From: Thermococcus sp.
GTDB taxonomy: Archaea; Methanobacteriota_B; Thermococci; Thermococcales; Thermococcaceae
Direction: 5' to 3'
Length of the DNA: 64,000 bases
Assembly: GCA_027075325.1 (NCBI GenBank)
Contig: JALTBN010000042.1
Span: 1-64,000, forward strand
The notes beneath the pieces are model-generated. The model was not told where the DNA came from. It searched no databases and saw only the letters and a program-made list of their open reading frames with translations. The translations under genes were made by a program, and so were the position numbers. Shown in pieces: positions 1 to 64,000 of this stretch (its first letter is position 1; every line of letters begins with the position of its first letter).

Positions 1-1590
1 TCAAACTTCAATCCCGTTCCAGTTAAGGGCACGCTGACCTTTTACTCTACCCTTCCGGAGGAGAACTACCTCATCGGGCGGGTCATCAACAGGACTGAGG
101 TCACCGTCATGCCGAATTCGGAGGTTATCGTTGATCTCGGTACGGTTGACTACCCCCGCTCCGGAACCTATGAATTCACTGGAATTCTGAGTTTCGAGGG
201 GTTTGAGAAGGGGTACAGCGGTGAAGTAACGATCACAGACCCCACGACTGGAGGGAAGGGAGGAGAGCTGAGGATAGATAACGTTAAAATTGGCCCCCTC
301 CCGCCCTTTGAGGGGGACACGGTGGAGTTCAATGTGACCGTTGTCAACTCATACGACTCCGCTGAGAACGTAAGTCTAAGGCTGGTCACAACGGGTAAGT
401 ACGGTCGCGAGCTGGCAGATCTGCGTAATGGAACTGTGGGCCCCCACTCAGTCAGAACTTTCACCCTCTACTGGAGCGGCTTGGAAGGCGACTACACCTA
501 CAGGGTGGAGCTCTCCTCTAACGATGGCCGCATTGACTCCAGGGAAGGCGACCTTTTGGTTCTACCCTACAGCGCCAGGAATAAACTCAATGTTCTGGGA
601 AAACTGGAGCTCTCCCCAAGCACTGCGCACATTGGAAAAACAGAGAAGGTAGCTGTAAAAATCAAGCTTTGGGACACAAGATCAAAGTCTACCCCAAGGT
701 GGGAAGGCCACGATGTAGAGATAGTGGACGGACGCGGCGTTGTCTGGTGGCCATATAAGGGAAGGGTTTTTGAGCATCCCAGGGATGTAAAAACAGGCGA
801 GGGCTACATGTATTACGATGGAGTATTAAACCTTCACTACGGCTTCAACGCCACCCTCAACACGCTCCTTCCGGTTGTTAACCACAACGTGACTTTCTAC
901 CTGGTGGTGGACGGGCATAAGGTGGCGGCATCCAGGCTGACGGTGATAGACGACAACCCGGTGAAGGCGGTGATGAAGTGCGACCCCGCTGTTGTCTCAA
1001 TGGATGATCACACGACCTGCACGGTATACCTTCAGAGCAATGGGGGAAGTATCCCTACCATTTCGGAGGTTTATTTTGGAGGAAAGAAAGTATGGCCCGT
1101 TGAGAGAAAAGATGGTGTTGAAGTTGAAGATGGGTATTCGCCCTTTGGTAACTCACAGATTGCAGTGAAAAAGATCACTATAAAAATAAACGACGAGCTT
1201 GCAGATTATTACTTTGAAAAAAGTCCGTGGCTGTCTAGGAGTTCATACAATTACAGATTCAGTGGATATTCTTATTTAGTCAAGGCGGTCTTCGATGGTG
1301 GCATTATGACCAGAGAGGTATTTGAGATAGCCGATAAGTCCTCTTCAGCTGGTGAGAAGATTGAGACTGGGGTGAAAGTGGCAGGCACTGCTCAGTCTGT
1401 GCTTGAAGAAGTAGCTGGACGTACAGGACAACTGGAAACCGTGGCCAGTGGCCCGTTGGGGAAAGCAGTAGCAAAGGCCACACCGGCTTTGAACCTCATT
1501 TCATGGGGGTTAACAGCGAGGGATGCCATAAACTGGCTCAGAGCACCAACCCCTTCAGATGGGGATAATAACAACGTGATAGGAGGGTGA
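1..1590 (+). CDS. Large Ig-like surface protein with toxin-like C-terminal tip (5' end outside window)
   Basis: The reading frame is open from base 1, so the start lies upstream; 529 residues are visible. The first ~400 residues are beta-rich repeats of CARDB/Ig type (for example a segment starting GGELRIDNVKIG near residue 88, rich in NVTV..N patterns) with many N-x-S/T sequons, as in an exported protein. Residues ~395-430 hold a segment with NDELADYYF followed by GYSYLVKAVF that recurs in the downstream partial genes. After it comes an Ala/Gly-rich, weakly hydrophobic tip that ends INWLRAPTP...DNNNVIGG. The last two Gly codons form the ribosome binding site of the next gene. I infer a surface-anchored or secreted effector whose tip is exchangeable. 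The function is unproven; an S-layer-associated adhesin is the main alternative. Confidence 0.75.
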   Translation, partial: SNFNPVPVKGTLTFYSTLPEENYLIGRVINRTEVTVMPNSEVIVDLGTVDYPRSGTYEFTGILSFEGFEKGYSGEVTITDPTTGGKGGELRIDNVKIGPLPPFEGDTVEFNVTVVNSYDSAENVSLRLVTTGKYGRELADLRNGTVGPHSVRTFTLYWSGLEGDYTYRVELSSNDGRIDSREGDLLVLPYSARNKLNVLGKLELSPSTAHIGKTEKVAVKIKLWDTRSKSTPRWEGHDVEIVDGRGVVWWPYKGRVFEHPRDVKTGEGYMYYDGVLNLHYGFNATLNTLLPVVNHNVTFYLVVDGHKVAASRLTVIDDNPVKAVMKCDPAVVSMDDHTTCTVYLQSNGGSIPTISEVYFGGKKVWPVERKDGVEVEDGYSPFGNSQIAVKKITIKINDELADYYFEKSPWLSRSSYNYRFSGYSYLVKAVFDGGIMTREVFEIADKSSSAGEKIETGVKVAGTAQSVLEEVAGRTGQLETVASGPLGKAVAKATPALNLISWGLTARDAINWLRAPTPSDGDNNNVIGG

Positions 1591-2085
1591 ATGATGGGAC
1601 AGGGAAAGAGGATTTTCTCCCTTTCAATTTTTGTTAATGTTGTGATCATGATATACGCGCTGTATTGTGTAAGGGAATTTGATTATGAGTGGTGTGGTTA
1701 CACTTTCGTTGGTGTCTTTTTGTGGACAGTGGGGATTGTTCTTGCAGCGCCTGTAGACAGAACTCCAAAATGGTATAGGCTTGGCAAACTCTTGGATTAT
1801 CCACTTCTCTCGTTAGTTATTTTCATGTTGTTAGTGCATGCTTCAGGCTTGTTTGACTTCCTCATTAAAGCCGCAATCTTCTCTGGAGTAGGCGAGTTGC
1901 TCACGTATGCATTGCAAAGAAAAATCAACAGAAACGTTATCCTGGCATACTATTCCGCCCTACTAATCCTCGCATGGGTACTACTCTACGAATACCCCCT
2001 AATCCCCTTATCTTACTCCCTCTTTGTTAGCTATTGCACTGTGAACTTGATTCAATTGTCCAGCCCAAAGGAAACAGGTGGGTGA
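1591..2085 (+). CDS. Small multi-pass membrane protein, family 1 (putative immunity protein)
   Basis: A 164-residue protein with five or six hydrophobic segments (about residues 8-27, 34-52, 66-85, 90-108, 115-132, 136-152) and no recognised enzymatic motif. It starts directly after the stop of the tip gene, and the GGAGGG that encodes the terminal Gly-Gly of that gene is its ribosome binding site, so translation is probably coupled. ATG 1591 or ATG 1594 may be the start. It is clearly paralogous to the protein at 6291-6788; shared stretches include LWTVG near residue 45 and the YPL.P..YSLFV segment near the C-terminus. The position downstream of a putative membrane-active tip suggests an immunity role. 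That is inference from layout only. Confidence 0.65.
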   Translation: MMGQGKRIFSLSIFVNVVIMIYALYCVREFDYEWCGYTFVGVFLWTVGIVLAAPVDRTPKWYRLGKLLDYPLLSLVIFMLLVHASGLFDFLIKAAIFSGVGELLTYALQRKINRNVILAYYSALLILAWVLLYEYPLIPLSYSLFVSYCTVNLIQLSSPKETGG

Positions 2086-2491
2086 TGCAACTTTGAGACC
2101 AACCAACATGCAAAGAAGTTTATCTATAACTATTGGTACAGGCAAAGAATTCACGGACCATTACCTTGATCATCCCGACTTCAATTATGGGTACAAGATG
2201 ATTGGGTATTCTTACTTGATAGTTGCCAAGATTGGCAACCAACTTAAAGTTTCAGATGTAACCCAGTTAAGTAACCCAGCGGAGGTTCAAACCCTTGAGG
2301 ACAAAGCCAAGAATGCATATAACATTATCAAGACCATTGGTGATATCTGTGATGATGCTAAATCTGGGGCAGTCGGAATAACTGAAACAGCAGTGTCTAA
2401 GGGAAGTAGGGAACTGGCGTGGATGGCATACTACCATACATTACTCGAAAACCAAGATACACTTGACAACAATAATATTATTGGGGGTTGA
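2078..2491 (+). CDS. Orphan C-terminal tip cassette (promoterless toxin-like fragment)
   Basis: A 137-residue frame beginning with GTG inside the end of the preceding gene; ATG 2108 is an alternative start. There is no signal peptide and no Ig domain. Residues ~20-50 align with the anchor of the large protein (HYLDHP.. and GYSYLIVAKI against YYFEKSP and GYSYLVKAVF). The rest is a different helical tip ending DNNNIIGG. The gene therefore looks like a spare tip lacking the delivery part, comparable to orphan toxin modules of bacterial Rhs, CdiA or MafB loci. A membrane-protein frame of family 2 follows after 4 nt, with GGGGG from the Gly codons as its ribosome binding site. Confidence 0.6.
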   Translation: MGDATLRPTNMQRSLSITIGTGKEFTDHYLDHPDFNYGYKMIGYSYLIVAKIGNQLKVSDVTQLSNPAEVQTLEDKAKNAYNIIKTIGDICDDAKSGAVGITETAVSKGSRELAWMAYYHTLLENQDTLDNNNIIGG

Positions 2492-2495
2492 GAGT

Positions 2496-3019
2496 ATGGA
2501 CGGTGGATCGGAGGGGGCATTAGTTCTTGGAATCCTCTGGTCCTTTATCATCTTTTTTATTGGCATTGCAATCGTAGTAAAGCTACTCGTTGGGATTCTT
2601 GGAGGCAGAGAGTGCTGCTCTCCACTCTTCCGATATTAAGCCTTGAGACCTCCTTGTGTGCGATTTCTTCTATGCTCCCTCCGGAAGACCCGGATTTGAT
2701 CTTATTCGGGATAGTTGTGGCGTACATCCTCTGCAGGCTTTTTGCCAGGTTTAACTGGGTTCCGAAGCTGGCGAGGGGTATATACGTTGTTTTTGAGGTA
2801 CTGTTCCCACTACTAGCCCTGAGCACGTTCAAGATTCGCTCGTTGTTCCTTGTTAACATCTTGCTCATGAGTATTGCGGTGTTGCTTATGGAATACGTCA
2901 GGCGCGAATTAAAAGGGTACGGGACACATAGGGCGGTCAATCCAATGCTGAAGTGCGTGAAAACTTGGAAGGGAGGGGATGATACCGTTTTGATTCAACC
3001 AGCATGCGGGAGGACTTAA
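2496..3019 (+). pseudogene. Membrane protein family 2, copy A, frameshifted
   Basis: ATG 2496 opens a frame with one hydrophobic helix (LGILWSFIIFFIGIAIVV) that stops at about 2639. The continuation (VLLSTLPILSLETSL... and three more hydrophobic segments) is in another frame from 2612 to 3019. Comparison with the duplicate at 6807, which reads through this point as SWRQRVLLSTLP, shows one base missing here near 2600-2605. The gene is either dead or read by frameshifting. No motif beyond the membrane helices is seen. It lies directly behind a tip cassette and would be that cassette's partner. Confidence 0.6.
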
Positions 3020-3400
3020 CCGTGACGATTATGGTAAACGACGAGCTGGCGAACTATTACTTTGGAAAGCCTGTTTATAAGACGTACATTGACAAATTTG
3101 CTGGTCGGTCATACCTGATTAGAGTAGAATTCAGAGGGTTAGACTATTCAGTTTCAGACGTTGTAACTTTAGTTCCCTCTAAAAAAACGGATGACGCTAT
3201 AAACTCCCGGATTAACTCTCATAGAGATCGGTGGTTTTATTAGGACAGTTACTTCCTTAGACCCCGTGGACATATTAGTAACTCCCGGCGTTTATGGGGT
3301 AAAACATGAAAATGACATTCAGTGGATATCGGAGGAGATAATTTGGGGTGACAATCATTTCCCACAAGATAACGACAACAATGCAATAGTGGGGGGATGA
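3004..3400 (+). pseudogene. Orphan tip cassette with internal frameshift
   Basis: The frame from 3004 encodes VNDELANYYFGK and RSYLIRVEF, the same anchor as in the large protein, and then stops at 3241. A second frame, entered within about 3205-3225, continues to 3400 and ends with DNDNNAIVGG and a stop, the typical tail of the family. A one-base indel therefore splits what would be a ~130-residue cassette. Just upstream (about 2975-3003) the bases still read GYRF-DSTSM before MREDLTVTI when an in-frame stop is ignored, matching DGYSPFGNSQIAVKKITI of the large protein. The copy thus derives from a longer gene. Confidence 0.6.
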
Positions 3401-3404
3401 AAGA

Positions 3405-3953
3405 ATGCTGGAATCTGCTGATTTTTTCCTCCTTTTATTTACACTTGCCATATTAGGAATTGGTACTGTCATGAAAGGTGTTAGGGGCGTCGGCTTTAGT
3501 GCAATAGCCTGGATATCCTTTATAGCTTCTCTTAAGTATGGAACTCAAACAGATATCCGAGTGGCGTATATGTCTAATGGCTCAAATTTGGATGTCCTCT
3601 CGGTGATGGCCTCAATACTCCTTTGGCTTCCTGTTTCGATACTCGATTTACGGGATATACTATTGGGAGCAACGAGAGAAGAAGTCCAGAAAGCAGGCAG
3701 TCTTCTAATGTTGCCTTACATGGCAGCGTTTGCAACCCTATTACTAATATCTCCTAGTCTTGGACTAGCGGGGTTCATTGCGTCGCTTGCAGTGGCCTTT
3801 ATCCTAAGAGGGAAAACGGAAGTGATTGTCCAAAGGCAGTTCTTCTGGATCCTATATGCTCCTGTTGGCATACTGTTCGCATTTACAAGTCTCCGTATGT
3901 CTCTGCATATGTTTTTCCGACTCTATTGGTCCACCGGAGACTCAGCCATTTAA
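3405..3953 (+). CDS. Small multi-pass membrane protein, family 3 (putative immunity protein)
   Basis: A 182-residue protein with about six hydrophobic segments and a central cytosolic-looking loop (DLRDILLGATREEVQKAG). The start ATG is preceded by GGGGGGATGAAAGA, where the G run is also the Gly-Gly tail of the broken cassette upstream. It is paralogous to the next gene: residues ~65-120 of both share the LLW..-SIL..R pattern, a T+RDV/EEV..AG loop and LPY. No enzymatic residues are recognised. By position it belongs to the cassette ending at 3400. Confidence 0.6.
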   Translation: MLESADFFLLLFTLAILGIGTVMKGVRGVGFSAIAWISFIASLKYGTQTDIRVAYMSNGSNLDVLSVMASILLWLPVSILDLRDILLGATREEVQKAGSLLMLPYMAAFATLLLISPSLGLAGFIASLAVAFILRGKTEVIVQRQFFWILYAPVGILFAFTSLRMSLHMFFRLYWSTGDSAI

Positions 3954-4001
3954 GTAGGAGGGTTACAAAGCACCAATGAGGCCTAAAGGGGAGTGGTTGA
4001 A

Positions 4002-4538
4002 ATGGAAGCAAGCTTGCTCCTCTCTATTATTCTTTGGTGTATACTAGCATTACTAGCTCTCATAGCCTCACCAAGGCGAAGTTTCCTGTCTCTCGTGGCA
4101 ATAGGGGTGGCGTTCTATTTCGCCGTGAAAGCGAAGTCTGCAAATGCCTTGTGGCCCCTAGGTGCATCATTCCTCCTGTGGCTTATGACATCAATACTAA
4201 GCATCCGAAGACATATCGTGGGCATTACGAAGAGAGACGTTGAGAATGCAGGCGCATTATACTCCCTACCATATCTCGGTCTTTTTGGTGTGCTGTTACT
4301 CTCCACTCCAGAAATAGGTTTCTTATCTCTCCTAACATGGTTACTCCTATGGTATTGGTTCAAGGAAACTTGCCGTGCTCCTAAGAGGATTTGTTTGGTT
4401 ATAATGAACCTACCAACATTGTTACTTATAGGTATTTACCAGACCCCACTGGCATTGGTATATGCAGTCCCAACATTATGGCTTCAGAAAGAGATTGAAG
4501 AAGTGAGGGTTAAAAATGGTGTCAATCCTGGCATATAA
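4002..4538 (+). CDS. Small multi-pass membrane protein, family 3 paralog
   Basis: A 178-residue protein with about six hydrophobic segments, paralogous to the preceding gene (for example SFLLWLMTSILSIRR and NAGALYSLPYLG). ATG 4002 is chosen because GGGGAG lies eight bases upstream; an in-frame GTG at 3993 is less likely. Its last 23 bases overlap the start of the next cassette. Unlike the other membrane genes it is not directly preceded by a tip tail, so it may be a duplicated immunity gene that lost its partner. The role is inferred from context only. Confidence 0.6.
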   Translation: MEASLLLSIILWCILALLALIASPRRSFLSLVAIGVAFYFAVKAKSANALWPLGASFLLWLMTSILSIRRHIVGITKRDVENAGALYSLPYLGLFGVLLLSTPEIGFLSLLTWLLLWYWFKETCRAPKRICLVIMNLPTLLLIGIYQTPLALVYAVPTLWLQKEIEEVRVKNGVNPGI

Positions 4539-4902
4539 TACCTTGAAAAAGAAACCATTTTGGCAGGGATCTTACAAGAGCAGATTTGCTGGCTATTCTT
4601 ATTTGATTGAAGCAAAGTTCAGTAATGCGATAACGGTCAGTGGTGTCTTTACAGTGGCAGAGCAATCAGAGTTCGAGAAAGCGGTTGAAGCCGGTGAAAA
4701 AACAAAAGCCATAATTTCGGAAGCAACAAGATTCTCCAGGGCAGGTGAAAAGTTTGTAACAGTCGCTGGAAAATACGGGAAACTTGCTAATGGAGCAATG
4801 CTTTTTGTTAGTGGGTTTTTCTTGATAACGGATACTCATGACTGGTTGTTTGCTCCGACACCAGACACAGGAAATGATGGAAACAATGTAGTTGGAGGGT
4901 GA
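4516..4902 (+). CDS. Orphan C-terminal tip cassette, 5' truncated in the anchor
   Basis: A 128-residue frame whose first ~15 codons overlap the previous gene. From about residue 10 it matches the family anchor (KKPFW....RFAGYSYLIEAKF). The homology begins in the middle of the anchor and the bases just before it fit another frame (Y-L-E-K), so the 5' end looks cut and slightly shifted. The tip resembles that of the large gene: a RAGEKFVTVAG segment, a hydrophobic stretch (NGAMLFVSGFFLI), then HDWLFAPTP and a tail ending GNNVVGG. The hydrophobic stretch could insert into membranes. GGAGGG from the last codons serves the next gene. Confidence 0.6.
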   Translation: MVSILAYNTLKKKPFWQGSYKSRFAGYSYLIEAKFSNAITVSGVFTVAEQSEFEKAVEAGEKTKAIISEATRFSRAGEKFVTVAGKYGKLANGAMLFVSGFFLITDTHDWLFAPTPDTGNDGNNVVGG

Positions 4903-4907
4903 GAGAA

Positions 4908-5426
4908 ATGTTGCCCTTTAAAACCCTTAGGACTTTTGTTACTATTCTTTCTTTGTACTTCCTTTACAAGGGGCTCCAACTAAGCAGCATGAAGGCGGCG
5001 CTACCTTACCTGCTCCCAGGAGTGTTCTGGGGTGCCTATTATTATCATTTCGTCCGGGAGATTCTCAATAAACAGAGAGTACCGCTGGGGGAGAGGATCT
5101 GGTATATCCTGTTTATGCTGATTGGAATCACAGGTATTTTTACAGGGGCCGCACTTTCAAGCACGGGAACGCAGTTTTTGATTAGTATCGTTGTGTGGGT
5201 TTCCATTCTTGTAATTTTTGTCAGAGCAGAAGGGAGAATAAAAAATGCTGTAAATACATTAAGAACTTACAGTGATATACTCTTGCCTGCGATCTTTGTT
5301 GCAACTGGAGCACTGATCTGTTTAGTGTTTCCAATCCCCCTGAATCTCGCCTATCTCTTGACCTTTATAGCAATTGGAGGGACGATTTATGAGTGGGAAC
5401 TTGAAGAGGAAACACGGGGATACTAG
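4908..5426 (+). CDS. Small multi-pass membrane protein (putative immunity protein, fourth type)
   Basis: A 172-residue protein with about six hydrophobic segments and a charged C-terminus (WELEEETRGY). ATG 4908 is preceded by GGAGGGTGAGAGA; GTG 4899 overlaps the ribosome binding site and is unlikely. It follows the tip cassette that ends at 4902 and shows no obvious similarity to the other membrane genes of the array. Different tips are thus paired with different membrane proteins, as expected for specific immunity. No catalytic motif is seen. Confidence 0.6.
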   Translation: MLPFKTLRTFVTILSLYFLYKGLQLSSMKAALPYLLPGVFWGAYYYHFVREILNKQRVPLGERIWYILFMLIGITGIFTGAALSSTGTQFLISIVVWVSILVIFVRAEGRIKNAVNTLRTYSDILLPAIFVATGALICLVFPIPLNLAYLLTFIAIGGTIYEWELEEETRGY

Positions 5427-5433
5427 GTTCAAG

Positions 5434-5557
5434 ATGAACAGAATACTCGAACCGAAAATAGCTATAATAGATAAAGTAACGAAATATGGAGTGATACTTT
5501 ATAAAGTTAAAAAACATTAACCTTAAAAAGAACAACAATGCAATAGCTGGAGGATGA
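5434..5557 (+). pseudogene. Remnant of a tip cassette (tail only)
   Basis: A short frame from ATG 5434 (MNRILEPKIAIIDKVTKYG...) ends at about 5520. In another frame the bases up to 5557 read KKNNNAIAGG and stop, which is the family tail. Nothing of the anchor remains. The GGAGGATGAAAA that ends the tail still provides the ribosome binding site for the membrane protein at 5561. I interpret this as a decayed cassette of which only the part needed by the downstream gene is kept. Confidence 0.5.
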
Positions 5558-5560
5558 AAA

Positions 5561-6208
5561 ATGGAGCCGAGGAGGAGCACTGTGATTGTCTCGATCCTTT
5601 TCCCCTCTCTCCTTGTAGTGGGCACGTTCCCGTGGATAATAGGATCGAGTGGTGAGGATGGTGCAGCTGCCGGTGCAATTTATCCCCTTTTATCCCTGCC
5701 TTTCTTCTTTGTCGATTATCTCATGGCCAAAAACACGAAAAAAGACCTTTTATGGATTTACTACATCTTCCCACTTTGGGGTTTCATACCCCTTGCTTAT
5801 GCCATAAAGTATCCTTTTTCAGGTCTTTTCGCTGGTTTGATACTTGCCATTTCGGCATTCTCAGCGAGGAAATTCGATGAAGAGACTGCCCAGCCAAAGG
5901 AAGTTATCCTTGTCTTATCTGCTCTTGCCTGTCTGGGATTGCCCGGTAAGAGCTTAATATTTGCCGGCCTAATCGGGGTGATATTAATCTATTACATTTC
6001 AAGAAGTAGGTTGAGCCTTCAATATTTGTTCTCTTACTTCCTATTGTTTCTATTGCTGGGCTGGGATATAGGTTTTGATCCAGTAGTGGACAGTATGTGG
6101 ATCTTTTTCGGGGCAAGTATTTTCTTTTTAGTATACCAAGCTAAAGTTGGTTTAGCAAAACTACGAACCAATGACTGTGGAAGTAATCCAGGGGGCAGAC
6201 GGCTTTGA
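5561..6208 (+). CDS. Multi-pass membrane protein (putative immunity protein, fifth type)
   Basis: A 215-residue protein with six to eight hydrophobic segments and few charged loops (KNTKKD near residue 60, RKFDEET near 108). It starts at an ATG behind GGAGGATGAAAA supplied by the decayed tail upstream. The last ~12 residues (NDCGSNPGGRRL) run into the remnant of yet another cassette, so the original C-terminus may have been altered by recombination. I do not recognise a family. Its place in the array suggests an immunity or membrane-protection role. Confidence 0.55.
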   Translation: MEPRRSTVIVSILFPSLLVVGTFPWIIGSSGEDGAAAGAIYPLLSLPFFFVDYLMAKNTKKDLLWIYYIFPLWGFIPLAYAIKYPFSGLFAGLILAISAFSARKFDEETAQPKEVILVLSALACLGLPGKSLIFAGLIGVILIYYISRSRLSLQYLFSYFLLFLLLGWDIGFDPVVDSMWIFFGASIFFLVYQAKVGLAKLRTNDCGSNPGGRRL

Positions 6209-6286
6209 CTGCCAGGGACGCTTTCAATTGGATAAGAGCACCAACACCCTTCAGAGGGGGATAATAACAACGTGACAGGAGGGTGA
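6205..6286 (+). pseudogene. Remnant of a tip cassette (copy of the first gene's C-terminus)
   Basis: The bases encode TARDAFNWIRAPTP and then, after a one-base insertion, EGDNNNVTGG and a stop. The intact gene ending at 1590 has TARDAINWLRAPTP and DGDNNNVIGG. So the tail of the first tip gene is present a second time, detached from any 5' part, in front of the second copy of membrane family 1. Confidence 0.65.
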
Positions 6287-6290
6287 AACT

Positions 6291-6788
6291 GTGAGGAGTT
6301 CCTCTCGTCTATTTTGGTTTTCTATTTTTACTAATATTCTAACACTCCTGTACTCGGCCTACCAGATCAGGGCCCATGACTCTGAGGAATGGAGCTATGC
6401 TTTTATTGGGGCAATTTTGTGGACGGTGGGGTTATTCTTAGCAACTCCAAGTCAGAAAATGCCTCTATGGTACAATCTTAATGACCTTCTCGTCTATCCG
6501 GCAATGTTTTTGATTGTGATTAAAGTTCTCGCCCTTAGTTCTAACTTGGAGTCTTTCTTGATTTACATAGTTCCGATATTCGGGGCGATTGAAGTTGCTA
6601 TCTATCTAATAATAAAATCCAAGAAGGCAGAAAAGTATATTGCTGCTTATTATGGTATACTGCTTTGTCTTTCATGGATTCTGTTTTATACATACCCCCT
6701 ACTTCCGGCCACCTATTCCCTTTTTGTGCTATATTGCTTGTTAAAATCAAGAGAGGAGATAAAAAGCAGAGGAATTAATCAAAAATAA
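6291..6788 (+). CDS. Small multi-pass membrane protein, family 1 paralog (putative immunity protein)
   Basis: A 165-residue protein with five or six hydrophobic segments, paralogous along its full length to the protein at 1591-2085 (for example ILWTVGLFLATP against FLWTVGIVLAAP, and TYSLFVLYC against SYSLFVSYC). The start is GTG 6291, behind GGAGGGTGAAACT that belongs to the detached tip tail. The gene is intact although its upstream tip is dead, so a retained protective function is possible. No enzyme motif is seen. Confidence 0.65.
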   Translation: MRSSSRLFWFSIFTNILTLLYSAYQIRAHDSEEWSYAFIGAILWTVGLFLATPSQKMPLWYNLNDLLVYPAMFLIVIKVLALSSNLESFLIYIVPIFGAIEVAIYLIIKSKKAEKYIAAYYGILLCLSWILFYTYPLLPATYSLFVLYCLLKSREEIKSRGINQK

Positions 6789-6806
6789 GATAGGGGGAGG
6801 AATTGA

Positions 6807-7252
6807 ATGAACGGAGAAGAATATTGGGTGGCTTTTGTCTTTGAGCTCTTTTGGTTTTTTGTAATATATTTTGTGGTGATTTTGATAATTGGTAAGCTTT
6901 TCATTGGAGACTCATGGAGGCAGAGAGTATTGTTGTCTACTCTTCCAATATTAAGCCTTGAAATCTCCCTGTCGGGGATTGCTGCCCTGTATCCTCCGGA
7001 AGACCTAGATTTGATCTTCTTCGGGATAGTTGTGGCATACATCCTCTACAGGGTTTTTGCCAGGTTTAGCTAGGTATATACGTTGTTTTCGAGATACTGT
7101 TTACACTGTTAGCCTTGAGCACGTTCAACGACCGTGATCTGTTCGTCCCCAACATCGTGCTTGTGAGTATTGCGGTGTTGCTTATGGAATATCTCAGACG
7201 TGAATTAAAAGGTACGGGACACATAGGGCGGTCAATCCAGTGTTGGAGTGAG
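6807..7252 (+). pseudogene. Membrane protein family 2, copy B, truncated by a deletion
   Basis: ATG 6807 (behind GGGGGAGGAATTGA) opens an 88-codon frame with three hydrophobic segments, ending at 7073 after VFARFS. Copy A continues here with NWVPKLARGIYVVFEV. Copy B is 19 bases shorter at this point, and the matching continuation (IYVVFEILFTLLALSTF...) lies in another frame up to about 7252. The 5' part of copy B is intact where copy A is shifted, so the two copies are broken at different places. Confidence 0.6.
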
Positions 7253-7488
7253 TGAAAGCTTGGAAGGGATGGAGTGATGCAGTTCTGGATTCAACCAGCA
7301 TGCGGGAGGACTTGAGTATAACGGAAACTTGATAGTTAACGTAATCCTGTTGCGGGCGTCGTCGATCCTCACCACTCCATCATCAATGTACCACATAGGG
7401 GCAGTGGTTTTCATGGTATGCTTCACATTATCATGCCAGAGGCTCTTGAAAGTCTTAGGGTTTAGTTAAACTTTTTAACCTCCTTTCC
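7253..7488. other. Gene-free stretch: array remnant, then leader of the amylase gene
   Basis: The first ~75 bases repeat the 2960-3040 region (end of family 2 and the CATGCGGGAGGACTT anchor start), with several in-frame stops. The remaining ~160 bases show no convincing frame and no similarity to the array. The TATA-like TTAAACTTTTTAA at about 7466-7478 is the probable promoter of the gene at 7511. Confidence 0.5.
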
Positions 7489-7505
7489 TACCACTTCAGG
7501 TGATA
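7489..7505 (+). promoter_or_regulatory. TrmBL1-type operator (TGM-like) before the GH13 gene
   Basis: TACCAC-TTCAG-GTGATA matches the Thermococcales glycolytic motif TATCAC-N5-GTGATA with one mismatch. It lies downstream of the TATA-like TTTTTAA (about 7472-7478) and overlaps the ribosome binding site. A TGM downstream of the TATA box is the arrangement described for genes repressed by TrmBL1 in the absence of maltodextrins. Confidence 0.6.
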
Positions 7506-7510
7506 CTTAA

Positions 7511-9769
7511 ATGCGAAGGGAAGTGGCTTTCATCCTTCTGCTCGTCCTGCTCTCATCCCTGGCTCCAGCTGGCGCGGTTCACTACAACGTCCCGGAGAGG
7601 AGCGTAATCTACCAGGTCATGGTCGACCGCTTCTACGATGGCAACCAGAGCAACGACGAGCCCTTCTACGACCCAACCCATACAAACTACCGCATGTACT
7701 GGGGAGGCGACCTTCAGGGGCTCATCGAGAAGCTCGACTACATCAGAAGCCTTGGAGTGACAGAGATATGGGTCTCCCCGCTCAACGACAACATAAACAC
7801 GATGGCCTACGCGAGCGCGCCCTATCACGGCTACTGGCCGCACGACTTCAAGAGAATAGAAGAGCACTTTGGTGACTGGAAGACGTTTCAGAGGCTTGTG
7901 AAAGAAGCCAGAAAGCGCGGAATGTGCATAATCGTTGACTACGCCCCCAACCACTCGAATCCCTCAAACGCGGGTGAATACGGGGCTCTCTACGACAACG
8001 GCACTAAAGTAGCCGACTACCTCCACGACGCGCAGAAGGCCGTTATAAATCCCTATACCGGGAGTAAGGAGTACATCTACCACCACAACGGTGACATAAG
8101 CCAGTGGTTCGGCTTCCAGCTCAAGTACGCGAACCTCTACGGTCTCGCGGATTTCAACCAGCACAACCCGTGGGTGGACAGATACCTCAAGGATGGGGCT
8201 GAGCTCTTCCTCCGGGAGGGGGCATGCGGCTTCAGGATAGACGCGGTGAAGCACATGGATCGGGGCTGGCTTGAGACCCTATACCTCGACCTCTACTCAA
8301 AATCTAGCACTCCTCTCTTCATCTACGGCGAGTACTACAACACACAGCCCGACAGAACGGACGACCTGTACTCGTTCTACCAGTACTCAAACGTTACCTC
8401 CCTCCTCAGCATCCCAATCAGGGGGGAGCTGGCAAACACGTTCGCCTACGGTGGAAGCCTGGAAGAGCTGGCAAAGGACCTTCAGGAGTATTACTCCACC
8501 TTCGTTTACCCCAACAAGGCAGTGAATTTCCTCGACAGCCACGATCTCGTCAGGTTTCTCAACATGAACCCCAGCAAAAACCGCTTCCACATGGCGCTTG
8601 CGCTCACAATGACGCTTCCGGGGATACCCGTCATCTACTACGGCGACGAGAGCTACCTCGTCAGCAAGGACGGCAAAGGCGATCCGTACAACAGGCCCAT
8701 GATGGTTTTCAACAACACGACCGAGGCGGCGCGCATCATTAGAACCCTTGCTGGGCTGAGGAAGACAAACGATGCCCTCGCCTACGGCGACTTCAAGACC
8801 CTCCATGCCGAATACGCCCTCTGGGCGTTCAGGAGGGACTTTGGGAACCACAGCATCCTCGTCGTCGTCAACAAGAGGTCAGACAAAGAGCTAACCATCC
8901 CCCTCGACTGGCCGGACGGAACTTACACCGACGTTATCAACGGCGTGAGCATGAACGTGAGCGGGGGAAACGCCACAGTAGTCTCCCCCGGAAACAGCAT
9001 CCTAGTGTTCCACAGAGAAGGGAAGCAGAGGAAGCCTCTGATAGGTTCGGTGACCCCGTATTCAGCCCAGCCGGGTGACGTGGTGGCGCTGGCTGGTGCG
9101 GCATTCGGGGACTCCGGAGAGGTTATAATCGACGGGGAGAAGGCCCCCCTCATTAACCGGAGCAACGATCTCGTTCTTTTCAGGGTGCCAAAGCTGAAAA
9201 CGAGCTCCGCCTGGGTGGACGTCTGTATCCAGGGAGAAAACGGGGAGAGCAACCACGTGAAGCTCCGCTATTACAGGGGAAACGAGATACCAGTGCTGAT
9301 AGCAATAAAAGGAGACGACCTAAACGGCTATCTCTGGATAAGGGGCAACGTCCCTGAACTTGCAGAACCAAGGCCGCTCATAAAGTCCTCGACCGGATAC
9401 TACTTCACGGTGGCCCCGCTCCCCAACGGCACCCCCTTCCAGGTGGAGCTTCTCAACGGGCTCCCGTGGGACAAACTCGAACCGACCGGGAAGGTGTATC
9501 ATGGCGTTGCAAACTGGACGACGGTTCTCGAACCCGGACCTCTTCCGGAGCAGACTGAAACGAGCACGATTACAACAACCATCACAACCACCCAGATGGC
9601 GAACAGTTCCTCAACCTTCTCAACAACGAAACAGCCGAGCATTTCTGCATCAACGACCACAACAATCCCAGAAGGAGACTCTTCCACATCCGGCAACAAA
9701 AAGGGCATCTGCGGGCCGGCTCTGGTTTTGGTTCTCGCCCTCCTTCCCGTTCTGAGGAAGAGGGGTTAG
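7511..9769 (+). CDS. Secreted GH13 cyclomaltodextrin glucanotransferase-type enzyme with CGP-CTERM anchor
   Basis: A 752-residue exported enzyme acting on starch-like alpha-1,4-glucans outside the cell. A signal peptide covers residues ~1-22. The GH13 barrel carries conserved regions DYAPNHS (143-149), GFRIDAVKH (240-248, nucleophile D244), FIYGEYY (acid/base E274) and FLDSHD (340-345). KHM..GW after region II is typical of CGTases rather than plain amylases. Residues ~515-595 resemble an IPT/TIG domain and ~595-675 a starch-binding-like domain. A Thr/Ser-rich stalk follows, then CGPALVLVLALLP and RKR at the end, the CGP-CTERM sorting signal of Thermococcales. A TrmBL1-like operator precedes it. 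CGTase versus amylase activity cannot be settled by reading. Confidence 0.88.
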   Translation: MRREVAFILLLVLLSSLAPAGAVHYNVPERSVIYQVMVDRFYDGNQSNDEPFYDPTHTNYRMYWGGDLQGLIEKLDYIRSLGVTEIWVSPLNDNINTMAYASAPYHGYWPHDFKRIEEHFGDWKTFQRLVKEARKRGMCIIVDYAPNHSNPSNAGEYGALYDNGTKVADYLHDAQKAVINPYTGSKEYIYHHNGDISQWFGFQLKYANLYGLADFNQHNPWVDRYLKDGAELFLREGACGFRIDAVKHMDRGWLETLYLDLYSKSSTPLFIYGEYYNTQPDRTDDLYSFYQYSNVTSLLSIPIRGELANTFAYGGSLEELAKDLQEYYSTFVYPNKAVNFLDSHDLVRFLNMNPSKNRFHMALALTMTLPGIPVIYYGDESYLVSKDGKGDPYNRPMMVFNNTTEAARIIRTLAGLRKTNDALAYGDFKTLHAEYALWAFRRDFGNHSILVVVNKRSDKELTIPLDWPDGTYTDVINGVSMNVSGGNATVVSPGNSILVFHREGKQRKPLIGSVTPYSAQPGDVVALAGAAFGDSGEVIIDGEKAPLINRSNDLVLFRVPKLKTSSAWVDVCIQGENGESNHVKLRYYRGNEIPVLIAIKGDDLNGYLWIRGNVPELAEPRPLIKSSTGYYFTVAPLPNGTPFQVELLNGLPWDKLEPTGKVYHGVANWTTVLEPGPLPEQTETSTITTTITTTQMANSSSTFSTTKQPSISASTTTTIPEGDSSTSGNKKGICGPALVLVLALLPVLRKRG

Positions 9770-9807
9770 TCTTTTAATATTCCCCCCAACTTTTTTCGGT
9801 GAGAGCG

Positions 9808-10446
9808 ATGCCATATCTGATAATCGAGCACCTCGAGGATATAAGCGAGTGGCTCTGGCTGGAGTACAGACACGTGGCCGAGTGGTGGAAGGATAAGCTC
9901 ATCTTCACGAACGTCCGCGAGGATGAGAGGGAAAAGCTGGCGAAGCTGGGGAGCATCATAACTGAGAGCGTCACACGCTTTCCGTTCGACAGGTCCAAGC
10001 TCATAGTTCTCGACCTTCAGGCGGAGGAAGAGCTCAGGCCCGAGGACATCGAGGAGGACACGATGATAGTCGTCGGCGGAATTTTGGGTGATGCAGTTCC
10101 AAGGGGTAGAACGAGGGAGTTCATAACGTCGAGGATGGAGGGGGTGAAGGTCAGGCACATAGGGAAGCCCCAGTATTCAATAGATGGCGCATCAATAGTG
10201 GCGAAGCTCATAGCGGACGGAAAGAGGCTGGAGGAGATAGAGTACGAGGAGAACCCCACGATCAAGCTTGATGAGTTCAGCGAGATAACGCTCCACTACG
10301 CGGTGCCGAAGCTGGAGGGGAAGCTTCTGCTCACGCCCGGCCTAATAGAGCTTCAGAAGAGGGAGCTCGGCTACACAGACGCAGATGAGGAGATAAGCGA
10401 CGAGGAGCTGGTGGAGTTCTTCGAGGGGAAGGGAGAGCTGGGGTGA
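9808..10446 (+). CDS. SPOUT-class SAM-dependent methyltransferase, SFM1/DUF431 type
   Basis: A 212-residue protein resembling the archaeal relatives of yeast Sfm1, a SPOUT-fold methyltransferase of a ribosomal protein arginine; archaeal members are usually labelled RNA methyltransferases. The pattern MIVVGGILGD near residue 91 and the later glycine-rich GKPQYSIDGAS segment fit the trefoil-knot SAM site, and the acidic C-terminus is usual for the family. ATG 9808 follows GGTGAGAGCG; GTG 9799 would overlap that ribosome binding site. The next gene starts within its stop codon. The substrate is not known. Confidence 0.7.
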   Translation: MPYLIIEHLEDISEWLWLEYRHVAEWWKDKLIFTNVREDEREKLAKLGSIITESVTRFPFDRSKLIVLDLQAEEELRPEDIEEDTMIVVGGILGDAVPRGRTREFITSRMEGVKVRHIGKPQYSIDGASIVAKLIADGKRLEEIEYEENPTIKLDEFSEITLHYAVPKLEGKLLLTPGLIELQKRELGYTDADEEISDEELVEFFEGKGELG

Positions 10447-10976
10447 GACTGTTGGAAGTTCCCAGAGAGCTTGAGGGAATCCTTAAAGTGCTTGAAGCAG
10501 TTGGAGCCAGAGCGTATCTCATAGGTGCCCGCGCCCTCCTGATGTACGGGGCCATAACAAGAACAACGAAGGATATCGACGTGATGATAACAGTCGAGGA
10601 CCTAAAGACTTTGAGGGATATCATGACCAGAGAACTTAGAAAGCGCGGATTCATGGTTCAATGGAGGTCATGGGGTCTGCTCGTGAAATCAAAGAGAGGC
10701 CTTGAGATTGACCTAAACACTCCCATGCTGCTCCTTGACAAAGAATTTCAAAGGAGGGCTAGAAGAGTTTATAGAAACCTTTACCTCCCTTCTCTGGAGG
10801 ATCTGATTGTGACCAAACTGATGTCCCTCGAAAGGAAAGACTACAGCGATATAAAGGAAGTTTTTAAATTGGCCGGCAAGATCGATTTTGAGTACCTGTG
10901 CAAGCGAATACAGCAGGCAAACCTTAAGAGGGAGTTCAACAGAATCGCAAAACGGATAGGTGTGCCAGCATGCTAA
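10443..10976 (+). CDS. Nucleotidyltransferase-fold protein (MNT/AbiEii-like)
   Basis: A 177-residue protein with the pol-beta nucleotidyltransferase signature: GARALLMYG (residues ~27-35) replaces the usual GS, followed by TKDIDVMI (~42-49, metal-binding D residues) and EIDLN (~88-92) with the third acidic residue. Such proteins are often antitoxins or NMP/tRNA-modifying enzymes in toxin-antitoxin pairs. The GTG start overlaps the stop of the methyltransferase gene and the stop overlaps the next ATG, so the three are co-translated. Its partner would be the 91-residue protein downstream. The biological role is not determined. Confidence 0.65.
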   Translation: MRLLEVPRELEGILKVLEAVGARAYLIGARALLMYGAITRTTKDIDVMITVEDLKTLRDIMTRELRKRGFMVQWRSWGLLVKSKRGLEIDLNTPMLLLDKEFQRRARRVYRNLYLPSLEDLIVTKLMSLERKDYSDIKEVFKLAGKIDFEYLCKRIQQANLKREFNRIAKRIGVPAC

Positions 10977-11245
10977 AGCTCTACCAGATAATGCCAAAAG
11001 ATGTTATCAGAATTCTATCAAAGCACGGCTTTCGGTTAGTGGGCCCATGGAGGGAGTACTACCTTCTCAGGGGAAACGCGCTCCTGATAAAGGAGCTTCC
11101 TCTGAAGATAACATTTAGGGGAAAGGATAGGGGTGTTGTGGAGGAGCTTAGGCCCTTTGCCTCTCGAGTAGTTAAAGGTAAAAATAAGGTCTCGATGAAG
11201 CTGAAAGAGAGCCGGCACTGGATCGTCGTGGAGTTTGAAGGATAG
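10970..11245 (+). CDS. Small protein coupled to the nucleotidyltransferase
   Basis: A 91-residue basic protein. The N-terminal part (PKDVIRILSKHGFRLVG) is reminiscent of the first helix and strand of HicA-type small proteins, but the rest (a beta-rich, Lys/Arg-rich segment) does not allow assignment. Its ATG lies inside the end of the nucleotidyltransferase gene (7-base overlap). A pairwise toxin-antitoxin or accessory role is suggested by the arrangement only. Confidence 0.5.
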   Translation: MLKLYQIMPKDVIRILSKHGFRLVGPWREYYLLRGNALLIKELPLKITFRGKDRGVVEELRPFASRVVKGKNKVSMKLKESRHWIVVEFEG

Positions 11246-11269
11246 AGAACTGCTAAAAATTGAATGCCC

Positions 11270-11618
11270 TCAATCCCCTCCGGTTTTCTTCATAAACTTT
11301 TCCAGAAGGTCAACGTCCCATTTCTTGGGCCAGATTATCCCCAGTGAGCGTATACGGACAACGGCAAAGCCAGCGTGGATGCGCACAAGCCCCTTGATGG
11401 CCCTCCGCACGGACATCATAACATCACCGTAGAATTTTGGATCATATGACTTAAAAAGATTTCCACAGGTAGGAGGATTAATGGAGGGAGCACAACTCAA
11501 CACATCATTTGACCCCCGTGAAGTGCTTCCCGTGGAAGGCATTTAAGACAACGATGACGTCGTAGTCCCCCTGATCCTGAGCCAAAGAAACTACCCACGC
11601 ACCTGGATAGCACTCCAT
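11270..11618 (-). pseudogene. Remnant of an unidentified gene
   Basis: The minus strand keeps two protein-like pieces in different frames. An ATG overlapping the stop of the upstream gene opens 37 codons including DYDVIVVLNAF, which recalls the metal-binding segment of nucleotidyltransferases. A second frame reads VRRAIKGLVRIHAGFAVVRI and IIWPKKWDVDLLEKFMKK to a stop at 11270. I cannot name the family. No intact gene is visible in these 350 bases, and the plus strand shows nothing convincing. Confidence 0.35.
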
Positions 11619-11956
11619 TATAACCCTTCAACCTTCAAAGTCCAAGCTTTTCCCCGCAAAACTCGATCACCCTCCCCAAAAAGCCTCTCAATCTCTCCCC
11701 ACACCCTCTCCCTGTCGTCTTTATCGACGACCAGGAAGACCTCCTGAACGGAACCGTCGCTCTTCGCTATGAGCTTTAAGCCGGTCTTCGTCTCGCGGGA
11801 AACCTTTATCTCGAAGCCCCTCGAATCGCTTGCGTATATCCTGCCGGGGATGACCTTCTTGACTCCCGGAATTGCCGCTATCTCCTCCAAAGGCTTCTCA
11901 AGACCCTTGAGGAAGTGGTGCTCCCGCTTGACGCCTTTCTTGAAGTGCTTCGGCAT
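11618..11956 (-). CDS. Conserved archaeal small protein, DUF2103-like
   Basis: A 112-residue protein starting MPKHFKKGVKREHHFLKGL, with a short His-rich N-terminus and an alpha/beta body; it resembles the archaeal DUF2103 group described as putative metal-binding proteins. It lies 31 bases downstream of the archaeosine synthase gene on the same strand and is probably in its operon. The function is unknown and the family name is from memory of the N-terminal pattern, so only moderately sure. Confidence 0.5.
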   Translation of the reverse strand: MPKHFKKGVKREHHFLKGLEKPLEEIAAIPGVKKVIPGRIYASDSRGFEIKVSRETKTGLKLIAKSDGSVQEVFLVVDKDDRERVWGEIERLFGEGDRVLRGKAWTLKVEGL

Positions 11957-11987
11957 GGTATGAGAATAGAAAGGAGACTTTTAGGCG

Positions 11988-13694
11988 TTACGCCCTCTTC
12001 CTCACCTTGACGGCGACGCCCTTCTTCGAGCGAACCATCTCTTCTCCAGAGAGAACGGCCTTCCCAACTCCGATTACCTTTCCATCGCGGACTATGCCGA
12101 CGATGTCATCGGGGCGAATCCTCTCATCGGCCTCGTCAACGCCTACAGCGAAAACGTCCCCGCGAAGCTCGAAGTCCACCCTGACCCAGTAGGCTTTGAG
12201 CTTATCATAAATCCTCTGCATGCCAAAGGGCGTGACGCTTATGACACCGTCCTTGAATGTTCCCGTCTGCTGGTTCCCCACGAAGAGGCGGAGCATCTTC
12301 GAGCCTTTGACCTTTCCGTTCTCCGGAAGGACGGCCTCTCCGGCGCCGGCACCAAAGTAGAAGTCGAAGACCTTCCTGACCTTCTCGAAGTAGCGATAGC
12401 TTCTGTCCTCCTTCGTGGCGCTGAGATCGAATTCCCTCAGGGTCTCCTTGAGCGAATCGAGGCTCTCCCTGCTTGTCGTGCCGTTCTTCACTTCCGTGAA
12501 GATTATCTCCTTTCCGGTCATCTCGGAGGCGAGTTTAGCTATCTCGACGTAGGCTTCATCGAGGTGGGCTATGATAGGTACGTCCTTGGGGTACTTCTCA
12601 AGGCTCTTGGCGAGAAGCTCTGCCGCGGGCTTTATCTCCTCCTCTCCCCAGTGGCCGGTGACGACTATGTCGTACTTGGCCAGCCACTCCCACTCGCGCG
12701 GGACAACGCCGAACGGGGAGGTTAGGATAAGCTCGTGAACCTTGAAGATTCCGGATCCGAGGGCGTCTTTAACCGCCTTCCTGTAGAGTGTATGAGAGCG
12801 GGAGAACGAATAGGGCTTTTTGGCGGAGCACGGGAAGAGGAGCACCAGCTCGGTGTTTTGGGGTGGCAGGAAGCGCTCCTCAACGCGGGAGTGCCAGCGC
12901 TTTACCTCCGGCCTCCTTATCGAGGCGTCGCTTATGAAGTAAACCGTCTCCTTCTGTATGGACGTGTACTTTTCGAGGTAATCGGAGTGCTCTAAGTCCG
13001 CTATGCGGAGTATTCCGGCGTGATACTGGGTCAGGAAGTAGTTCTCCACCAGGTAGCGGAGCTTCCCGCTTTCGAGCGCCTTCCTCACTTCCAGAATAGT
13101 TCCCCTGGCGAAGTCGAGGGAATTGGGAGTATCACTCCACAGGAAGGGGCTGAACTGGGTGAAGCCCTTCCCCTCGAAGTCGTAGAGCTTTAGCGAGCGC
13201 GTATCAAATGCATCAACGCCGAGGTAGACAGCTAACGGATAGAAGAAAGGCTCTACGTCGGCTATGATCATAACGTTCGGGAACCTCTCGCGCAGCTCGC
13301 GCAGGATTCCCACGAAGTAGCGGTACTCCTTGACGAGGATTTTAGAGTTGCCGAGGTAGACGGCGTCGAAGTTGTACCGCTCCATTATATTGAAGAACTC
13401 CCCCAAATATTCCGTCCTCCTCAAGGCGGGCAGGTAAAAGGCGTTGAAGCCCTCGTAGTTTACGCTCCAGAGCCTCCCAAGGGACTTCTCTATGACGTCC
13501 TCAGGAGTGTAGAAGCTCAGGGGGATTGAGGGTGCGAGATTGAAGTCGTAATCTCCAGGCTCCTCAGGGTGGAAGAAGGAGTTGAACGGGGAGAGGGTGA
13601 AGTCTACCCCAGCCAAGGCGGGGGTTCTAAATGAATGCCCCCCCAACCTAACCAGGCCCAGTCTTCCTGGTCCTTCGTGCCTAAGGACTTCCAT
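11988..13694 (-). CDS. arcS: Archaeosine synthase subunit ArcS (TgtA2-like)
   Basis: A 568-residue protein that converts preQ0 at position 15 of tRNA to an archaeosine precursor or archaeosine. The N-terminal ~260 residues have the fold and patterns of tRNA-guanine transglycosylase without its full catalytic set. The PCSAKKPYSFSRSH segment near residues 288-301 is the hallmark of ArcS. A PUA domain forms the last ~80 residues (start near FVGNQQTGTF, then VFAVGVDEAD.I and the GK..GVGKA strand). It lies 9 bases after the coiled-coil gene, so both are likely in one operon. The partner radical-SAM enzyme RaSEA is not in the window. Confidence 0.88.
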   Translation of the reverse strand: MEVLRHEGPGRLGLVRLGGHSFRTPALAGVDFTLSPFNSFFHPEEPGDYDFNLAPSIPLSFYTPEDVIEKSLGRLWSVNYEGFNAFYLPALRRTEYLGEFFNIMERYNFDAVYLGNSKILVKEYRYFVGILRELRERFPNVMIIADVEPFFYPLAVYLGVDAFDTRSLKLYDFEGKGFTQFSPFLWSDTPNSLDFARGTILEVRKALESGKLRYLVENYFLTQYHAGILRIADLEHSDYLEKYTSIQKETVYFISDASIRRPEVKRWHSRVEERFLPPQNTELVLLFPCSAKKPYSFSRSHTLYRKAVKDALGSGIFKVHELILTSPFGVVPREWEWLAKYDIVVTGHWGEEEIKPAAELLAKSLEKYPKDVPIIAHLDEAYVEIAKLASEMTGKEIIFTEVKNGTTSRESLDSLKETLREFDLSATKEDRSYRYFEKVRKVFDFYFGAGAGEAVLPENGKVKGSKMLRLFVGNQQTGTFKDGVISVTPFGMQRIYDKLKAYWVRVDFELRGDVFAVGVDEADERIRPDDIVGIVRDGKVIGVGKAVLSGEEMVRSKKGVAVKVRKRA

Positions 13695-13703
13695 AGCGAG
13701 GCC

Positions 13704-14609
13704 TCAGACGAGGTTGTACCTCTGAAGGAGCAGCAGCTCGTCGAGTGAGAGCTTCTCTCCCTTTTTGAACTTCTCAAGGGCTTCAACGGCCTTTTCGAAA
13801 CTGGTGTCCTTCTTGGCATGCATCCTGGCAACTATGCGGTAAGCTATGAGCTCCTTGTGCTTCTCGTCGTACTCGCGTATCTTCTTTTCAAGGGCGCGGA
13901 GCTCCTTTCTGACCTCCCTTATCTTGTCGCGGAGCTCAACTACCTTGGCGTGGTACTCATCGGCCTCCTTCTTGACCTCGTCTGCCTTGTTGAAGGCCGC
14001 TATCATCTGCTCGTGGAACTGCTGGCTCTGGTTCGCTAGCTTCTGTATCTCAAGGCTTATTCCCCTCCTGGCCTTCTTGAGCTGGTCGACCTTCTTTCTG
14101 GACTCAACGAGCTTCTTGTGGAATCTCTCCGCCTGCTGGATGATCTCAAGCTCTGTCGCAAGAACCTGTATCTGGTCGACGATCTGCTTTTCCCTGTCGG
14201 GGGTTATCTTGGGGTTGGTCTGGAGTTCCCACTCAAGCTTCTCTATCTTCTCCTGAATCTTATCAGAAGGGAGCTTCATTCTGCGGAGCTGATTGTACTC
14301 GTCCCTTTTGGTCCGGTACTCCAGGATCTCCTGATAGAGGAGGTCAAGCTTGGCGTTTATCTCCTCACGGTTCTTTTTAAGCTCCTGTATCTGGGCGTTT
14401 ATTTCATCCCTCTTGGCCTTGTACTCCCTGCCCTTCTGGCGAAGGCTTTGCACCTCCTTGTTCTTCTCGTCCCTCTTTTGAATCCAGCTCTGGAGCTCCT
14501 TTTCGAGCTCGTCGAGCTTGGCCCGGATTTCATTTCTCTCCTTTTCCAGGGCCTCCATTTCCTTCTTGATCCTCTTTATTTCCTCTGGATCCACTTTGAC
14601 CGTTGGCAT
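13704..14609 (-). CDS. Archaeal coiled-coil protein (COG1340 type)
   Basis: A 301-residue protein that is almost entirely coiled coil (residues ~5-120 and ~130-250), very rich in E, K, R and Q, with a short globular C-terminus (FEKAVEALEKFKKGEKLSLDELLLLQ). Members are widespread in Euryarchaeota and are sometimes labelled phosphoserine phosphatase, which the sequence does not support: there is no HAD motif. It heads the operon with arcS. A role in RNA- or ribosome-related processes is possible from context but not shown. Confidence 0.75.
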   Translation of the reverse strand: MPTVKVDPEEIKRIKKEMEALEKERNEIRAKLDELEKELQSWIQKRDEKNKEVQSLRQKGREYKAKRDEINAQIQELKKNREEINAKLDLLYQEILEYRTKRDEYNQLRRMKLPSDKIQEKIEKLEWELQTNPKITPDREKQIVDQIQVLATELEIIQQAERFHKKLVESRKKVDQLKKARRGISLEIQKLANQSQQFHEQMIAAFNKADEVKKEADEYHAKVVELRDKIREVRKELRALEKKIREYDEKHKELIAYRIVARMHAKKDTSFEKAVEALEKFKKGEKLSLDELLLLQRYNLV

Positions 14610-14729
14610 TGCTCTTACCCCTCTCCTCTTTTTAGAACAGCTCTCAATCAGGCTTTTCTGGAGGGGATGGAAAAAGTGAATATAAAAACTTTTTGGCTCC
14701 TAAAAGGGACGGAGGGGAATGTTCCCCCT

Positions 14730-16559
14730 TCATCCCACCCTGACGAAATGGACGTCGATACTTCCGTTCTTTTCCATTCCGAGAACAGCGTAGCCGTAGA
14801 ACCCGCCCTTATTGGGGTCGGTGACGTACAGCGGGGCCCCCGCTCCTCCGGTTATAATCATTGGGACTCCCTCGTAGGTGCCGTACCAGTTCATATGGAT
14901 GTGGCTGAAGATTCCGAAGGAGCCGTACTGCTTCATCAGGGAGAGGAGCTTCTCGGCTGAGTTGCGGTTCATCGTGTGATCTCCCCCAGGCCTCGGGTCG
15001 TAGGGTGGGGCATGAGCTACCACGACAACCCTCCTCCCGGTTTCGTTGGCCTCCTCCAGCTCCCTCTCAAGGAAGGCCCACTGCGCAGAGGTCAGGGTGT
15101 AGCCCCTGTCAACGTCGTCCAGGAAGACGTAGGTGAAGTTGCCAAGGGAGAATGCGAAGTCCTCAGAGGGGCCAAAGAGGTAGTGGTAGATGTTCTTGCC
15201 CTCACCCTGATACTCGTGGTTGCCAGGGCTCACGAAGAGGGGAACCTTCCAGTGCCAGACCCTCATGAGGTCGACCCACTCGTTTATCCTCCCTGAATAA
15301 ACGAGGTCGCCGTTGTCGATGGCAAAGACGGGGGAAGCGTTGTTCACTTCTCCCACTATCTTGACGAAAACTTTCGGAACAGGATCATTTCTGTGGGCCG
15401 GCCTGTGGTCGCCAAAGGCAATGATGGTATAATTGGAGACCTCCTTGGGGGTTATCGAGAAGCCGCTGGAGCTCGTCAGGGTTATAGTGGTGTTGGAGAC
15501 GTGAGCGTTCTCCGGATAGTTGAGGTATGGCGGGTTAACGTTATCGATGATGTAGGTCAGGTTGACCCCTGTGCCATTCTCCACCGAAACGGAAACGTTG
15601 AAGCCAAGGGCAGTTATGTAAACCCGCGTCCCGTTTACCATCCGGATGAAACCGCCGCTGACACTGACGTTCTCACCTTTGACGACCCTCCAGTAGAACT
15701 GGAACGGTTCCTCATAGTAGAGGGGGTAATCTTCAACGAGTTCGTCCGTTTCAGGAACACCATCCCAGTTGACGTCCCCGATCTCCTTGAAGGCGATTCC
15801 CTCAAACTGACCGGAGCGAATGACGTATATGGAGGGCACGTCCCTGTATTCCTTTATCTTTGAGAGCTCACGGAGGGCCAGACCAACACCGGCCTTGCTC
15901 GTCCCCGTAACAACGAGCCTTGGCCCGTCATTGGAGTTGAACACCGCGATGATGCCTTTATCGGGGCCAACGAAGTGGTACCCGTTCCTGTATACAACGT
16001 AGCCGAAGTAATCGAACTTCTCAATCCTGACCGGCCTGTCGGATAGGAGTTTGAGGCCGAGTTCGGGTGGCAGGACTGCTATACCGGCTTTGTAGGTGGC
16101 GACGTCTTCGATAGTGGCGTTGGGGAGGTAATACCTAACCATGTCCCTGTATCCCGGAACGGTGTAAACCTTGAGCCCGGGGAAGATGGAACGCCAGTTC
16201 CCGATTACCTCACCGCGTTTGCGGTACTCCGAGAAGTTTATGAGGGTCTGCATCGGGGACGGGGCCGTGGTGGTAGTGGTAACAGTCGAAGTGGTTGCTG
16301 TGGTTTGAGAGGCAGTAGATGAAGCGGATGTAGTGGTTGCAGTAGAGCTGGGAGTAGTGCTGGATGAGGCGGTCGTGGTTGAGGTCTGGGACGCGGAGGT
16401 ATGTGTGAAAGTGCCTGAAGGGGAAGTGGAAGCAGTTGAAGAGCTCTGCACCGGGCTGGTGCTCAAACTGCCCGTGTTCCCACCGCCTCCAATGCAGCCC
16501 AGGGAGAATACGACTATCCCAACAACGAACAGGGCGAGCAGGGTTTTTCCGTGCATCAT
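14730..16559 (-). CDS. Lipoprotein with Ser/Thr-rich stalk and metallophosphoesterase domain
   Basis: A 609-residue exported protein. The signal sequence ends in a lipobox (FSLGC at about 18-22), followed by a Gly stretch and ~70 residues of Ser/Thr, a typical surface stalk. A middle region (~100-370) is of unknown fold. The C-terminal third is a calcineurin-like metallophosphoesterase with GDHR (~388), DNGDLVY (~415), GNHEY (~446), VVVAHAPPYD (~514) and FSHIHM (~550), giving the complete metal ligand set. It may hydrolyse phosphate esters at the cell surface. GGTGA lies upstream of two adjacent ATGs. It is a single transcription unit facing the cupin gene. Confidence 0.82.
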   Translation of the reverse strand: MMHGKTLLALFVVGIVVFSLGCIGGGGNTGSLSTSPVQSSSTASTSPSGTFTHTSASQTSTTTASSSTTPSSTATTTSASSTASQTTATTSTVTTTTTAPSPMQTLINFSEYRKRGEVIGNWRSIFPGLKVYTVPGYRDMVRYYLPNATIEDVATYKAGIAVLPPELGLKLLSDRPVRIEKFDYFGYVVYRNGYHFVGPDKGIIAVFNSNDGPRLVVTGTSKAGVGLALRELSKIKEYRDVPSIYVIRSGQFEGIAFKEIGDVNWDGVPETDELVEDYPLYYEEPFQFYWRVVKGENVSVSGGFIRMVNGTRVYITALGFNVSVSVENGTGVNLTYIIDNVNPPYLNYPENAHVSNTTITLTSSSGFSITPKEVSNYTIIAFGDHRPAHRNDPVPKVFVKIVGEVNNASPVFAIDNGDLVYSGRINEWVDLMRVWHWKVPLFVSPGNHEYQGEGKNIYHYLFGPSEDFAFSLGNFTYVFLDDVDRGYTLTSAQWAFLERELEEANETGRRVVVVAHAPPYDPRPGGDHTMNRNSAEKLLSLMKQYGSFGIFSHIHMNWYGTYEGVPMIITGGAGAPLYVTDPNKGGFYGYAVLGMEKNGSIDVHFVRVG

Positions 16560-16651
16560 CAGTTCACCGGGTGAAGTTGGGGTGGGCGGTTAAATCCCTT
16601 TGGGTTCGATTGGTTTAAATACCAGGCCGACGGAGTTTGAATGGTGATACC

Positions 16652-17005
16652 ATGTTCGTGAAGCACTACACCGAGGTGCCCGAGAAGGACACGGGTTTTG
16701 AAGGTGTAACCATAAGGTGGCTCGTTTCTCCGAAGCTTGGCGCGAAGAACTACGCCATGCGCTATTTCAAGATGGAAAAAGGCGCGGAGATACCCATGCA
16801 CCATCATGACTGGGAGCACGAGATATTCATCGTCCGCGGGGAAGGTATAATCACAAACGGGAAAGAGGAGCACCATGTAAGGGCCGGAGACTTTCTCTAC
16901 GTCCCGCCCAACGAGCCCCACGGCTACAAGGCCACTGGGGAAACACTGGAGTTCCTCTGCATAATCCCGGCCAAGAAGGAAGCCATCCCCGAGGACGAAT
17001 GGTGA
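16652..17005 (+). CDS. Single-domain cupin protein
   Basis: A 117-residue double-stranded beta-helix protein. Cupin motif 1 is visible as MHHHDWEHEIFIVRGEG (about residues 50-66) and motif 2 as AGDFLYVPPNEPHGY (~81-95), providing three His and a Glu for a metal. Such proteins act as small isomerases, dioxygenases or sensors; the substrate cannot be told. ATG 16652 follows GGTGATACC. The gene is convergent with the signal peptidase gene, with stop codons adjacent. Confidence 0.75.
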   Translation: MFVKHYTEVPEKDTGFEGVTIRWLVSPKLGAKNYAMRYFKMEKGAEIPMHHHDWEHEIFIVRGEGIITNGKEEHHVRAGDFLYVPPNEPHGYKATGETLEFLCIIPAKKEAIPEDEW

Positions 17006-17590
17006 TCAGAGGTTTCCCCGCCCCGGAAGCCTCCTCGCTCTCCTTCTTACCATGTAGATGTCCCTCGACCTCCTGAGCTGGGGGATTGGCTTCTTCGACG
17101 GTTTTTCCTCTTCCTCCTCGATGAGAACTTTGACCAGCTCGTAGCCAAAGAAGGCCATCAGGGACAGGAAGAGCACCGTTATCATCAGGGGAGTGTAGTA
17201 GTATAGCCTGCCGACGTAGGGAACCACCGTGACAACTTTTCCGACTACCTGATCCGGGTAGACCTTCCAGGGGTCGGGGTACTTTCTGTTGTCGCCCTTG
17301 GTGACGTAGTAGAGCCTCCCGGATTCATCGTGAGCGATTCCCACAACGCGGTGGGTTATGTGGTATCTCGCACCTCCCAGGTCGAGGCGGTAGAGGATGA
17401 CGTCGCCGGGCTTTACGTGGTGGGTGGGATAGACCACAACGAGATCGCCGGGGTTGATGTGGGGTTCCATAGAATCAGTCAGTATCACAACGTACTGAAA
17501 GCCGAACGCGAAGTGAAGAACAGCAACGAGGATTGTGAAGACGAGGATAGATGCCGAAAAGAAGGAAAGGGCTCTGGAGCGGAGGGTCAT
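17006..17590 (-). CDS. Signal peptidase I, archaeal/Sec11 (SipW-like) type
   Basis: A 194-residue membrane protease that cleaves signal peptides outside the membrane. A helix at ~10-33 is followed by TDSMEP with nucleophile S40, by HITHRVV with H80 replacing the bacterial Lys, and by KGDNRKYPD with conserved Asp near 100. A second helix is at ~133-155 and the C-terminus is basic. The Ser-His type is shared with SipW. The gene follows a small secreted protein gene by 16 bases on the same strand. This recalls the substrate-peptidase pairs of TasA-like fibre systems, so a dedicated role is possible besides general secretion. Confidence 0.85.
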   Translation of the reverse strand: MTLRSRALSFFSASILVFTILVAVLHFAFGFQYVVILTDSMEPHINPGDLVVVYPTHHVKPGDVILYRLDLGGARYHITHRVVGIAHDESGRLYYVTKGDNRKYPDPWKVYPDQVVGKVVTVVPYVGRLYYYTPLMITVLFLSLMAFFGYELVKVLIEEEEEKPSKKPIPQLRRSRDIYMVRRRARRLPGRGNL

Positions 17591-17606
17591 TCAGGGGGCC
17601 TCCAGT

Positions 17607-18014
17607 TTAAGCAGTCACCTTTTTACCGGCAACAACTACTGCCACGCGGGTAATTGCATTTTTCGTCAAATCGATATTAAGCCCGCTTATTGTTACTGAA
17701 GTACCTGAGGCATCAACTGAAGCGGTTTTGTGAATAACCGTTCCGTTATCGAGAGTTATGTAAAGATCCAAGTTGCCAGCAACACCGGGGCCCTGATCAA
17801 GAGTAATTGAAGCTCCGGTAATTACCCAGGGGTTGGTTGAGTCAAACTGCCAGTTGACCGCGGCAGAGGTTGTGGCAACTTTAACATTACTGTTCCCACC
17901 ACCACCAATTGGCTGGACGTTTAAGTTAATCGCAGGCACTGCCAGCGCTGCACCGACCATCAGGAAAACCAGAGCGCCCAGCAGAGGCAGGGCCTTCTTA
18001 AGCTTCCCGTTCAT
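17607..18014 (-). CDS. Small secreted beta-sandwich-like protein, partner of the signal peptidase
   Basis: A 135-residue protein with a signal peptide (LPLLGALVFLMVGAALAVPA) and a mature part of ~110 residues rich in V, T, N and G with alternating strands (ITLDQGPGVAGNLDLYITLD; VTISGLNIDL). There is no Cys and no anchor. The start follows GAGGTGGTGTTAA. It is the first gene of an operon with the signal peptidase. Composition and layout fit a fibre or matrix subunit or a small surface protein; sequence identity to known subunits is not evident by eye. Confidence 0.6.
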   Translation of the reverse strand: MNGKLKKALPLLGALVFLMVGAALAVPAINLNVQPIGGGGNSNVKVATTSAAVNWQFDSTNPWVITGASITLDQGPGVAGNLDLYITLDNGTVIHKTASVDASGTSVTISGLNIDLTKNAITRVAVVVAGKKVTA

Positions 18015-18208
18015 TTAACACCACCTCGATTGAACTTTGCATGATTTACGAGCATTCAATATTTAACGTTTTTCCTATTTGTTGTTGTAAAATTTCCAAG
18101 GGGTATGATTAATCCCCGCCAACTATCCAAAAAAGCATGAAAAACATGCAAAATTCAGGGGGGACCCTGGGATACATACAAAAAACAAACAGGGCAAATG
18201 GAAAAACT
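18015..18208 (-). promoter_or_regulatory. Promoter region of the secreted protein/signal peptidase operon
   Basis: An AT-rich interval of ~190 bases. On the minus strand AAAACGTTAAATATTG (about 18055-18070) is a plausible BRE/TATA for the gene starting at 18014. No open frame or RNA gene is seen in the remainder. Confidence 0.4.
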
Positions 18209-19483
18209 TCATCCAGGCCCGGCCATGAGGTAGGTGGCCGTTGCCCTTGTAACTTTAGTCTCCAAGAGCTCGCCGGGCTCGCCGGAGTCGAGGATTATCT
18301 CCTTGTAGTTGAACGTCCTGCCCTCGATTCCGCCCTTGCTCCCCTCACCGTGGACGAGCACCTCAACCTTCTTACCAATGTAGGCCTGGTTTATCTCGTA
18401 CGCTATACCGAGCCTGAGCCTGTGGAGCTCGCGGGAGCGCTCCTTGACCTTCCAGCCGGGCAGCTGCTTCCACTTTGCCGCTATCGTGCCGGGCCTCGGC
18501 GAGTAGCGGGAGACGTTTATCTTGTCCGGCCTTACACGCTTCACAAGCTCGACGGTGTTCTCAAAGGCCTCATCCGTCTCGCCGGGAAAACCGACTATTA
18601 TGTCCGTGTTGAGGTTTAAGCCTGGAACCTTCCGCCTGAACTCCCCAATGATCTCCTCGAACTCCTCAACGGTGTAGTTACGACCCATTCTGCGCAGAAC
18701 CTCGTTGTCCCCGCTCTGGACCGGCAGATGGAGGAACTTGTACACCTTCTCGCTCCGGTAAGCCTCGATCAGTTCATCGAGTATCTTCATCACGTGGTTG
18801 GGGTTCATCATGCCGACCCTAACGCGGAAGTTCCCTTCAATGGCAGTTATCTCGTCGAGTAGCTTGGCTAAGTTAGTCCCTATGTCGAAGCCATAGCAGC
18901 CGGTGTCCTCGCTTGAGAGCTGTATCTCCTTGTAACCCCTCGCCAGTGCCTCCTTCACCCACTTTACAACGAGTTCCGGCCTGTAGCTCTTGAGAACGCC
19001 ACGAGCGAAGCGCGTTGCGCAGTAGGTGCAGGCGTTGAGGCAGCCCTCGCTTATTGGAACCACAAAGGCGACGCCGGACTTCCAGAGGCGGGGGAGTTCG
19101 AGCTTGTCCAGGTTCCTCTCGCGCCAGCCCTCGACGCTGACGAGCTTTCCACCCTTTTCAGCCACCTCAATGGCCTCGGCTATTCTGTCTATGCTCTTAA
19201 CACCGAGGATTCCGGAAACGCGGGAATCTATGGCGGAGGGGTTGACGTGGGTCAGGCAGCCGGTGGCGATAACCTTCTTCCCGGAATCTATAAGCTCCCG
19301 TATTCTGCGGGCCATCTTGTGCTCGGTTGGGTCCTTGACCGCGCAGGTGTTGACAACAACGTAGTCGGCGCTCTCCGGTGTCTCGGCCAGCTCATAGCCC
19401 GCCCTAAGCAGAATAGCTTCCATAATCTCGCCGTCTGCCTTGTTACGCGTGCATCCGTAGCTCTCGACGTGAACCCTTACCAT
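18209..19483 (-). CDS. tRNA N6-threonylcarbamoyladenosine methylthiotransferase (MtaB/CDKAL1 type)
   Basis: A 424-residue radical-SAM enzyme adding a methylthio group to t6A37 of tRNAs. The N-terminal MTTase domain has its three cluster cysteines at C11 (SYGCTRNKADG), C47 (NTCAVK) and C76 (ATGCLT). The radical-SAM CLNACTYC motif has C148, C152 and C155. A TRAM domain occupies the last ~60 residues. The order and the e-MtaB-like SYGCTRNKADGE start distinguish it from MiaB and RimO. It is a single gene with GGTAAG-type leader. Confidence 0.88.
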   Translation of the reverse strand: MVRVHVESYGCTRNKADGEIMEAILLRAGYELAETPESADYVVVNTCAVKDPTEHKMARRIRELIDSGKKVIATGCLTHVNPSAIDSRVSGILGVKSIDRIAEAIEVAEKGGKLVSVEGWRERNLDKLELPRLWKSGVAFVVPISEGCLNACTYCATRFARGVLKSYRPELVVKWVKEALARGYKEIQLSSEDTGCYGFDIGTNLAKLLDEITAIEGNFRVRVGMMNPNHVMKILDELIEAYRSEKVYKFLHLPVQSGDNEVLRRMGRNYTVEEFEEIIGEFRRKVPGLNLNTDIIVGFPGETDEAFENTVELVKRVRPDKINVSRYSPRPGTIAAKWKQLPGWKVKERSRELHRLRLGIAYEINQAYIGKKVEVLVHGEGSKGGIEGRTFNYKEIILDSGEPGELLETKVTRATATYLMAGPG

Positions 19484-19531
19484 CGGATGGGCGTGGGAAG
19501 GGGGGTTTAAAAAGTTGAGTGGGCGGAAGTG

Positions 19532-20047
19532 TTACCAGGGGACACTCTTCCGGCCCATTCTGTAGGCGAAGTAGTTGGCGGACCAGTGGATCAGGGGCGT
19601 GAGGATAAGGAGGGCGAGCATCTGTCCGGAGGAGACCGTTTTGACCGGATACGCAAAGGCCAGGGCGCTTATGAGGAACCCCAGCTGGTCGAGCCCCACG
19701 GCAGGGTAGCCCCTCGGAAGATCCAAGCGTCGCTTTATGAAGCTCCCCACGAGGTCGCCGACGAGGGCGCCGAAGGAGAGGAGAAACGCCAGCAGGAGGG
19801 CGGTTTTGAGGGAGCCGTAAAAGCCCGGTGTCATGTAGTACTGAACCGCGCCGATGAGCGTTCCAGCCGCGACACCGCCGAAGAAGCCTCTCCACGTCTT
19901 CCCATCGCCGAGAATCCTCCTCCCGTCCCTCCAGTTCCTGCCCCCGTCTATCGGCTTTCCTCCACCGAGCACTACGGGGGACGCGTTGGCGAAGTAAGCC
20001 GGAAGCACATACCAGAATGCCCAGAGTATAGATGAGAGCGCGCCCAT
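19532..20047 (-). CDS. carS: CDP-archaeol synthase
   Basis: A 171-residue membrane enzyme that activates the unsaturated archaetidic acid with CTP in polar lipid synthesis. It has about five helices. Conserved signatures are PAYFANASPV (~16-25), the G-rich PIDGG..WRDGRRILGDGKTWRGF stretch (~32-56) and VGDLVGSFIKRRL (~97-109) with the metal-binding D. ATG 20047 follows GGTGGAATCA; an upstream in-frame GTG at 20056 is less likely. The promoter region is shared with the divergent ttuA gene. Confidence 0.85.
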   Translation of the reverse strand: MGALSSILWAFWYVLPAYFANASPVVLGGGKPIDGGRNWRDGRRILGDGKTWRGFFGGVAAGTLIGAVQYYMTPGFYGSLKTALLLAFLLSFGALVGDLVGSFIKRRLDLPRGYPAVGLDQLGFLISALAFAYPVKTVSSGQMLALLILTPLIHWSANYFAYRMGRKSVPW

Positions 20048-20139
20048 TGATTCCACCGGAGGCTGTTGGAGGGGGCTTTAAAAAGGCTTCCGGTGGAAGT
20101 CTTTTTAACCGGAGGAAAGGACTCCAACCGGTGAAAAAA
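20048..20139. promoter_or_regulatory. Divergent promoter between carS and ttuA
   Basis: In 92 bases there are two TATA-like elements, GGCTTTAAAAAGGC (about 20081-20094) and TCTTTTTAACCG (about 20100-20111), one for each direction. Between them the inverted repeat CTTCCGGTGGAAG (20087-20099 region) is seen; it could be an operator or chance. Confidence 0.4.
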
Positions 20140-21072
20140 ATGCCGATGAAGTGCAAGTTCTGCGATAAACCAGCTTTCATCAAGCTCCATTATCCAAAAA
20201 TGTATCTCTGCGAGGAGCACTTTACTGAATACTTTGAAAGAAAGGTGAAGCGGACAATAGAGCGCTACAAGATGCTCAGGCCAGAGGAGAAGGTCTTAGT
20301 CGTTGTCTCGGGTGGAAAGGATTCAGCCGTCACCGCCTACGTCCTCAAGAAGTTCGGCTACAATATAGAGTGCCTCCACATAAACCTCGGGATAGGCGAG
20401 TACAGCGAGAAGGGCGAGAGCTACGCAAAAATGCAGTGCGAGAAGACAGGAGCGCCGCTCCACATCGTCCGCGTGAAGGAGCTTTTAGGGGCTGGAATCG
20501 GTGAGGTGAGAACGAGAAGGCCGACCTGCTCCTACTGCGGCCTGACCAAGCGCTACATCTTCAACAAGTTCGCCTACGACAGGGGCTTTGATGTAGTTGC
20601 CACAGGTCATAACCTCGACGACGAGGCAAGCTTCATCTTCAACAACATAATGAACTGGAACACGCAGTACTTAGCTAAGCAGGGGCCTGTGACGCCTTCG
20701 GCCTTCAACGGCAAGCTGGTGAAGAAGGTAAAGCCCCTCTACGAGGTCACCGAGAGGGAAGTCGTTGCATACGCTTTGGCGAACGGCATAGAGTACGAGA
20801 TAGACGAGTGCCCCCACGCGAGGGGAGCGACGACGCTGGAGTGGAAGTCTATCCTCAACGAGATGGAGGAGAAGAGGCCCGGCACCAAAATCAACTTCGT
20901 CAAGGGCTACCTACGGAAAAAGCACCTCTTCGAGGCCGAATTGGAGGAGGCAGAGCTTAGGGAGTGCAAAATCTGCGGGATGCCGTCGAGCGGCGAGGTC
21001 TGCTCCTTCTGCAGGTTCTGGGGACTTGAGAAGACGGTTGATTTCAGGTTGAAAAAAGAGGGGGAGAAATAA
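20140..21072 (+). CDS. ttuA: tRNA 5-methyluridine-54 2-sulfurtransferase TtuA
   Basis: A 310-residue ATP pyrophosphatase that thiolates U54 in the tRNA T-loop, important for thermophily. N-terminal zinc ligands are C5, C8, C24 and H27. The PP-loop is SGGKDS (57-62). C130 and C133 (TCSYCGLTKR) with C224 (DECPHARGA) hold the [4Fe-4S] cluster, and a C-terminal zinc finger (CKICG...CSFC) closes the protein. HINLGIGEYS, QGPVTPS and HARGA follow the TtuA rather than the TtcA or Ncs6 pattern. ATG 20140 follows GGTGAAAAAA. A second thiolase of another subgroup is at 50097. Confidence 0.85.
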   Translation: MPMKCKFCDKPAFIKLHYPKMYLCEEHFTEYFERKVKRTIERYKMLRPEEKVLVVVSGGKDSAVTAYVLKKFGYNIECLHINLGIGEYSEKGESYAKMQCEKTGAPLHIVRVKELLGAGIGEVRTRRPTCSYCGLTKRYIFNKFAYDRGFDVVATGHNLDDEASFIFNNIMNWNTQYLAKQGPVTPSAFNGKLVKKVKPLYEVTEREVVAYALANGIEYEIDECPHARGATTLEWKSILNEMEEKRPGTKINFVKGYLRKKHLFEAELEEAELRECKICGMPSSGEVCSFCRFWGLEKTVDFRLKKEGEK

Positions 21073-21234
21073 CCCCCATTATCTCTTATATACTTTATAT
21101 TCTAGTTAGATATTCTCCAACGCAATCCAGTTTTAGTTGCAGAGAATACCTACAAACATACCTCCCTTTAGAAATCAGCAGAACAAGATATTTAAACAAA
21201 GGGATTATTAACAACTCATAAAGGGGTGGGTGCC

Positions 21235-21886
21235 ATGAGCATTAGGGATAGCCGAGATATGGGAGAGCATCAAACCCGGGGAGACCGTTCTTTTTGAGAG
21301 AACCGGCAAAGGCGACATTGGCATGGGGGTGTACCACACACTCCTATGGGCTCAGTCAGAGGGGTTCAATACTGTCATAATTGACATACTGGACTCATAC
21401 TCGACACTCGTTTCAAAGGCAGATCTCATGGGGATAGACGCCTCGTTGTTCACCAATGTCGACGTTATAAAAATAGGCGGGGCCAAAAAGCAGGGGCACG
21501 TCATCGCTCACATAGAGGAGATTTCTGAGCCCGCGATCATATCAAGGAAATTCAACGAGGTCTACAAGCCGATGCTGGATGACCCCAGCAAAAAGATTCT
21601 GACGGTCGTAATCGGACTGGAGAAGCTCTTTGTCGTCTCGGAGTTCTCACCCAGGGGCATTCAGGTGATAATAGACCAGCTGGCCGGGTACATAGGGAAT
21701 ACAAGCAGGCTGGGGATCTACCTGCTGAAGATGGACATCCTCCCGCCCGACAGGGAGTTCGTCATTAGACTTCTGGAGGACATAGCCACAACCGTCATCA
21801 GGACATCAAAGGCAGGCAGGCTGACCGAGTTCCATATCATCAAGTCATTGAACAGGGAGCTTGAAGACGTGCTCATAAGAGTTTGA
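21235..21886 (+). CDS. DUF257-type Thermococcales protein with apparent frameshift at its start
   Basis: ATG 21235, behind a good leader (GGGGTGGGTGCC), opens a frame that dies after ~20 codons. One base away the frame reads EIWESIKPGETVLFE and continues to 21886 without an ATG before 21323. The translated product has the DUF257 pattern: KPGETVLFE, IDILDSY, NVDVIKIGG, GLEKLF, LEDIATTVIR and a KSLNREL end. These proteins resemble KaiC-like ATPases without a P-loop and have no known function. Either one base was lost near 21238-21245 or translation starts at 21323, which would remove ~30 conserved residues. A TATA (TATTTAAAC, ~21189) lies upstream. Confidence 0.6.
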
Positions 21887-21910
21887 GAAAGGAAACATAA
21901 ACAGAAAAGT

Positions 21911-23872
21911 TCAATGAAGCTCCCTAAACCTCAGCCTAAAGCGTAGCTCCCCCTCCAGCGGCAAGAGAAGCGTGTAGCTGACGCCCTGCTGGATGAAGTC
22001 CCAGCCGCTCTCGCTCTGGCTGAGGGTTTTTATTGGGTACTTCCATACCCTCGCTTTTTTATCGAGCTCTATTCTCGCCCTGCCCATACCGTAGGGGTCG
22101 TTCACTTCGAAGCTATCAGCCTCGAACTCCCCCGGCTCTTCCATCACGCTGTGAACGGCCAGGTTGAGTTCAACGCCGAACAGTGCCCTTGAGTCGCTCC
22201 TCACGGTGTAGTCCACCATGAAGCCGTCCTCGGTAAGCCTCACGGACTTCTCGACGCGGGCTGGCTTTTTAGCAACGCTTCCGTCGCGCTCAAGGGTTAT
22301 CCCGTTCTCAAAGAGACCAAAGTCGTAGGCACCGGTGAGGAAGTCTCCCAGCTCGACATAACGGTTCAACCTGTACTCGTCGAGGGTCGTCTCCGGCTCT
22401 GTGAAGTGATCCTGCAGAAGGGCCCTGAGATGACTGTCGTAAGCTAATTCTCGCCTTATCTCGTCGGGTATCCTCCTGCCGACCTCGTGGATGCTGGCTA
22501 CACCTTCGTTTTCATCTTCCTCTGGTGTGGCAGCCTCCGGAACCTCGTGGTAGTGCTCCCACCGCCTCGCTATAACGTCGTTGTAGTTCACCGCCTTCCT
22601 CTTGGAGGAGAACTCGAAGAGGGCACCGCCGTAGGCAGGCTTGAAGACCGCGTAGAAGTCCTTGTTCTCCAGAAAGACCTCGTCCATTCCATCAAAGTCT
22701 ATGTCCCTAACGAAGCTGCCCATGGGGACGCGGGAGTTGGCCCTTATGATGTTCTCCCAGACGGCCCTGCGGAGGTGCGGGAGGTAAACCCCGCCAAAGA
22801 CGCCGTGCCAGTAGGCGTCGTTGCACTGGGCCTTAAGGATGAACTCCCTCGCCTCCGGATTATCCCGGACGAGCTTGCTAACCATGAGCATCCTCTTGTG
22901 CATGTAGTTGCTCTCAGGATACTTGAAGAAGAAGTTCTTCCAGATGCCACCACGGACGAAGACGCGGTACTTTTCGAACTGGTTCTGCTCCTTAAGCTTC
23001 TCCACGAACTCGACGAAGAGCTTCGCCTGCCTAGCCGGCAGGGACCACTCGCTCATCTCGAAGTAGGAAGCTATCGGGAGGTAGACGAGGCCCCTCGGCC
23101 TGAAGCGGGAGAGGTATTCAGAGTAGAGCATGAGGTTTATTCTCTCGTCGCTGGAAACCCTGTCGAAGAACTCCCTGAGCCAGCACTTCTCGTAGACCCA
23201 CTCATGGGTTCCGGGCCAGACGCCGAACTTCTCACCGTCGTCGTGGAAAACCGCGACCTTGCTCTCGTCCCCGTCGTCGAGGGAGTGGAGGTATTCAAGG
23301 GTCTTCTCGACGGGCCTGAACGGGATCAGATAGCGGAGCTTTTCATCTATCGGGAAGACCGCTATGACCTGTCCGCCGTCCTCGGTGTAGTAGGGCCAGT
23401 AGAGTTCTTCCTTGGAAAGGCCGGCGCTCATGAAATGGTAATCATCTACAATAACGTAATCTATCCCTGCCGCGCGGAGGCTCTTCACGAGCTCCGGCTG
23501 CCAGACGCGCTCGGTGAGCCAGACCCCCTTAGCCTCGTAGCCGAGGTTTTTAGCGAACTCTCTGAGCTTCTCTATCTGGACTATCCTGTCCTCCTTCGGA
23601 ATTGAAGCTAAGACGGGCTCATAGAAACCCGCCACAACTATCTCAAGCTGGCCCTTCTTCACGAGGGAGCGGAGAAGGTCGAGGTGCTCCGGCCTGTTGT
23701 CCAGTATCCACTCGAGGAGCGGGCCGGAGTAGTGGGCTGCGACCTTCATGTTTGGGTAATCCTCCAAGGTTTCCATAAAGGGCCTGTATGAGCGATCGTA
23801 GGCGCTCTCCATCACCCAGCCAAAGTTTCCGAGGGGCTGATGGTTGTGTATACCGAAGACGAAGTTCACCAT
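21911..23872 (-). CDS. GH57 4-alpha-glucanotransferase
   Basis: A 653-residue cytoplasmic enzyme transferring maltodextrin segments between alpha-1,4-glucans. It follows the Thermococcus litoralis 4-alpha-glucanotransferase pattern along its whole length: FGIHNHQPLGNFG at the start, WLTERVWQPE with nucleophile E121, FHDDGEKFG with the acid/base Asp (211-212), WKNFFFKYPESN near 330 and a C-terminal beta-domain. ATG 23872 is preceded by GGTGG, and an in-frame extension upstream has no family similarity. No signal peptide is present. A TrmBL1-type operator and TATA box lie 20-60 bases upstream, indicating control by maltodextrins. Confidence 0.93.
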   Translation of the reverse strand: MVNFVFGIHNHQPLGNFGWVMESAYDRSYRPFMETLEDYPNMKVAAHYSGPLLEWILDNRPEHLDLLRSLVKKGQLEIVVAGFYEPVLASIPKEDRIVQIEKLREFAKNLGYEAKGVWLTERVWQPELVKSLRAAGIDYVIVDDYHFMSAGLSKEELYWPYYTEDGGQVIAVFPIDEKLRYLIPFRPVEKTLEYLHSLDDGDESKVAVFHDDGEKFGVWPGTHEWVYEKCWLREFFDRVSSDERINLMLYSEYLSRFRPRGLVYLPIASYFEMSEWSLPARQAKLFVEFVEKLKEQNQFEKYRVFVRGGIWKNFFFKYPESNYMHKRMLMVSKLVRDNPEAREFILKAQCNDAYWHGVFGGVYLPHLRRAVWENIIRANSRVPMGSFVRDIDFDGMDEVFLENKDFYAVFKPAYGGALFEFSSKRKAVNYNDVIARRWEHYHEVPEAATPEEDENEGVASIHEVGRRIPDEIRRELAYDSHLRALLQDHFTEPETTLDEYRLNRYVELGDFLTGAYDFGLFENGITLERDGSVAKKPARVEKSVRLTEDGFMVDYTVRSDSRALFGVELNLAVHSVMEEPGEFEADSFEVNDPYGMGRARIELDKKARVWKYPIKTLSQSESGWDFIQQGVSYTLLLPLEGELRFRLRFRELH

Positions 23873-23892
23873 TGGCAACCACCCTGCATCAT

Positions 23893-23930
23893 TATCACTA
23901 CTGGTGATACAGAATTGAGGTATAAATACT
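23893..23930 (-). promoter_or_regulatory. Thermococcales glycolytic motif (TrmBL1 operator) and TATA box
   Basis: TATCAC-TACTG-GTGATA at 23893-23909 is a perfect copy of the motif TATCAC-N5-GTGATA. On the minus strand a TATA box (AGTATTTATA, 23920-23930) lies upstream of it. The operator would cover the transcription start of the 4-alpha-glucanotransferase gene, the configuration known for repression by TrmBL1 and relief by maltotriose or maltose. Confidence 0.85.
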
Positions 23931-23997
23931 TTACCTTCCCTAACAGCGGAGGGAAAGATAAAGAGGGGAGGTGGAAGGGAGAAGCGCAAAAGGCACG

Positions 23998-24816
23998 TCA
24001 GGGAGAGAAGCGGGTCATGAAGGCCGCCATTCTAACCGCGTCAATCGTCTCCCCCACGTCGTGGGCCCTTATTATGCTCGCACCGTTCCAGACGGCAATG
24101 GCTGTTGCGGCGAGACTGCCTGGGAGCCTCTCGGAGGGATCCTTCCTCCCGGTTATCTGGCCTATGAACGACTTCCTTGAGACACCAACGAGTATGGGCC
24201 TTCCAAAGATTTTAAGCATGTTCAGGTTGGCCAGCACCTTCGAGTCCCACTCGTACCACGGTGGCCACTCCGGACGGAGAAAGCCTATGGCAGGGTCAAC
24301 CGCTATCTCATCAATGCCGTGTTTTTCAGCTATAACCAGGCTCTCCTGAAGAAGGTCAATAACGGTGTGAATGGGGTCGCTCAGGTTCATGACCTCCCCG
24401 CTGGCACAGACCACAACCGGGACGCTGTATTCTGCCGCGACCTTTACCATTTCAGGATCGCCTTTCAGGCCGGTAACGTCGTTTATCACATCCGCACCGG
24501 CCCGGATGGCCTCCTCCGCTACTCTGGAGCTCGTCGTGTCGATGCTTATTGGAACATCGACGTGATCCCTGACAGTCTTAACTGCCCAGACGGCCCTCTT
24601 TATCTCCTCCTCTACGGAAATCTGGGTTTCAAGGTAGGGGGCAGTGGACTTGGCTCCTATATCAATGAAAGAAGCCCCCTCCTCCACCATCCGAACGGCG
24701 GCCTCAACCAGCTTCACCTCATCGTTCCTGACACTGCCCTTGTAGAAGCTCTCTGGAGAGACGTTTATGACCCCCATAACCTTCGGCTCGTTCAGTTCAA
24801 CACCCGCGAACCTCAT
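23998..24816 (-). CDS. Dihydropteroate synthase-like protein
   Basis: A 272-residue TIM barrel with pterin-binding family signatures: VMGVINVSPESFYKG (~11-25), SFIDIGAKST (~47-56), ISIDTT (~88-93), INDVTG (~110-115), DPAIGF (~166-171), VGVSRKSFIG (~206-215) and IIRAHDV near the end. This is the fold that joins pterin to an aminobenzoate moiety in folate or methanopterin synthesis. Thermococcales make unusual folate-like C1 carriers, so the exact substrate is uncertain. ATG 24816 follows GGTGGGAAC. Confidence 0.8.
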   Translation of the reverse strand: MRFAGVELNEPKVMGVINVSPESFYKGSVRNDEVKLVEAAVRMVEEGASFIDIGAKSTAPYLETQISVEEEIKRAVWAVKTVRDHVDVPISIDTTSSRVAEEAIRAGADVINDVTGLKGDPEMVKVAAEYSVPVVVCASGEVMNLSDPIHTVIDLLQESLVIAEKHGIDEIAVDPAIGFLRPEWPPWYEWDSKVLANLNMLKIFGRPILVGVSRKSFIGQITGRKDPSERLPGSLAATAIAVWNGASIIRAHDVGETIDAVRMAAFMTRFSP

Positions 24817-24859
24817 GTTCCCACCATCCTTATCTGCGGGAAACCTGTTAAAAATGTGC

Positions 24860-25486
24860 TCACAGGACGGAGAGGAGGTAAATGACGAGGGCAACGGCCA
24901 GCTGGTTGGAGAAGTTATCGTCGGGGGGCAGCTCGTAGAACTCAGTCAGCATTCCAGTCAAAGCACCAAAGAACGCCATCACCGGTCCAAGGAGGGGGTA
25001 GATAACCAGGAACGCCGTTGTAAAATACGCGAGGCTGCCTTCAAGGCTCTTCCCGTTCTTAAAGCGATGCCTTCCAAAGCGAACCCCTACTATGGCCGCC
25101 ATCGCGTCTCCCAGCGTCGCCACGGTTATCGCCGCAATGGCCGTGCTTCTGTCAAAGAAGTAGATAACAATCAGGGAGGCAAGGGCAAAGTAGATATGGG
25201 CCGCGACGCCGTCCCGCTCGTGGGAGCGCTCTATCGTATGAACCTGCCTCTCAAGTATCTCCACCCCCGCCACCATGTCGGGATTGATAAGACGGAGCCT
25301 GAGCTTGATTTTATCGCGAAATTCCTCAATTATCCTGAAAGGTTCGAGGACAACGAAGAGCGCGAAGGAAAGGGCCACGAAGGTGAGCGTGAACTCCCTG
25401 CCAAAGGCGATGTAGAACGCGGGGATGGTGAGACCTGTAAGGTGAAGGGCCTTACGGCGCAGTTCCCGCCTTAAGCTCGTGCTCAC
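24860..25486 (-). CDS. Polyprenol (dolichol) kinase / CTP-transferase family membrane protein
   Basis: A 208-residue membrane protein with about six helices. It starts with RRELRRKALHLTGL, the usual RK..H..G pattern of the SEC59/DGK1-like family, and contains GDAMAAIVGVRFGRHRF (~126-142) with KSLEGSLA (~146-153), the CTP-binding signature. It likely phosphorylates a polyprenol or lipid with CTP and may supply dolichyl phosphate for the glycosylation genes elsewhere in the window. The GTG start follows GAGGTGATAAGGC, which lies inside the end of the HAD gene (35-base overlap). Confidence 0.75.
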   Translation of the reverse strand: MSTSLRRELRRKALHLTGLTIPAFYIAFGREFTLTFVALSFALFVVLEPFRIIEEFRDKIKLRLRLINPDMVAGVEILERQVHTIERSHERDGVAAHIYFALASLIVIYFFDRSTAIAAITVATLGDAMAAIVGVRFGRHRFKNGKSLEGSLAYFTTAFLVIYPLLGPVMAFFGALTGMLTEFYELPPDDNFSNQLAVALVIYLLSVL

Positions 25487-26153
25487 GCCTTATCACCTCC
25501 AGCGCTTTCATGAGGTCCTCCACAACGTAGTCCGCATTTTCTGCCTTTCTGTTGCGGAAATAGCCCCGCCTAACCAGGATTCCAGTCCCACCGACTGCCT
25601 TCGCCCCGGCCATGTCGGTCTCGTCCCTATCCCCAACGACGTAGATTTCACGCTCCCTGAAGCGAGAGGCGGCGAGACGGAAGTTGTACGGGCCAAGCTT
25701 GGAGTGCCCGGTTTCCCCGCTTATGATAATGTCATCGAAGAACTCCCCGATTCCAAGGTATTCCACCTTCTTTCTCTGCCATCTCGATGAGGAGTCGGTA
25801 ACGAGAACCACTCTGGCTCCAAGGTTCCTCAGACCCCTGAGGAAGGGCAGTGCATCCGGATAGAGCCTGAGACGGGAGAAGAACTCCTTCTCCACCAGCC
25901 TCAGGACGTCGTCAACGTCTTCCTTGCTGACCTTTGAGTAGACCCTCCCAAAAACGGCCTCAACGAGGTCTCCAAGGTCCATCCTGTGGTAGGCCTCCGA
26001 ACGCTCAAGCTCCCGGTAGCCTCCAGTTAAGATGTAGTACACCATCCGGAGCTTGCCCTTTCCGAGAAGGTGGAGGACCAGCCTGAGAAGGGTTCCTTTT
26101 CCAGCATCCCATGTGTTACAGAGGGTATCGTCAAGGTCCACAATCACCAGCAA
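25452..26153 (-). CDS. HAD-superfamily phosphatase
   Basis: A 233-residue haloacid-dehalogenase fold hydrolase. Motif I is VDLDDT at the start, motif II VTDSS (~114-118), the Lys motif GHSKLGP (~147-153) and motif III VGDRDETDMAGAK (~171-183). A helical C1 cap lies between motifs I and II. The substrate is unknown. No ATG is available at the right place; TTG 26153 has GGTGA four bases upstream and is taken as start, while TTG 26165 would lack a ribosome binding site. The gene overlaps the kinase gene downstream and is likely co-transcribed. Confidence 0.75.
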   Translation of the reverse strand: MLVIVDLDDTLCNTWDAGKGTLLRLVLHLLGKGKLRMVYYILTGGYRELERSEAYHRMDLGDLVEAVFGRVYSKVSKEDVDDVLRLVEKEFFSRLRLYPDALPFLRGLRNLGARVVLVTDSSSRWQRKKVEYLGIGEFFDDIIISGETGHSKLGPYNFRLAASRFREREIYVVGDRDETDMAGAKAVGGTGILVRRGYFRNRKAENADYVVEDLMKALEVIRREHELKAGTAP

Positions 26154-26240
26154 CGTTTCACCCAAAGGTTGTACTCCTGCGATGTTAAAAGTGTGACGGG
26201 GAATGTAAAGTTTAAAAGGGTGGGGAAGTACTGATGAACG

Positions 26241-26486
26241 ATGAAGGGCGAAATCCTCATAGGTTCCGGCATTGTCCTGATACTCATCGGTTTTCTCCTC
26301 GTCTTCGTGGGAAGCCTCATCCTGGCCGCAGGCGGAGAGGGGGACGTCGAAGGCGGCGGCGTGATAATGGTGGGCCCCATTCCCATAATATTCGGAACCG
26401 GGAGGGGAGCGACCGTTGCCACTGTTCTGGCCATCATTTTAATGGTTCTGTGGATTATCGGAGCCCTGCTCCTCAGGAGGGGATGA
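26241..26486 (+). CDS. Small membrane protein, TIGR00304/DUF131 type
   Basis: An 81-residue protein with two helices (ILIGSGIVLILIGFLLVFVG and ATVATVLAIILMVLWIIGAL) joined by a Gly-rich loop containing IMVGPIPIIFGT, the signature of this archaeal family of unknown function. The start follows TGATGAACG. Its stop overlaps the leader of the antiporter gene; the pair is probably one operon. Confidence 0.72.
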   Translation: MKGEILIGSGIVLILIGFLLVFVGSLILAAGGEGDVEGGGVIMVGPIPIIFGTGRGATVATVLAIILMVLWIIGALLLRRG

Positions 26487-26487
26487 A

Positions 26488-27675
26488 GTGGACTTCTTAG
26501 CTGCACTCGCCATCCTCCTCGTCGTAGCCAAGAGCCTGGAATGGCTTCTGGAAAGAGTCGAGATACACCCCATAATAGCCCACGTCAGCGCAGGCGTGCT
26601 CTTAGGGCCGTTCATTCTCAACGCGATCCATCCCGGCGAGCAGCTTGAGGTTCTGGCCCAGTTTGGGCTCATAATGATGATGCTCTACATGGGGCTCACG
26701 AGCAACTTCTCGGCGATAGCACAGAACACCAAGAAGGCGACCGTCGTGGCAGCCATGGGTGTCCTGTTTTCATTCACCTTTGGGTTCCTCACGGTGGAGC
26801 TCTTTGGAAAAGGAACGACGGCTGCAGTATTCGTAGGCGTTGTCCTCGGAAACACAGCCATCGAGGTGACCAGCGGGATACTCGTTAAGGAGAGGGTAAA
26901 GCGTGAGGTATCCTCAATACTAATGGGAGCGGCCTTTGCCGACGACATAATGGCCGTCTATCTGATCGGAATAGTCACGGCTATGACCAGGGGAAACCTC
27001 AATGCGGCTGCCTTTGGTGTACTGACTGTTAAAATATTCGCATTCATCGCGATAATCCTTCTGATATCAGAGCACGTTTTCAAGAGAGCCCACTGGTTCA
27101 AGAACGTTGTCCGCAACCTCAACGTGTTCTTTACGTTCACGCTCATCCTCACCTTCACCCTCGCCATAATAGCGCAGTGGGCAGGCCTCAATCAGATAAT
27201 CGGGGCATATCTGGCGGGACTCACGATAAGCAGACTGCGCGAAAGGAAGGACCCGATGATAGTAACGCGCATAAAGCTCAACGAGCTGATAGAAAACCTC
27301 CAGGTTGTCCTCACGGAGTTTTTCATACCGCTGTTCTTCATCTACGTCGGCCTCATGTTCAACCCGCCGGTGGTCCAGATAAGCTTGGCCCTCATCGTTG
27401 GCCTCTACCTGGCGGCTGTCCTCGGAAAGTTCATTGGCTGCGGCCTCGGTGCCAGGCTCTTCGGCCTGAGCTGGGAAGACTCAGCTCTTGTAGGCATTGG
27501 AATGGGGGGCAGGGGAAGCCTTGAACTGGCCGTTCTTACCTTCGGTCTCAACGCCGGCCTGATAGACCAGGGAATATTCGCGAGCGTCATAACCGTGTCA
27601 ATGCTAACCGCGCTCACGACTCCAGTGTTCTTCAAGTCCTACATCAAAATGCTGAAATCGCGGGCAAAAGCTTAA
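26488..27675 (+). CDS. CPA2-family cation:proton antiporter
   Basis: A 395-residue membrane transporter with ~12 helices of the Kef/NapA type. It begins HPIIAHVSAGVLLGPF (~27-42) and has AAFADDIMAVYLIG (~148-161) with the DD-type ion-binding Asp pair, then a GIGMGGRGSLELA segment (~336-348) near the end. There is no C-terminal TrkA-N domain. It would exchange Na+ or K+ for H+. GTG 26488 follows GAGGGGATGAA and lies one base after the preceding stop. Confidence 0.85.
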   Translation: MDFLAALAILLVVAKSLEWLLERVEIHPIIAHVSAGVLLGPFILNAIHPGEQLEVLAQFGLIMMMLYMGLTSNFSAIAQNTKKATVVAAMGVLFSFTFGFLTVELFGKGTTAAVFVGVVLGNTAIEVTSGILVKERVKREVSSILMGAAFADDIMAVYLIGIVTAMTRGNLNAAAFGVLTVKIFAFIAIILLISEHVFKRAHWFKNVVRNLNVFFTFTLILTFTLAIIAQWAGLNQIIGAYLAGLTISRLRERKDPMIVTRIKLNELIENLQVVLTEFFIPLFFIYVGLMFNPPVVQISLALIVGLYLAAVLGKFIGCGLGARLFGLSWEDSALVGIGMGGRGSLELAVLTFGLNAGLIDQGIFASVITVSMLTALTTPVFFKSYIKMLKSRAKA

Positions 27676-27711
27676 ATTCGAGCTTTGATAGTTAGTTCGG
27701 ACGGTGAGAGA

Positions 27712-28869
27712 ATGTTCCCGAAGAAAGGCGCGAGCGAGGAAGAAGTTCTCAATGAGCTGAGGGCAAAAACTGCCGAAGACCTCACTTTCGACTCAGGAAG
27801 GATTTTGGGGAGTATGTGCACCTATCCCCACCCCTTCGCGGTTAAAATCGTCCGGGAGTTCATTGACAGGAATCTCGGAGATCCAGGCCTTCACGTGGGG
27901 AGTCAGAGGATCGAGAGGGAAGCCGTTGACATGCTGGCCAACCTCCTCGGCCTGGAGAAGGGCTACGGCCACATTGTCTCAGGTGGAACGGAGGCGAATA
28001 TACTGGCTGTGAGGGCCTTTCGAAATTTGAGCGATGCCGAAAAACCGGAACTCATTCTTCCAGAAAGTGCTCACTTCTCATTTATCAAAGCGGGGGAGAT
28101 GCTCGGTGTAAAGCTCGTCTGGGCGAAGCTGAAAAAGGACTACTCCGTCGATGTCCGGGATGTTGAGGAGAAAATCACGGACAACACCATAGGGATAGTC
28201 GGCATAGCAGGAACAACGGGTTTGGGCGTCGTCGATGATATTTCAGCCCTGAGTGATCTAGCTCTGGACTACGGCCTTCCCCTACATGTAGATGCGGCCT
28301 TTGGCGGCTTTGTAATCCCCTTCGCGAAAGAGCTCGGCTACGAGATTCCCGACTTCGACTTCAGGCTCAAAGGTGTCAAAAGCATAACCATAGACCCCCA
28401 CAAGATGGGCATGGTGCCGATACCTGCCGGCGGGATAATCTTTCGCGAGAAAAAGTATGTGGACGCCATAAGCGTTTTTGCACCTTACCTGGCCGGAGGA
28501 AAGATCTGGCAGGCAACGATAACCGGAACAAGGCCCGGTGCGAGCGCTTTGGCGGTTTGGGCGATGATAAAGCACCTCGGCTTCGAGGGCTACAAGGAGG
28601 TCGTTAAGCGAGCGATGGAGCTGAGCAGGTGGTTCGCCGGAGAGCTGAAGAGGATTCCAGGGGTTTACCTTATCCGCGAGCCCGTGCTCAACATAGTCTC
28701 ATTTGGGGCCGAAGAGCTGGAGAGGATCGAGGAAGAGCTGAAGAAGCGCGGCTGGGGGATAAGTGCCCACCGCGGCTACATCAGAATCGTCATGATGCCC
28801 CACGTAAGAAAGGAGCATTTGGAGGAGTTTTTGGGGGATTTGAGAGAGATAACTTCTCGCACACTCTGA
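27712..28869 (+). CDS. mfnA: PLP-dependent L-aspartate/L-tyrosine decarboxylase (MfnA)
   Basis: A 385-residue group II decarboxylase. VSGGTEANILAV (~90-101), HVDAAFGGF (~199-207) and the PLP-binding Lys in SITIDPHKMGM (~228-238) are present. In Thermococcus this family supplies beta-alanine for coenzyme A by decarboxylating aspartate; in methanogens it makes tyramine for methanofuran. Since no methanogen genes are present, the aspartate role is favoured. ATG 27712 follows GGTGAGAGA. The gene stands alone. Confidence 0.87.
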   Translation: MFPKKGASEEEVLNELRAKTAEDLTFDSGRILGSMCTYPHPFAVKIVREFIDRNLGDPGLHVGSQRIEREAVDMLANLLGLEKGYGHIVSGGTEANILAVRAFRNLSDAEKPELILPESAHFSFIKAGEMLGVKLVWAKLKKDYSVDVRDVEEKITDNTIGIVGIAGTTGLGVVDDISALSDLALDYGLPLHVDAAFGGFVIPFAKELGYEIPDFDFRLKGVKSITIDPHKMGMVPIPAGGIIFREKKYVDAISVFAPYLAGGKIWQATITGTRPGASALAVWAMIKHLGFEGYKEVVKRAMELSRWFAGELKRIPGVYLIREPVLNIVSFGAEELERIEEELKKRGWGISAHRGYIRIVMMPHVRKEHLEEFLGDLREITSRTL

Positions 28870-28922
28870 AGGGTAGAGACCTCAAAGAAAATCCAAAACA
28901 AAAGTAGCAAAAGGTCGTTCGT

Positions 28923-29357
28923 TCACTCATCCACGAATGTCTTTGCCAGTGCCAGTTCTAGTCTTTTTCCTTTTGCGCACACCCACTCGCCCTCTGACAG
29001 CCCCTCAACCCTGAAGGGTATTCCCAACACATCAACGACTCCTGAATCATCACTCAAGTACCCGTTTATCCAGTACTCAACCCCCTCCCTCGTAAACGTC
29101 ACTCTAAACTCATAATTCCCCTCCTCACCAGCCCCAACCTCCTCCGCCAGGAGTGCAAACTCGACCATCAAAACCTCCCCATTACGATGAGAGGATTCTA
29201 CAATCTCTCTAAGCTCCCTAGGCACGTAAACCCCGGGAATGGGAATCCCGGGGTTCCGGCCCACCATTTCCCGCTTTATGCCCCGCCTGCGGTGCCGCCT
29301 CACAAGGATCAAAGCCCTCTCCCCGTCGAAGAACACAATCCTGCCAACGGCCTTCAT
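28923..29357 (-). CDS. Unidentified protein downstream of the secreted toxin candidate
   Basis: A 144-residue protein, beta-rich, with a basic patch RRHRRRGIKRE (~20-30) and acidic segments later. No signal peptide, no membrane helix, no recognised domain. Its ATG overlaps the stop of the 200-residue gene by four bases, so the two are translationally coupled. As a small cytoplasmic product behind a secreted nuclease-like protein it could be an immunity protein. This is inference from gene order. Confidence 0.6.
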   Translation of the reverse strand: MKAVGRIVFFDGERALILVRRHRRRGIKREMVGRNPGIPIPGVYVPRELREIVESSHRNGEVLMVEFALLAEEVGAGEEGNYEFRVTFTREGVEYWINGYLSDDSGVVDVLGIPFRVEGLSEGEWVCAKGKRLELALAKTFVDE

Positions 29358-29956
29358 AATGCTCCCTCCCGCGACACTTCCAGGATTTTCACACTCCCAT
29401 CCTCGGGCAAGCCGGTAGAGAACCAGAAGGACGAGACCTCAATAACGTCCCCCACCTTAGGTTTTAGCATCCTGAATTTCTCGGGGGACAACTTAATGTA
29501 AACGGGGATTCCGAGCGAGAAAGTTTCCAGGACGTAATTCCCATAACTGTTTAGTGAAACGAAGTAGCTCCTTCCGATTCTCTTTATCCTGCCCCTGATC
29601 TTTACATCCGTTCTTATGAAGCCCCTCATCATGTTCCATTTGACGCGGGTTTTCTTGCCGTAATACCTTTCCGTTGGGTGATAGTGGGAGTATTCAATGA
29701 GTTCTTCACCTTCAGTGATCTTGAAGGTTTCGGGCACCAGTTCGAGGACGAACTCTACCGGCTTGCGGTTCTCGTAGGATTCCAGGATTTTCGAATGAAG
29801 AGGAATCTCAGTGTTCCTGATCCGGGGCAAAACAACCCCATTCTGGGGAATCAATGCACTGAAGTCCTCATCAAGCACTCCCTGGCACTCCGGGAGATCT
29901 TTGATTATGAGGTCAAGCACTATTCCCCTAACGGGAGTGGGTTTCAGTTCCCTCAT
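29354..29956 (-). CDS. Unidentified protein downstream of the secreted toxin candidate
   Basis: A 200-residue protein. ATG 29956 (MRELKPTPVRG) follows GAGGTGATCTG and is preferred over longer in-frame starts that run into the neighbouring gene. The sequence alternates beta strands and charged loops (for example EYSHYHPTERYYGKKT near 108) and has no signal peptide or helix for the membrane. It overlaps the next gene by four bases and follows the 385-residue secreted protein by 41 bases. I do not recognise it. A role as cognate immunity protein or modifier is possible. Confidence 0.6.
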   Translation of the reverse strand: MRELKPTPVRGIVLDLIIKDLPECQGVLDEDFSALIPQNGVVLPRIRNTEIPLHSKILESYENRKPVEFVLELVPETFKITEGEELIEYSHYHPTERYYGKKTRVKWNMMRGFIRTDVKIRGRIKRIGRSYFVSLNSYGNYVLETFSLGIPVYIKLSPEKFRMLKPKVGDVIEVSSFWFSTGLPEDGSVKILEVSREGAL

Positions 29957-29997
29957 CAGATCACCTCTGTAAAATTGATGGGAGAAAGAAAAATAGT

Positions 29998-31155
29998 TTA
30001 TGGCTTCAAATGGCCGTACACCCATTCCCCGAATTCCCAGACTTTTCTGTACTTATCTTCGTCTGTTATTGGGTATGCCGTTGTCACACTGCCACTTTTG
30101 TCCAATGCTACAAACACGTACTTACCCTCTCCAAATTTCTTTACAGCCCGGTATTCCCATTTTTCTTTTTCAGGATCAAACCCGTACCTGACAAAGTCAG
30201 GGCTCCCGAGTGTTTCACGGATTAGATTTATAATGTCATCGGCTGATTGGGTATAAAACACATCATCAAACTGAGAGGCATGCCTCTCGAGTATATGAAT
30301 CAACCCAAATCCGAATTCTTTACCATCCCGGAAGGTGTGGTAGCCCTGTTTAAGGACAGCAAAGTTTGGGATTTTATATGCTTGTTCTTCCACTTTTCCA
30401 ACTTTACATACTACCCCCTTGGCCTCAAACACGTCCACAACCTGATGAATCCCAGAGACCGACCCCTCCCAGTGGGGCAGGTATTCATTTGCCAGTTTTT
30501 CAAGGGCCCTTGGGTTAGTGCCCCTCCACAACATAGCCCTTATATAGCCCTTTTTGACACCCTTCTTGGATATTTTTGCTACTATCTTAGCAGTTTTATC
30601 CGTCGAAAGCCCGAACCTTTCAGAGTACTTTACGAGGTTCACCCATATTTGCCGGTTCTCTGCAGTTTCCTTTAGCAGACCAGCCCCTGCCAGACCTTCT
30701 ATTGCTTCTTTTGAGAAAGACACTTTCTTTAGAATTCTCCCAGCGGCATCTTTGGCCTTGACTATAAGTTTGGCGAACTTGCCCCCGTCTTTTACGACTT
30801 CCGCCTCCCATCTGATTTCGCCCGATGGAATAACAAACCCCACTGCAAATACCGCTAGATCATAGGTTTTCGCAACGGTCTCTCCAAAATGTTCTTCCAG
30901 CCACTTCACAACATCATCGTGAACTGTAAAAGTGTATACCAGATAACCCACTGCAAGGAGTATTGGAATCCCCGCAAACTGCGGCCTTACCTCGTCTCCC
31001 GGCTTTATTCCCGGGTTAACTCCCAGGGGAATTCCGGTGGCACCGCTGGGCTGGGCCTTAATAGGCTCTACAACGCTCGCGGCGACACTGGCGGTACTGA
31101 AGGTCATTCCCAGGATCAAAAACCCGAAGAGCAGGGCGAAAACCTTCCTCCACAT
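29998..31155 (-). CDS. Secreted toxin candidate with BECR-like nuclease C-terminus
   Basis: A 385-residue protein. ATG 31155 follows GGAGGTGTCGAGA and starts a clear signal peptide (MWRKVFALLFGFLILGMTF..., end near residue 25). A second hydrophobic helix is at ~52-70 and the middle is helical. The last ~110 residues have GFGLIHILERHA followed by strands and a final Tyr/Thr-rich YRAVKKFG..KYVFVAL segment. The G..HI..RH pattern is what I associate with phage and polymorphic-toxin nucleases of the barnase/EndoU/colicin/RelE class. Target and delivery are unknown. Two small coupled genes follow, as expected for immunity. The family assignment is tentative. Confidence 0.6.
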   Translation of the reverse strand: MWRKVFALLFGFLILGMTFSTASVAASVVEPIKAQPSGATGIPLGVNPGIKPGDEVRPQFAGIPILLAVGYLVYTFTVHDDVVKWLEEHFGETVAKTYDLAVFAVGFVIPSGEIRWEAEVVKDGGKFAKLIVKAKDAAGRILKKVSFSKEAIEGLAGAGLLKETAENRQIWVNLVKYSERFGLSTDKTAKIVAKISKKGVKKGYIRAMLWRGTNPRALEKLANEYLPHWEGSVSGIHQVVDVFEAKGVVCKVGKVEEQAYKIPNFAVLKQGYHTFRDGKEFGFGLIHILERHASQFDDVFYTQSADDIINLIRETLGSPDFVRYGFDPEKEKWEYRAVKKFGEGKYVFVALDKSGSVTTAYPITDEDKYRKVWEFGEWVYGHLKP

Positions 31156-31377
31156 TCTCGACACCTCCACAAAGTTCCAAACGGATAATAAATCCATGAC
31201 TTAAAAATATTACTATTAAAAATTAACAAAATAACAATGGTAGTAAGAAAGCATTAAGGAAGTAAAAGAGCAATTGTATCTCACATATATGTGGAGAATA
31301 GCAAGCAAAGCCATCAACTAGTACCGCGCCGCAGGAGGAGGGGTTTAAAACCAACTACACGGATTTTAATCCCGCTC
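31156..31377 (-). promoter_or_regulatory. AT-rich leader of the secreted toxin candidate
   Basis: About 220 bases without a convincing frame. The stretch 31199-31245 is almost only A and T and includes TTAAAAATATTAC-type sequence that can serve as TATA on the minus strand. No palindromic operator was noticed. Confidence 0.35.
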
Positions 31378-31734
31378 TTATTCAGTAACCCCATTTATAT
31401 CAACGTGGACGAAGGCCACCTCGACCTCGGGCAGTTCCTCTATCAGCTTCTTAACCTAGTGGCTGACGTCGTGGGCCTCTTTCAGGCTCAACTCCGGCGG
31501 CACCTCGATGTGAAGCTCTACGTGGAGTTTGTTTCCAACGTAGTGCGCCCTCAAATCGTGGACGCCGAGAGCACGATTCCTTATCTCCTCGCAGACCTCG
31601 AACGGCGGGACCTGTCCCGTCCGGTAGCTACCACCCCGCGCCTTGGCGTGATGCGATAGCGCCAGACTAAAAATAAGTGAAGCGGTCAGTCCGTCACTCC
31701 TTCGTCACAGCTCGGACAAGGCTGAACTCATCAT
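31378..31734 (-). pseudogene. Remnant of a cation diffusion facilitator (CDF) transporter
   Basis: On the minus strand, after an ATG at 31734 and an early stop, the bases read RRSDGLTASLIFSLALS, a typical CDF transmembrane piece. The central helices are missing. The soluble dimer domain follows in the same frame: ALGVHDLRAHYVGNKLHVEL and IEVPPELSLKEAHDVSH, an in-frame TAG, then VKKLIEELPEVEVAFVHVDI and a stop at 31378. The gene is inactivated by a large internal deletion plus two stops. It once exported divalent metals. The remaining ~130 bases up to 31864 show nothing further. Confidence 0.75.
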
Positions 31735-31864
31735 CCCAGAAAGACTAAAAAAAGAGGGGTTAAAAAGGTATGCTCAGCGATCACCTTTCCTTCCTCACCA
31801 GTCGGTTCGCCCATCAATCATCATCGCGCTAACCTCTTCTCTTGGGGGTTTAAGAGGCTTCCCC

Positions 31865-32461
31865 TTACTGCCTTGCGGTGATTATGAGGCCAACCTTGGA
31901 GGTGTCCGTGAGGCAGTCGTTGCCGGCTGAGGGGGACAGCTGGAAGGTCACCTCGACCTTGAGGACGCCGTCCACAGGCAGTGATCCCGAGAAGATCTGG
32001 AGTTCGCTCATGTTGAGCTCCCTCAGGCTCTTCCCGATGTAGTCAGTCAGAACTTTCTCGTTGCTATCCAAGGAGACGCGGAAGTCCTTGATTATCAGGT
32101 ACTTGCTGAGCTCTCCAGCATCGGGGGTTTTGTCGACGAGGGCTTCTGCCTTGCTGAGGGCGCCGTCCTCGGCGTCGGTGACGTTGAAGACCATACCAAC
32201 GGAGGAGATCTGGTAGTCCCCGCGGTTTTTGATGTAGAACTCAACAGTTCTCTTCTCCCCCGGCTGGAGGTCGTCGAAGGAGAAGAGCTTGTAGTCGTCG
32301 TAGAACCTGCTCCCATCCCTGCTTATGCCGATGTCAAAGTCCCCAGTGGAGATCTGGTTTCCGTTGGACTTGGCCACGTCGCTGAAGTACGAAACTCCAA
32401 ACTTAACCCCTGCCAGAAACACCAAGAGGCCAAGCACTCCAACAACTACAGCCCGTTTCAT
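31865..32461 (-). CDS. TasA/camelysin-like secreted protein (SipW-type signal)
   Basis: A 198-residue exported protein. The signal helix VVVGVLGLLVFLAGVKFGV is followed by SYFSDVAKSNGNQISTGDFDI, the characteristic start of SipW-dependent TasA/CalY proteins (FSD..xS..N.f..G.ldl). Downstream are LQPGEKRTVEFYIKNRGD and a final strand LIITAR, again as in TasA, where they form the fibre-building beta-sandwich. ATG 32461 follows GTGGTTGGA. A TATA (CTTTATAAGC on the minus strand, ~32507-32516) lies upstream. A role in cell-surface fibres or matrix is inferred. The signal peptidase at 17006 could process it. Confidence 0.72.
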   Translation of the reverse strand: MKRAVVVGVLGLLVFLAGVKFGVSYFSDVAKSNGNQISTGDFDIGISRDGSRFYDDYKLFSFDDLQPGEKRTVEFYIKNRGDYQISSVGMVFNVTDAEDGALSKAEALVDKTPDAGELSKYLIIKDFRVSLDSNEKVLTDYIGKSLRELNMSELQIFSGSLPVDGVLKVEVTFQLSPSAGNDCLTDTSKVGLIITARQ

Positions 32462-32618
32462 TCCAACCACTTCAAATAGTTATCAACCAAAAATCCGAAA
32501 CGGAAGCTTATAAAGATTTCTATTAAGAATAGTCAAAACTTAGACTTAGAGAATAAGCAGCGAAAATGAGATGGGGGATATAAATCAGACAAAAGAAGGG
32601 TAAAAAGACCAGAAATGG

Positions 32619-33572
32619 TCAAACCGCAGCAAGGAGTTCCCTAACGGTTCTCCTCACGGCCTCGTAACTGTTCAGCCTCGGCCTCCAGCCGGTTTCCTTT
32701 GCCTTCTCTATGCTCAGACGCATGAACTTAACATCTCCTTTCCAGCCGCGGCCCCCGTCGACGCCGCCAGTGAAGCGGAACTTTGGCTTTAACCCCATCT
32801 CCTCACTAACTATCTCCGCTATCTCCCTCACGGTTATCCAGTCGTCGTTGCCGAGGTTGTAGAAGTCAACGATCCTGTCGTCGTTCCGGAAGTGCTCAAA
32901 AATCTGGAGCATTCCTTCAACTGTATCGCTCACGTGGAGGTAGCTCTTCCTCTGCGTTCCATCCCCAAGTATCTCAAGTTCCTCCGGGTTTCTGCGGAGC
33001 TTGTTGATGAAGTCGTAGATAACACCGTGGTTGGAGCGCTCGCCTATGATGTTTGCCAGGCGGAAGATTAAAGCCCTGAACCCAAAGGTGTGGGCGTACC
33101 CGCTGATTAAAGCTTCAGCCGCAAGCTTCGCTCCACCGTAGACGCTTATCGGCTCAAGGGGGGCGTAGTTCTCGGGCGTTGGGATTACCTCTGCATCACC
33201 GTAAACCGTCGAGGAGCTTGTGAAGATGAGGAATTTAACGTCTGAGTCTCTTATCGCGCTGAGGAGGTTGTGGGTTATCGTGACGTTGCTCTCGTAGAGC
33301 AGTTCCGGACTCTGGGCGCCGATCCTAACTTCGGGGTTGGCGGCGAGGTGGAAGACGACATCAGCGCCTTCAACGGCCTTCCGGACTTTTTCGGGGTCGC
33401 GCATGTCCCCTTTCACAAATTCAAACCGTTCATCATCGAGCCAGCGTTTGATGTTTTCAATGCTTCCTGCGCTCAGGTCGTCGAGAACCCTGACTTCGTT
33501 TCCGGCTTCCATAAGTACATCGACGAGATGGGAACCGATGAACCCAGCACCGCCTGTAACGAGAACCTTCAT
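32619..33572 (-). CDS. UDP-glucose 4-epimerase-like NAD-dependent epimerase
   Basis: A 317-residue extended short-chain dehydrogenase. NAD binding GGAGFIG (7-13), VFHLAAN (~73-79), TSSSTVYG (~117-124), catalytic Y in VYGGAK (~144-149) and RLANIIGERSNHG (~171-183) are all seen. It likely interconverts UDP-Glc/UDP-Gal or their N-acetyl forms for the glycan locus. It is divergent from the nucleotidyltransferase gene and shares its promoter region. Confidence 0.83.
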   Translation of the reverse strand: MKVLVTGGAGFIGSHLVDVLMEAGNEVRVLDDLSAGSIENIKRWLDDERFEFVKGDMRDPEKVRKAVEGADVVFHLAANPEVRIGAQSPELLYESNVTITHNLLSAIRDSDVKFLIFTSSSTVYGDAEVIPTPENYAPLEPISVYGGAKLAAEALISGYAHTFGFRALIFRLANIIGERSNHGVIYDFINKLRRNPEELEILGDGTQRKSYLHVSDTVEGMLQIFEHFRNDDRIVDFYNLGNDDWITVREIAEIVSEEMGLKPKFRFTGGVDGGRGWKGDVKFMRLSIEKAKETGWRPRLNSYEAVRRTVRELLAAV

Positions 33573-33659
33573 TCATACCACCAGAGAGGGAGAACGTGGA
33601 ATAATTTAAATACGTTTGCTTCATATCCCATCATGGTAAGAACTAACTCGGTGATTCAA
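33573..33659. promoter_or_regulatory. Divergent promoter of the glycan locus
   Basis: An 87-base interval between the epimerase and the sugar nucleotidyltransferase genes. AATAATTTAAATACG (about 33600-33614) is a strong TATA candidate and is near-symmetric, so it may serve both directions. GGTGATTCAA precedes ATG 33660. Confidence 0.5.
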
Positions 33660-34655
33660 ATGAAGGTCCTCATAATGGCAGGGGGCTATGCGACGAGGCT
33701 CTGGCCCATAACCAAAGACAACCCCAAGGCCCTCTTACCAGTTGGTGAGAAGACTATACTAGATTACATAATGGAAAAAGTCGGAGAGCTTGGCCTCGAA
33801 ACGTACATCTCGACCAACCGCTTCTTCGAGACCCACTTCAGACCCTACGCAGAGAAGTACGGCGTTGGCCTAATCGTCGAAGATACCCTCCACGAGGAGG
33901 AGAAGCTCGGTACGGTAGGTGCGACGAAAAAAGCGCTCGAGGAGATTGGACCGGACGATTATCTGGTAATAGCCGGCGACAACCTGTTTTCATTCTCCCT
34001 GTCGGACTTTCTCCGCGCTTACGACGGCAGAACTCTCATTGCTGTCTACGACGTCGGCGACCTTGAACTGGCAAAGCGCTACGGTGTCGTCGTTCTTGAG
34101 GGCGATAAAGTCATTTCCTTCAGGGAGAAGCCCGCCCAGCCTCAGTCCACGCTCATAAGCACCGGCGTTTACGCCTTTCCGAAGAACGTGATGGAGCGCA
34201 TAGATGAGTACCTCTCCGATGGCAATAGGGATTCGCCAGGCTACTTCCTCCAGTGGCTCCTTGAGGAGGGGGAGCCGATAAGGGCCTATCGCTTCTCCGA
34301 GTACTGGTACGACATAGGCTCGGCGGACAGCTACTTGGAAGCCCTGAAGACACTCCTGAGGGAGAGTCACATCGAGGAGATCCAGATAAGCCCTTACTCT
34401 AAGATAATCCCTCCTGTGGTCATCAAGAAAGGTGCCAAAATCCTCGGCCGCTCCATCATCGGCCCATTCGCCTACATCGGCGAGAACTGCACCATAGAGA
34501 ACTCGGACGTGAGCGACTCGATAATCTTCAAGGATACTATCATAAGGAACTCCACGATATGGCGTTCCATCATCGATGAGAAGTGCGAGATAAGGAACCT
34601 CGAACTCAAGAAGAGCCTCGTCGGCGGCCACGCGAAGATACAGAGGGGGGATTAA
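33660..34655 (+). CDS. Sugar-1-phosphate nucleotidyltransferase (glucose-1-phosphate thymidylyl/uridylyl type)
   Basis: A 331-residue enzyme making an NDP-sugar. The signature GGYATRLWPITKDNPKALLP (~7-26), with Ala in place of the more usual Gly, is followed by DNLFSFSL (~102-109), YDIGS near 222 and a C-terminal left-handed beta-helix of hexapeptide repeats (KKGAKILGRSIIGPFAYIG and beyond). It probably provides UDP- or dTDP-glucose to the epimerase across the promoter and to the transferases downstream. The long in-frame region upstream of 33660 is antisense to the epimerase and not coding. Confidence 0.83.
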   Translation: MKVLIMAGGYATRLWPITKDNPKALLPVGEKTILDYIMEKVGELGLETYISTNRFFETHFRPYAEKYGVGLIVEDTLHEEEKLGTVGATKKALEEIGPDDYLVIAGDNLFSFSLSDFLRAYDGRTLIAVYDVGDLELAKRYGVVVLEGDKVISFREKPAQPQSTLISTGVYAFPKNVMERIDEYLSDGNRDSPGYFLQWLLEEGEPIRAYRFSEYWYDIGSADSYLEALKTLLRESHIEEIQISPYSKIIPPVVIKKGAKILGRSIIGPFAYIGENCTIENSDVSDSIIFKDTIIRNSTIWRSIIDEKCEIRNLELKKSLVGGHAKIQRGD

Positions 34656-34687
34656 GTTTTTAATTCCTCCACTTCACTGGGAGTATA

Positions 34688-35926
34688 ATGACGGAGAGCC
34701 TTAAACTAAAGCTGATAAAAAACGCCGGCTGGCTGTTTGGGGCTGAGATAATCTCCAAGCTTTTCGCCTACGGCATAATCGTTGTTCTTAGTCGAACGCT
34801 TGGGCCGACAGGCCTGGGGCAGTACTCCTTCATCTTCTACTACGTAGGTCTTCTTGGAATCTTCTCCGACCTCGGCGTGGGTTACTACTTTATGCGCGAA
34901 GTCGCGAGGGACAGGGGTAAGGCGGAGGAGCTTCTACCCGATGTTCTGGGCTTTAAAATTGTTCTAGCCCTATTAAACTTCATCATAATCGTTGCACTGA
35001 CGATACCCCTTCCCAAGCCGGGATGGATGAAGGTGTTGATAATCCTTGCCGGAGCGGAGGCAATGCTTACGTGGATCGCGTATATCTTCATCAATATCAT
35101 GTACGCCCACGAAGTTACCAAGTACGAAGCAATTGCCCGGGTGATTGAGAGAACATGGGCGTTTTTTGTTGGTGGCTCAATCCTCTATCTCTATCGCTCC
35201 CTCACCCCTTTCGTTCTCATTCTTCTCGCTGGATACACAATAAGGGAGATCCTCAGGATAAGATGGGGTTCGAGGTTTGTAAATAGGGTCAAAATCCGTT
35301 TTAGACCCGAGGTCTGGGTCTCGCTCCTCAAAAAATCATACCCATTCTGGCTAATCGGCCTCTTCACCCTCATTTATTACCGCACCGATATGGTGATGTT
35401 AAGCCTCATGAGAGGGGACTATGAAACCGGGATCTACAGGGCAGCGTACACTTTAATAGAGGTCTCACTCTTTGTTCCGAACATAGTAGTCTCAACAACG
35501 ATGCCCTCAATGGCGAGGCTATGGGTGGAGGATAGAAAGACACTAGAGGTTCTCTTCAGAAAAAGCTTTCAGATGCTCGTTCTCATTGGGGTCTTGGGGA
35601 CTGCAGGGTACTACACCCTCGCAAGACTGGGGATTATTATTGTCTTTGGCGGGAAGTTCATCCCAAGTGTGCCCGTTCTGAGGATTCTTTCCCTCGCCAT
35701 ACCATTTATGTTCCTTAACTCTCTCTTCGGGAGCCTCATGAACGCGACTGGAAAGGAGCTGACGTTCACGAAGATAACCGGATTTACAGCACTACTCAAT
35801 GTTGTGCTCAACTACATCCTCATACTCCACTACGGTGCGAGCGGGGCGGCGGTGGCGACTGTGGTGAGCCAAGGAGTGGCAAGTTTGTTTAGCGGCCTCT
35901 GCACCAGCACCTCAATGTCCACGTGA
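34688..35926 (+). CDS. Oligosaccharide flippase (MOP/Wzx type), C-terminally truncated
   Basis: A 412-residue membrane protein with about 11-12 helices, of the polysaccharide-export MATE-like group (NAGWLFGAEIISKLFAYG start; GPTGLGQYSFIFYYVGLLGIF; NALLNVVLNYILILHYGASG-type segment near 372-392). It flips lipid-linked oligosaccharides. Family members usually continue for another 40-70 residues with two more helices. Here the sequence ends abruptly with SGLCTSTSMST, overlapping the convergent glycosyltransferase gene by 15 bases. An alternative frame at the end reads LHQHLNVHV, which looks like the lost continuation. The truncation lies at the border of the AT-rich segment. Function may be impaired. 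Confidence 0.8.
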   Translation: MTESLKLKLIKNAGWLFGAEIISKLFAYGIIVVLSRTLGPTGLGQYSFIFYYVGLLGIFSDLGVGYYFMREVARDRGKAEELLPDVLGFKIVLALLNFIIIVALTIPLPKPGWMKVLIILAGAEAMLTWIAYIFINIMYAHEVTKYEAIARVIERTWAFFVGGSILYLYRSLTPFVLILLAGYTIREILRIRWGSRFVNRVKIRFRPEVWVSLLKKSYPFWLIGLFTLIYYRTDMVMLSLMRGDYETGIYRAAYTLIEVSLFVPNIVVSTTMPSMARLWVEDRKTLEVLFRKSFQMLVLIGVLGTAGYYTLARLGIIIVFGGKFIPSVPVLRILSLAIPFMFLNSLFGSLMNATGKELTFTKITGFTALLNVVLNYILILHYGASGAAVATVVSQGVASLFSGLCTSTSMST

Positions 35927-36982
35927 AAACCCAAGTAGCTTTTCAGCTGTCTTTTCCCAGGAAAACCTATGGTGGACTGCCCTCCGCGAGAGGACCGACA
36001 TCTTCCTCCTTTTCTTTGGGTTTTCAATAAGGGACAGTACTGCTGAGGATACCTCTCTGTGGCTGTTATCTACAAGGACGCCCTCCAGAGGGTGCCGAAT
36101 TGCCTCCGGGATTCCCATGACTGCACTTGCTACTATGGGCCTCCCCACACTCATGACCTCAAGAAGTGCAAGAGGGAGGCCCTCTCCATAGCTTATATGA
36201 AGGTATGCAGAGGCTGAGAGTGTAGCTACATGAGGATTGTTGAGGTACCCCGGGAACACGACCCTGTCCTCAAGTTTGTGTTTTTCAGCGTATTCCTTAA
36301 GTTCATTGTAATATTTCCCTTTTCCTGTCAGTATGAGCCGGACGTTCCTGGGGAGATGCTTAAGAACATCCATCAACAGCTTAGCTCCCCGCGCCTTTGC
36401 AGGAAGGGATGTAAGCCCCAAACCAAGGAGACAAAAGTCTGAATTTGAAATACTGAATTCACGTTTGAAAGCATCCACTTCGTCATTACTAGGGACTACA
36501 ACATGAGGTGCTCCGTAAAGAACAGCCCACTGTGGGGGAAGTTTAACTTTCCCAGTCACCTCAATATTCTCCCTGAGGCCTCTACTGACGAACAATACTC
36601 TGTCAGCTAAGGAGAGAAGCACTTCAAGAAGTAGTCTTCCAATGATGGGATATGGATCATCAGCATGGCTGTGAAATATATAAAGGATAGTTTTTTTACC
36701 CTTTGGAAGGAGAGATGCTAAGAGGTACGGCCAGCCTCCGTTAACAAGCACCAAACATTCATCCTCCGCACAGGAATTCCGGAGGCGACCAACCACTCTC
36801 CACAACATCTTCAGAGGGTTTCGGGGAATCCTCTGAGAGTTCTCGCCATCATTTCCATTCACATACAAAACCTCTACATTACAACCTCTTCTTTTAAGAA
36901 CCGAATAAAGGTTGTAGTTGTAGATGGATATCCCACCTCCTGCTCCAATCCAGTACGTGGTAATAATTATAACCTTACACAT
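35912..36982 (-). CDS. GT4-family glycosyltransferase
   Basis: A 356-residue GT-B enzyme. The N-terminus has GGGISIYNYNLYSVLKRRG (~15-33), and the C-terminal half the donor-site patterns LTGKGKYYNELKEYAE (~217-232), VVFPGYL (~241-247), a GEGLPLALLEVMS.GRPIVAS block (~267-290) with the E.x7.E spacing, and final RFSWEKTAEKLL. It adds a sugar in surface polysaccharide or N-glycan assembly. It overlaps the next gene upstream by eight bases, so five or six genes are one minus-strand operon. Bases are AT-richer than in the flanks. Confidence 0.8.
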   Translation of the reverse strand: MCKVIIITTYWIGAGGGISIYNYNLYSVLKRRGCNVEVLYVNGNDGENSQRIPRNPLKMLWRVVGRLRNSCAEDECLVLVNGGWPYLLASLLPKGKKTILYIFHSHADDPYPIIGRLLLEVLLSLADRVLFVSRGLRENIEVTGKVKLPPQWAVLYGAPHVVVPSNDEVDAFKREFSISNSDFCLLGLGLTSLPAKARGAKLLMDVLKHLPRNVRLILTGKGKYYNELKEYAEKHKLEDRVVFPGYLNNPHVATLSASAYLHISYGEGLPLALLEVMSVGRPIVASAVMGIPEAIRHPLEGVLVDNSHREVSSAVLSLIENPKKRRKMSVLSRRAVHHRFSWEKTAEKLLGFSRGH

Positions 36983-38141
36983 TACAACACCCCCAATAAG
37001 TCCTCAAAATCCTATCAACAACCTTCTCCCACGTGAATTGCTCCGCGTATTCTCTTATCTTCTCCCCGTCCCACTCCTTAGTAAGGGCTATTAAAATTTT
37101 CTCCGCCAAACACTCTGGATCCGCAGAAGGACAAAGCAAACCATATTCCTTGGAGGTTATTATCTCTTCGCTTCCCCCGTTTATCGTCGCCACAACAGGG
37201 GTCCCAACGGCAAGAGCCTCAAGAGCGACTATACCAAAGCTCTCGCTCAAACTCGGCAACACAAACAAATCGGCCGCGTTCATCCATAGTAGGATTTCTT
37301 CATGCGGTCTTGGACCTGCAAAGAGAAAATGTCCTCTAACCCCCAATTCTCCGGTTAGACTTTCAAGTTTCTTTCTCAATGGACCTCCACCAACTATTAC
37401 AAAGAGGACGTCTTTTCTCGTATTTAAGACAGTTTTAGAAGCCTGAATCAGGAACTCATGTCCCTTAACAGGAACGAGGTTTCCAACGCTGAGAACGATT
37501 TTTTTGTCCAATGGGAGACCAAGCTCTTCCCTTGTATGTTCCTTGTCCATCGGTCTGAAAAGCCTCCCATCAAAGCCATTGGAGATCAACGATACCCTGC
37601 TCTCAGGAACTCCAAGCTTCCCCGTTAGGATATCCAAGTTAGAACGACTTACGGTTATCACGTGATCACAAGTTTTGAGCGTCCATATAATCTTTTCCAA
37701 GTAATATTTATCCCGGAAGGGCAAATCATAAACATCGTAACCATGGGCCGTTACCACCACGGGAACCCTAAACTTCTTCCCAAGCTTGACCCCTGCATAC
37801 CCGCTCGGCCATGTAAAGTGGGCGTGAATGATATCGAACTCAAGCCCTTCCTTCTTAATCACCCTTAGGGCAGATTTAAAGAAGTTATCGCCCAGTTTCT
37901 TTCTAAAGTAACCGATTGGAGCATGCAAAAAGCGCGGGAAAAAAACGCGGACGTTATCATATTCGTAATCCCTGAGCATTTTATTCGTTCCCCACGGCTG
38001 CGGGGAGACCACGTAAACGTTTTTGAAATGTTTCCTAAGCTCTTCAACCTGCTCCTTGACGAAGATTCCGCCGTAATAGGAGTTATCCTCCTTGGGATAT
38101 GAGTTGCTCAGGATGAGGATAGACTTGTCCTTAAAGTCCAA
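36975..38141 (-). CDS. GT4-family glycosyltransferase
   Basis: A 388-residue GT-B enzyme. SNSYPKEDNSYYGGIFVKEQ (~11-30) is the acceptor-side start, HAHFTWPSGYAG (~96-107) and AHGYDVYDLP (~123-132) follow. The donor site shows VGNLVPVKGHEFLI (~219-232), GGGPLRKKLE (~251-260) and SESFGIVALEALAVGTPVVA (~301-320). TTG 38141 is preferred: GGGGGGAAGTGAA lies upstream and it follows the previous stop by one base. ATG 38201 would need a 60-base overlap. Donor and acceptor sugars are unknown. Confidence 0.82.
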   Translation of the reverse strand: MDFKDKSILILSNSYPKEDNSYYGGIFVKEQVEELRKHFKNVYVVSPQPWGTNKMLRDYEYDNVRVFFPRFLHAPIGYFRKKLGDNFFKSALRVIKKEGLEFDIIHAHFTWPSGYAGVKLGKKFRVPVVVTAHGYDVYDLPFRDKYYLEKIIWTLKTCDHVITVSRSNLDILTGKLGVPESRVSLISNGFDGRLFRPMDKEHTREELGLPLDKKIVLSVGNLVPVKGHEFLIQASKTVLNTRKDVLFVIVGGGPLRKKLESLTGELGVRGHFLFAGPRPHEEILLWMNAADLFVLPSLSESFGIVALEALAVGTPVVATINGGSEEIITSKEYGLLCPSADPECLAEKILIALTKEWDGEKIREYAEQFTWEKVVDRILRTYWGCCNV

Positions 38142-38142
38142 T

Positions 38143-39303
38143 TCACTTCCCCCCTGACGATATAAGGGAATTATACATTCTTTGAAGTTTTCTTTTCTCA
38201 TTCTTCCAGTTCCACCTTTTCCGTATTGCCTCTGGTCTAAACTTCACTCTCCTGAGCAGGATTAACGCCCTCCGAAGCTCCATTGGAGAAGGAGTTCCCA
38301 CTTCAACCCCACAGCGATATTCCCTCACGAAGTCTTCCATTAAAGAACCTTTGTTCACTATCACTGGAACACCCAGGGAAGCAGATTCAAAGACTTTTAT
38401 TGCAATTGCACGTTTTATATTTTCACGGGGAGGATACCATGCAAAGACCGCATCACAGAGCAGGTAGTAATTTGGAACAAGCTTGTAATCCACGTTTCCA
38501 ACAAACTCAACATCCAGATCAGGATATTTTTCTCTCACAATTTGCTTTAATTTTTTGGTAGATTTACCCTCACCAACCAAGAGCACCTTATACTTTTCAG
38601 GTTCGTGTTTTATAGCCTCGAACAGAGCTACAAAGTTAGAAACCGTCCTTTGAGGGCCAATGAAACCTATAGTGAATTTATCCGACTTTTTTAGTTTTAA
38701 TCTGTCAAACCTTTCAAAAAACTCAACGTCAGGGGCATTCCAGATCGTTATAATCTTTTCCGGAGGGATCTCCTCTTTGATATAGTACTCCCTCAACCCC
38801 TCATGTGTTCCCCCAATGGATTGAGTTGCCACAATAATCCAATCAGCGTGTTTGGCAAAGAGTAAATCTATTCTTCTCACAAGCTCACGAAGAACTTTTT
38901 GGAGAAAACCAGCCTTTCCCTCCATCGAGAAAAACGTAAAGTAAAGGTCATGAATATCATAAACCCATTTTGTGCCCTTTAAGAACTTGAGAAGAAAGCC
39001 TAAAACTGCTGTATCGAAGTCATGGGTGTGGATAACATCAGGATTTAACTTGGAAATAGTTTTTAGAGCACTTACATAAAAACGTGGAAGCCGGAATACC
39101 ATTGATCCCCCATAGGGCGACAACAACCTGATCCGTATTACACTCACCCCATCGAGAAACTCAGTAGGCTGATAACTCCCCTCTCGATCCCATCCAATAA
39201 AATACACTTCATTTCCGTTTTCATGTACTGCCACTGCCTCTTTTAAGCCCCGACTTTCCAAAGCCCATGTAACCGCGTTAGTTACTGTCATTACGACTTT
39301 CAT
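38143..39303 (-). CDS. GT4-family glycosyltransferase
   Basis: A 386-residue GT-B enzyme with DVIHTHDFDTAVLG (~87-100), WVYDIHDLYF (~111-120), TIGFIGPQRTVSNF (~210-223), VLLVGEGKSTKKLK (~239-252) and a donor-site block AIKVFESASLGVPVIVNKGS (~316-335). The ATG overlaps the stop of the acetyltransferase-like gene by four bases. It belongs to the AT-rich glycan segment and shares little with the GT4 proteins next to it, so it likely adds a different sugar. Confidence 0.8.
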   Translation of the reverse strand: MKVVMTVTNAVTWALESRGLKEAVAVHENGNEVYFIGWDREGSYQPTEFLDGVSVIRIRLLSPYGGSMVFRLPRFYVSALKTISKLNPDVIHTHDFDTAVLGFLLKFLKGTKWVYDIHDLYFTFFSMEGKAGFLQKVLRELVRRIDLLFAKHADWIIVATQSIGGTHEGLREYYIKEEIPPEKIITIWNAPDVEFFERFDRLKLKKSDKFTIGFIGPQRTVSNFVALFEAIKHEPEKYKVLLVGEGKSTKKLKQIVREKYPDLDVEFVGNVDYKLVPNYYLLCDAVFAWYPPRENIKRAIAIKVFESASLGVPVIVNKGSLMEDFVREYRCGVEVGTPSPMELRRALILLRRVKFRPEAIRKRWNWKNEKRKLQRMYNSLISSGGK

Positions 39304-40238
39304 TTTGTTATCACCGCGGCTAGTTTTGACTGAACGTAAAACACTGGAATAATCTCCCCACCAAACTTTCTGAAGTACCCCTCAATACTCGGAACATCAG
39401 AACCCTCAAAGTCAAACACCTTTAAACCTTTCTCCTTGCTGAATTTAATGGCATTCCACATTAGCAAGCTCATCGTGCCCCTTGAATCCCCATTAATACC
39501 CCCACCAATATAATAAGCCCGCTCCTTATCCCAAACAAGGAAAATAGAAGCCAAAGGTTCTTTATTCACATACGCTGTCCAAACCCTACACATTTCTCTC
39601 TTAGAACACTCCTCAAACAATAACCTCCAGAGGCGTTTCAAGTCGTACTTCTTCCCCTGCCTCTCAAAAGTCATAGAATTCAACTCAACAAAATTATCAA
39701 TGTCATCCTCTATAATTACCGGATTCAAGCGCTCAGCCTTGCGAATATCCCTCCGTCTAGAACTCTCCATAGTCTCCCATATTTTATTCAAGGGTACAGA
39801 CAAATCTATAACATAAGTGTACTTAACCCCAATTCTAAATCCAACCCACTTGTAAGGCTGGAGATCCCTGTGCCACGGAGAAAAGGGGTAATGAAGAACA
39901 AAACGGTAAGACTTAAGAACATCAGCAAAAACCGCGTTAATCTCCTTAACACGCGACACAACAGAAACCTGCTTACCCCTAAACACATCATTCGAAAAAA
40001 TAGGACCCAAATACGGTGTCAGATAGTTTCTAACTATAGAAAGACCAAGTATCTTGTAGGTCAAAACAGGAAGAACCGCCACGAAGGCATCATCTTTTGA
40101 AATTCCCCAAAAATCAACTTTAAACCTGGAACTGTAAGATTCTAATGATTTAAGCCACCAAACATTGTGGAAAGGAGTGATATTGGTTGAACCGATCGTG
40201 GATAAATACTCAGATTCAGTTATCTTTCTGACTTCCAT
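39300..40238 (-). CDS. FemAB/GNAT-like acyltransferase
   Basis: A 312-residue protein of the double-GNAT group found in polysaccharide and peptidoglycan loci (BioF2-like, FemAB-related). PFHNVWWLKSLE (~22-33), SRRRDIRKAE (~160-169), the TFERQGKKYDLK segment (~190-201), PLASIFLVWD.E.AYYIGGG (~227-245) and the DFEGSD..SIEGYFRKFGG end (~279-297) match that pattern. It may transfer an acyl or aminoacyl group to a glycan. Gene overlaps on both sides place it in the operon. Confidence 0.72.
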   Translation of the reverse strand: MEVRKITESEYLSTIGSTNITPFHNVWWLKSLESYSSRFKVDFWGISKDDAFVAVLPVLTYKILGLSIVRNYLTPYLGPIFSNDVFRGKQVSVVSRVKEINAVFADVLKSYRFVLHYPFSPWHRDLQPYKWVGFRIGVKYTYVIDLSVPLNKIWETMESSRRRDIRKAERLNPVIIEDDIDNFVELNSMTFERQGKKYDLKRLWRLLFEECSKREMCRVWTAYVNKEPLASIFLVWDKERAYYIGGGINGDSRGTMSLLMWNAIKFSKEKGLKVFDFEGSDVPSIEGYFRKFGGEIIPVFYVQSKLAAVITK

Positions 40239-41020
40239 TTGGCCACCTCCATCGGACTTACAAACTCGGCTCCCTTGTCATCAAGGTTCTCCACTAACCA
40301 GCGGTACCATTCCATCCACTTGAAAAAGGACCTTGAGAAGTGCCGTTGATGAAAAAGAACAACAAACACATCATCAGGACCCAAACGCTTGAGCAGGTTT
40401 TCAGTGTATTCAACAGCCTCATCAAGGGTAAAGCCTTTGAAAAACGGACTGAAGAGATAGGTATCCATAATATGCAGGGGAATTTCGACAATTTCCCCTA
40501 CTTTATACGGTTGCTTCAGGGTCTCGGAGTACTCAGTGGAGTCATACAGATATCCCAAACGTTCAAGATATGGGAGTGTTCTTTCTGATGACCTCAGATA
40601 ATGCATTCGTATTCCGAATTCATCAAAACCACTAATGGATTCAAAGGTCTTCCTTTCCTTTTTCATGCACTCAAAATCATCAAAGCATATCCCATGGACA
40701 CCAACTTCGAAACCATTTTCAATCAACCAGCTGACCTTTTTACCGGCTTGCTTTGGACTATAACTTATTCCCAGCCCATTGTTGACTGCAAAATAGAAGG
40801 CCGATGAAACCCCGTGCTTCTTATCGTATTTAGCTAGGGATTCAACGTTATCCCATCCATTCTTCAAAATTTCCTTCAGCCGGTGCCTGAATTCTCCCAG
40901 CGAGCTACGTCTCAGGATAACCTCGTAAGCACTAAGCCCCAAAAACTTGGGTATTACAAGATCTTTCCAGTGTTCCCACACCGAAAGATGGTCAACATCA
41001 TGGGTTATAACCACTCTCAT
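40220..41020 (-). CDS. Polysaccharide deacetylase-like protein (NodB/CE4 fold)
   Basis: A 266-residue protein. It starts with THDVDHL (4-10, D-x-D/H metal pattern), has SAFYFAVNNGLG (~71-82), ENGFEVGVHGICFDD (~101-115) with the second His, an R-containing RMHYLR (~138-143) and VVLFHQRHFS (~226-235) near the end. This is the CE4 topology common in glycan loci, often with modified substrate range. It overlaps the acyltransferase gene by 19 bases. Deacetylation of an N-acetyl sugar in the repeat unit is likely but not proven. Confidence 0.75.
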   Translation of the reverse strand: MRVVITHDVDHLSVWEHWKDLVIPKFLGLSAYEVILRRSSLGEFRHRLKEILKNGWDNVESLAKYDKKHGVSSAFYFAVNNGLGISYSPKQAGKKVSWLIENGFEVGVHGICFDDFECMKKERKTFESISGFDEFGIRMHYLRSSERTLPYLERLGYLYDSTEYSETLKQPYKVGEIVEIPLHIMDTYLFSPFFKGFTLDEAVEYTENLLKRLGPDDVFVVLFHQRHFSRSFFKWMEWYRWLVENLDDKGAEFVSPMEVAKWKSER

Positions 41021-41024
41021 TCTC

Positions 41025-42014
41025 TCACCTGTATGCTCTCTTTCCGAACACCAGTCCGGCTAAGAAGCCGAGGCTTATAAGGTTGTGGAAGAGCCACATC
41101 ACCGGCGGAAGGGCCAAGGCATCTAAGTTCTCCGTTTTCCTCCAGAGTCTGATGCCTTCCCCGATAAGAACAGCCCAGTACAGGGCAAAGAGCCATCGTA
41201 TAATCAAAAAGGGCACTATGAGGAGCTCAAAGCTCAAAAAGGCAATGGGGAAGAGCCAGATGGGGGAGAAGTACCCCTTCTGGATTGCCATGCTCTTAAC
41301 GGCCCCGTAGTTGAAGCTCTGCCTGAAAAACCCCTCCCATGTTGAGCGGGCGAAGTAGTAGCTTTTAATCTCGGGATCAAAGAACAGCCTGTAACCCCTC
41401 TTGTTTATCCTGAGGTTGAACTCAAAGTCGTTACCGACTATCATATCCTCATCAAAAAACCCCACGTCCTTTAAGATAGTCTCCTTATCGTACAGAGCGA
41501 ATGCAACGGTCTTCGCAAAGTGCGGCCTCTCCTCGTACCAGAAGGTGCTTGCACCACTCAGCGGGGAGGAGTATATCAAAGCAACGAACCTGGCCAGTCT
41601 GCTCTCGTATAGCTTGATTATCTTCCCCCCAACTCCAGCAAGCTTGGGCTCCTTTTTTTTAACCTTCAAAAATGTTTCCACGCTCCTTCTCAGGAAATCC
41701 CTCTCCGAATAGGCGTGAGCACCGAAGATAATGAAGAGCTTCCCCCTCGACTCCCTAATACCCATGTTAAATGCGTAAACCTGCCTTCTCTTTGGGTTGA
41801 CCCTGTAGAACACGAGCCCAGGATACTTCTTTTCAAACTCCTTCACAATCTCAGCCGTTCTATCGGTGCTCATGCCGTCGTAAACCAGAATTTCATAGCG
41901 ATCCTTTGGGTAATCCTGGTTCACCCACTCCTCAAGGCACTTCCGGATGTAGCGCTCCTCATTGTAGGCGGGGATTATTACGGAGACGAATGGAAACCCA
42001 TCGTTTTTATCCAT
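41025..42014 (-). CDS. GT2-family glycosyltransferase with membrane helices
   Basis: A 329-residue GT-A enzyme. [14 protein letters not shown] (~10-23), [14 protein letters not shown] (~44-57), [12 protein letters not shown] (~82-93) with the D-x-D replaced by GAHAYSE (~97-103), and [17 protein letters not shown] (~195-211) define the family. About three helices at the C-terminus ([20 protein letters not shown] and following) anchor it. ATG 42014 follows GGTGAAACCG; longer in-frame starts run into the divergent gene. It heads the minus-strand operon. Confidence 0.83.
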
Positions 42015-42072
42015 CGGTTTCACCGGGACAATACTTATATTTGTGGGGTATGTTCTCATCTTGGTGTTCAAA

Positions 42073-42699
42073 ATGCCCGAAGAGCCTAAAAAATATTTCG
42101 TCCACCCCCTTGCAGTTGTTGAGGAGGGGGCTGAGATAGGTGAAGGAACCAGGATATGGCACTTCGCCCACGTCAGAAAGGGCGCTAAGATAGGAAAGGA
42201 CTGCAACATCGGAAAGGACGTTTACATCGATGTCGACGTTGAAATAGGCAACAACGTTAAGATCCAGAACGGAGTAAGCGTCTATCACGGAGTCAGGGTC
42301 GAGGACGACGTTTTTCTCGGTCCGCATATGACCTTCACCAACGACCTCTACCCAAGAGCATTCAACGAGGAGTGGGAGGTCGTACCGACACTCGTGAAGA
42401 AAGGGGCAAGCATAGGGGCGCACGCCACGATAGTCTGCGGCACCACGATAGGAGAGTACGCTATGGTTGGAGCGGGTTCGGTCGTCACCAGGGACGTTCC
42501 GCCCTTTGGCCTCGTATACGGCAATCCCGCTCGTCTGAAGGGTTTCGTCTGCTACTGCGGAAGGAAACTTAAGGAAGAGAACAAAATTGGAGAAGATGAA
42601 GAGAATGTCATCTTCAAGTGCTCTCACTGTGGAAGGGAGGTTAAAATAAGGAAGGAGGACTACGAGCGCTATTTAAAGGAGAAGGATAAGGGGTGCTGA
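42073..42699 (+). CDS. Hexapeptide N-acetyltransferase, WbpD-like
   Basis: A 208-residue left-handed beta-helix enzyme predicted to acetylate the 3-amino group of UDP-GlcNAc(3NH2)A. Hexapeptide repeats run from ~15 to 160 ([13 protein letters not shown]-like [48 protein letters not shown]). A C-terminal zinc ribbon (CYCGRKL ... CSHCG) is an addition not needed for the fold. ATG 42073 follows GGTGTTCAAA. It heads the four-gene wbpD-E-B-A-like operon, with the next gene 2 bases away. Confidence 0.82.
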
Positions 42700-42701
42700 A
42701 A

Positions 42702-43808
42702 ATGAGGAACATACCCATAGCGAAGCCCCTCATCGGGGATGATGAGATAAACGCCGTCGTCGAGGTTCTCAAGAGCGGAATGCTCGCCCACGGAAAAGAG
42801 GTTGAAGCCTTCGAGAGGGAGTTCGCCGATTATTTGGGAGCCAAGCACGGAATAGCCGTTGCCAACGGAACCGCTGCCCTCGATGTTGCCCTTAAGGCCC
42901 TCGGAATAAAGGACGGGGACGAAATCATAACGACGCCGTTCACTTTCATAGCTAGCGCGAGCTCGATCCTCTTCCAGAGGGCAAAGCCGGTTTTTGCAGA
43001 CATCGACCCCAAAACCTTCAACCTCGACCCAAACGAGGTCCTTGAGAAGATAACTGACAGAACAAAGGCAATCCTCGTCGTTCACCTCTACGGCCAGCCT
43101 GCTGACATAAAGGCCTTCAAGGAGATAGCCGAGGACCACAGGCTCTTCCTCATCGAGGACTGCGCCCAGGCTCACGGTGCCGAATACGACGGCCAGAAGG
43201 TCGGAACCTTTGGAGATATAGCGGCGTTCAGCTTTTACCCGACCAAGAACATGACGACTGGTGAGGGCGGGATGGTTGTTACCAACGACAACGAACTGGC
43301 CGAAAAGGCGAGGCTCATAAGGAGCCATGGCCAGAAGGAACGCTACTACCACGTCACCCTGGGCTACAACCTCAGGATGACCAACATCGCCGGAGCGCTC
43401 GGAAGGGTTCAGCTGAGGAAGCTGAACGAATGGAACAAGACGAGGAGGAGAAACGCCGAGAGGCTCACCGAGGGAATATCCAGGATAAACGGGCTGACTC
43501 CACCTTACGTCGGCCCGAACGTCAAGCACGTCTACCACCAGTACACGATAAAGGTTGAGGAAGAATTCCCGCTGAGCAGGGATGAGCTTGCCCAGAAGCT
43601 TAGGGAAAAGGGAATTGGAACCGGGATCTATTACCCATTACCGCTTCACCACCAGCCGCTCTTTAAGGAGCTCGGATACGAGCAGGACTGCTGTCCGAAC
43701 GCGATAGAGGCGAGCAAAAGGGTTCTAAGCTTGCCAGTGCACCCGGCGGTGAGCGAAGAGGATGCTGAGTACATAATCCAAACCCTCAGGGAGCTTGCCG
43801 GTGAGTAA
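42702..43808 (+). CDS. DegT/DnrJ-type sugar aminotransferase, WbpE-like
   Basis: A 368-residue PLP enzyme that aminates the 3-keto group of the UDP-sugar. ANGTAALDVALKALGI (~52-67), TTPFTFIASASSIL (~76-89), IEDCAQAHGA (~151-160), FSFYPTKNMTTGEGGM (~173-188) with PLP Lys K179, and YYPLPLHHQPLF (~304-315) are the family marks. Placed between the WbpD-like and WbpB-like genes. ATG 42702 is chosen over GTG 42693. Confidence 0.86.
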   Translation: MRNIPIAKPLIGDDEINAVVEVLKSGMLAHGKEVEAFEREFADYLGAKHGIAVANGTAALDVALKALGIKDGDEIITTPFTFIASASSILFQRAKPVFADIDPKTFNLDPNEVLEKITDRTKAILVVHLYGQPADIKAFKEIAEDHRLFLIEDCAQAHGAEYDGQKVGTFGDIAAFSFYPTKNMTTGEGGMVVTNDNELAEKARLIRSHGQKERYYHVTLGYNLRMTNIAGALGRVQLRKLNEWNKTRRRNAERLTEGISRINGLTPPYVGPNVKHVYHQYTIKVEEEFPLSRDELAQKLREKGIGTGIYYPLPLHHQPLFKELGYEQDCCPNAIEASKRVLSLPVHPAVSEEDAEYIIQTLRELAGE

Positions 43809-43809
43809 A

Positions 43810-44760
43810 ATGCTCCGCGTTGGAGTCGTTGGCGTTGGGATGATGGGCCAGCACCATGTCAGGGTCTACTCCGAGCTGGCCAAGGAGGGAAAAGTGGAAC
43901 TCGTCGGAATCGCCGATGCCAACTTCGAGAGGGCTAAGGAGCTGGCAAGGAAGTACGGCACGATACCATACGCGGATTACAGAGAACTGGCAAAGGAAGG
44001 CTTAGATGCAGTTGACATAGCAGTTCCAACTTCCCTTCACAGGGAGGTTGCCCTGGAGTTCATAAACCGCGGAACGGGCGTCCTCGTGGAGAAGCCCATA
44101 GCGGACACAATAGAGAACGCGAAGGCCATTATTAAAGCCGCCGAGGAGAAAGGTGTTACCCTCATGGTCGGTCACATAGAGCGCTTTAATCCAGCCGTTT
44201 TGAAGCTCAGAGAGCTGATAGAACGAGAGGAGCTGGGAAAGGTAGTCACCATAAGCGCGAAGCGCGTTGGCCCAATGGCCGCCAGAATACGAGATGTCGG
44301 CATCATAATCGACCTCGGCGTCCACGACATAGACGTCATAAGCTACCTCTTCGGTGAGAGGGTCAGAACCGTCTACGCCAGGGCAGGGAACGTCCTCCAC
44401 CCTGCCGGCGTCGAGGATCACGCCCTAATAACGTTGGGCTTCGAAGACGGGACGGGGATAGTCGAGACCAACTGGCTCACACCTCACAAGACGAGAACCC
44501 TAAACGTGGTCGGAACGGGGGGAATAGCGTACTTGGACTACATCGAACAGAGCCTCAAGCTTTACAACAACGAATGGATAAAGGAGGCCAAGATCGAGAG
44601 GAAGGAACCCCTGAGGAACGAGATCGAGCACTTCATAGAGTGCGTTGAGAAGGGAAAGAAGCCCATAGTTGATGGAGAAGCCGGCCTCCATGCCCTCAAA
44701 GTCGCTCTCTTGGCTCAGGAGAGTGCCAAAACCGGAAAGGTTCTGGAGGTGAGCGAATGA
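43810..44760 (+). CDS. Gfo/Idh/MocA dehydrogenase, WbpB-like
   Basis: A 316-residue NAD-dependent sugar oxidoreductase that oxidises C3 of UDP-GlcNAcA. VGVVGVGMMGQHHVR (~4-18) is the Rossmann motif, EKPIADT (~97-103) the catalytic Lys-Pro motif, and DLGVHDIDVISYLFG (~170-184) carries the His/Asp site. One base separates it from the aminotransferase gene, and its stop overlaps the next ATG. Confidence 0.85.
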   Translation: MLRVGVVGVGMMGQHHVRVYSELAKEGKVELVGIADANFERAKELARKYGTIPYADYRELAKEGLDAVDIAVPTSLHREVALEFINRGTGVLVEKPIADTIENAKAIIKAAEEKGVTLMVGHIERFNPAVLKLRELIEREELGKVVTISAKRVGPMAARIRDVGIIIDLGVHDIDVISYLFGERVRTVYARAGNVLHPAGVEDHALITLGFEDGTGIVETNWLTPHKTRTLNVVGTGGIAYLDYIEQSLKLYNNEWIKEAKIERKEPLRNEIEHFIECVEKGKKPIVDGEAGLHALKVALLAQESAKTGKVLEVSE

Positions 44761-46103
44761 AGCTCATCGGTCTGAGTAGGGAGGAAGTAAAGGAGGCTTT
44801 CAGGAACGGGAAGTTTACGATAGCCGTTTACGGGATGGGCAAGATGGGCCTTCCGCTGGCGGCTGTCTTCGCCGATCACGGGGCCAACGTCATAGGTGTT
44901 GACATCAACGAGAGGGTAGTTGAGGCAATCAACCGCGGAGAGAACCACATTAAGGAGGAGCCGGGGCTCGATGATCTCGTCAGGAGAAACGTCGAAGCCG
45001 GAAGACTTAGAGCCACTACCGACGGCGTCTGGGCGGCCAAACAAGCTGATGTTATGGTGATTCTCGTCCCAACCCTTACCGATGAGAGGGGAAACCTGAA
45101 GCTCGGTCCGGTCTATGATGTTGCCGAAAAGATAAGCCATGGGCTTGAGAAGGGTGATATTGTCATAACCGAGGCCACCATGCCCCCGGGAACTACAGAG
45201 AGCCTTATTCCAATCCTGGAAAAGTCAGGGCTTACGCTTGGCGAATTCGGCTTAGCTCACGCCCCGGAGAGAACGATGACCGGCACCGCTATCAGGGACA
45301 TCACAGGGCAGTATCCAAAGATAGTTGGCGCAAGCGATGAGAAAACCCTGGAAGCTGTAATCGGAATCTATGAGACCATTAACAGGAAGGGTGTCATCCC
45401 GATGAGTTCTATAAAAGCGGCCGAGGCTGTCAAGGTCTTCGAAGGTGTCTACCGCGACGTCAACATAGGCCTCGCCAACGAATTGGCTATGTGGTGTGAA
45501 GAGCACGGACTTGATGCTCTTGAGGTGTTCAAAGCGGCAAACACACAGCCCTACTGCCACATCCACATGCCCGGTGCCGGAGTGGGCGGCCACTGCATTC
45601 CCGTTTATCCGTGGTTCGTGATAAACCTGGCCAAGAAGACCAACCCGAGGCTGACCAAGACCGCGAGGGAGATAAACGACTCGATGCCGCACCACGTTGT
45701 TGAACTCACAGTCAAAGCGCTCAACAGCGCTGGAAAACCTCTCAAAGGAAGCAACATCCTCGTTCTCGGCCTAACCTTTAGGGGAGGCGTCAGGGAGTTC
45801 ATGAAGGCGGCGGCAAAGCCCGTCATAGAGGAACTCAAGGAGTGGGGCGCCAACGTTTACGCCTACGACCCGCTGTGCACGAGGGAAGATGCGGAGCGCT
45901 TTGGAGCCGAGTGGAAGGAGGACTTCACGGGCGTTGATGCCATCGTCATCACCGCTGACCACAGGGAGTTCAAGGAGTTAAACCTCAAGAAACTCGCTGG
46001 AGAGGTGCACACAAGGATCATAGTTGACGGCAGGAACGTTATTGACCCTGAGAAAGCAGAGAAGGCAGGCTTCATCTACATGAGGGTGGGACGGGTTAGG
46101 TAA
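44757..46103 (+). CDS. UDP-N-acetylhexosamine 6-dehydrogenase, WbpA/WecC-like
   Basis: A 448-residue enzyme oxidising C6 of UDP-GlcNAc or UDP-ManNAc to the uronate with two NAD+. YGMGKMGLPLAAVFADHG (~24-41), EATMPPGTTESLIP (~141-154), the ER..GTA....QYPKIVG stretch (~171-191), the active-site Cys in GVGGHCIPVYPW (~276-287) and VLGLTFRGGVRE (~333-344) are visible. With WbpB, E and D homologues alongside, the product is probably UDP-GlcNAc(3NAc)A. The 3' end overlaps a convergent glycosyltransferase gene by 28 bases. Confidence 0.87.
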   Translation: MKLIGLSREEVKEAFRNGKFTIAVYGMGKMGLPLAAVFADHGANVIGVDINERVVEAINRGENHIKEEPGLDDLVRRNVEAGRLRATTDGVWAAKQADVMVILVPTLTDERGNLKLGPVYDVAEKISHGLEKGDIVITEATMPPGTTESLIPILEKSGLTLGEFGLAHAPERTMTGTAIRDITGQYPKIVGASDEKTLEAVIGIYETINRKGVIPMSSIKAAEAVKVFEGVYRDVNIGLANELAMWCEEHGLDALEVFKAANTQPYCHIHMPGAGVGGHCIPVYPWFVINLAKKTNPRLTKTAREINDSMPHHVVELTVKALNSAGKPLKGSNILVLGLTFRGGVREFMKAAAKPVIEELKEWGANVYAYDPLCTREDAERFGAEWKEDFTGVDAIVITADHREFKELNLKKLAGEVHTRIIVDGRNVIDPEKAEKAGFIYMRVGRVR

Positions 46104-47203
46104 GCTAGCCAGGCTTCCACCACACCCTCCCATCTATATCTTTGTGCCAACCTCCTCCCCTCCATTCCCATTTTCTTGCCAAGTTTTCTATCACCAAGAA
46201 GCGCGAGGAGGGCCCGTTCTAATTCACCCTTCCCCGCAACAAGCCCGCTCCTCCCGTTCTCTACCAGAAACCTCGCGGCGTTCATTGGGGCGTCGAGCGT
46301 GATGACCGGCAGGCCGGAAGCCATGGCCTCAAGGACAACCATCCCGAAGCCCTCCCTCCTCGACGGGAGGGCGAAGACCTTCGATGCCTTCATGAGGGCA
46401 ATGACATCGTCATGAGACTCCAAAAAGCCGATGAAGAGAACGTTGCTCTTAAGTCCAAGCCGATCTGAAAGCCTCTCAAGCTTTTCCCTCTCCGGACCGT
46501 CGCCCACCACAACCGCCCGAACGTCAGGGATTTCCTTTTTAACTTCAGCCAGGGCCCCTAAAAGCAGGTCCGCACCCTTCTCCGGGATAAGCCTGCCAAC
46601 GAAAATAACGTCGGACTCAAGCCCGGCAGGAGGAACCGAACTTATCCTCTCAACGTCAACGCCGTTGGGTATCACCGCCATGGGCTTTCTCAGGCCAGCT
46701 TCGAGAAGGTCCAGCTTCGTCTTCCATGAAACGGCAACGTGGCGATCAAATGAAAAGAGTGCCCTCTCAACGGCCTTTCCCACAACTCCAGCGAGTCCCC
46801 AGTATTTGAACCAGTAAAAACCCCAGAACTCGTGCCACGTTAGAACTGCGTTTTTAAGGCCCCTTAAAGCCAGCGCTCCGGGATAGAAGAGGTTCTGGAC
46901 GTCAACGATGTCATAGTTCCTGAGCTCTTCCTTAATCAGGGAAAGCCTCACTGCCAGCCTGAGCATCGGGAAGGGGCTTCTCTTCCCCAGTAGATAGAGC
47001 CTCCCGGAGGGGGTGATACCGTGGTAGAAGATTCCCTCCCTCTCGATTTCGTCCTTCCCTTCCCACAGTTTGTATCCGTAGATGTGAACCTCATGTTTTT
47101 CGGCCAGCCTTCTGGCCAGCTCGTATACCCTCCTCTCGACCCCACCTTTCACCCACGGGTAGATCACGTCGTAGACAAAAGCTATCCTGAGTGTTTTTCC
47201 CAT
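46076..47203 (-). CDS. GT4-family glycosyltransferase
   Basis: A 375-residue GT-B enzyme. VIYPWVKGGVERRVYELA (~13-30) is the classical acceptor-side start, DIVDVQNLFYPGALAL (~98-113) and VIPNGVDVERI (~180-190) follow, then VGRLIPEKGADLLL (~206-219), VVGDGPEREKLERLS (~236-250) and REGFGMVVLEAMASGLPVI (~294-312). ATG 47203 follows GGTGATGGT. It stands between the wbp-like operon and the methyltransferase gene and is divergent from the latter. GC content is like the chromosome, unlike the 36-41 kb transferases. Confidence 0.84.
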   Translation of the reverse strand: MGKTLRIAFVYDVIYPWVKGGVERRVYELARRLAEKHEVHIYGYKLWEGKDEIEREGIFYHGITPSGRLYLLGKRSPFPMLRLAVRLSLIKEELRNYDIVDVQNLFYPGALALRGLKNAVLTWHEFWGFYWFKYWGLAGVVGKAVERALFSFDRHVAVSWKTKLDLLEAGLRKPMAVIPNGVDVERISSVPPAGLESDVIFVGRLIPEKGADLLLGALAEVKKEIPDVRAVVVGDGPEREKLERLSDRLGLKSNVLFIGFLESHDDVIALMKASKVFALPSRREGFGMVVLEAMASGLPVITLDAPMNAARFLVENGRSGLVAGKGELERALLALLGDRKLGKKMGMEGRRLAQRYRWEGVVEAWLAYLTRPTLM

Positions 47204-47270
47204 ACCATCACCGGACGGGGAAGGTTGTCGCCGGACCTTAAAAGCCTCCCGCAGGGGAAGGTTCAAAAGC

Positions 47271-48017
47271 ATGGCCGCAGAGGGAAACTTGATGGGTATG
47301 GAGTGGGAGAAATCGAAGCACTTCGGGGAGCACAGGAAGTATCTGCTCCTGAACCAGGAGAGGTTCATTGAAGTCCTGAGGAGGAATGGGGTTAAAGCAA
47401 AAAGGATGCTGGACATCGGATGCTACACTGGAGAGTTCACTGTTAGGGTAGCCAATGCGGTCGGGGCTGAGGAGGTCTACGGCCTCGACATGAATGAAGA
47501 GGCCCTCAGGGAGGCACAGAAAAAGGGGGTAATCCCCATCCGGGGGAACATCGAGAGGGGTATCCCTATAGAGGATGGCTTCTTCGACCTCGTTACCGCC
47601 AATCAGGTTCTTGAGCACGTCGACAAAACTGCCCTCGCCTTCAGTGAGATACGGAGGGTTCTGAAGCCGGGCGGTTACGCCATGATATCCGTCCCGAACC
47701 TCGCCTCCTGGCACAACGTCATCCTCCTGCTCCTGGGGATGCAACCGAGCTCATACCACGTCTACGACGTCCAAGTCGGAAATCCCCTGCACGGGATATC
47801 CCTGAAGAACCCATACAATGAGGAGATAAAACCCCACGTGAAGGCGTTCACCCTGCCGGCACTCGTGGACATCGCAAAGCTCAACGGCTTTGAGGTCGTG
47901 GATGCGTATGGATGCGGTTTCTACAAGCTGCCGGCTGCCGTTTCAAGACTCCTATCGAAAATAGACAGAAGGCATGCGGTGTACATAGGCGTTCTCCTTC
48001 GAAAGGGACGAGACTAA
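47271..48017 (+). CDS. Class I SAM-dependent methyltransferase
   Basis: A 248-residue protein with the Methyltransf_11 pattern: MLDIGCYTGEFTVRVANA (~46-63), VYGLDMNEEAL (~69-79), FDLVTANQVLEHV (~105-117) and RRVLKPGGYAMISVPN (~127-142). The C-terminal part (KNPYNEEIKPHVKAFT and following) is common in glycan-locus methyltransferases. ATG 47292 (behind GAGGGAAACTTG) may be the true start. It probably methylates a sugar or lipid carrier. Confidence 0.8.
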   Translation: MAAEGNLMGMEWEKSKHFGEHRKYLLLNQERFIEVLRRNGVKAKRMLDIGCYTGEFTVRVANAVGAEEVYGLDMNEEALREAQKKGVIPIRGNIERGIPIEDGFFDLVTANQVLEHVDKTALAFSEIRRVLKPGGYAMISVPNLASWHNVILLLLGMQPSSYHVYDVQVGNPLHGISLKNPYNEEIKPHVKAFTLPALVDIAKLNGFEVVDAYGCGFYKLPAAVSRLLSKIDRRHAVYIGVLLRKGRD

Positions 48018-48080
48018 CGGCAGGTTTATAAATTACTTTTCTCAATCAAATGGACAGGAAAGGAAGAAGAGGAGATGTGT

Positions 48081-49250
48081 ATGGTATCGGTGCTCATAAC
48101 GGCCCTGGCCGTCATAACGGTTCTCTGGCTCGCTGTATACGCGGCATTTAGAAGGGGAGAGGAGGAACCCATCGGAGAGGTGGGTTCAGAAGCCGCGGAG
48201 GGGGAAGAGGGCCTTTCCGTTGATCTGTTCGTGGCGATGTGGAGGACAAAACGGCTGCTGGGCTTCATTGACAGAACGGCATCCAGAGCCAGGAGATTCT
48301 GGAGGGCCTACGGAGACGTGGGCATAGTAATTGGCTTTGCCGGCATGGCTTACGTGTTCTACATGCTCTTTAAAACCGCCATAAAGGCGGTTGAAGCCGG
48401 AGGAAAACAGGCAGGGGTTCAGCTCGTAATCCCAGGCATCACCATACCCCTGTGGTACGGAATAATCGGGCTTATAGTGGTTATGATCGTCCACGAACTC
48501 AGTCACGGTGTCGTCGCCAGGGCAGACGGCCTTCCCCTCAAGTCAGTTGGCTTGGTGCTGTTCTACATCATTCCCGGAGCTTTCGTGGAGCCGGATGAGG
48601 AAGCACTGAAGAAGGCCCCGCTGCGTTCAAGGCTCAGGGTCTACGGAGCCGGTTCTCTGGCAAACATAGTAACCGCCCTGATAGCAGTGCTCCTCATTAA
48701 CTTCGCGATAACCCCCATCCTCCAGCCTGCGGGGATTGAAGTTGGTGGAATCGTCGACAACGGGCCCGCCAGCGGGCTGCTGATGAAGGGAGACGTCATA
48801 ACGGGGATAAACGGGCAGAGCATCACCACAATGGACGAGTTTATCAAAGTGATGAACGCAACCCACCCAGGGCAGGTGATAACCCTGACTATCCTGCGGA
48901 ACGGTGAGGAGAAAACGGTACAGGTAACGCTGGGAAAGCACCCCGACAACCCGAGCAAGGGTTTCATCGGTATCTACCCGATACCCCACTACACCTCAAG
49001 GGTCGGACACGATAACGTCCTCTTCCCGGTGTTCTTCAGCCTCTACTGGATATACGTCCTTAACCTCGGGATAGGCCTCATGAACCTCTTTCCGCTCGTC
49101 CCCCTTGACGGAGGGAGGATGCTGGACGACGTTCTTAAGGAGTACCTCCCGGAGGGCATCGTAAATCCTATCAGGTACACCACGATAGGTGTTGGACTAA
49201 CCCTCCTGGCCCTCAACCTCTGGCCGGCGATACTGAACTTAGCCAGATGA
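48081..49250 (+). CDS. Site-2-type intramembrane metalloprotease (M50) with PDZ domain
   Basis: A 389-residue membrane protease. HELSH at ~138-142 provides the zinc His pair and catalytic Glu, and NLFPLVPLDGGRM (~341-353) the third ligand Asp. Between them a PDZ domain (VGGIVDNGPASGLLMKGDVI, ~226-245 onward) gates the active site. About six helices. It would release membrane-bound regulators. ATG 48081 has GAGGAG six bases upstream; ATG 48075 sits directly on it. Confidence 0.87.
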   Translation: MVSVLITALAVITVLWLAVYAAFRRGEEEPIGEVGSEAAEGEEGLSVDLFVAMWRTKRLLGFIDRTASRARRFWRAYGDVGIVIGFAGMAYVFYMLFKTAIKAVEAGGKQAGVQLVIPGITIPLWYGIIGLIVVMIVHELSHGVVARADGLPLKSVGLVLFYIIPGAFVEPDEEALKKAPLRSRLRVYGAGSLANIVTALIAVLLINFAITPILQPAGIEVGGIVDNGPASGLLMKGDVITGINGQSITTMDEFIKVMNATHPGQVITLTILRNGEEKTVQVTLGKHPDNPSKGFIGIYPIPHYTSRVGHDNVLFPVFFSLYWIYVLNLGIGLMNLFPLVPLDGGRMLDDVLKEYLPEGIVNPIRYTTIGVGLTLLALNLWPAILNLAR

Positions 49251-49260
49251 GAAAAGACGA

Positions 49261-50034
49261 TTAGAGGGGGCGGATCGTCATGCCCCCTTTGCTGAACCTG
49301 AACTCCGCCTCAGATGGGGTGAACTCAGGGAGCAGGGACTTCCTCACCAGCATCCTCTCAACGCCGGGGGTCCCAGTCGGTTTGAATTCAATTATGTGCT
49401 CCGAATACTGCGAGAGCCACTCTATAAAGCGCCTGCTGGTTCTCTCCCTGTTGAGGAGAACCACATCCGTGGGTATGACCGTACCTTCATCCCCGAGGAG
49501 ATCAGTTTCCTTCATCATTATGGCCTTCCTAAGTATCTTCACCGCGGCCTCCTCACCGAACAGGTCGGGGAGCGCGTCTATGGTAACCGAAATCCTCACG
49601 GGTCTCCTCCCGTTCAAACGCTCCTCGAAGATCCTTCTGTGCACTCTCTCCATTTTGGTTAGAAATGTCTCAGGCTCGATCTTACCGGGGTAATAAACGA
49701 AGGGCAGATCCACGTTAACCCCGTAAAGAGACCCCACAACGTCCACTATCGCAAGCCGGCCCAGGTTTCCCTCCCCGAGGACATCGTAGTGCATGGTCAG
49801 GGCGTACGTTTCAAGCAGACTTACAGGGAAGGAATAATCAATAACTAGCCCAAAACCACCCAGTTCAGTTATCCTTCTGAAAATCTGAACGCCCAGAGTC
49901 CACCCAAAGGATGATGCGTCGTAAATAACCAGGAGTGCACCCCCCTCCAGCAACCCACCGCCGAGCATCGCATCAAGCTCGTCCATTCCAGTGCTCATGA
50001 CCTTAGGCCTGAATTTTTCAAGGATCTCCTCCAT
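49261..50034 (-). CDS. KaiC/RadA-like protein lacking a Walker A motif
   Basis: A 257-residue RecA-fold protein. STGMDELDAMLGGGLLEGG (~14-32) is the usual KaiC entry, but the P-loop is replaced by ALLVIYDASSFGWTLGVQ, without GK[ST]. A Walker-B-like strand is at RLAIVDVVGS (~93-102) and ISVTIDALPDLFG (~148-160). ATP hydrolysis is therefore unlikely; a sensory or scaffolding role is conceivable. Similar degenerate proteins are common in Thermococcales (DUF257 and relatives). A dead paralogue fragment lies at 51552-51650. Confidence 0.65.
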   Translation of the reverse strand: MEEILEKFRPKVMSTGMDELDAMLGGGLLEGGALLVIYDASSFGWTLGVQIFRRITELGGFGLVIDYSFPVSLLETYALTMHYDVLGEGNLGRLAIVDVVGSLYGVNVDLPFVYYPGKIEPETFLTKMERVHRRIFEERLNGRRPVRISVTIDALPDLFGEEAAVKILRKAIMMKETDLLGDEGTVIPTDVVLLNRERTSRRFIEWLSQYSEHIIEFKPTGTPGVERMLVRKSLLPEFTPSEAEFRFSKGGMTIRPL

Positions 50035-50096
50035 AGGCCCCCACCGTATTGATTAGCACGCAATCCTTTTTAAACGCATCCACTATTCATCGGAAC

Positions 50097-51074
50097 ATGG
50101 AGAGAAAGTGCTCGAAGTGCGGGAGACCGGCGGTTTATCACGCGCGCTACACGGGCAGGTACTACTGCCACAAACACTTCAACGAGATGGTGGAGAGGAA
50201 GTTCAAGGAGACCGTGAAGAAGTACCGCCTCGTAGGGAAGGGAGAGAGGATAGCCGTTGGCGTGAGCGGCGGGAAGGACAGCGTCGTTCTCATGCACCTT
50301 TTAGCCAAGCTCCGCGAGAAGTTTCCCTTCGAGCTTGTGGCGATAACCATTGATGAAGGGATAGCCGGATACAGGCCGCCGAGCGTGGAGGTTGCGAGGA
50401 GAAACGCCGAAAAGCTGGGAATAGAGCACCGGATTTATTCCTTCAAAGAATACATCGGCTTCACCCTTGATGAAACCGTTGAAATAATGGGAAGCTTTGA
50501 GAAGGGAGAAAGAGTGGGGGCGTGCTCCTACTGCGGCGTCTGGAGGCGCTGGTTACTCAACTACGCGGCCAAAGATGTGGGGGCAGATAAGTTAGCAGTA
50601 GGCCACAACCTCGACGATGAGGTTCAGATGTTCGTCATGAACATCATGAGAGGCGACATAGCTCGATTAGGCAGAACCGGGCCGTACTACGAGGAGATAC
50701 ACCCGGAGCTGGTTCCGAGGATAAAGCCCCTCCGCGAGATCCCGGAGAAGGAGATAGTGCTCTACGCCGTTCTGAACAACATTGAGGTCGACCTGAGCGA
50801 GTGCCCCTACGCTGTGGAGGCATTCCGCGCCGAAATCCGCGACTGGCTCAACGAGATGGAGGAGAAGCATCCGGGAACGAAGTACCAGATTCTCAGGAGC
50901 TACGACAAGCTGTTCCCGCTCATCGCGAAGACCTACACGAAGAGGACGAGCGAGCTGAACCGGTGTAAGATCTGCGGCCAGCCTACAACCGGGGAGATAT
51001 GCAAGGCCTGCCAGTTCCGCCTCCAGGTCGAGAAGAAGGCGAGGGAGAAGGGGCTGACCTTCAGGATCGAGTGA
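50097..51074 (+). CDS. ncsA: tRNA 2-thiolation protein NcsA (Ncs6/CTU1 type)
   Basis: A 325-residue ATP pyrophosphatase of the TtcA/TtuA/Ncs6 superfamily. N-terminal zinc finger C5, C8, C24, H27; PP-loop SGGKDS (57-62); cluster cysteines C143, C146 (CSYCGVWRR) and C236 (SECPYAVEAFR); C-terminal zinc finger CKICG...CKAC. HNLDDEVQMFVMNIMRGD and the CPYAVEAFR..IRDWL pattern point to the Ncs6/CTU1 branch that thiolates wobble U34, unlike the TtuA-type gene at 20140. ATG 50097 has no good Shine-Dalgarno; CTTTTTAAACGC ~25-30 bases upstream suggests a leaderless mRNA. Confidence 0.78.
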   Translation: MERKCSKCGRPAVYHARYTGRYYCHKHFNEMVERKFKETVKKYRLVGKGERIAVGVSGGKDSVVLMHLLAKLREKFPFELVAITIDEGIAGYRPPSVEVARRNAEKLGIEHRIYSFKEYIGFTLDETVEIMGSFEKGERVGACSYCGVWRRWLLNYAAKDVGADKLAVGHNLDDEVQMFVMNIMRGDIARLGRTGPYYEEIHPELVPRIKPLREIPEKEIVLYAVLNNIEVDLSECPYAVEAFRAEIRDWLNEMEEKHPGTKYQILRSYDKLFPLIAKTYTKRTSELNRCKICGQPTTGEICKACQFRLQVEKKAREKGLTFRIE

Positions 51075-51085
51075 AAAGAGGGGAC

Positions 51086-51126
51086 GTATACTAAAACACG
51101 AGTTTATAAAGAGCTGTTTAGTATAC
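51086..51126. promoter_or_regulatory. Inverted repeat flanking a TATA-like element
   Basis: GTATACTAAAAC (51086-51097) and GTTTAGTATAC (51116-51126) are inverted repeats with a single unpaired A. They enclose TTTATAAA at about 51102-51110. As DNA this could be an operator around a promoter; as RNA it could fold into a hairpin ending the ncsA transcript. No other copy was noticed in the window. Confidence 0.5.
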
Positions 51127-51159
51127 TGCTGAACAACCTTAACCTTTATAAAGTACGGA

Positions 51160-51306
51160 CACAGTGCCCCTTCAAACCCTGAAACGATGGAACGTGAGCT
51201 GAGGGCTCTGAAAAAGGCAAAGAAACTCTTCCGCTGGAAAAAGGCGGTGCTGATAACGTGGGACACGGAGAAAAAAGTTGACGGGATTGAAATCTTCCCG
51301 CTGTGA
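51160..51306 (+). pseudogene. Remnant of an archaeal AAA+ ATPase gene (C-terminal end)
   Basis: The frame ending at 51306 reads SNPETMERELRALKKAKKLF and then KKAVLITWDTEKKVDGIEIF. This is how archaeal ATPases of the PF01637/DUF4143 kind finish (D.ET..RE..AL..A...., .LIITWD.E, G..I..IPLW). The usual last WKWL is missing and nothing of the ATPase core precedes it; a TATA-like CCTTTATAAAG lies just upstream. A dead fragment is the simplest view. Confidence 0.55.
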
Positions 51307-51308
51307 AG

Positions 51309-51577
51309 GTTCCTCCTTTAGGGTTGTTGAAACGCCGGTTCCCATCGAAGAACTTGAAGAAATCCGTGAGAAGAACAAAATAGGGGTTGAGTTAGTCCTT
51401 CTCAAAAAGATCGAGAGGAACGGCATACCTCTCAACCGGGTTCTGATACGGGGAAATCCAAAAGAGATAAAGCGCTTCATGGAGTTCCTCATGCGTTCAA
51501 GGGCGGGGGTTAGTCATTCTATGATGATCCTCCCGTGTTCTACTAAAGCCATCAGTTGGAGTAAGTGTCGTAGGTGA
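51309..51577 (+). pseudogene. Unassigned coding-like fragment
   Basis: An open stretch without a proper start encodes RVVETPVPIEELEEIREKN, then ELVLLKKIERNGIPLNRVLI and EIKRFMEFLMRSRAG. Codon use and charge pattern look like real protein of this genome, but I do not recognise a family and there is no ribosome binding site. It may be the 3' part of a lost gene. Confidence 0.35.
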
Positions 51578-51650
51578 TGAGCAGGTTGCTGTCCTTGAGA
51601 AGGCTCCCTCCGAGGGTCTCATCAAGAACGGGATGCCAGTACTGAGGACT
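51552..51650 (-). pseudogene. Remnant of a KaiC-like gene
   Basis: The minus strand reads LSTGIPFL, then one base out of frame DETLGGSLLKDSNLLITYDT and YSN-stop. This matches the N-terminus of the gene at 49261 (STGMDELDAMLGGGLLEGGALLVIYDA), including the missing P-loop. Only this first ~35-residue part survives. The rest of the 51.65-51.80 kb interval shows a TATA-like GGTATAAATAG before the gene at 51803 and nothing else. Confidence 0.6.
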
Positions 51651-51802
51651 TCACTTCCAGTACTCCCCCGTGGAAAGTGTGTAACACAAGGATTTAACAG
51701 TTTTATCCCATACCAAGTCGAACCTAATGGGGCTTTCTCTGAAATTCAGAGAGACTCCACGGTATAAATAGATGGACGGTCAATTGAAGAACGGTGGTGG
51801 AA

Positions 51803-52405
51803 ATGGAAGACGTGAAGGAACTCAAGGATGTGCTTGAGAGGGTTGAGGGAAAGCTGATAGCCGCTGAGAAGATCTACGCGGCTTTGAATTTTGGGATATG
51901 GGTCGTTGTTATGAGTCTGTTCTTCGTCCTCTTGGGTGCCCTGGAGCTTGGAAGGGCCTGGAGTGCACTGTACTGGGGTGCCGCGATGGCAGTTGGAATA
52001 TACGCGAGCGTGAGACTGTGGAAAAGGGTGGCCACCATAAGGGGAATCCCTGGTGGAGGCAAGAAAACCGGCGCGGGCATAGCGCTCTCATGGGTCATCG
52101 GGAGCATCGTGGGATGGTTCGTCGTTCCGTCCGTATCAACCATCGGCGTCAGCGAGGACGCGAGGTTTGCAGTGGGGTTCTTGGTCTTCATAGGGCTGTC
52201 CCTCCTTGGGGAGTGGTTAATAATCGGCAGGAAAAGCCGGGAATACGAGATGATACCTTCGTTCCTCCTGCCCCTTCTCGGCATACCTGTGGCATGGAAC
52301 ATCAAAGAAGCCGCGATCCTCTGGGCCGGCTTCCTCGTGGCGGCGTCCTACGGCATTACGATACTCCTCTACCTCTACTCCGCGTTCAGGGCCATCGAGC
52401 GGTGA
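51803..52405 (+). CDS. Multi-pass membrane protein coupled to a winged-helix regulator
   Basis: A 200-residue protein with an N-terminal coiled-coil-like segment (EDVKELKDVLERVEGKLIAA) and about six helices. It is of unknown family. ATG 51803 follows GGTGGTGGAA. The regulator gene starts four bases after its stop. Pairs of a membrane protein and an ArsR/MarR-like regulator are often self-regulated, and the regulator may control this operon. A strong TATA (CGGTATAAATAG, ~51759-51770) lies upstream. Confidence 0.65.
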   Translation: MEDVKELKDVLERVEGKLIAAEKIYAALNFGIWVVVMSLFFVLLGALELGRAWSALYWGAAMAVGIYASVRLWKRVATIRGIPGGGKKTGAGIALSWVIGSIVGWFVVPSVSTIGVSEDARFAVGFLVFIGLSLLGEWLIIGRKSREYEMIPSFLLPLLGIPVAWNIKEAAILWAGFLVAASYGITILLYLYSAFRAIER

Positions 52406-52409
52406 TAGC

Positions 52410-52718
52410 ATGGAGCCGCTCAGGGGGCTGATGAAAAACCATGCCTTGGGCAATCCCGTGAGGCTGGCGATAATGCTCTACCTCCTGCCGAGGGGCAGGG
52501 CGCTCTTCAGGGACATCCAGGCTGTGCTTGACCTGACCCCGGGAAACCTTGACTCCCACCTCAGGGCGCTCCAGAGGAAAGGATACGTGGAGGTTTACAA
52601 GGTGATAGCGGACAGGCCGAGGACTGCGGTGAAAATCACGGAGAAAGGTGCGATGGAGACGGGCAAATACATGAGGGCGCTCAAGGAAGCCCTCTCGGCT
52701 ATCGCTCCCTCAGATTAA
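52410..52718 (+). CDS. Winged-helix transcriptional regulator (ArsR/MarR-like)
   Basis: A 102-residue DNA-binding protein. HALGNPVRLAIMLYLLPRGR (~11-30) is the ArsR-like first helix pair, ALFRDIQAVLDLTPGNLDSHLRAL (~31-54) the helix-turn-helix, and GYVEVYKVIADRPRTAVKITEKG (~58-80) the wing. No metal-site cysteines. It belongs to the two-gene operon with the membrane protein. Its target is probably local. Confidence 0.78.
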   Translation: MEPLRGLMKNHALGNPVRLAIMLYLLPRGRALFRDIQAVLDLTPGNLDSHLRALQRKGYVEVYKVIADRPRTAVKITEKGAMETGKYMRALKEALSAIAPSD

Positions 52719-52748
52719 AGGAGCCCTCCGAAAGCGAGGATTGAAACC

Positions 52749-54758
52749 CTATCTCCTCCGGCGCTTTTCCATCTCCGCCTCGGCCTTCCTCAGGAGTTCT
52801 TTCTTCCTCTCAAGGCGGTACTCATCAACCAGCTGGAGAAGCCTTTCGGCCTCCCGTTCCTCATCCTCCTTGGCCCACTTCTCCAGCAGCTCCTCGATGG
52901 CCCCCTCCAGAGTCTCCCGCTCCACAACCGCAAACTCATCGACGCGCTTGACATCGAGCTCCTCGCTCGTGAAGAAAGGCACGTGCGCCTCGCGGAGGAC
53001 AGTAGCAACCGACTGCGGCAGCGGTTTTTCGGTTATCAAGGCCCTGATCTCCTTTTCAACCAGCTCCTCCGCTATCGCCCTCCCGGCACCGGCGGGGTTA
53101 ACCACGAAGAGGACGTCGCCCTTTCTCAAACCGACCTCGCGTTCCATCCTCTCAAGCTCGCGCCAGCTCAGCACCTCCATGACCTTTAGGGGGACGGCGG
53201 AGCCGCGGATCTCCACCACGTTCATGCGCTTTACCTGAACCAGATCCCTGCCAAGCCGCTCGATGACCGCTTTGGCATCCTTCAGCTGTTTCTCAAGCAC
53301 CTCTATGCGCTTCACCTTGGCCTCCAGCTCCCTCTCGCGGAGAACCTTCCTCCTGACCTCGTCGTCGTAGTCCGCTATTCTGCGCTCCAGCCTCCCTATC
53401 GTCTTTCTCTGCTCCTTGATTATCTCCCTGAGCTCGCGGTTCTCGTTCTCCAGCATCTCAATCCTCTTTTCTAGCTCCCTTATGCGCCTGAGGTAGGGCC
53501 CGAGGTCCGGGGCTTCCCTAACCTGCTCCCCCTCTTTCTCCTCGACCTTCGGCCTCTCGCGCTTCGTGACCCTCTGCATCGCCTCACCGAGGTTGTAGCC
53601 ACCTATGACGAGGGCCTTTACCTCGTCGGCCTTCTTGGTCAAGCCAGCCTCCCTAAGGCGGGAATCAATGTGCTCCAGCTTCGGCTTGAGGCGGAGGTAG
53701 GCTTTGTATGCGGCAGCGAGGGCGTCGCGCTGGTGATCGTCGTCAACAGTTATCCCCAAACTCCTCAGGAGTTCATTCTTCTCCTCAATTCTGAGGCTCT
53801 CCCTCGGAACGAAGAGGTTTGCCTTAAAGGAGCGCGCTATCTTCTCGACGAATCCCGGAGCCGAAGAAACGTCGGTGGCGACTATAACCGGATGCCCTAT
53901 CTCGCTGACGAAGCGGAAGACCTCCCCAACCGGCATGTTCCTCTGGCTGTGGAGCGCTATTATCCTTCCATTCAGGTCTATCGCCGCTATGCCAACGGTT
54001 ATCCCCGGGTCGATTCCAACTATAATGCTCCTCCGCTCCCTGACCGCTTCCTCGCCCCTGAGCGGTGCAAAGCCAAGCTCTGCCCTCTCGACGGGCTGAA
54101 TCCTTACCTCAACGTCCCCGCCGCGCATTGGCCTTATCAGCCCGGCCAGTTCTTCCCGGGAAGCGTAAACGCGGAACTCGCCCCTCGCCAGGCCGTAGTC
54201 CCTCTCCTCAGTCTCAAAGTCGAAGGGTATATCGGCCCTCCTAAGCCCCTCCTCTATCTCGCGCACCTTGTCCCTAACCAAGTTGTGCACTCTCTTCCTG
54301 TAGCGGTCCTGGCTCCAGCCGCCCTTCCCGTGGCTCCTCCCGCGGGTTACCTTGACAATGACCTCATCCTCAAAAGCTAAAACCTCGTAGCCAACCCCCT
54401 TGCTCGCGAGCAAAGCTGAAAGCTTGGCCTCCTCGTAGGGGTCGAAGCGGTCGGCAGTTCTTATCCCGTGCTCCTTAGCCAGGCTCTGAAGACCCCTCTG
54501 CTCGCCGGGCCTCCCGGTGACCTGAACGAGCTTGGTCTCAGGCGGGAGGGAGCGGAGAAACTTTCTGAGGTCTCCACCAAGCTCGGTAACGCTGTCGATT
54601 GCAACTATATCGGGCCTCTTCGCCTGGATGAAGCGGATCAGCCTGTAGAGTGTGAACTCACCCTTTCGCTCCAGCCGGCCGTTGAACCAGCTCACGACGG
54701 CGAACCTCTTCGGGTTCTCGCTTATTATGTCAACTCCAAAGATTAGAATAAGCCTCAC
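52749..54758 (-). CDS. DUF460 protein: RNase H-like domains plus long coiled coil
   Basis: A 669-residue archaeal protein (COG2433). The N-terminus (FGVDIISENPKRFAVVSWFNG, DIVAIDSV) and the middle (SIIVGIDPGITVGIAAIDLNG, ~245-265; ATDVSSAPGFVEKIA, ~294-308; DDDHQRDALAAAYKAY, ~340-355) both look like RuvC/YqgF-type RNase H folds, the second with acidic residues in place. Residues ~420-530 form a coiled coil and the last ~140 are mixed with a basic end. It may act on branched DNA or RNA; the function is unproven. The GTG start lies behind GAGAG. Confidence 0.75.
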   Translation of the reverse strand: MRLILIFGVDIISENPKRFAVVSWFNGRLERKGEFTLYRLIRFIQAKRPDIVAIDSVTELGGDLRKFLRSLPPETKLVQVTGRPGEQRGLQSLAKEHGIRTADRFDPYEEAKLSALLASKGVGYEVLAFEDEVIVKVTRGRSHGKGGWSQDRYRKRVHNLVRDKVREIEEGLRRADIPFDFETEERDYGLARGEFRVYASREELAGLIRPMRGGDVEVRIQPVERAELGFAPLRGEEAVRERRSIIVGIDPGITVGIAAIDLNGRIIALHSQRNMPVGEVFRFVSEIGHPVIVATDVSSAPGFVEKIARSFKANLFVPRESLRIEEKNELLRSLGITVDDDHQRDALAAAYKAYLRLKPKLEHIDSRLREAGLTKKADEVKALVIGGYNLGEAMQRVTKRERPKVEEKEGEQVREAPDLGPYLRRIRELEKRIEMLENENRELREIIKEQRKTIGRLERRIADYDDEVRRKVLRERELEAKVKRIEVLEKQLKDAKAVIERLGRDLVQVKRMNVVEIRGSAVPLKVMEVLSWRELERMEREVGLRKGDVLFVVNPAGAGRAIAEELVEKEIRALITEKPLPQSVATVLREAHVPFFTSEELDVKRVDEFAVVERETLEGAIEELLEKWAKEDEEREAERLLQLVDEYRLERKKELLRKAEAEMEKRRRR

Positions 54759-54872
54759 CTCTCATGGGAAGACTCCATTCAGGGCCTTTAAAACGTTAGC
54801 CAAATGTTCAGGTTCGTTCATTCGAACCAAAAGGGTTATCTAAACATAAAACGAGAACAAAGCGGTGGTACC

Positions 54873-55199
54873 ATGAAGATGAGGGTTGTTTTCGACAAGG
54901 AGTACGACCTCCTCTCCGGGATCTACAGGGTGCGCGTCAGGGAGCTGGAGTTCGACGAGGAGCTCAGGAACGTCCTGGACGGAGTAGACCCCACGATCAG
55001 GGTAAAAGACGAAGACGTAAAGCTCTCTGAACTAAAGGAGCGATCCTTTGAGCTCCAGACAAGGGAGGAAGCCGAGAAGATGATGGGGGAGGTAAGGGGC
55101 GCACTGATAGAGGCCCTCAGCGCGTTGATAGCCAGATTTAAGGAGGCCCAAAGCTTCAACGGCTCCGTTTCGTACGAGATAGACTTCAACGAGCTCTGA
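54873..55199 (+). CDS. Conserved small protein of unknown function
   Basis: A 108-residue acidic protein (MKMRVVFDKEYDLLSG start) with predicted beta strands first and a long helix (~75-100). No recognised domain. ATG 54873 follows GGTGGTACC and a TATA-like TTATCTAAAC lies ~40 bases upstream. It faces the pcp gene, with six bases between stops. Confidence 0.6.
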   Translation: MKMRVVFDKEYDLLSGIYRVRVRELEFDEELRNVLDGVDPTIRVKDEDVKLSELKERSFELQTREEAEKMMGEVRGALIEALSALIARFKEAQSFNGSVSYEIDFNEL

Positions 55200-55205
55200 G
55201 TTAAA

Positions 55206-55814
55206 TCACCCTTTCCATTCAATCGAGGCCTCCACCGCTTTTCTTATGGCTCTGTTTATAGTCTCCTGCGCCATTGACGGCCTCGGTTTGTTAAGGGCCT
55301 GCTCGTGGCTGAAGGGCACGTGTATAAAGCCCGCCCTCGTTTCCATTCCGGCAACGGCTATTGTGTGGAGTGCCGTGAACATTGCCGCGTTGCAGACGTA
55401 GGTTCCTGCGGTGTTAGAGACCGCGGCAGGTATCTTCGCACCCCTCAAAGCTCTCACGATGGCCTTTATCGGGATTGTGGCAAAGTAAGCGGCGGGTGCC
55501 CCCTCAAAGACCGGCTCGTTCTCCGGAGCAAAGCCCTCGTTGTCTGCCATTGCTGAGTCCATGACGTTTATCGCAACGCGCTCGACGGTGACGTTCGGCC
55601 TGCCCCCCGCCTGGCCCGTCAGAATCATAACGTCCGGCCTCTCTTCCACGATGAGCCTCGGGAGCAGCTCTCTAACGCCCCTGAACATCACGGGAAGCCG
55701 TTTCTTGACTATCTCAGCCCCTCCAATCCCATCCGGGAGCGCTTTGACGGCCTCCCAGGAGGGATTTATCTTCTCACCGCCGAAGGGCTCAAACCCTGTT
55801 ACGAGAACTTTCAT
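55206..55814 (-). CDS. pcp: Pyrrolidone-carboxylate peptidase
   Basis: A 202-residue cysteine peptidase that removes N-terminal pyroglutamate. TGFEPFGGEKINPSWE (~6-21), TVERVAIN with E78, SNTAGTYVCNAAM with C141 and FIHVPFSHEQ with H165 give the complete triad and the usual family length. ATG 55814 follows GGTGGTTTGG; in-frame codons upstream are not conserved. It is cytoplasmic and acts in peptide recycling. Confidence 0.92.
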   Translation of the reverse strand: MKVLVTGFEPFGGEKINPSWEAVKALPDGIGGAEIVKKRLPVMFRGVRELLPRLIVEERPDVMILTGQAGGRPNVTVERVAINVMDSAMADNEGFAPENEPVFEGAPAAYFATIPIKAIVRALRGAKIPAAVSNTAGTYVCNAAMFTALHTIAVAGMETRAGFIHVPFSHEQALNKPRPSMAQETINRAIRKAVEASIEWKG

Positions 55815-55875
55815 CCAAACCACCTGAAAGGTTAGGTTTTTAGGCTTTAAAAACCACTTCCATCGGGGGGTGAGG

Positions 55876-56988
55876 ATGAGGTACGACGTTCTGATAATCG
55901 GTGGGGGACCCGCCGGCAACTATCTGGCCACCCTTCTGGCAGGCAAAATGGACGTGGCCGTTGTGGAGAAAAAGGCCTCCTTCGGAGGGAAGGCCTGCAC
56001 CGGGATAATTGGGGCAGAAAGTTTTGAAAAACTGGGGTTTCCAAAGGAGGCCGTGCTAAACAAGCTTCGCGGGGCGGTCTTCTACTCGAAGATCCAGAGC
56101 TTTGAAATCAAGAGAAAGGCCCCCCAGGCCTACGTGGTGGACAGAAAAACCTTCGAGAGGGAGCTGGCGAAGCGGGCCATAAAGGGGGGCGCCGACTACT
56201 TCATTGGAACAACTTTTACCGGCTTCAGGAACGGAAAAGCGAGGCTCCAGCACCTGAAGGAGACCTTTGAAATCGAGGCGGACTTTTACGTGGGAGCGGA
56301 CAGCGTGGCGAGCACCGTCGCCAGGGAGATCGGGGCAAGGAACGAGGCAGAGTTCCTAAAGGGATACGAAGCCGAGGTCGTTGGGAGCTTTAGGAGGGAC
56401 TTCACGGAGGTCTGGGTCAACAGGGAGCTCAACCCGGATTTCTTCTTCTGGGTGACTCCGGTCAGCGAGGACGTCGCCAGGGTGGGGACCTTTGGAGAGT
56501 TCGAGGCCTTCAGGAGGTTCCTAACGGAGAGGGGGCTAAACCCAACCTCAATAGTGGAGTTCAAAGCCGGCTCAGTTGGACTCGGCTGGAGGAAGCCATG
56601 GGTCTCGGGCAACGTTGCCCTACTGGGGGACGCGGCGCTGCAGATAAAGCCAACTACAGCCGGCGGGATAGTCTTCGGGGCAGTATGCGCCCACCACCTG
56701 GCGAGGGCCGTAATTGAGGGCGATCTCGGAAGTTACGAGAGCTCATGCTCTGCCGTCAGGAAGCAGATTTCCTTCGGGCTGAGGGTGAGGAAGGTCTTCA
56801 GAGGAATGAGCCAAGAGGGTATAGAGAAGGTTTTTGAAGTCCTGGGAAGCGATGAAGCCAGGGAAGTGATAGAGGAGTACGCTGACTTCGATGACCACCT
56901 GCGGACCTTCAGGGCCCTTGCAAAGAAGCCGCGCCTTCTGGCGGCTCTCCTGAAGATAAGCCCTTCCCTGATCAGGGCTCTGCTGTGA
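55876..56988 (+). CDS. FAD-dependent oxidoreductase, geranylgeranyl-reductase type
   Basis: A 370-residue flavoprotein. DVLIIGGGPAGNYLATLLAG (~4-23) binds FAD, ACTGIIG (~40-46) follows the second strand, and VALLGDAALQIKPTTAGGI (~254-272) is the family's GD motif. Related enzymes hydrogenate the geranylgeranyl chains of archaeal lipids; others act on quinones. It could work with CarS products, though it is encoded elsewhere. ATG 55876 follows GGGGGGTGAGG. Confidence 0.8.
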   Translation: MRYDVLIIGGGPAGNYLATLLAGKMDVAVVEKKASFGGKACTGIIGAESFEKLGFPKEAVLNKLRGAVFYSKIQSFEIKRKAPQAYVVDRKTFERELAKRAIKGGADYFIGTTFTGFRNGKARLQHLKETFEIEADFYVGADSVASTVAREIGARNEAEFLKGYEAEVVGSFRRDFTEVWVNRELNPDFFFWVTPVSEDVARVGTFGEFEAFRRFLTERGLNPTSIVEFKAGSVGLGWRKPWVSGNVALLGDAALQIKPTTAGGIVFGAVCAHHLARAVIEGDLGSYESSCSAVRKQISFGLRVRKVFRGMSQEGIEKVFEVLGSDEAREVIEEYADFDDHLRTFRALAKKPRLLAALLKISPSLIRALL

Positions 56989-56997
56989 GGTGGGAAA

Positions 56998-57351
56998 ATG
57001 ACAACGTGGAGGATGGGCCTCCAGGAGGAGTACCTGAGGGCAATAGCCGAAGGCAAGAAGAAGGTCGAGGGCCGCCTGTACGACGAGAAGAGGCAGGGGA
57101 TAAAGCCAGGAGACACGATAATCTTTGAGAACAAACTCATGTGCGTTGTAAAGGACGTCAGGGTTTACTCCTCCTTCAGGGAGATGCTGGAAAGCGAAGG
57201 TATAGAAAACGTCCTGCCCGGTGTAGAGAGCGTTGAGGAAGGCATAATGGTCTACAGGCGCTTCTACTCCGAAGAAAAGGAAAAAAAGTATGGGGTGGCA
57301 GCTATAGAGGTAGAGCCGGTTGGCTGGATTGGAGGGAATCAAAATGATTGA
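56998..57351 (+). CDS. ASCH-domain protein
   Basis: A 117-residue PUA-like protein. WRMGLQEEYLRAIAEGKKKVEGRLYDEKR (start ~5) with the conserved KK.EGR and IKPGDTIIF (~35-43) identifies the ASCH fold, thought to bind RNA or act as an amidohydrolase. It overlaps the first ferritin-like gene by eight bases and follows the flavoprotein gene by nine, so all belong to one operon. The substrate is unknown. Confidence 0.75.
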   Translation: MTTWRMGLQEEYLRAIAEGKKKVEGRLYDEKRQGIKPGDTIIFENKLMCVVKDVRVYSSFREMLESEGIENVLPGVESVEEGIMVYRRFYSEEKEKKYGVAAIEVEPVGWIGGNQND

Positions 57352-57823
57352 TATTGATGAAGTTGTTGAAAAGCTTTCGAGGCTCTCCTACGAGGAGGCC
57401 CTAGCGTATTGGATAAAGAGCGAAAGGGAAGAGGCAGAGTTCTACCGCGAACTCGCCGAGAGGGCAAAAAACCTCGGCCTTCCCCAAAGCCTGGTTGAGA
57501 CCTTTGAAAAGCTTTCAAAAGACTCTGAGAAGCACGCAAAGGAGCTAACAAGGCTCTTCAGAGAGAGTTATTCCAGGGAGCCGGAGAGTGAGATACCCCC
57601 GATAGAGGTTCTCTCCGTCCTCGAAAAGTTCGAGAGGGCCGACCAGGTCGAGGAAGTCCTGAAAACGGCAATGGAGAGCGAGCTTATAGCGATGAACGCC
57701 TATAAAACCCTAGCCGAAAAAGTTAGCGATCCGAAGCTCAGGGAGCTCTACCTTAAGCTCGCCGAGGTCGAGAGGACCCACTACGAGGCTCTGAAGAGGG
57801 AGTATGAAAAGCTAGGTGGTTGA
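57344..57823 (+). CDS. Ferritin-like (rubrerythrin-related) protein 1
   Basis: A 159-residue four-helix-bundle protein. SEREEAEFYRELAER (~23-37) and MESELIAMNAYKTLAE (~111-126) carry Glu ligands, VERTHYEAL (~144-152) has an intact ExxH, whereas the first-half motif reads DSEKH with Ser at the expected Glu position. No rubredoxin domain. It is the first of three tandem paralogues beside the hydrogenase. A role in iron or peroxide handling is inferred. ATG 57344 follows GGAGGGAATCAAA. Confidence 0.75.
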   Translation: MIDIDEVVEKLSRLSYEEALAYWIKSEREEAEFYRELAERAKNLGLPQSLVETFEKLSKDSEKHAKELTRLFRESYSREPESEIPPIEVLSVLEKFERADQVEEVLKTAMESELIAMNAYKTLAEKVSDPKLRELYLKLAEVERTHYEALKREYEKLGG

Positions 57824-57824
57824 A

Positions 57825-58307
57825 ATGGTCGTGGAGGTTTTGAACGAGATAAGGAAGCTGAACGAGCGTGAACTCCTCAGCTACTGGATTAAGGGCGAAT
57901 ACGAGGAGGCCGAAACCTACTGGAAGCTGGCTGAGCGTGCTAAGGAGCTCGGCCTTCCAGAGAACGTCGTCGAAACCTTCAAGCGGCTTGGGGATGAGTC
58001 CAAGAGACACGGGGACGAACTCCTGAAGATCTACCGGGAGAAATACGGGGATGAGCTCGTTGAGATTAAGGTTCCGAACGTTGAAGCGCTGAACGTCCTC
58101 GGCAAGTTCTGGAAGGTTGAGGACCTCGAGGACGTGCTCAGAATAGCGATGGAGAGCGAGAAGCTAGCCGAGACGATCTACAGAAAGCTCGCCGAAGAAA
58201 CCAAGAACCCCAGACTTAAGGAAGCATACCTGCGTCTAGCGGAGGTGGAACGGGGACACTACGAGTCCCTGATTTCCCTCTGGAAGTCCCTCGGGCTGGA
58301 GGAGTAA
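57825..58307 (+). CDS. Ferritin-like (rubrerythrin-related) protein 2
   Basis: A 160-residue paralogue of the preceding protein (LLSYWIKGEYEEAETYW; AMESEKLAETIYRKLAEE; AEVERGHYESL with ExxH). The first-half site is DESKRH, again with Ser three residues before His. ATG 57825 lies one base after the previous stop. Same length and helix layout as its neighbours, so a tandem duplication is clear. Confidence 0.75.
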   Translation: MVVEVLNEIRKLNERELLSYWIKGEYEEAETYWKLAERAKELGLPENVVETFKRLGDESKRHGDELLKIYREKYGDELVEIKVPNVEALNVLGKFWKVEDLEDVLRIAMESEKLAETIYRKLAEETKNPRLKEAYLRLAEVERGHYESLISLWKSLGLEE

Positions 58308-58309
58308 GG

Positions 58310-58849
58310 ATGGAGGACCTTGAGGATACGCTGAAAAAGTTCAGGGACATGCTCCTTTCCCTCTCAGAGAGGGGTATCCTAGCTTACTGGACCTTCGGTG
58401 AGTACGAGGAGGCGAGGATATACTGGGAGCTGGCGAAGAAGGCGGAAGAACTCAGACTTCCGCCCGGGCTTCTCTCCACCTTCAGGAAGCTCGCCAAGGA
58501 GTCGGAGGAGCACGGCGATGGGCTCAGGAGGCTCTACGTCAAGACCTACGGCGAGGAGCCTAAGAGGGTTGAGCTCCCCTACATAGAGGCCCTCAGCCTC
58601 GCGAGGGCCCTTGAAAATCCCGCAAACCTTGAGTTCGTCTTCAGGGTTGCGATGGAGACCGAGCTCGTCGCCAAAAAGCTCTATGAACATCTAGCCTCAA
58701 TAACCGGGAACAGGGAAGCAAGAGAGCTCTACGAGTTCCTGGCCAACGCCGAGTGGGCCCACTACCAGAGGCTCCGCGGCGAGACCGGGCTCATGGGGAT
58801 AAACGTTGAGAAGATAGAGGGGGAGATAAAGAAAAAGGGCTTCCTCTGA
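58310..58849 (+). CDS. Ferritin-like (rubrerythrin-related) protein 3
   Basis: A 179-residue paralogue with ILAYWTFGEYEEARIYWELA (~24-43), AMETELVAKKLYEHLA (~106-121) and NAEWAHYQRL (~144-153, ExxH kept). A C-terminal extension of ~25 residues (NVEKIEGEIKKKGFL) is not in the other two. It starts two bases after the second gene and is convergent with mbhN with no bases between stops. Confidence 0.75.
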   Translation: MEDLEDTLKKFRDMLLSLSERGILAYWTFGEYEEARIYWELAKKAEELRLPPGLLSTFRKLAKESEEHGDGLRRLYVKTYGEEPKRVELPYIEALSLARALENPANLEFVFRVAMETELVAKKLYEHLASITGNREARELYEFLANAEWAHYQRLRGETGLMGINVEKIEGEIKKKGFL

Positions 58850-59275
58850 CTACTTTTTGGTCTCCTTCCTTGCCGTTTCCTTGGCCTTCTTAGCTTCCTC
58901 CGCCTTCCTCCTCAGCTCTTCAACTTTCTCCGGTTTCAGAGGTATGAAGCGCTCATCTCTGTTATCGTAGCTCGCCAGGAGGAAGTCCCTGCTGAGCTGG
59001 AGCGCTCCGGTGGGACAGACGTCAACGCACTGGCCGCAGTAAACGCACCTCGCCGTCCATAGGGCCACTTTCCTTATCTCCGGTAAGTACACGAAGACTC
59101 CCGCGGGACAGACGTTGACGCACATCCTGCATCCGACGCACTTGTCCACGTTGTATGTTACCATCCCTCTGAAGTCATCAGGAATTGGAACCGGCTCTGT
59201 CTTAGGGAACGGATTGGTCGCTGGCTTCCTGAGGAGGTTCCTGAGAACCGTTGGAACCAGTGGCGGCGCCCTCAC
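58850..59275 (-). CDS. mbhN: Membrane-bound hydrogenase subunit MbhN (two [4Fe-4S] clusters)
   Basis: A 141-residue ferredoxin-like subunit. CVGCRMCVNVCP (~46-57) and CVYCGQCVDVCP (~77-88) bind two [4Fe-4S] clusters that pass electrons from ferredoxin to MbhJ. It corresponds to NuoI of complex I. The Lys/Glu-rich tail (~120-141) is variable. The GTG start overlaps the stop of mbhM. Last gene of the operon. Confidence 0.87.
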   Translation of the reverse strand: MRAPPLVPTVLRNLLRKPATNPFPKTEPVPIPDDFRGMVTYNVDKCVGCRMCVNVCPAGVFVYLPEIRKVALWTARCVYCGQCVDVCPTGALQLSRDFLLASYDNRDERFIPLKPEKVEELRRKAEEAKKAKETARKETKK

Positions 59276-60264
59276 ATTATCACCTCCATCGCTATGAGGA
59301 GCGAGCCGACGAGGGAAGCAAGAAAGACGTTCTTCCAGAGGAAGTCCACAGCTTGAGTTATCTTCAGCCTCCCGGTTACCGCTCTAAAGACGCTCTGGAC
59401 GACGAAGAGCAGGGCGAAGACCTTCAGCGTGTGGAAGAGCAGGTCCCCAACGTTTGCCGAGAGGCCGGTGAGGTTGAAGTAGCCTGAAATCCCCCACGGG
59501 AAGAATATCGCCACGACCAGCGAGGCCGAGATGAAGGCCTTCATGGCGTTCGTCAACTTGAGCAACGCCAAGTACCTCCCGCTGTACTCGACTAAAAGTC
59601 CCTCGGCTATCTCCTCCTCTGCATCGGGTATGTTGAAGAACCCGACCTCTATCTCGCTCGCCAGCCAGACGCAGAAGACGTAGAGGAGTATTACCGCCCC
59701 AACGAAGCTCATCGGAGTCCCTATCTCCCAGATGTTGTGGGTGTAAAAGATTCCCATGCTGAAGGGCTTCGGAACGCCGAGCTTCCCGAGTCGCCACATT
59801 ATCGTGAAGATCGCCAGCATCATCGCCGGCTCCCTCGACACCATTATTGTCGCTTCTCTAGCTGCTCCTATCTTCGCGTATGGATTACCGGAGCTTATGG
59901 CACCGACTATCTTGAAGAAGCTGATCAGCGTGAGCAGGTAGATGAAGACTATCACGTCGCCCTTGCTCGCTAAGATTGGCGTGAAGCCCACCGGCGTGTA
60001 AGCCAAGAGCGCTATGGCGGTGGCTAAAGCTAAAACCGGAGCTGCTCTGAACATGTAGTTCGCCGTGCTCGGGATTATCGTCTCCTTGCTTGCCAGCTTG
60101 AGGAAGTCGTAGAGCGGCTGCAGTATGGGTGGCCCAATGCGCCTCTGCATCCTCGCGACCAGCTTCCGGTCTATCCCCTCCCAGACCAGCGAGGCGAGCG
60201 AGACGAAGGCGTAGAGGCCGAGCAGTCCAACAGCGGGGTAAACCAGCCCGGTAACGGCGTCCAT
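59272..60264 (-). CDS. mbhM: Membrane-bound hydrogenase subunit MbhM (NuoH-like)
   Basis: A 330-residue membrane subunit with about eight helices, homologous to NuoH/HyfC, linking the hydrogenase arm to the ion pump. RMQRRIGPPILQPLYDFLKL (~40-59) is the typical first loop, and FNIPDAEEEIAEGLLVEYSG (~208-227) the conserved acidic loop at the interface. ATG 60264 follows GAGGTGAGGAAA; GTG 60273 overlaps mbhL more. Confidence 0.88.
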   Translation of the reverse strand: MDAVTGLVYPAVGLLGLYAFVSLASLVWEGIDRKLVARMQRRIGPPILQPLYDFLKLASKETIIPSTANYMFRAAPVLALATAIALLAYTPVGFTPILASKGDVIVFIYLLTLISFFKIVGAISSGNPYAKIGAAREATIMVSREPAMMLAIFTIMWRLGKLGVPKPFSMGIFYTHNIWEIGTPMSFVGAVILLYVFCVWLASEIEVGFFNIPDAEEEIAEGLLVEYSGRYLALLKLTNAMKAFISASLVVAIFFPWGISGYFNLTGLSANVGDLLFHTLKVFALLFVVQSVFRAVTGRLKITQAVDFLWKNVFLASLVGSLLIAMEVIM

Positions 60265-60269
60265 TTTCC

Positions 60270-61550
60270 TCACCTCGAACAGCTCGACCCCACTGGAGTC
60301 GGGTCTCCCTTGATATCGGGGTTTATCTCGCGCGTCTTCTTTATCGAGGCCTTTAGGAGGTCTTTCTCGGTCAGTATCTTCCTCTTACCGTCCTGTATCA
60401 CCGCGACCCTGTCTGTACAGCTCAGGCACGGGTCTATTGAGGCAACAGCAACGACGAAGTCAGCGACCTGGTCGCCTATGACTCCCTTCGCCACAGCGAA
60501 GAGGTTCGGGAACGTAGGTTCTCTCGGCTTCCAGCGGAGCGGTTTGTCGCTCCCCTTCTTCCCGCGGACGTAGTGGACGAGCTCTCCTCTGGGAGCCTCG
60601 TACCTCCCGATTCCTTCGCCATCAACCATAAGGCGGAGCTTCGCGTAGAGGACGTTGTCCTTCGGGAAGGCCTTTATCTTTCCCTCTGGCATCTGATCGA
60701 GAGCCCTCTCGATGAGTTCCAGGCTCTCCCACAGCTCCCCTATCCTGACCGCCATCCTGTCGAAGACGTCTCCCCTCGGCCTCTCACCGGTAACATCTTG
60801 AGGCATTACGGGCTTTATTCCGAGGTCTGGGTAAACGCCGAGCCTTTCGCTCCAGCGCGCGTCGTCCCTTATCCCGCTCCCCCTTCCCGTTGGACCTACT
60901 GCGCCCTGCTCAAGTGCAACCCTCTTGCTTATCACCGCTGTATCCCTGAAACGGGCCTCTATCGTCGGGTCGTGAAGGAAGGCCTCTTCAATCTGTGGAA
61001 AGACCTCGCGGTAGTATTTGATCATGTCGAGGATTATCCGCCTCTTCTTTTCGTCCATGTCCCTTCTCACGCCCCCAATGGTCACCATCGAGTAGTTCAC
61101 GCGGTTCCCGCTGACGGCCTCAAGAGTGTCCATGACCTTCTCCCTCGCCAGCCACGTGAGGTGAAGTAAAGTGTCGTAGCCTATGTCGTGTGCTAAAACT
61201 CCGAGGTTGAGCAGGTGGGAGTGAATCCTCTCAAGCTCGCCGATGATGACGCGTATGTATTCGGCTCTCTCGGGAACCTCTATTCCCCCGGCTTCCTCGA
61301 CGGCCCTCGTGTAGGTGTGGTTGTGCGAGAAGGAGCAGATTCCGCACATTCTTTCGGTGAGATACATTATCTGAACGTAGTTCCTCCTGAGGGCTATCCA
61401 CTGGATCCCGCGCAGGTTGTAGCCGAGCTTCACATCAACGTCAACTATCCTCTCGCCGTCGAGGGTGAGTATGAACTTCTCCGGCTCCTCTAAGCCCGGG
61501 TGAATCGGCCCGAAGGGTATCTTTACCCAGTACTCAACTCTCTCGGTCAT
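60270..61550 (-). CDS. mbhL: [NiFe] hydrogenase large subunit MbhL
   Basis: A 426-residue catalytic subunit reducing protons to H2. The nickel ligands are C69 and C72 in RMCGICSFSH and C375 and C378 in DPCLSCTDR. All four cysteines are present, separating it from the Mbs/Mbx type and complex I NuoD. No C-terminal maturation peptide after the last motif is obvious, because the protein continues ~48 residues beyond it. ATGA overlap with mbhK. Confidence 0.9.
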   Translation of the reverse strand: MTERVEYWVKIPFGPIHPGLEEPEKFILTLDGERIVDVDVKLGYNLRGIQWIALRRNYVQIMYLTERMCGICSFSHNHTYTRAVEEAGGIEVPERAEYIRVIIGELERIHSHLLNLGVLAHDIGYDTLLHLTWLAREKVMDTLEAVSGNRVNYSMVTIGGVRRDMDEKKRRIILDMIKYYREVFPQIEEAFLHDPTIEARFRDTAVISKRVALEQGAVGPTGRGSGIRDDARWSERLGVYPDLGIKPVMPQDVTGERPRGDVFDRMAVRIGELWESLELIERALDQMPEGKIKAFPKDNVLYAKLRLMVDGEGIGRYEAPRGELVHYVRGKKGSDKPLRWKPREPTFPNLFAVAKGVIGDQVADFVVAVASIDPCLSCTDRVAVIQDGKRKILTEKDLLKASIKKTREINPDIKGDPTPVGSSCSR

Positions 61551-62116
61551 TGGGATCCTCCCCCTTTCTTTATTAGGTAGGGATGCCCCGCGTTCTTGAC
61601 CATCTCATCCGGAACGCCCTTGTCGTCGAGGCGGAGCGGGTAGATTCCCTCCGGGAAGTCGTCCGGCAGGAAGAGCCTCCTCTTGTCGGGAGCGTTTTCA
61701 AAGTCTATACCGACCATCTCCATGCCTTCCCTCTCGAACTGGAGCGCTATCTGGAAGATGTCGCTGATGTCTGGGATCACCGGATCATCTTTCGGCGCGT
61801 GGACGTCAACTATGAGGGAAACCGCTGGAGCATCGTCGTAGTGGATCACGAGGTGGCTGAGGAAGCCCAGCTCGTCTCCCCAGTCCTGCTCGATGCCTAT
61901 CGAGTAGTGTGCCCCGCCGTCGAGCGCTTTTATGAACCCCATCAGCTCCCTGTACTTCTCCCTTGGCACTCTAATCCAGACCCTCTGCCTCCCCCACTTG
62001 TTGGTCTTCATCTGAACTTCCGCCTCGGGGAAGCGTTCCTCTATGGCTTTCGCGACCTTCTCGGCCTTGGTGGGCTCTTTAACCTCGTTTACCTCGTTAA
62101 CGGGATTATCGTTCAT
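61547..62116 (-). CDS. mbhK: Membrane-bound hydrogenase subunit MbhK (NuoC-like)
   Basis: A 189-residue hydrophilic subunit corresponding to NuoC/HycE N-terminus. Residues ~75-160 show the 30-kDa-subunit pattern (HLVIHYDDAPAVSLIVDVHAPKDDPVIPDISDIF; the usual VDV..D...IP.I). The N-terminus is charged (NEVNEVKEPTKAEKVAKAIE). Its ATG overlaps the end of the inserted repeat. Confidence 0.83.
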   Translation of the reverse strand: MNDNPVNEVNEVKEPTKAEKVAKAIEERFPEAEVQMKTNKWGRQRVWIRVPREKYRELMGFIKALDGGAHYSIGIEQDWGDELGFLSHLVIHYDDAPAVSLIVDVHAPKDDPVIPDISDIFQIALQFEREGMEMVGIDFENAPDKRRLFLPDDFPEGIYPLRLDDKGVPDEMVKNAGHPYLIKKGGGSQ

Positions 62117-62321
62117 TCCTCACTCACCTCCAAAGAGCCCTTGCTTGCGCAAGCGCCGTTCTCACTATCGTTCGAACGCCCTTGACGGATCGTGGAAAAC
62201 GTTTTTCTAATCAACTGGGCACTTGGGAGAGCGGGAGACTTCTCAACTGGCTCTTTTCCAGTGTTCACCTCTCTGAAACGCCCTTCGGGCGATATGCGAT
62301 TGTGAACCTCCAAAAATTCCC
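62117..62321 (-). repeat. Interspersed repeat inside the mbh operon, copy A
   Basis: A ~205-base insert between mbhJ and mbhK. The 65 bases 62135-62199 match 62851-62915 in copy B with about seven mismatches, and a weaker match covers the rest. Palindromes GCTTGCGCAAGC (62142-62153 region) and CGCCC-TTC-GGGCG (62279-62291) could form hairpins. On the minus strand a 70-codon frame fills it exactly, from ATG 62325 (overlapping the mbhJ stop) to 62113 (overlapping the mbhK start). The best-conserved part is read in different frames in the two copies, so I do not regard that frame as a gene under selection. Confidence 0.7.
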
Positions 62322-62834
62322 TCATTTCTCGGAACCTCCCTTTAACTTCTCGATCAGTTTCTCAAGGGCCAAAACGACCCCCTGGAGTATCGCCTCGGGC
62401 CTCGGCGGACAGCCGGGAACGTAAACGTCAACTGGAATAACCCTGTTGAGGGGCGCGTTGGTGAAGGGGCTCTCGTAGAAGACGCTTCCTCCTGTCGGGC
62501 ACGCCCCAACGGCTATGACCATCTTGGGCTCCGGAGTCTGCTCGTAGGCCAGCTTAACCCTCTCAAGGCTCTGGTTGGTTACGGGGCCGGTGACGAGGAG
62601 TATGTCCGCGTGCCTCGGACTGCCGACGAGCTTTACACCGAAGCGCTCGGCGTCGTAGCGGGGAGTTAAGGCCGCTATTATCTCTATGTCGCAGCCGTTG
62701 CAGGAACCGCTGTTGATGTGGAAGACCCATGGCGACCTCCCAATGAACCTGCAGAGCTGGGCTATTCTCCTCTCAAGCCTCTCACGCTCGCTCTGGTTTT
62801 CTTTCTTTTCCTCGACTGGAACCTTGATGCTCAC
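62322..62834 (-). CDS. mbhJ: [NiFe] hydrogenase small subunit MbhJ (NuoB-like)
   Basis: A 170-residue subunit with the proximal [4Fe-4S] cluster: NSGSCNGCDIEI (~41-52), VGACPTGGSVF (~111-121) and VPGCPPRPEAIL (~139-150). Only one cluster, as in energy-converting hydrogenases. GTG 62834 overlaps the end of the second repeat copy; its stop overlaps the frame inside the first. It transfers electrons from MbhN to the active site. Confidence 0.88.
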   Translation of the reverse strand: MSIKVPVEEKKENQSERERLERRIAQLCRFIGRSPWVFHINSGSCNGCDIEIIAALTPRYDAERFGVKLVGSPRHADILLVTGPVTNQSLERVKLAYEQTPEPKMVIAVGACPTGGSVFYESPFTNAPLNRVIPVDVYVPGCPPRPEAILQGVVLALEKLIEKLKGGSEK

Positions 62835-63049
62835 TTTTCTTCACCCCCCAGAGCCCTTTGCTCCGCAAGCGCCGTTCTCACTGTCGTTCGAACGTCCTTG
62901 ACGGATCGCGGAAAATCATTTTCATGCTTAAAACGGCCTATTCCCCAGTTGGGGTAACTTCTACTGGCCCTGTTTTCACTGTTCGCCCGTTTAGTCCGCC
63001 CTTCGGGCGGGAAGTGATAGCGAACCTCATAGGCCTGCCTCATCTATGT
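62835..63049 (-). repeat. Interspersed repeat inside the mbh operon, copy B
   Basis: A ~215-base insert between mbhI and mbhJ, related to copy A over most of its length; the best part is 62851-62915. It has the hairpin CCGCCC-TTC-GGGCGG (62996-63010). Both copies begin on the minus strand with ATGAGG and end at the next gene's start codon. A 70-codon frame (63043 to 62831) fills it; its first third agrees with copy A in frame (MR...EV.....PEGR), the last part does not. Confidence 0.7.
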
Positions 63050-63406
63050 TCACCCCCAGATTAAGAGAACTCCCATTACGAAGGCCGCCGTTATCACGAG
63101 GTAGCTCACGTAGTCGGTTAGTAAACCGGTGTGCTCCCTCCTGAGAGCTGTGAAGAAGTTCTTGAGGGCGTAAGTTAAGCCCCACATGACGTTCCGTCCA
63201 GTGTAGTGGCCTTCTAAGTGCTCGAAGCCCGGGATGACCTCATCCGGGTCCTCACCGCTGATGAATATCTTTGTTCCGGGCCCAGTTTCTCTCGTCCCCA
63301 TGCCGCTCCTCTTCGCCCACTGGTCGAAGAGGTAAGCTAAGATGAGGCCGATGATGAAGACGAAGACGAAGTAGAGCGCGTCCCAGTAGCCGAACACCTC
63401 AACCAC
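63050..63406 (-). CDS. mbhI: Membrane-bound hydrogenase subunit MbhI
   Basis: A 118-residue membrane subunit with a helix at ~7-25 (ALYFVFVFIIGLILAYLF) and one at the C-terminus (YLVITAAFVMGVLLIW). A hydrophilic loop with GTKIFISGEDPDEVIPGFE lies between. It joins the antiporter-like module to the hydrogenase module. The GTG start overlaps the end of mbhH by eight bases. Confidence 0.8.
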   Translation of the reverse strand: MVEVFGYWDALYFVFVFIIGLILAYLFDQWAKRSGMGTRETGPGTKIFISGEDPDEVIPGFEHLEGHYTGRNVMWGLTYALKNFFTALRREHTGLLTDYVSYLVITAAFVMGVLLIWG

Positions 63407-64000
63407 CCCCCATGAGCGTCGCTATGTAAGCCAGCTGATTTTCAAGTGCCTTCGCCGCCGGAATCATGACCTTGTCGCTTATCTGCCATGGGAACAGGCC
63501 CATGACGATTATCGCTATTGTGAGGATCACCATCGGCCAGAGCATGCTCTTTTCCGGGTCTTCCGCCTCCATGACCTTTTCGCTCGGCCTTCCGAAGAAG
63601 GTGTAGAGGACCCTAACATAGGCAGCGGTACAGAAGGCAGTCCCTATTATCGCTATCGCGCCCAAGACGGGATTGAAGAGGGCCGAGCTCTCGTAGATGA
63701 GCCACTTGCTCGCGAAGCCGTTCAGCGGTGGCATTCCTATTATAGCCGCCGCTCCGATGAGGAATGCGAACGTTGTTTTCGGCATCGTCTTCGCCAAACC
63801 ACTCAGCTCGTTCAAATCCCTCGTTCCGAGCTGATGTATCACCGCTCCGGCTATGAGGAAGAGCAGGCCCTTCATGAGAGCGTGGTTGAAGGTGTGGTAG
63901 ATCGCTCCCGCCAAGGCTATCTCTCCTGTCTGGCTTCCGTAGGCCGCTAAGCCGATTCCAATTCCGAGGAGGATGTAGCCTATCTGCCCGACCGAGGAGT
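63399..64000 (-). CDS. mbhH: Membrane-bound hydrogenase subunit MbhH (NuoN/MrpD-like), 3' part
   Basis: The frame is open to the window edge, so the N-terminal part lies outside; 200 residues are seen. SSVGQIGYILLG, IYHTFNHALMKGLLFLIAGA and FAFLIGAAAIIGMPPLNGFASKW are the conserved antiporter segments, with the Lys and His of the ion path (MK, NH). It pumps H+ or Na+ driven by ferredoxin oxidation. Upstream mbhA-G would follow to the right. Confidence 0.88.
   Translation of the reverse strand, partial: SSVGQIGYILLGIGIGLAAYGSQTGEIALAGAIYHTFNHALMKGLLFLIAGAVIHQLGTRDLNELSGLAKTMPKTTFAFLIGAAAIIGMPPLNGFASKWLIYESSALFNPVLGAIAIIGTAFCTAAYVRVLYTFFGRPSEKVMEAEDPEKSMLWPMVILTIAIIVMGLFPWQISDKVMIPAAKALENQLAYIATLMGGG

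Follow-up and report, generated by a model that had tools for sequence, protein, structure and literature searches.

We interpret positions 7489-7505 of the forward strand, with high confidence, as an operator for TrmBL1/Tgr within the glycolytic regulon of the Thermococcales, at which an extracellular CGTase would be repressed. The sequence, its conservation and placement, the regulator gene and the set of sites were observed directly; binding, repression, inducer and transcription start are what we infer. A known repressor that senses sugar very probably binds the palindrome. When maltodextrins are lacking, the regulator would occupy 7489-7505, just past the TATA box and over the predicted start around 7498-7502, and once bound would bar RNA polymerase from the CGTase promoter. 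Maltotriose or maltose derived from imported starch products would then release it. A GH57 4-alpha-glucanotransferase gene displays the same arrangement, and both enzymes would thus rise together on alpha-glucans. In addition, the right half-site with the preceding spacer base (GGTGAT) would act as the ribosome-binding sequence.

Operator sequence and promoter layout

The window, i.e. the whole 64-kb stretch of DNA analysed (64,000 nt), contains the following features, for which coordinates and strand are given.

7466-7471, forward: possible BRE, TTAAAC; sequence read directly, role suggested by position only
7472-7478, forward: TATA-like box TTTTTAA, 10 nt before the TGM motif
7489-7505, forward: TGM operator TACCAC-TTCAG-GTGATA, predicted TrmBL1/Tgr site, overlapping the predicted transcription start
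7499-7504, forward: ribosome-binding sequence GGTGAT, made up of spacer base 5 and the right half-site; the ATG follows after 6 nt
7511-9769, forward: CGTase-like GH13 enzyme, 752 aa (Pfam PF00128, PF16657, PF01833)
9707-9763, forward: CGP-CTERM sorting tail of the GH13 enzyme (TIGR04288, 26.7 bits, cut-off 21)
21911-23872, reverse: GH57 4-alpha-glucanotransferase, 653 aa from the ATG used (Pfam PF03065, PF09094, PF09095)
23878-23883, reverse: separate ribosome-binding sequence GGTGGT of the GH57 gene; sequence read directly, fits GGDGRD
23893-23909, reverse: perfect TGM before the GH57 gene, perfect in 30/30 orthologs (the best-scoring 30)
23921-23926, reverse: TTTATA, the TATA box of the GH57 gene, whose TGM follows after 11 nt; sequence read directly

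The operator sequence TACCACTTCAGGTGATA (forward strand) agrees with the TGM consensus TATCAC-N5-GTGATA in 11 of the 12 half-site bases of the palindrome. The left half TACCAC carries a single T to C change at its third base, the spacer is TTCAG, the right half GTGATA is perfect, and the ATG of the GH13 gene at 7511 lies 5 nt past the end of the motif. Direct reading of this segment confirmed the original prediction of a site one base from the consensus, which overlaps the ribosome-binding site (GGTGAT, 7499-7504) downstream of a TATA-like box (TTTTTAA, 7472-7478), and the perfect copy announced for the GH57 gene was recovered at 23893-23909 on the reverse strand.

These two sites were the only ones in the window with at most one mismatch to TGM; dinucleotide shuffles of the window produced a mean of 0.07 such sites and none of 100 shuffles reached two. 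At two mismatches or fewer the window still holds 2 sites where 1.23 are expected, a count equalled or exceeded in 34 of 100 shuffles; it is unremarkable, and the significance of the excess therefore rests on the one-mismatch level. In Markov simulations of 150 nt resembling the region upstream of the GH13 gene, an equally good match appeared in 8 of 20000 runs. When the right half was taken as given, being a ribosome-binding site, an equally good left half arose in 179 of 20000 runs (ca. 0.9%).

The mismatched base falls at a position where the motif derived from P. furiosus ChIP data has T or C (PMC4706686), its 19 positions being placed on TGM by our own alignment. Outside the half-sites the agreement with that motif is partial: the two bases just before the site (CC) depart from it, as does spacer base 3 (C).

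The transcription start of the CGTase gene was predicted at ca. 7498-7502 from the TATA distance only, by use of the reported TATA-to-start distance of 23 bp (PMC4247193); the same study reports the BRE of T. kodakarensis at a median of 33 bp upstream of the transcription start. The operator is located downstream of the possible BRE and the TATA-like box, as for repressed genes. A gap of 10-13 nt between TATA and the motif was found in 34 of 44 promoters of CGTase orthologs with a TATA regular expression, and the other 10 promoters, which did not match the expression, were judged by eye to contain variant A/T-rich boxes.

The two glucan-processing enzymes

The GH13 protein contains the Pfam domains alpha-amylase (PF00128), maltogenic amylase C (PF16657) and IPT/TIG (PF01833). 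Its best relatives of solved structure were mostly CGTases, the second-best being the alpha-amylase 1qho, and the best of these alignments stop by about residue 623. Bacterial CGTases carry a C-terminal CBM20 (E domain). No Pfam match to CBM20 was obtained in the GH13 protein at E 0.001, and the enzyme is for this reason called CGTase-like and distinguished from the bacterial five-domain form. On the basis of domains and best matches, the product of 7511-9769 was classed as CGTase-like, and it is a candidate for cyclodextrin formation from starch. We take TK2172 to be the gene number of the CGTase of T. kodakarensis. This number does not occur in the available part of the T. kodakarensis transcriptome paper (PMC4247193).

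An N-terminal signal-like stretch was recognised by eye. To the description of the GH13 enzyme as secreted a C-terminal tail (9530-9766 of the window) has to be added, which is Thr/Ser-rich and ends in CGP-CTERM (TIGR04288), so that anchoring at the cell surface is possible.

The GH57 protein aligns over its full length with 1k1w, a 4-alpha-glucanotransferase of solved structure (1163.5 bits). A perfect TGM precedes the GH57 gene in all of the 30 best-scoring orthologs out of roughly 80. In the 24 of these genomes with both genes, the GH57 and CGTase sites were perfect and perfect in 18, perfect and one mismatch in 5, and perfect and four mismatches in one. The prediction that extracellular and intracellular glucan enzymes are co-regulated thus gains support from conserved sites at both genes, from the regulator gene, from the set of sugar-gene sites, and from the published P. 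furiosus targets; for the present genome, co-regulation is a prediction.

TGM sites in the whole genome

In total, 17 sites with at most one mismatch to TGM were identified in the whole genome, compared to none for a reversed control pattern. Thirteen of them are situated at 12 sugar-metabolism genes, i.e. class I FBP aldolase, phosphoglycerate mutase, ADP-glucokinase, glucose-6-phosphate isomerase, enolase, FBP aldolase/phosphatase (two sites), GAPOR, alpha-amylase, triose-phosphate isomerase (TPI), maltodextrin phosphorylase, GH57 and CGTase. The GH57 site alone is perfect, the 12 others having one mismatch each; one mismatch is thus usual at the sugar genes of this genome, and the CGTase site is no exception. 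The remaining four sites were found before a 49-aa ORF, near no clear gene, before a 490-aa protein without family, and inside an ORF.

The two sites of FBP aldolase/phosphatase (L060:2032-2096, contig C60) are TGM-like, 31 nt apart, and upstream of the TATA-like box of the gene, downstream of which GAPOR follows with its own TGM-like site. A TGM upstream of TATA is the position published for activation (PMC4706686, PMC4158304).

The 490-aa protein (L065:675-2168, contig C39) is preceded at 4 nt by the one-mismatch TGM TATCACCGGGAGGGATA. Searches against Pfam and NCBIfam gave nothing for it at E 0.001. Its N-terminus contains a hydrophobic stretch, and it could belong to the sugar regulon as another surface protein. 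The 49-aa ORF (MIARVVYYHERS...; L063:2060-2242, contig C91), also preceded by a one-mismatch TGM, has just upstream of it a second 49-aa ORF, which is similar by eye.

Conservation and loosening of the CGTase operator

Orthologs of the CGTase gene were present in 44 of the 94 genomes of the family, a set in which incomplete genomes were retained; the copy of genome G029 is broken, and its promoter was counted. A 45%-identical second CGTase-like gene in G093 (contig C10) was left out of the 44, and loci L037-L040, which share contigs with four loci of the family search, were excluded from the counts. A wider scan covered 250 nt. In G029 the operator of the broken gene is still perfect (L054), and the GH57 match of this genome is likewise in two pieces.

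The best TGM-like 17-mer near the start was perfect in 37 orthologs, had one mismatch in five (including 7489-7505), two in one and four in one; a site adjoining the start with at most two mismatches was accordingly found in 43 of 44. Across the 44 promoters TATCAC was exact in 39 and GTGATA in 41, and the left core CAC in all. Mean identity was 49% in the 30 nt upstream, 96% in the half-sites, 95% in the left half and 54% in spacer bases 1-4. When the promoters were clustered, 22 of 28 clusters held a perfect TGM.

In a tree of the CGTase N-terminus, which covers about the first 330 residues and in which the row of G029 is unreliable (very long branch), the gene at 7511-9769 grouped with those of G042, G030, G020 and G072 with support 100/99. 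Off-consensus operators were found in all five members of this clade, compared to 2 of 39 elsewhere. The form TACCAC-N5-GTGATA is common to this genome and G030; C at the third base occurs in G042 too, along with further changes. G020 and G072 have instead an altered last base of the operator. In G042, whose CGTase is the most similar (85%), the site is reduced to a four-mismatch remnant, although the regulator is 94% identical and the GH57 site perfect.

Control of the CGTase may consequently be weaker in this lineage, and its strength in the present genome is uncertain because the sites of the clade are off-consensus and that of G042 is gone. With the operator of the outer enzyme loosening and that of the inner enzyme perfect, the clade is a natural experiment on the departure of genes from a regulon.

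The same pattern can be read as decay, with 7489-7505 as the relic of an operator that was functional in the ancestor and with TrmBL1 control since weakened or lost in the clade: the five members have departed from the consensus by at least two different changes, and one has lost the site. This reading is unlikely, as one mismatch is normal in this genome (12 of 13 sugar-gene sites), the changed base is of the kind allowed by the ChIP motif of P. furiosus (PMC4706686), and G030 keeps the identical TACCAC-N5-GTGATA. A functional operator is the preferred reading of the site.

Operator and ribosome-binding sequence

The spacer base before the right half-site was G in 44/44 CGTase promoters, and its mirror base T in 34 and C in 10 of them. 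A symmetrical palindrome would give A at this position in most promoters. Together with the right half-site the G forms GGTGAT in 43 of the 44 orthologs and GGTGAA in G042, and both hexamers, the former at 7499-7504 here, fit the ribosome-binding consensus GGDGRD reported for T. kodakarensis (PMC4247193) and, as the published consensus, also for T. onnurineus. A search of this genome for a 16S 3′-end with the bacterial-type pattern gave no match; with one base left open, a single match resembling a 16S 3′-end was obtained (GGCTCGATCACCTCC, C7:393-407), a candidate 16S end in which ATCACC pairs with GGTGAT.

The GH57 gene has its ribosome-binding sequence (e.g. GGTGGT) apart from the operator, further downstream; in its promoters the same base was A in 30/30 (the 30 best-scoring), and in paired comparison A at GH57 was opposed to G at CGTase in 24/24 genomes. 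When every family hit combining a perfect TGM with a distinct GGTG ahead of an ATG was counted, A was found in 82 and G in 6 of 88, many of these being the same GH57 gene and thus not independent.

Within the present genome, the six sugar-gene sites ending at most 6 nt from the start all have G (aldolase, phosphoglycerate mutase, glucokinase, enolase, TPI and CGTase). An exception is the non-sugar site of L065, 4 nt before the start, which has A and reads GGGAGGGATA, another possible ribosome-binding sequence. Of the sites further from the start, those of GAPOR, GH57 and the 49-aa ORF have A; those of alpha-amylase, maltodextrin phosphorylase, glucose-6-phosphate isomerase and one of the two FBP aldolase/phosphatase sites have G, and the other FBP aldolase/phosphatase site has C.

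On balance we favour, with moderate confidence, the reading that repressor operator and ribosome-binding site constitute one composite element at the CGTase gene, in which the right half-site plus one G is the Shine-Dalgarno sequence. A single stretch would then be recognised by two partners. The commoner flanking A would have yielded to G where the ribosome was served, and the ribosome-binding part would stay when the operator is lost, as in G042. Alternatively, the G/A base could mark the transcription start, expected nearby from the 23-bp TATA distance; both genes then have a purine, however, and a start alone does not explain G at one gene and A at the other. Read in this way, the promoter is a clear archaeal example in which one half of an operator probably doubles as the ribosome-binding site. 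No statement of such an overlap was found in the open-access papers searched; the founding TGM/Tgr papers, reportedly those of van de Werken 2006, Kanai 2007 and Lee 2007/2008, may contain one. The view that the operators drift everywhere except in GGTGA was dropped, as the left core CAC is equally invariant (44/44).

A rival reading, in which the match at 7489-7505 is mainly the ribosome-binding site GGTGAT and the left half TACCAC is there by chance, is very improbable. GGTGAT fits GGDGRD at 6 nt before the ATG, GGTGAA continues to fit in G042 where the operator is lost, and a chance of ca. 0.9% for the left half is not negligible in a whole-genome search. Conservation of the left half nearly equal to that of the right (39 versus 41 exact of 44), while spacer bases 1-4 drift, nevertheless argues strongly against conservation of a ribosome-binding site alone, and the same motif occurs at other sugar genes, some of them with a separate ribosome-binding site.

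The regulator

One strong match to the TrmB effector domain was identified in the genome, a 341-aa ORF on contig C26 (PF11495, 195.9 bits, 1-230 of 233). It carries Y49 and D50 of the DNA-reading region as well as G324 and E330 (counted by hand), which are the residues listed for Tgr of T. kodakarensis (PMC4158304). About 40 nt before the start of this trmBL1 ORF, where the contig begins, lies the two-mismatch TGM TATCACTAAGGATGATT (L005:10-26, contig C26), which would fit the autoregulation proposed for Tgr.

Relatives of the regulator with at least 67% identity were present in 83 of the 94 genomes of the family (in two pieces in G062, partial in G053), including all 44 CGTase-bearing genomes (at least 69% identity). 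None of the 11 genomes without the regulator carries the CGTase (Fisher p 0.0007, with 7 of the 11 assemblies at most 81% complete and the genomes related). Little weight attaches to this co-occurrence, given that the regulator is found in 83 of 94 genomes anyway, that assemblies are incomplete and that the genomes are related.

That a different TrmB-type regulator uses 7489-7505 has very little probability: PF01978, the TrmB HTH model, has 22 matches in the genome besides TrmBL1 (9 above cut-off), one being a 264-aa TrmBL2-like protein with a weaker effector-domain match (35.5 bits, 1-136), but only the TrmBL1 protein has a strong and near full-length one, TGM binding is assigned to TrmBL1/Tgr in print (PMC4158304), and the CGTase of T. 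barophilus is reported to be controlled independently of TrmBL4 (PMC10667668).

Comparison with known systems

For TrmBL1 and Tgr, repression is reported to proceed from sites downstream of TATA by interference with RNA polymerase, with maltose, maltotriose and fructose as inducers for TrmBL1 and maltotriose for Tgr (PMC4158304). The Tgr of T. kodakarensis (TK1769) has 341 aa and the residues Y49, D50, G324 and E330, as does the regulator on contig C26 (PMC4158304).

The CGTase of T. barophilus (TERMP_01455) is reported to be controlled by maltose/maltodextrin, independent of trmBL4 deletion, and was found in the culture supernatant, whereas the enzyme described here has a CGP-CTERM tail; the regulator is not identified in the available part of that study (PMC10667668). 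The same source reports a complete TGM at the maltodextrin transporter of T. barophilus and none at the other regulated glycolytic genes, which counts against the operator reading proposed here (PMC10667668).

In P. furiosus, regulation of both enzymes by TrmBL1 is already known: PF0478 (proposed extracellular CGTase) and PF0272 (proposed 4-alpha-glucanotransferase) both appear in the list of TrmBL1 targets from ChIP-seq, their TGM lying downstream of the promoter, and binding is reported under gluconeogenic conditions and none under glycolytic conditions (PMC4706686). Enzyme pair, palindrome and placement downstream of the promoter elements are the same as here, the orthology resting on published product names. 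The CGTase site of the present genome differs in its one mismatch (TACCAC), and is a predicted TrmBL1 target. The operator is thus best regarded as a new member of a known regulon, and the arrangement of P. furiosus holds in most genomes of the family that have the outer enzyme.
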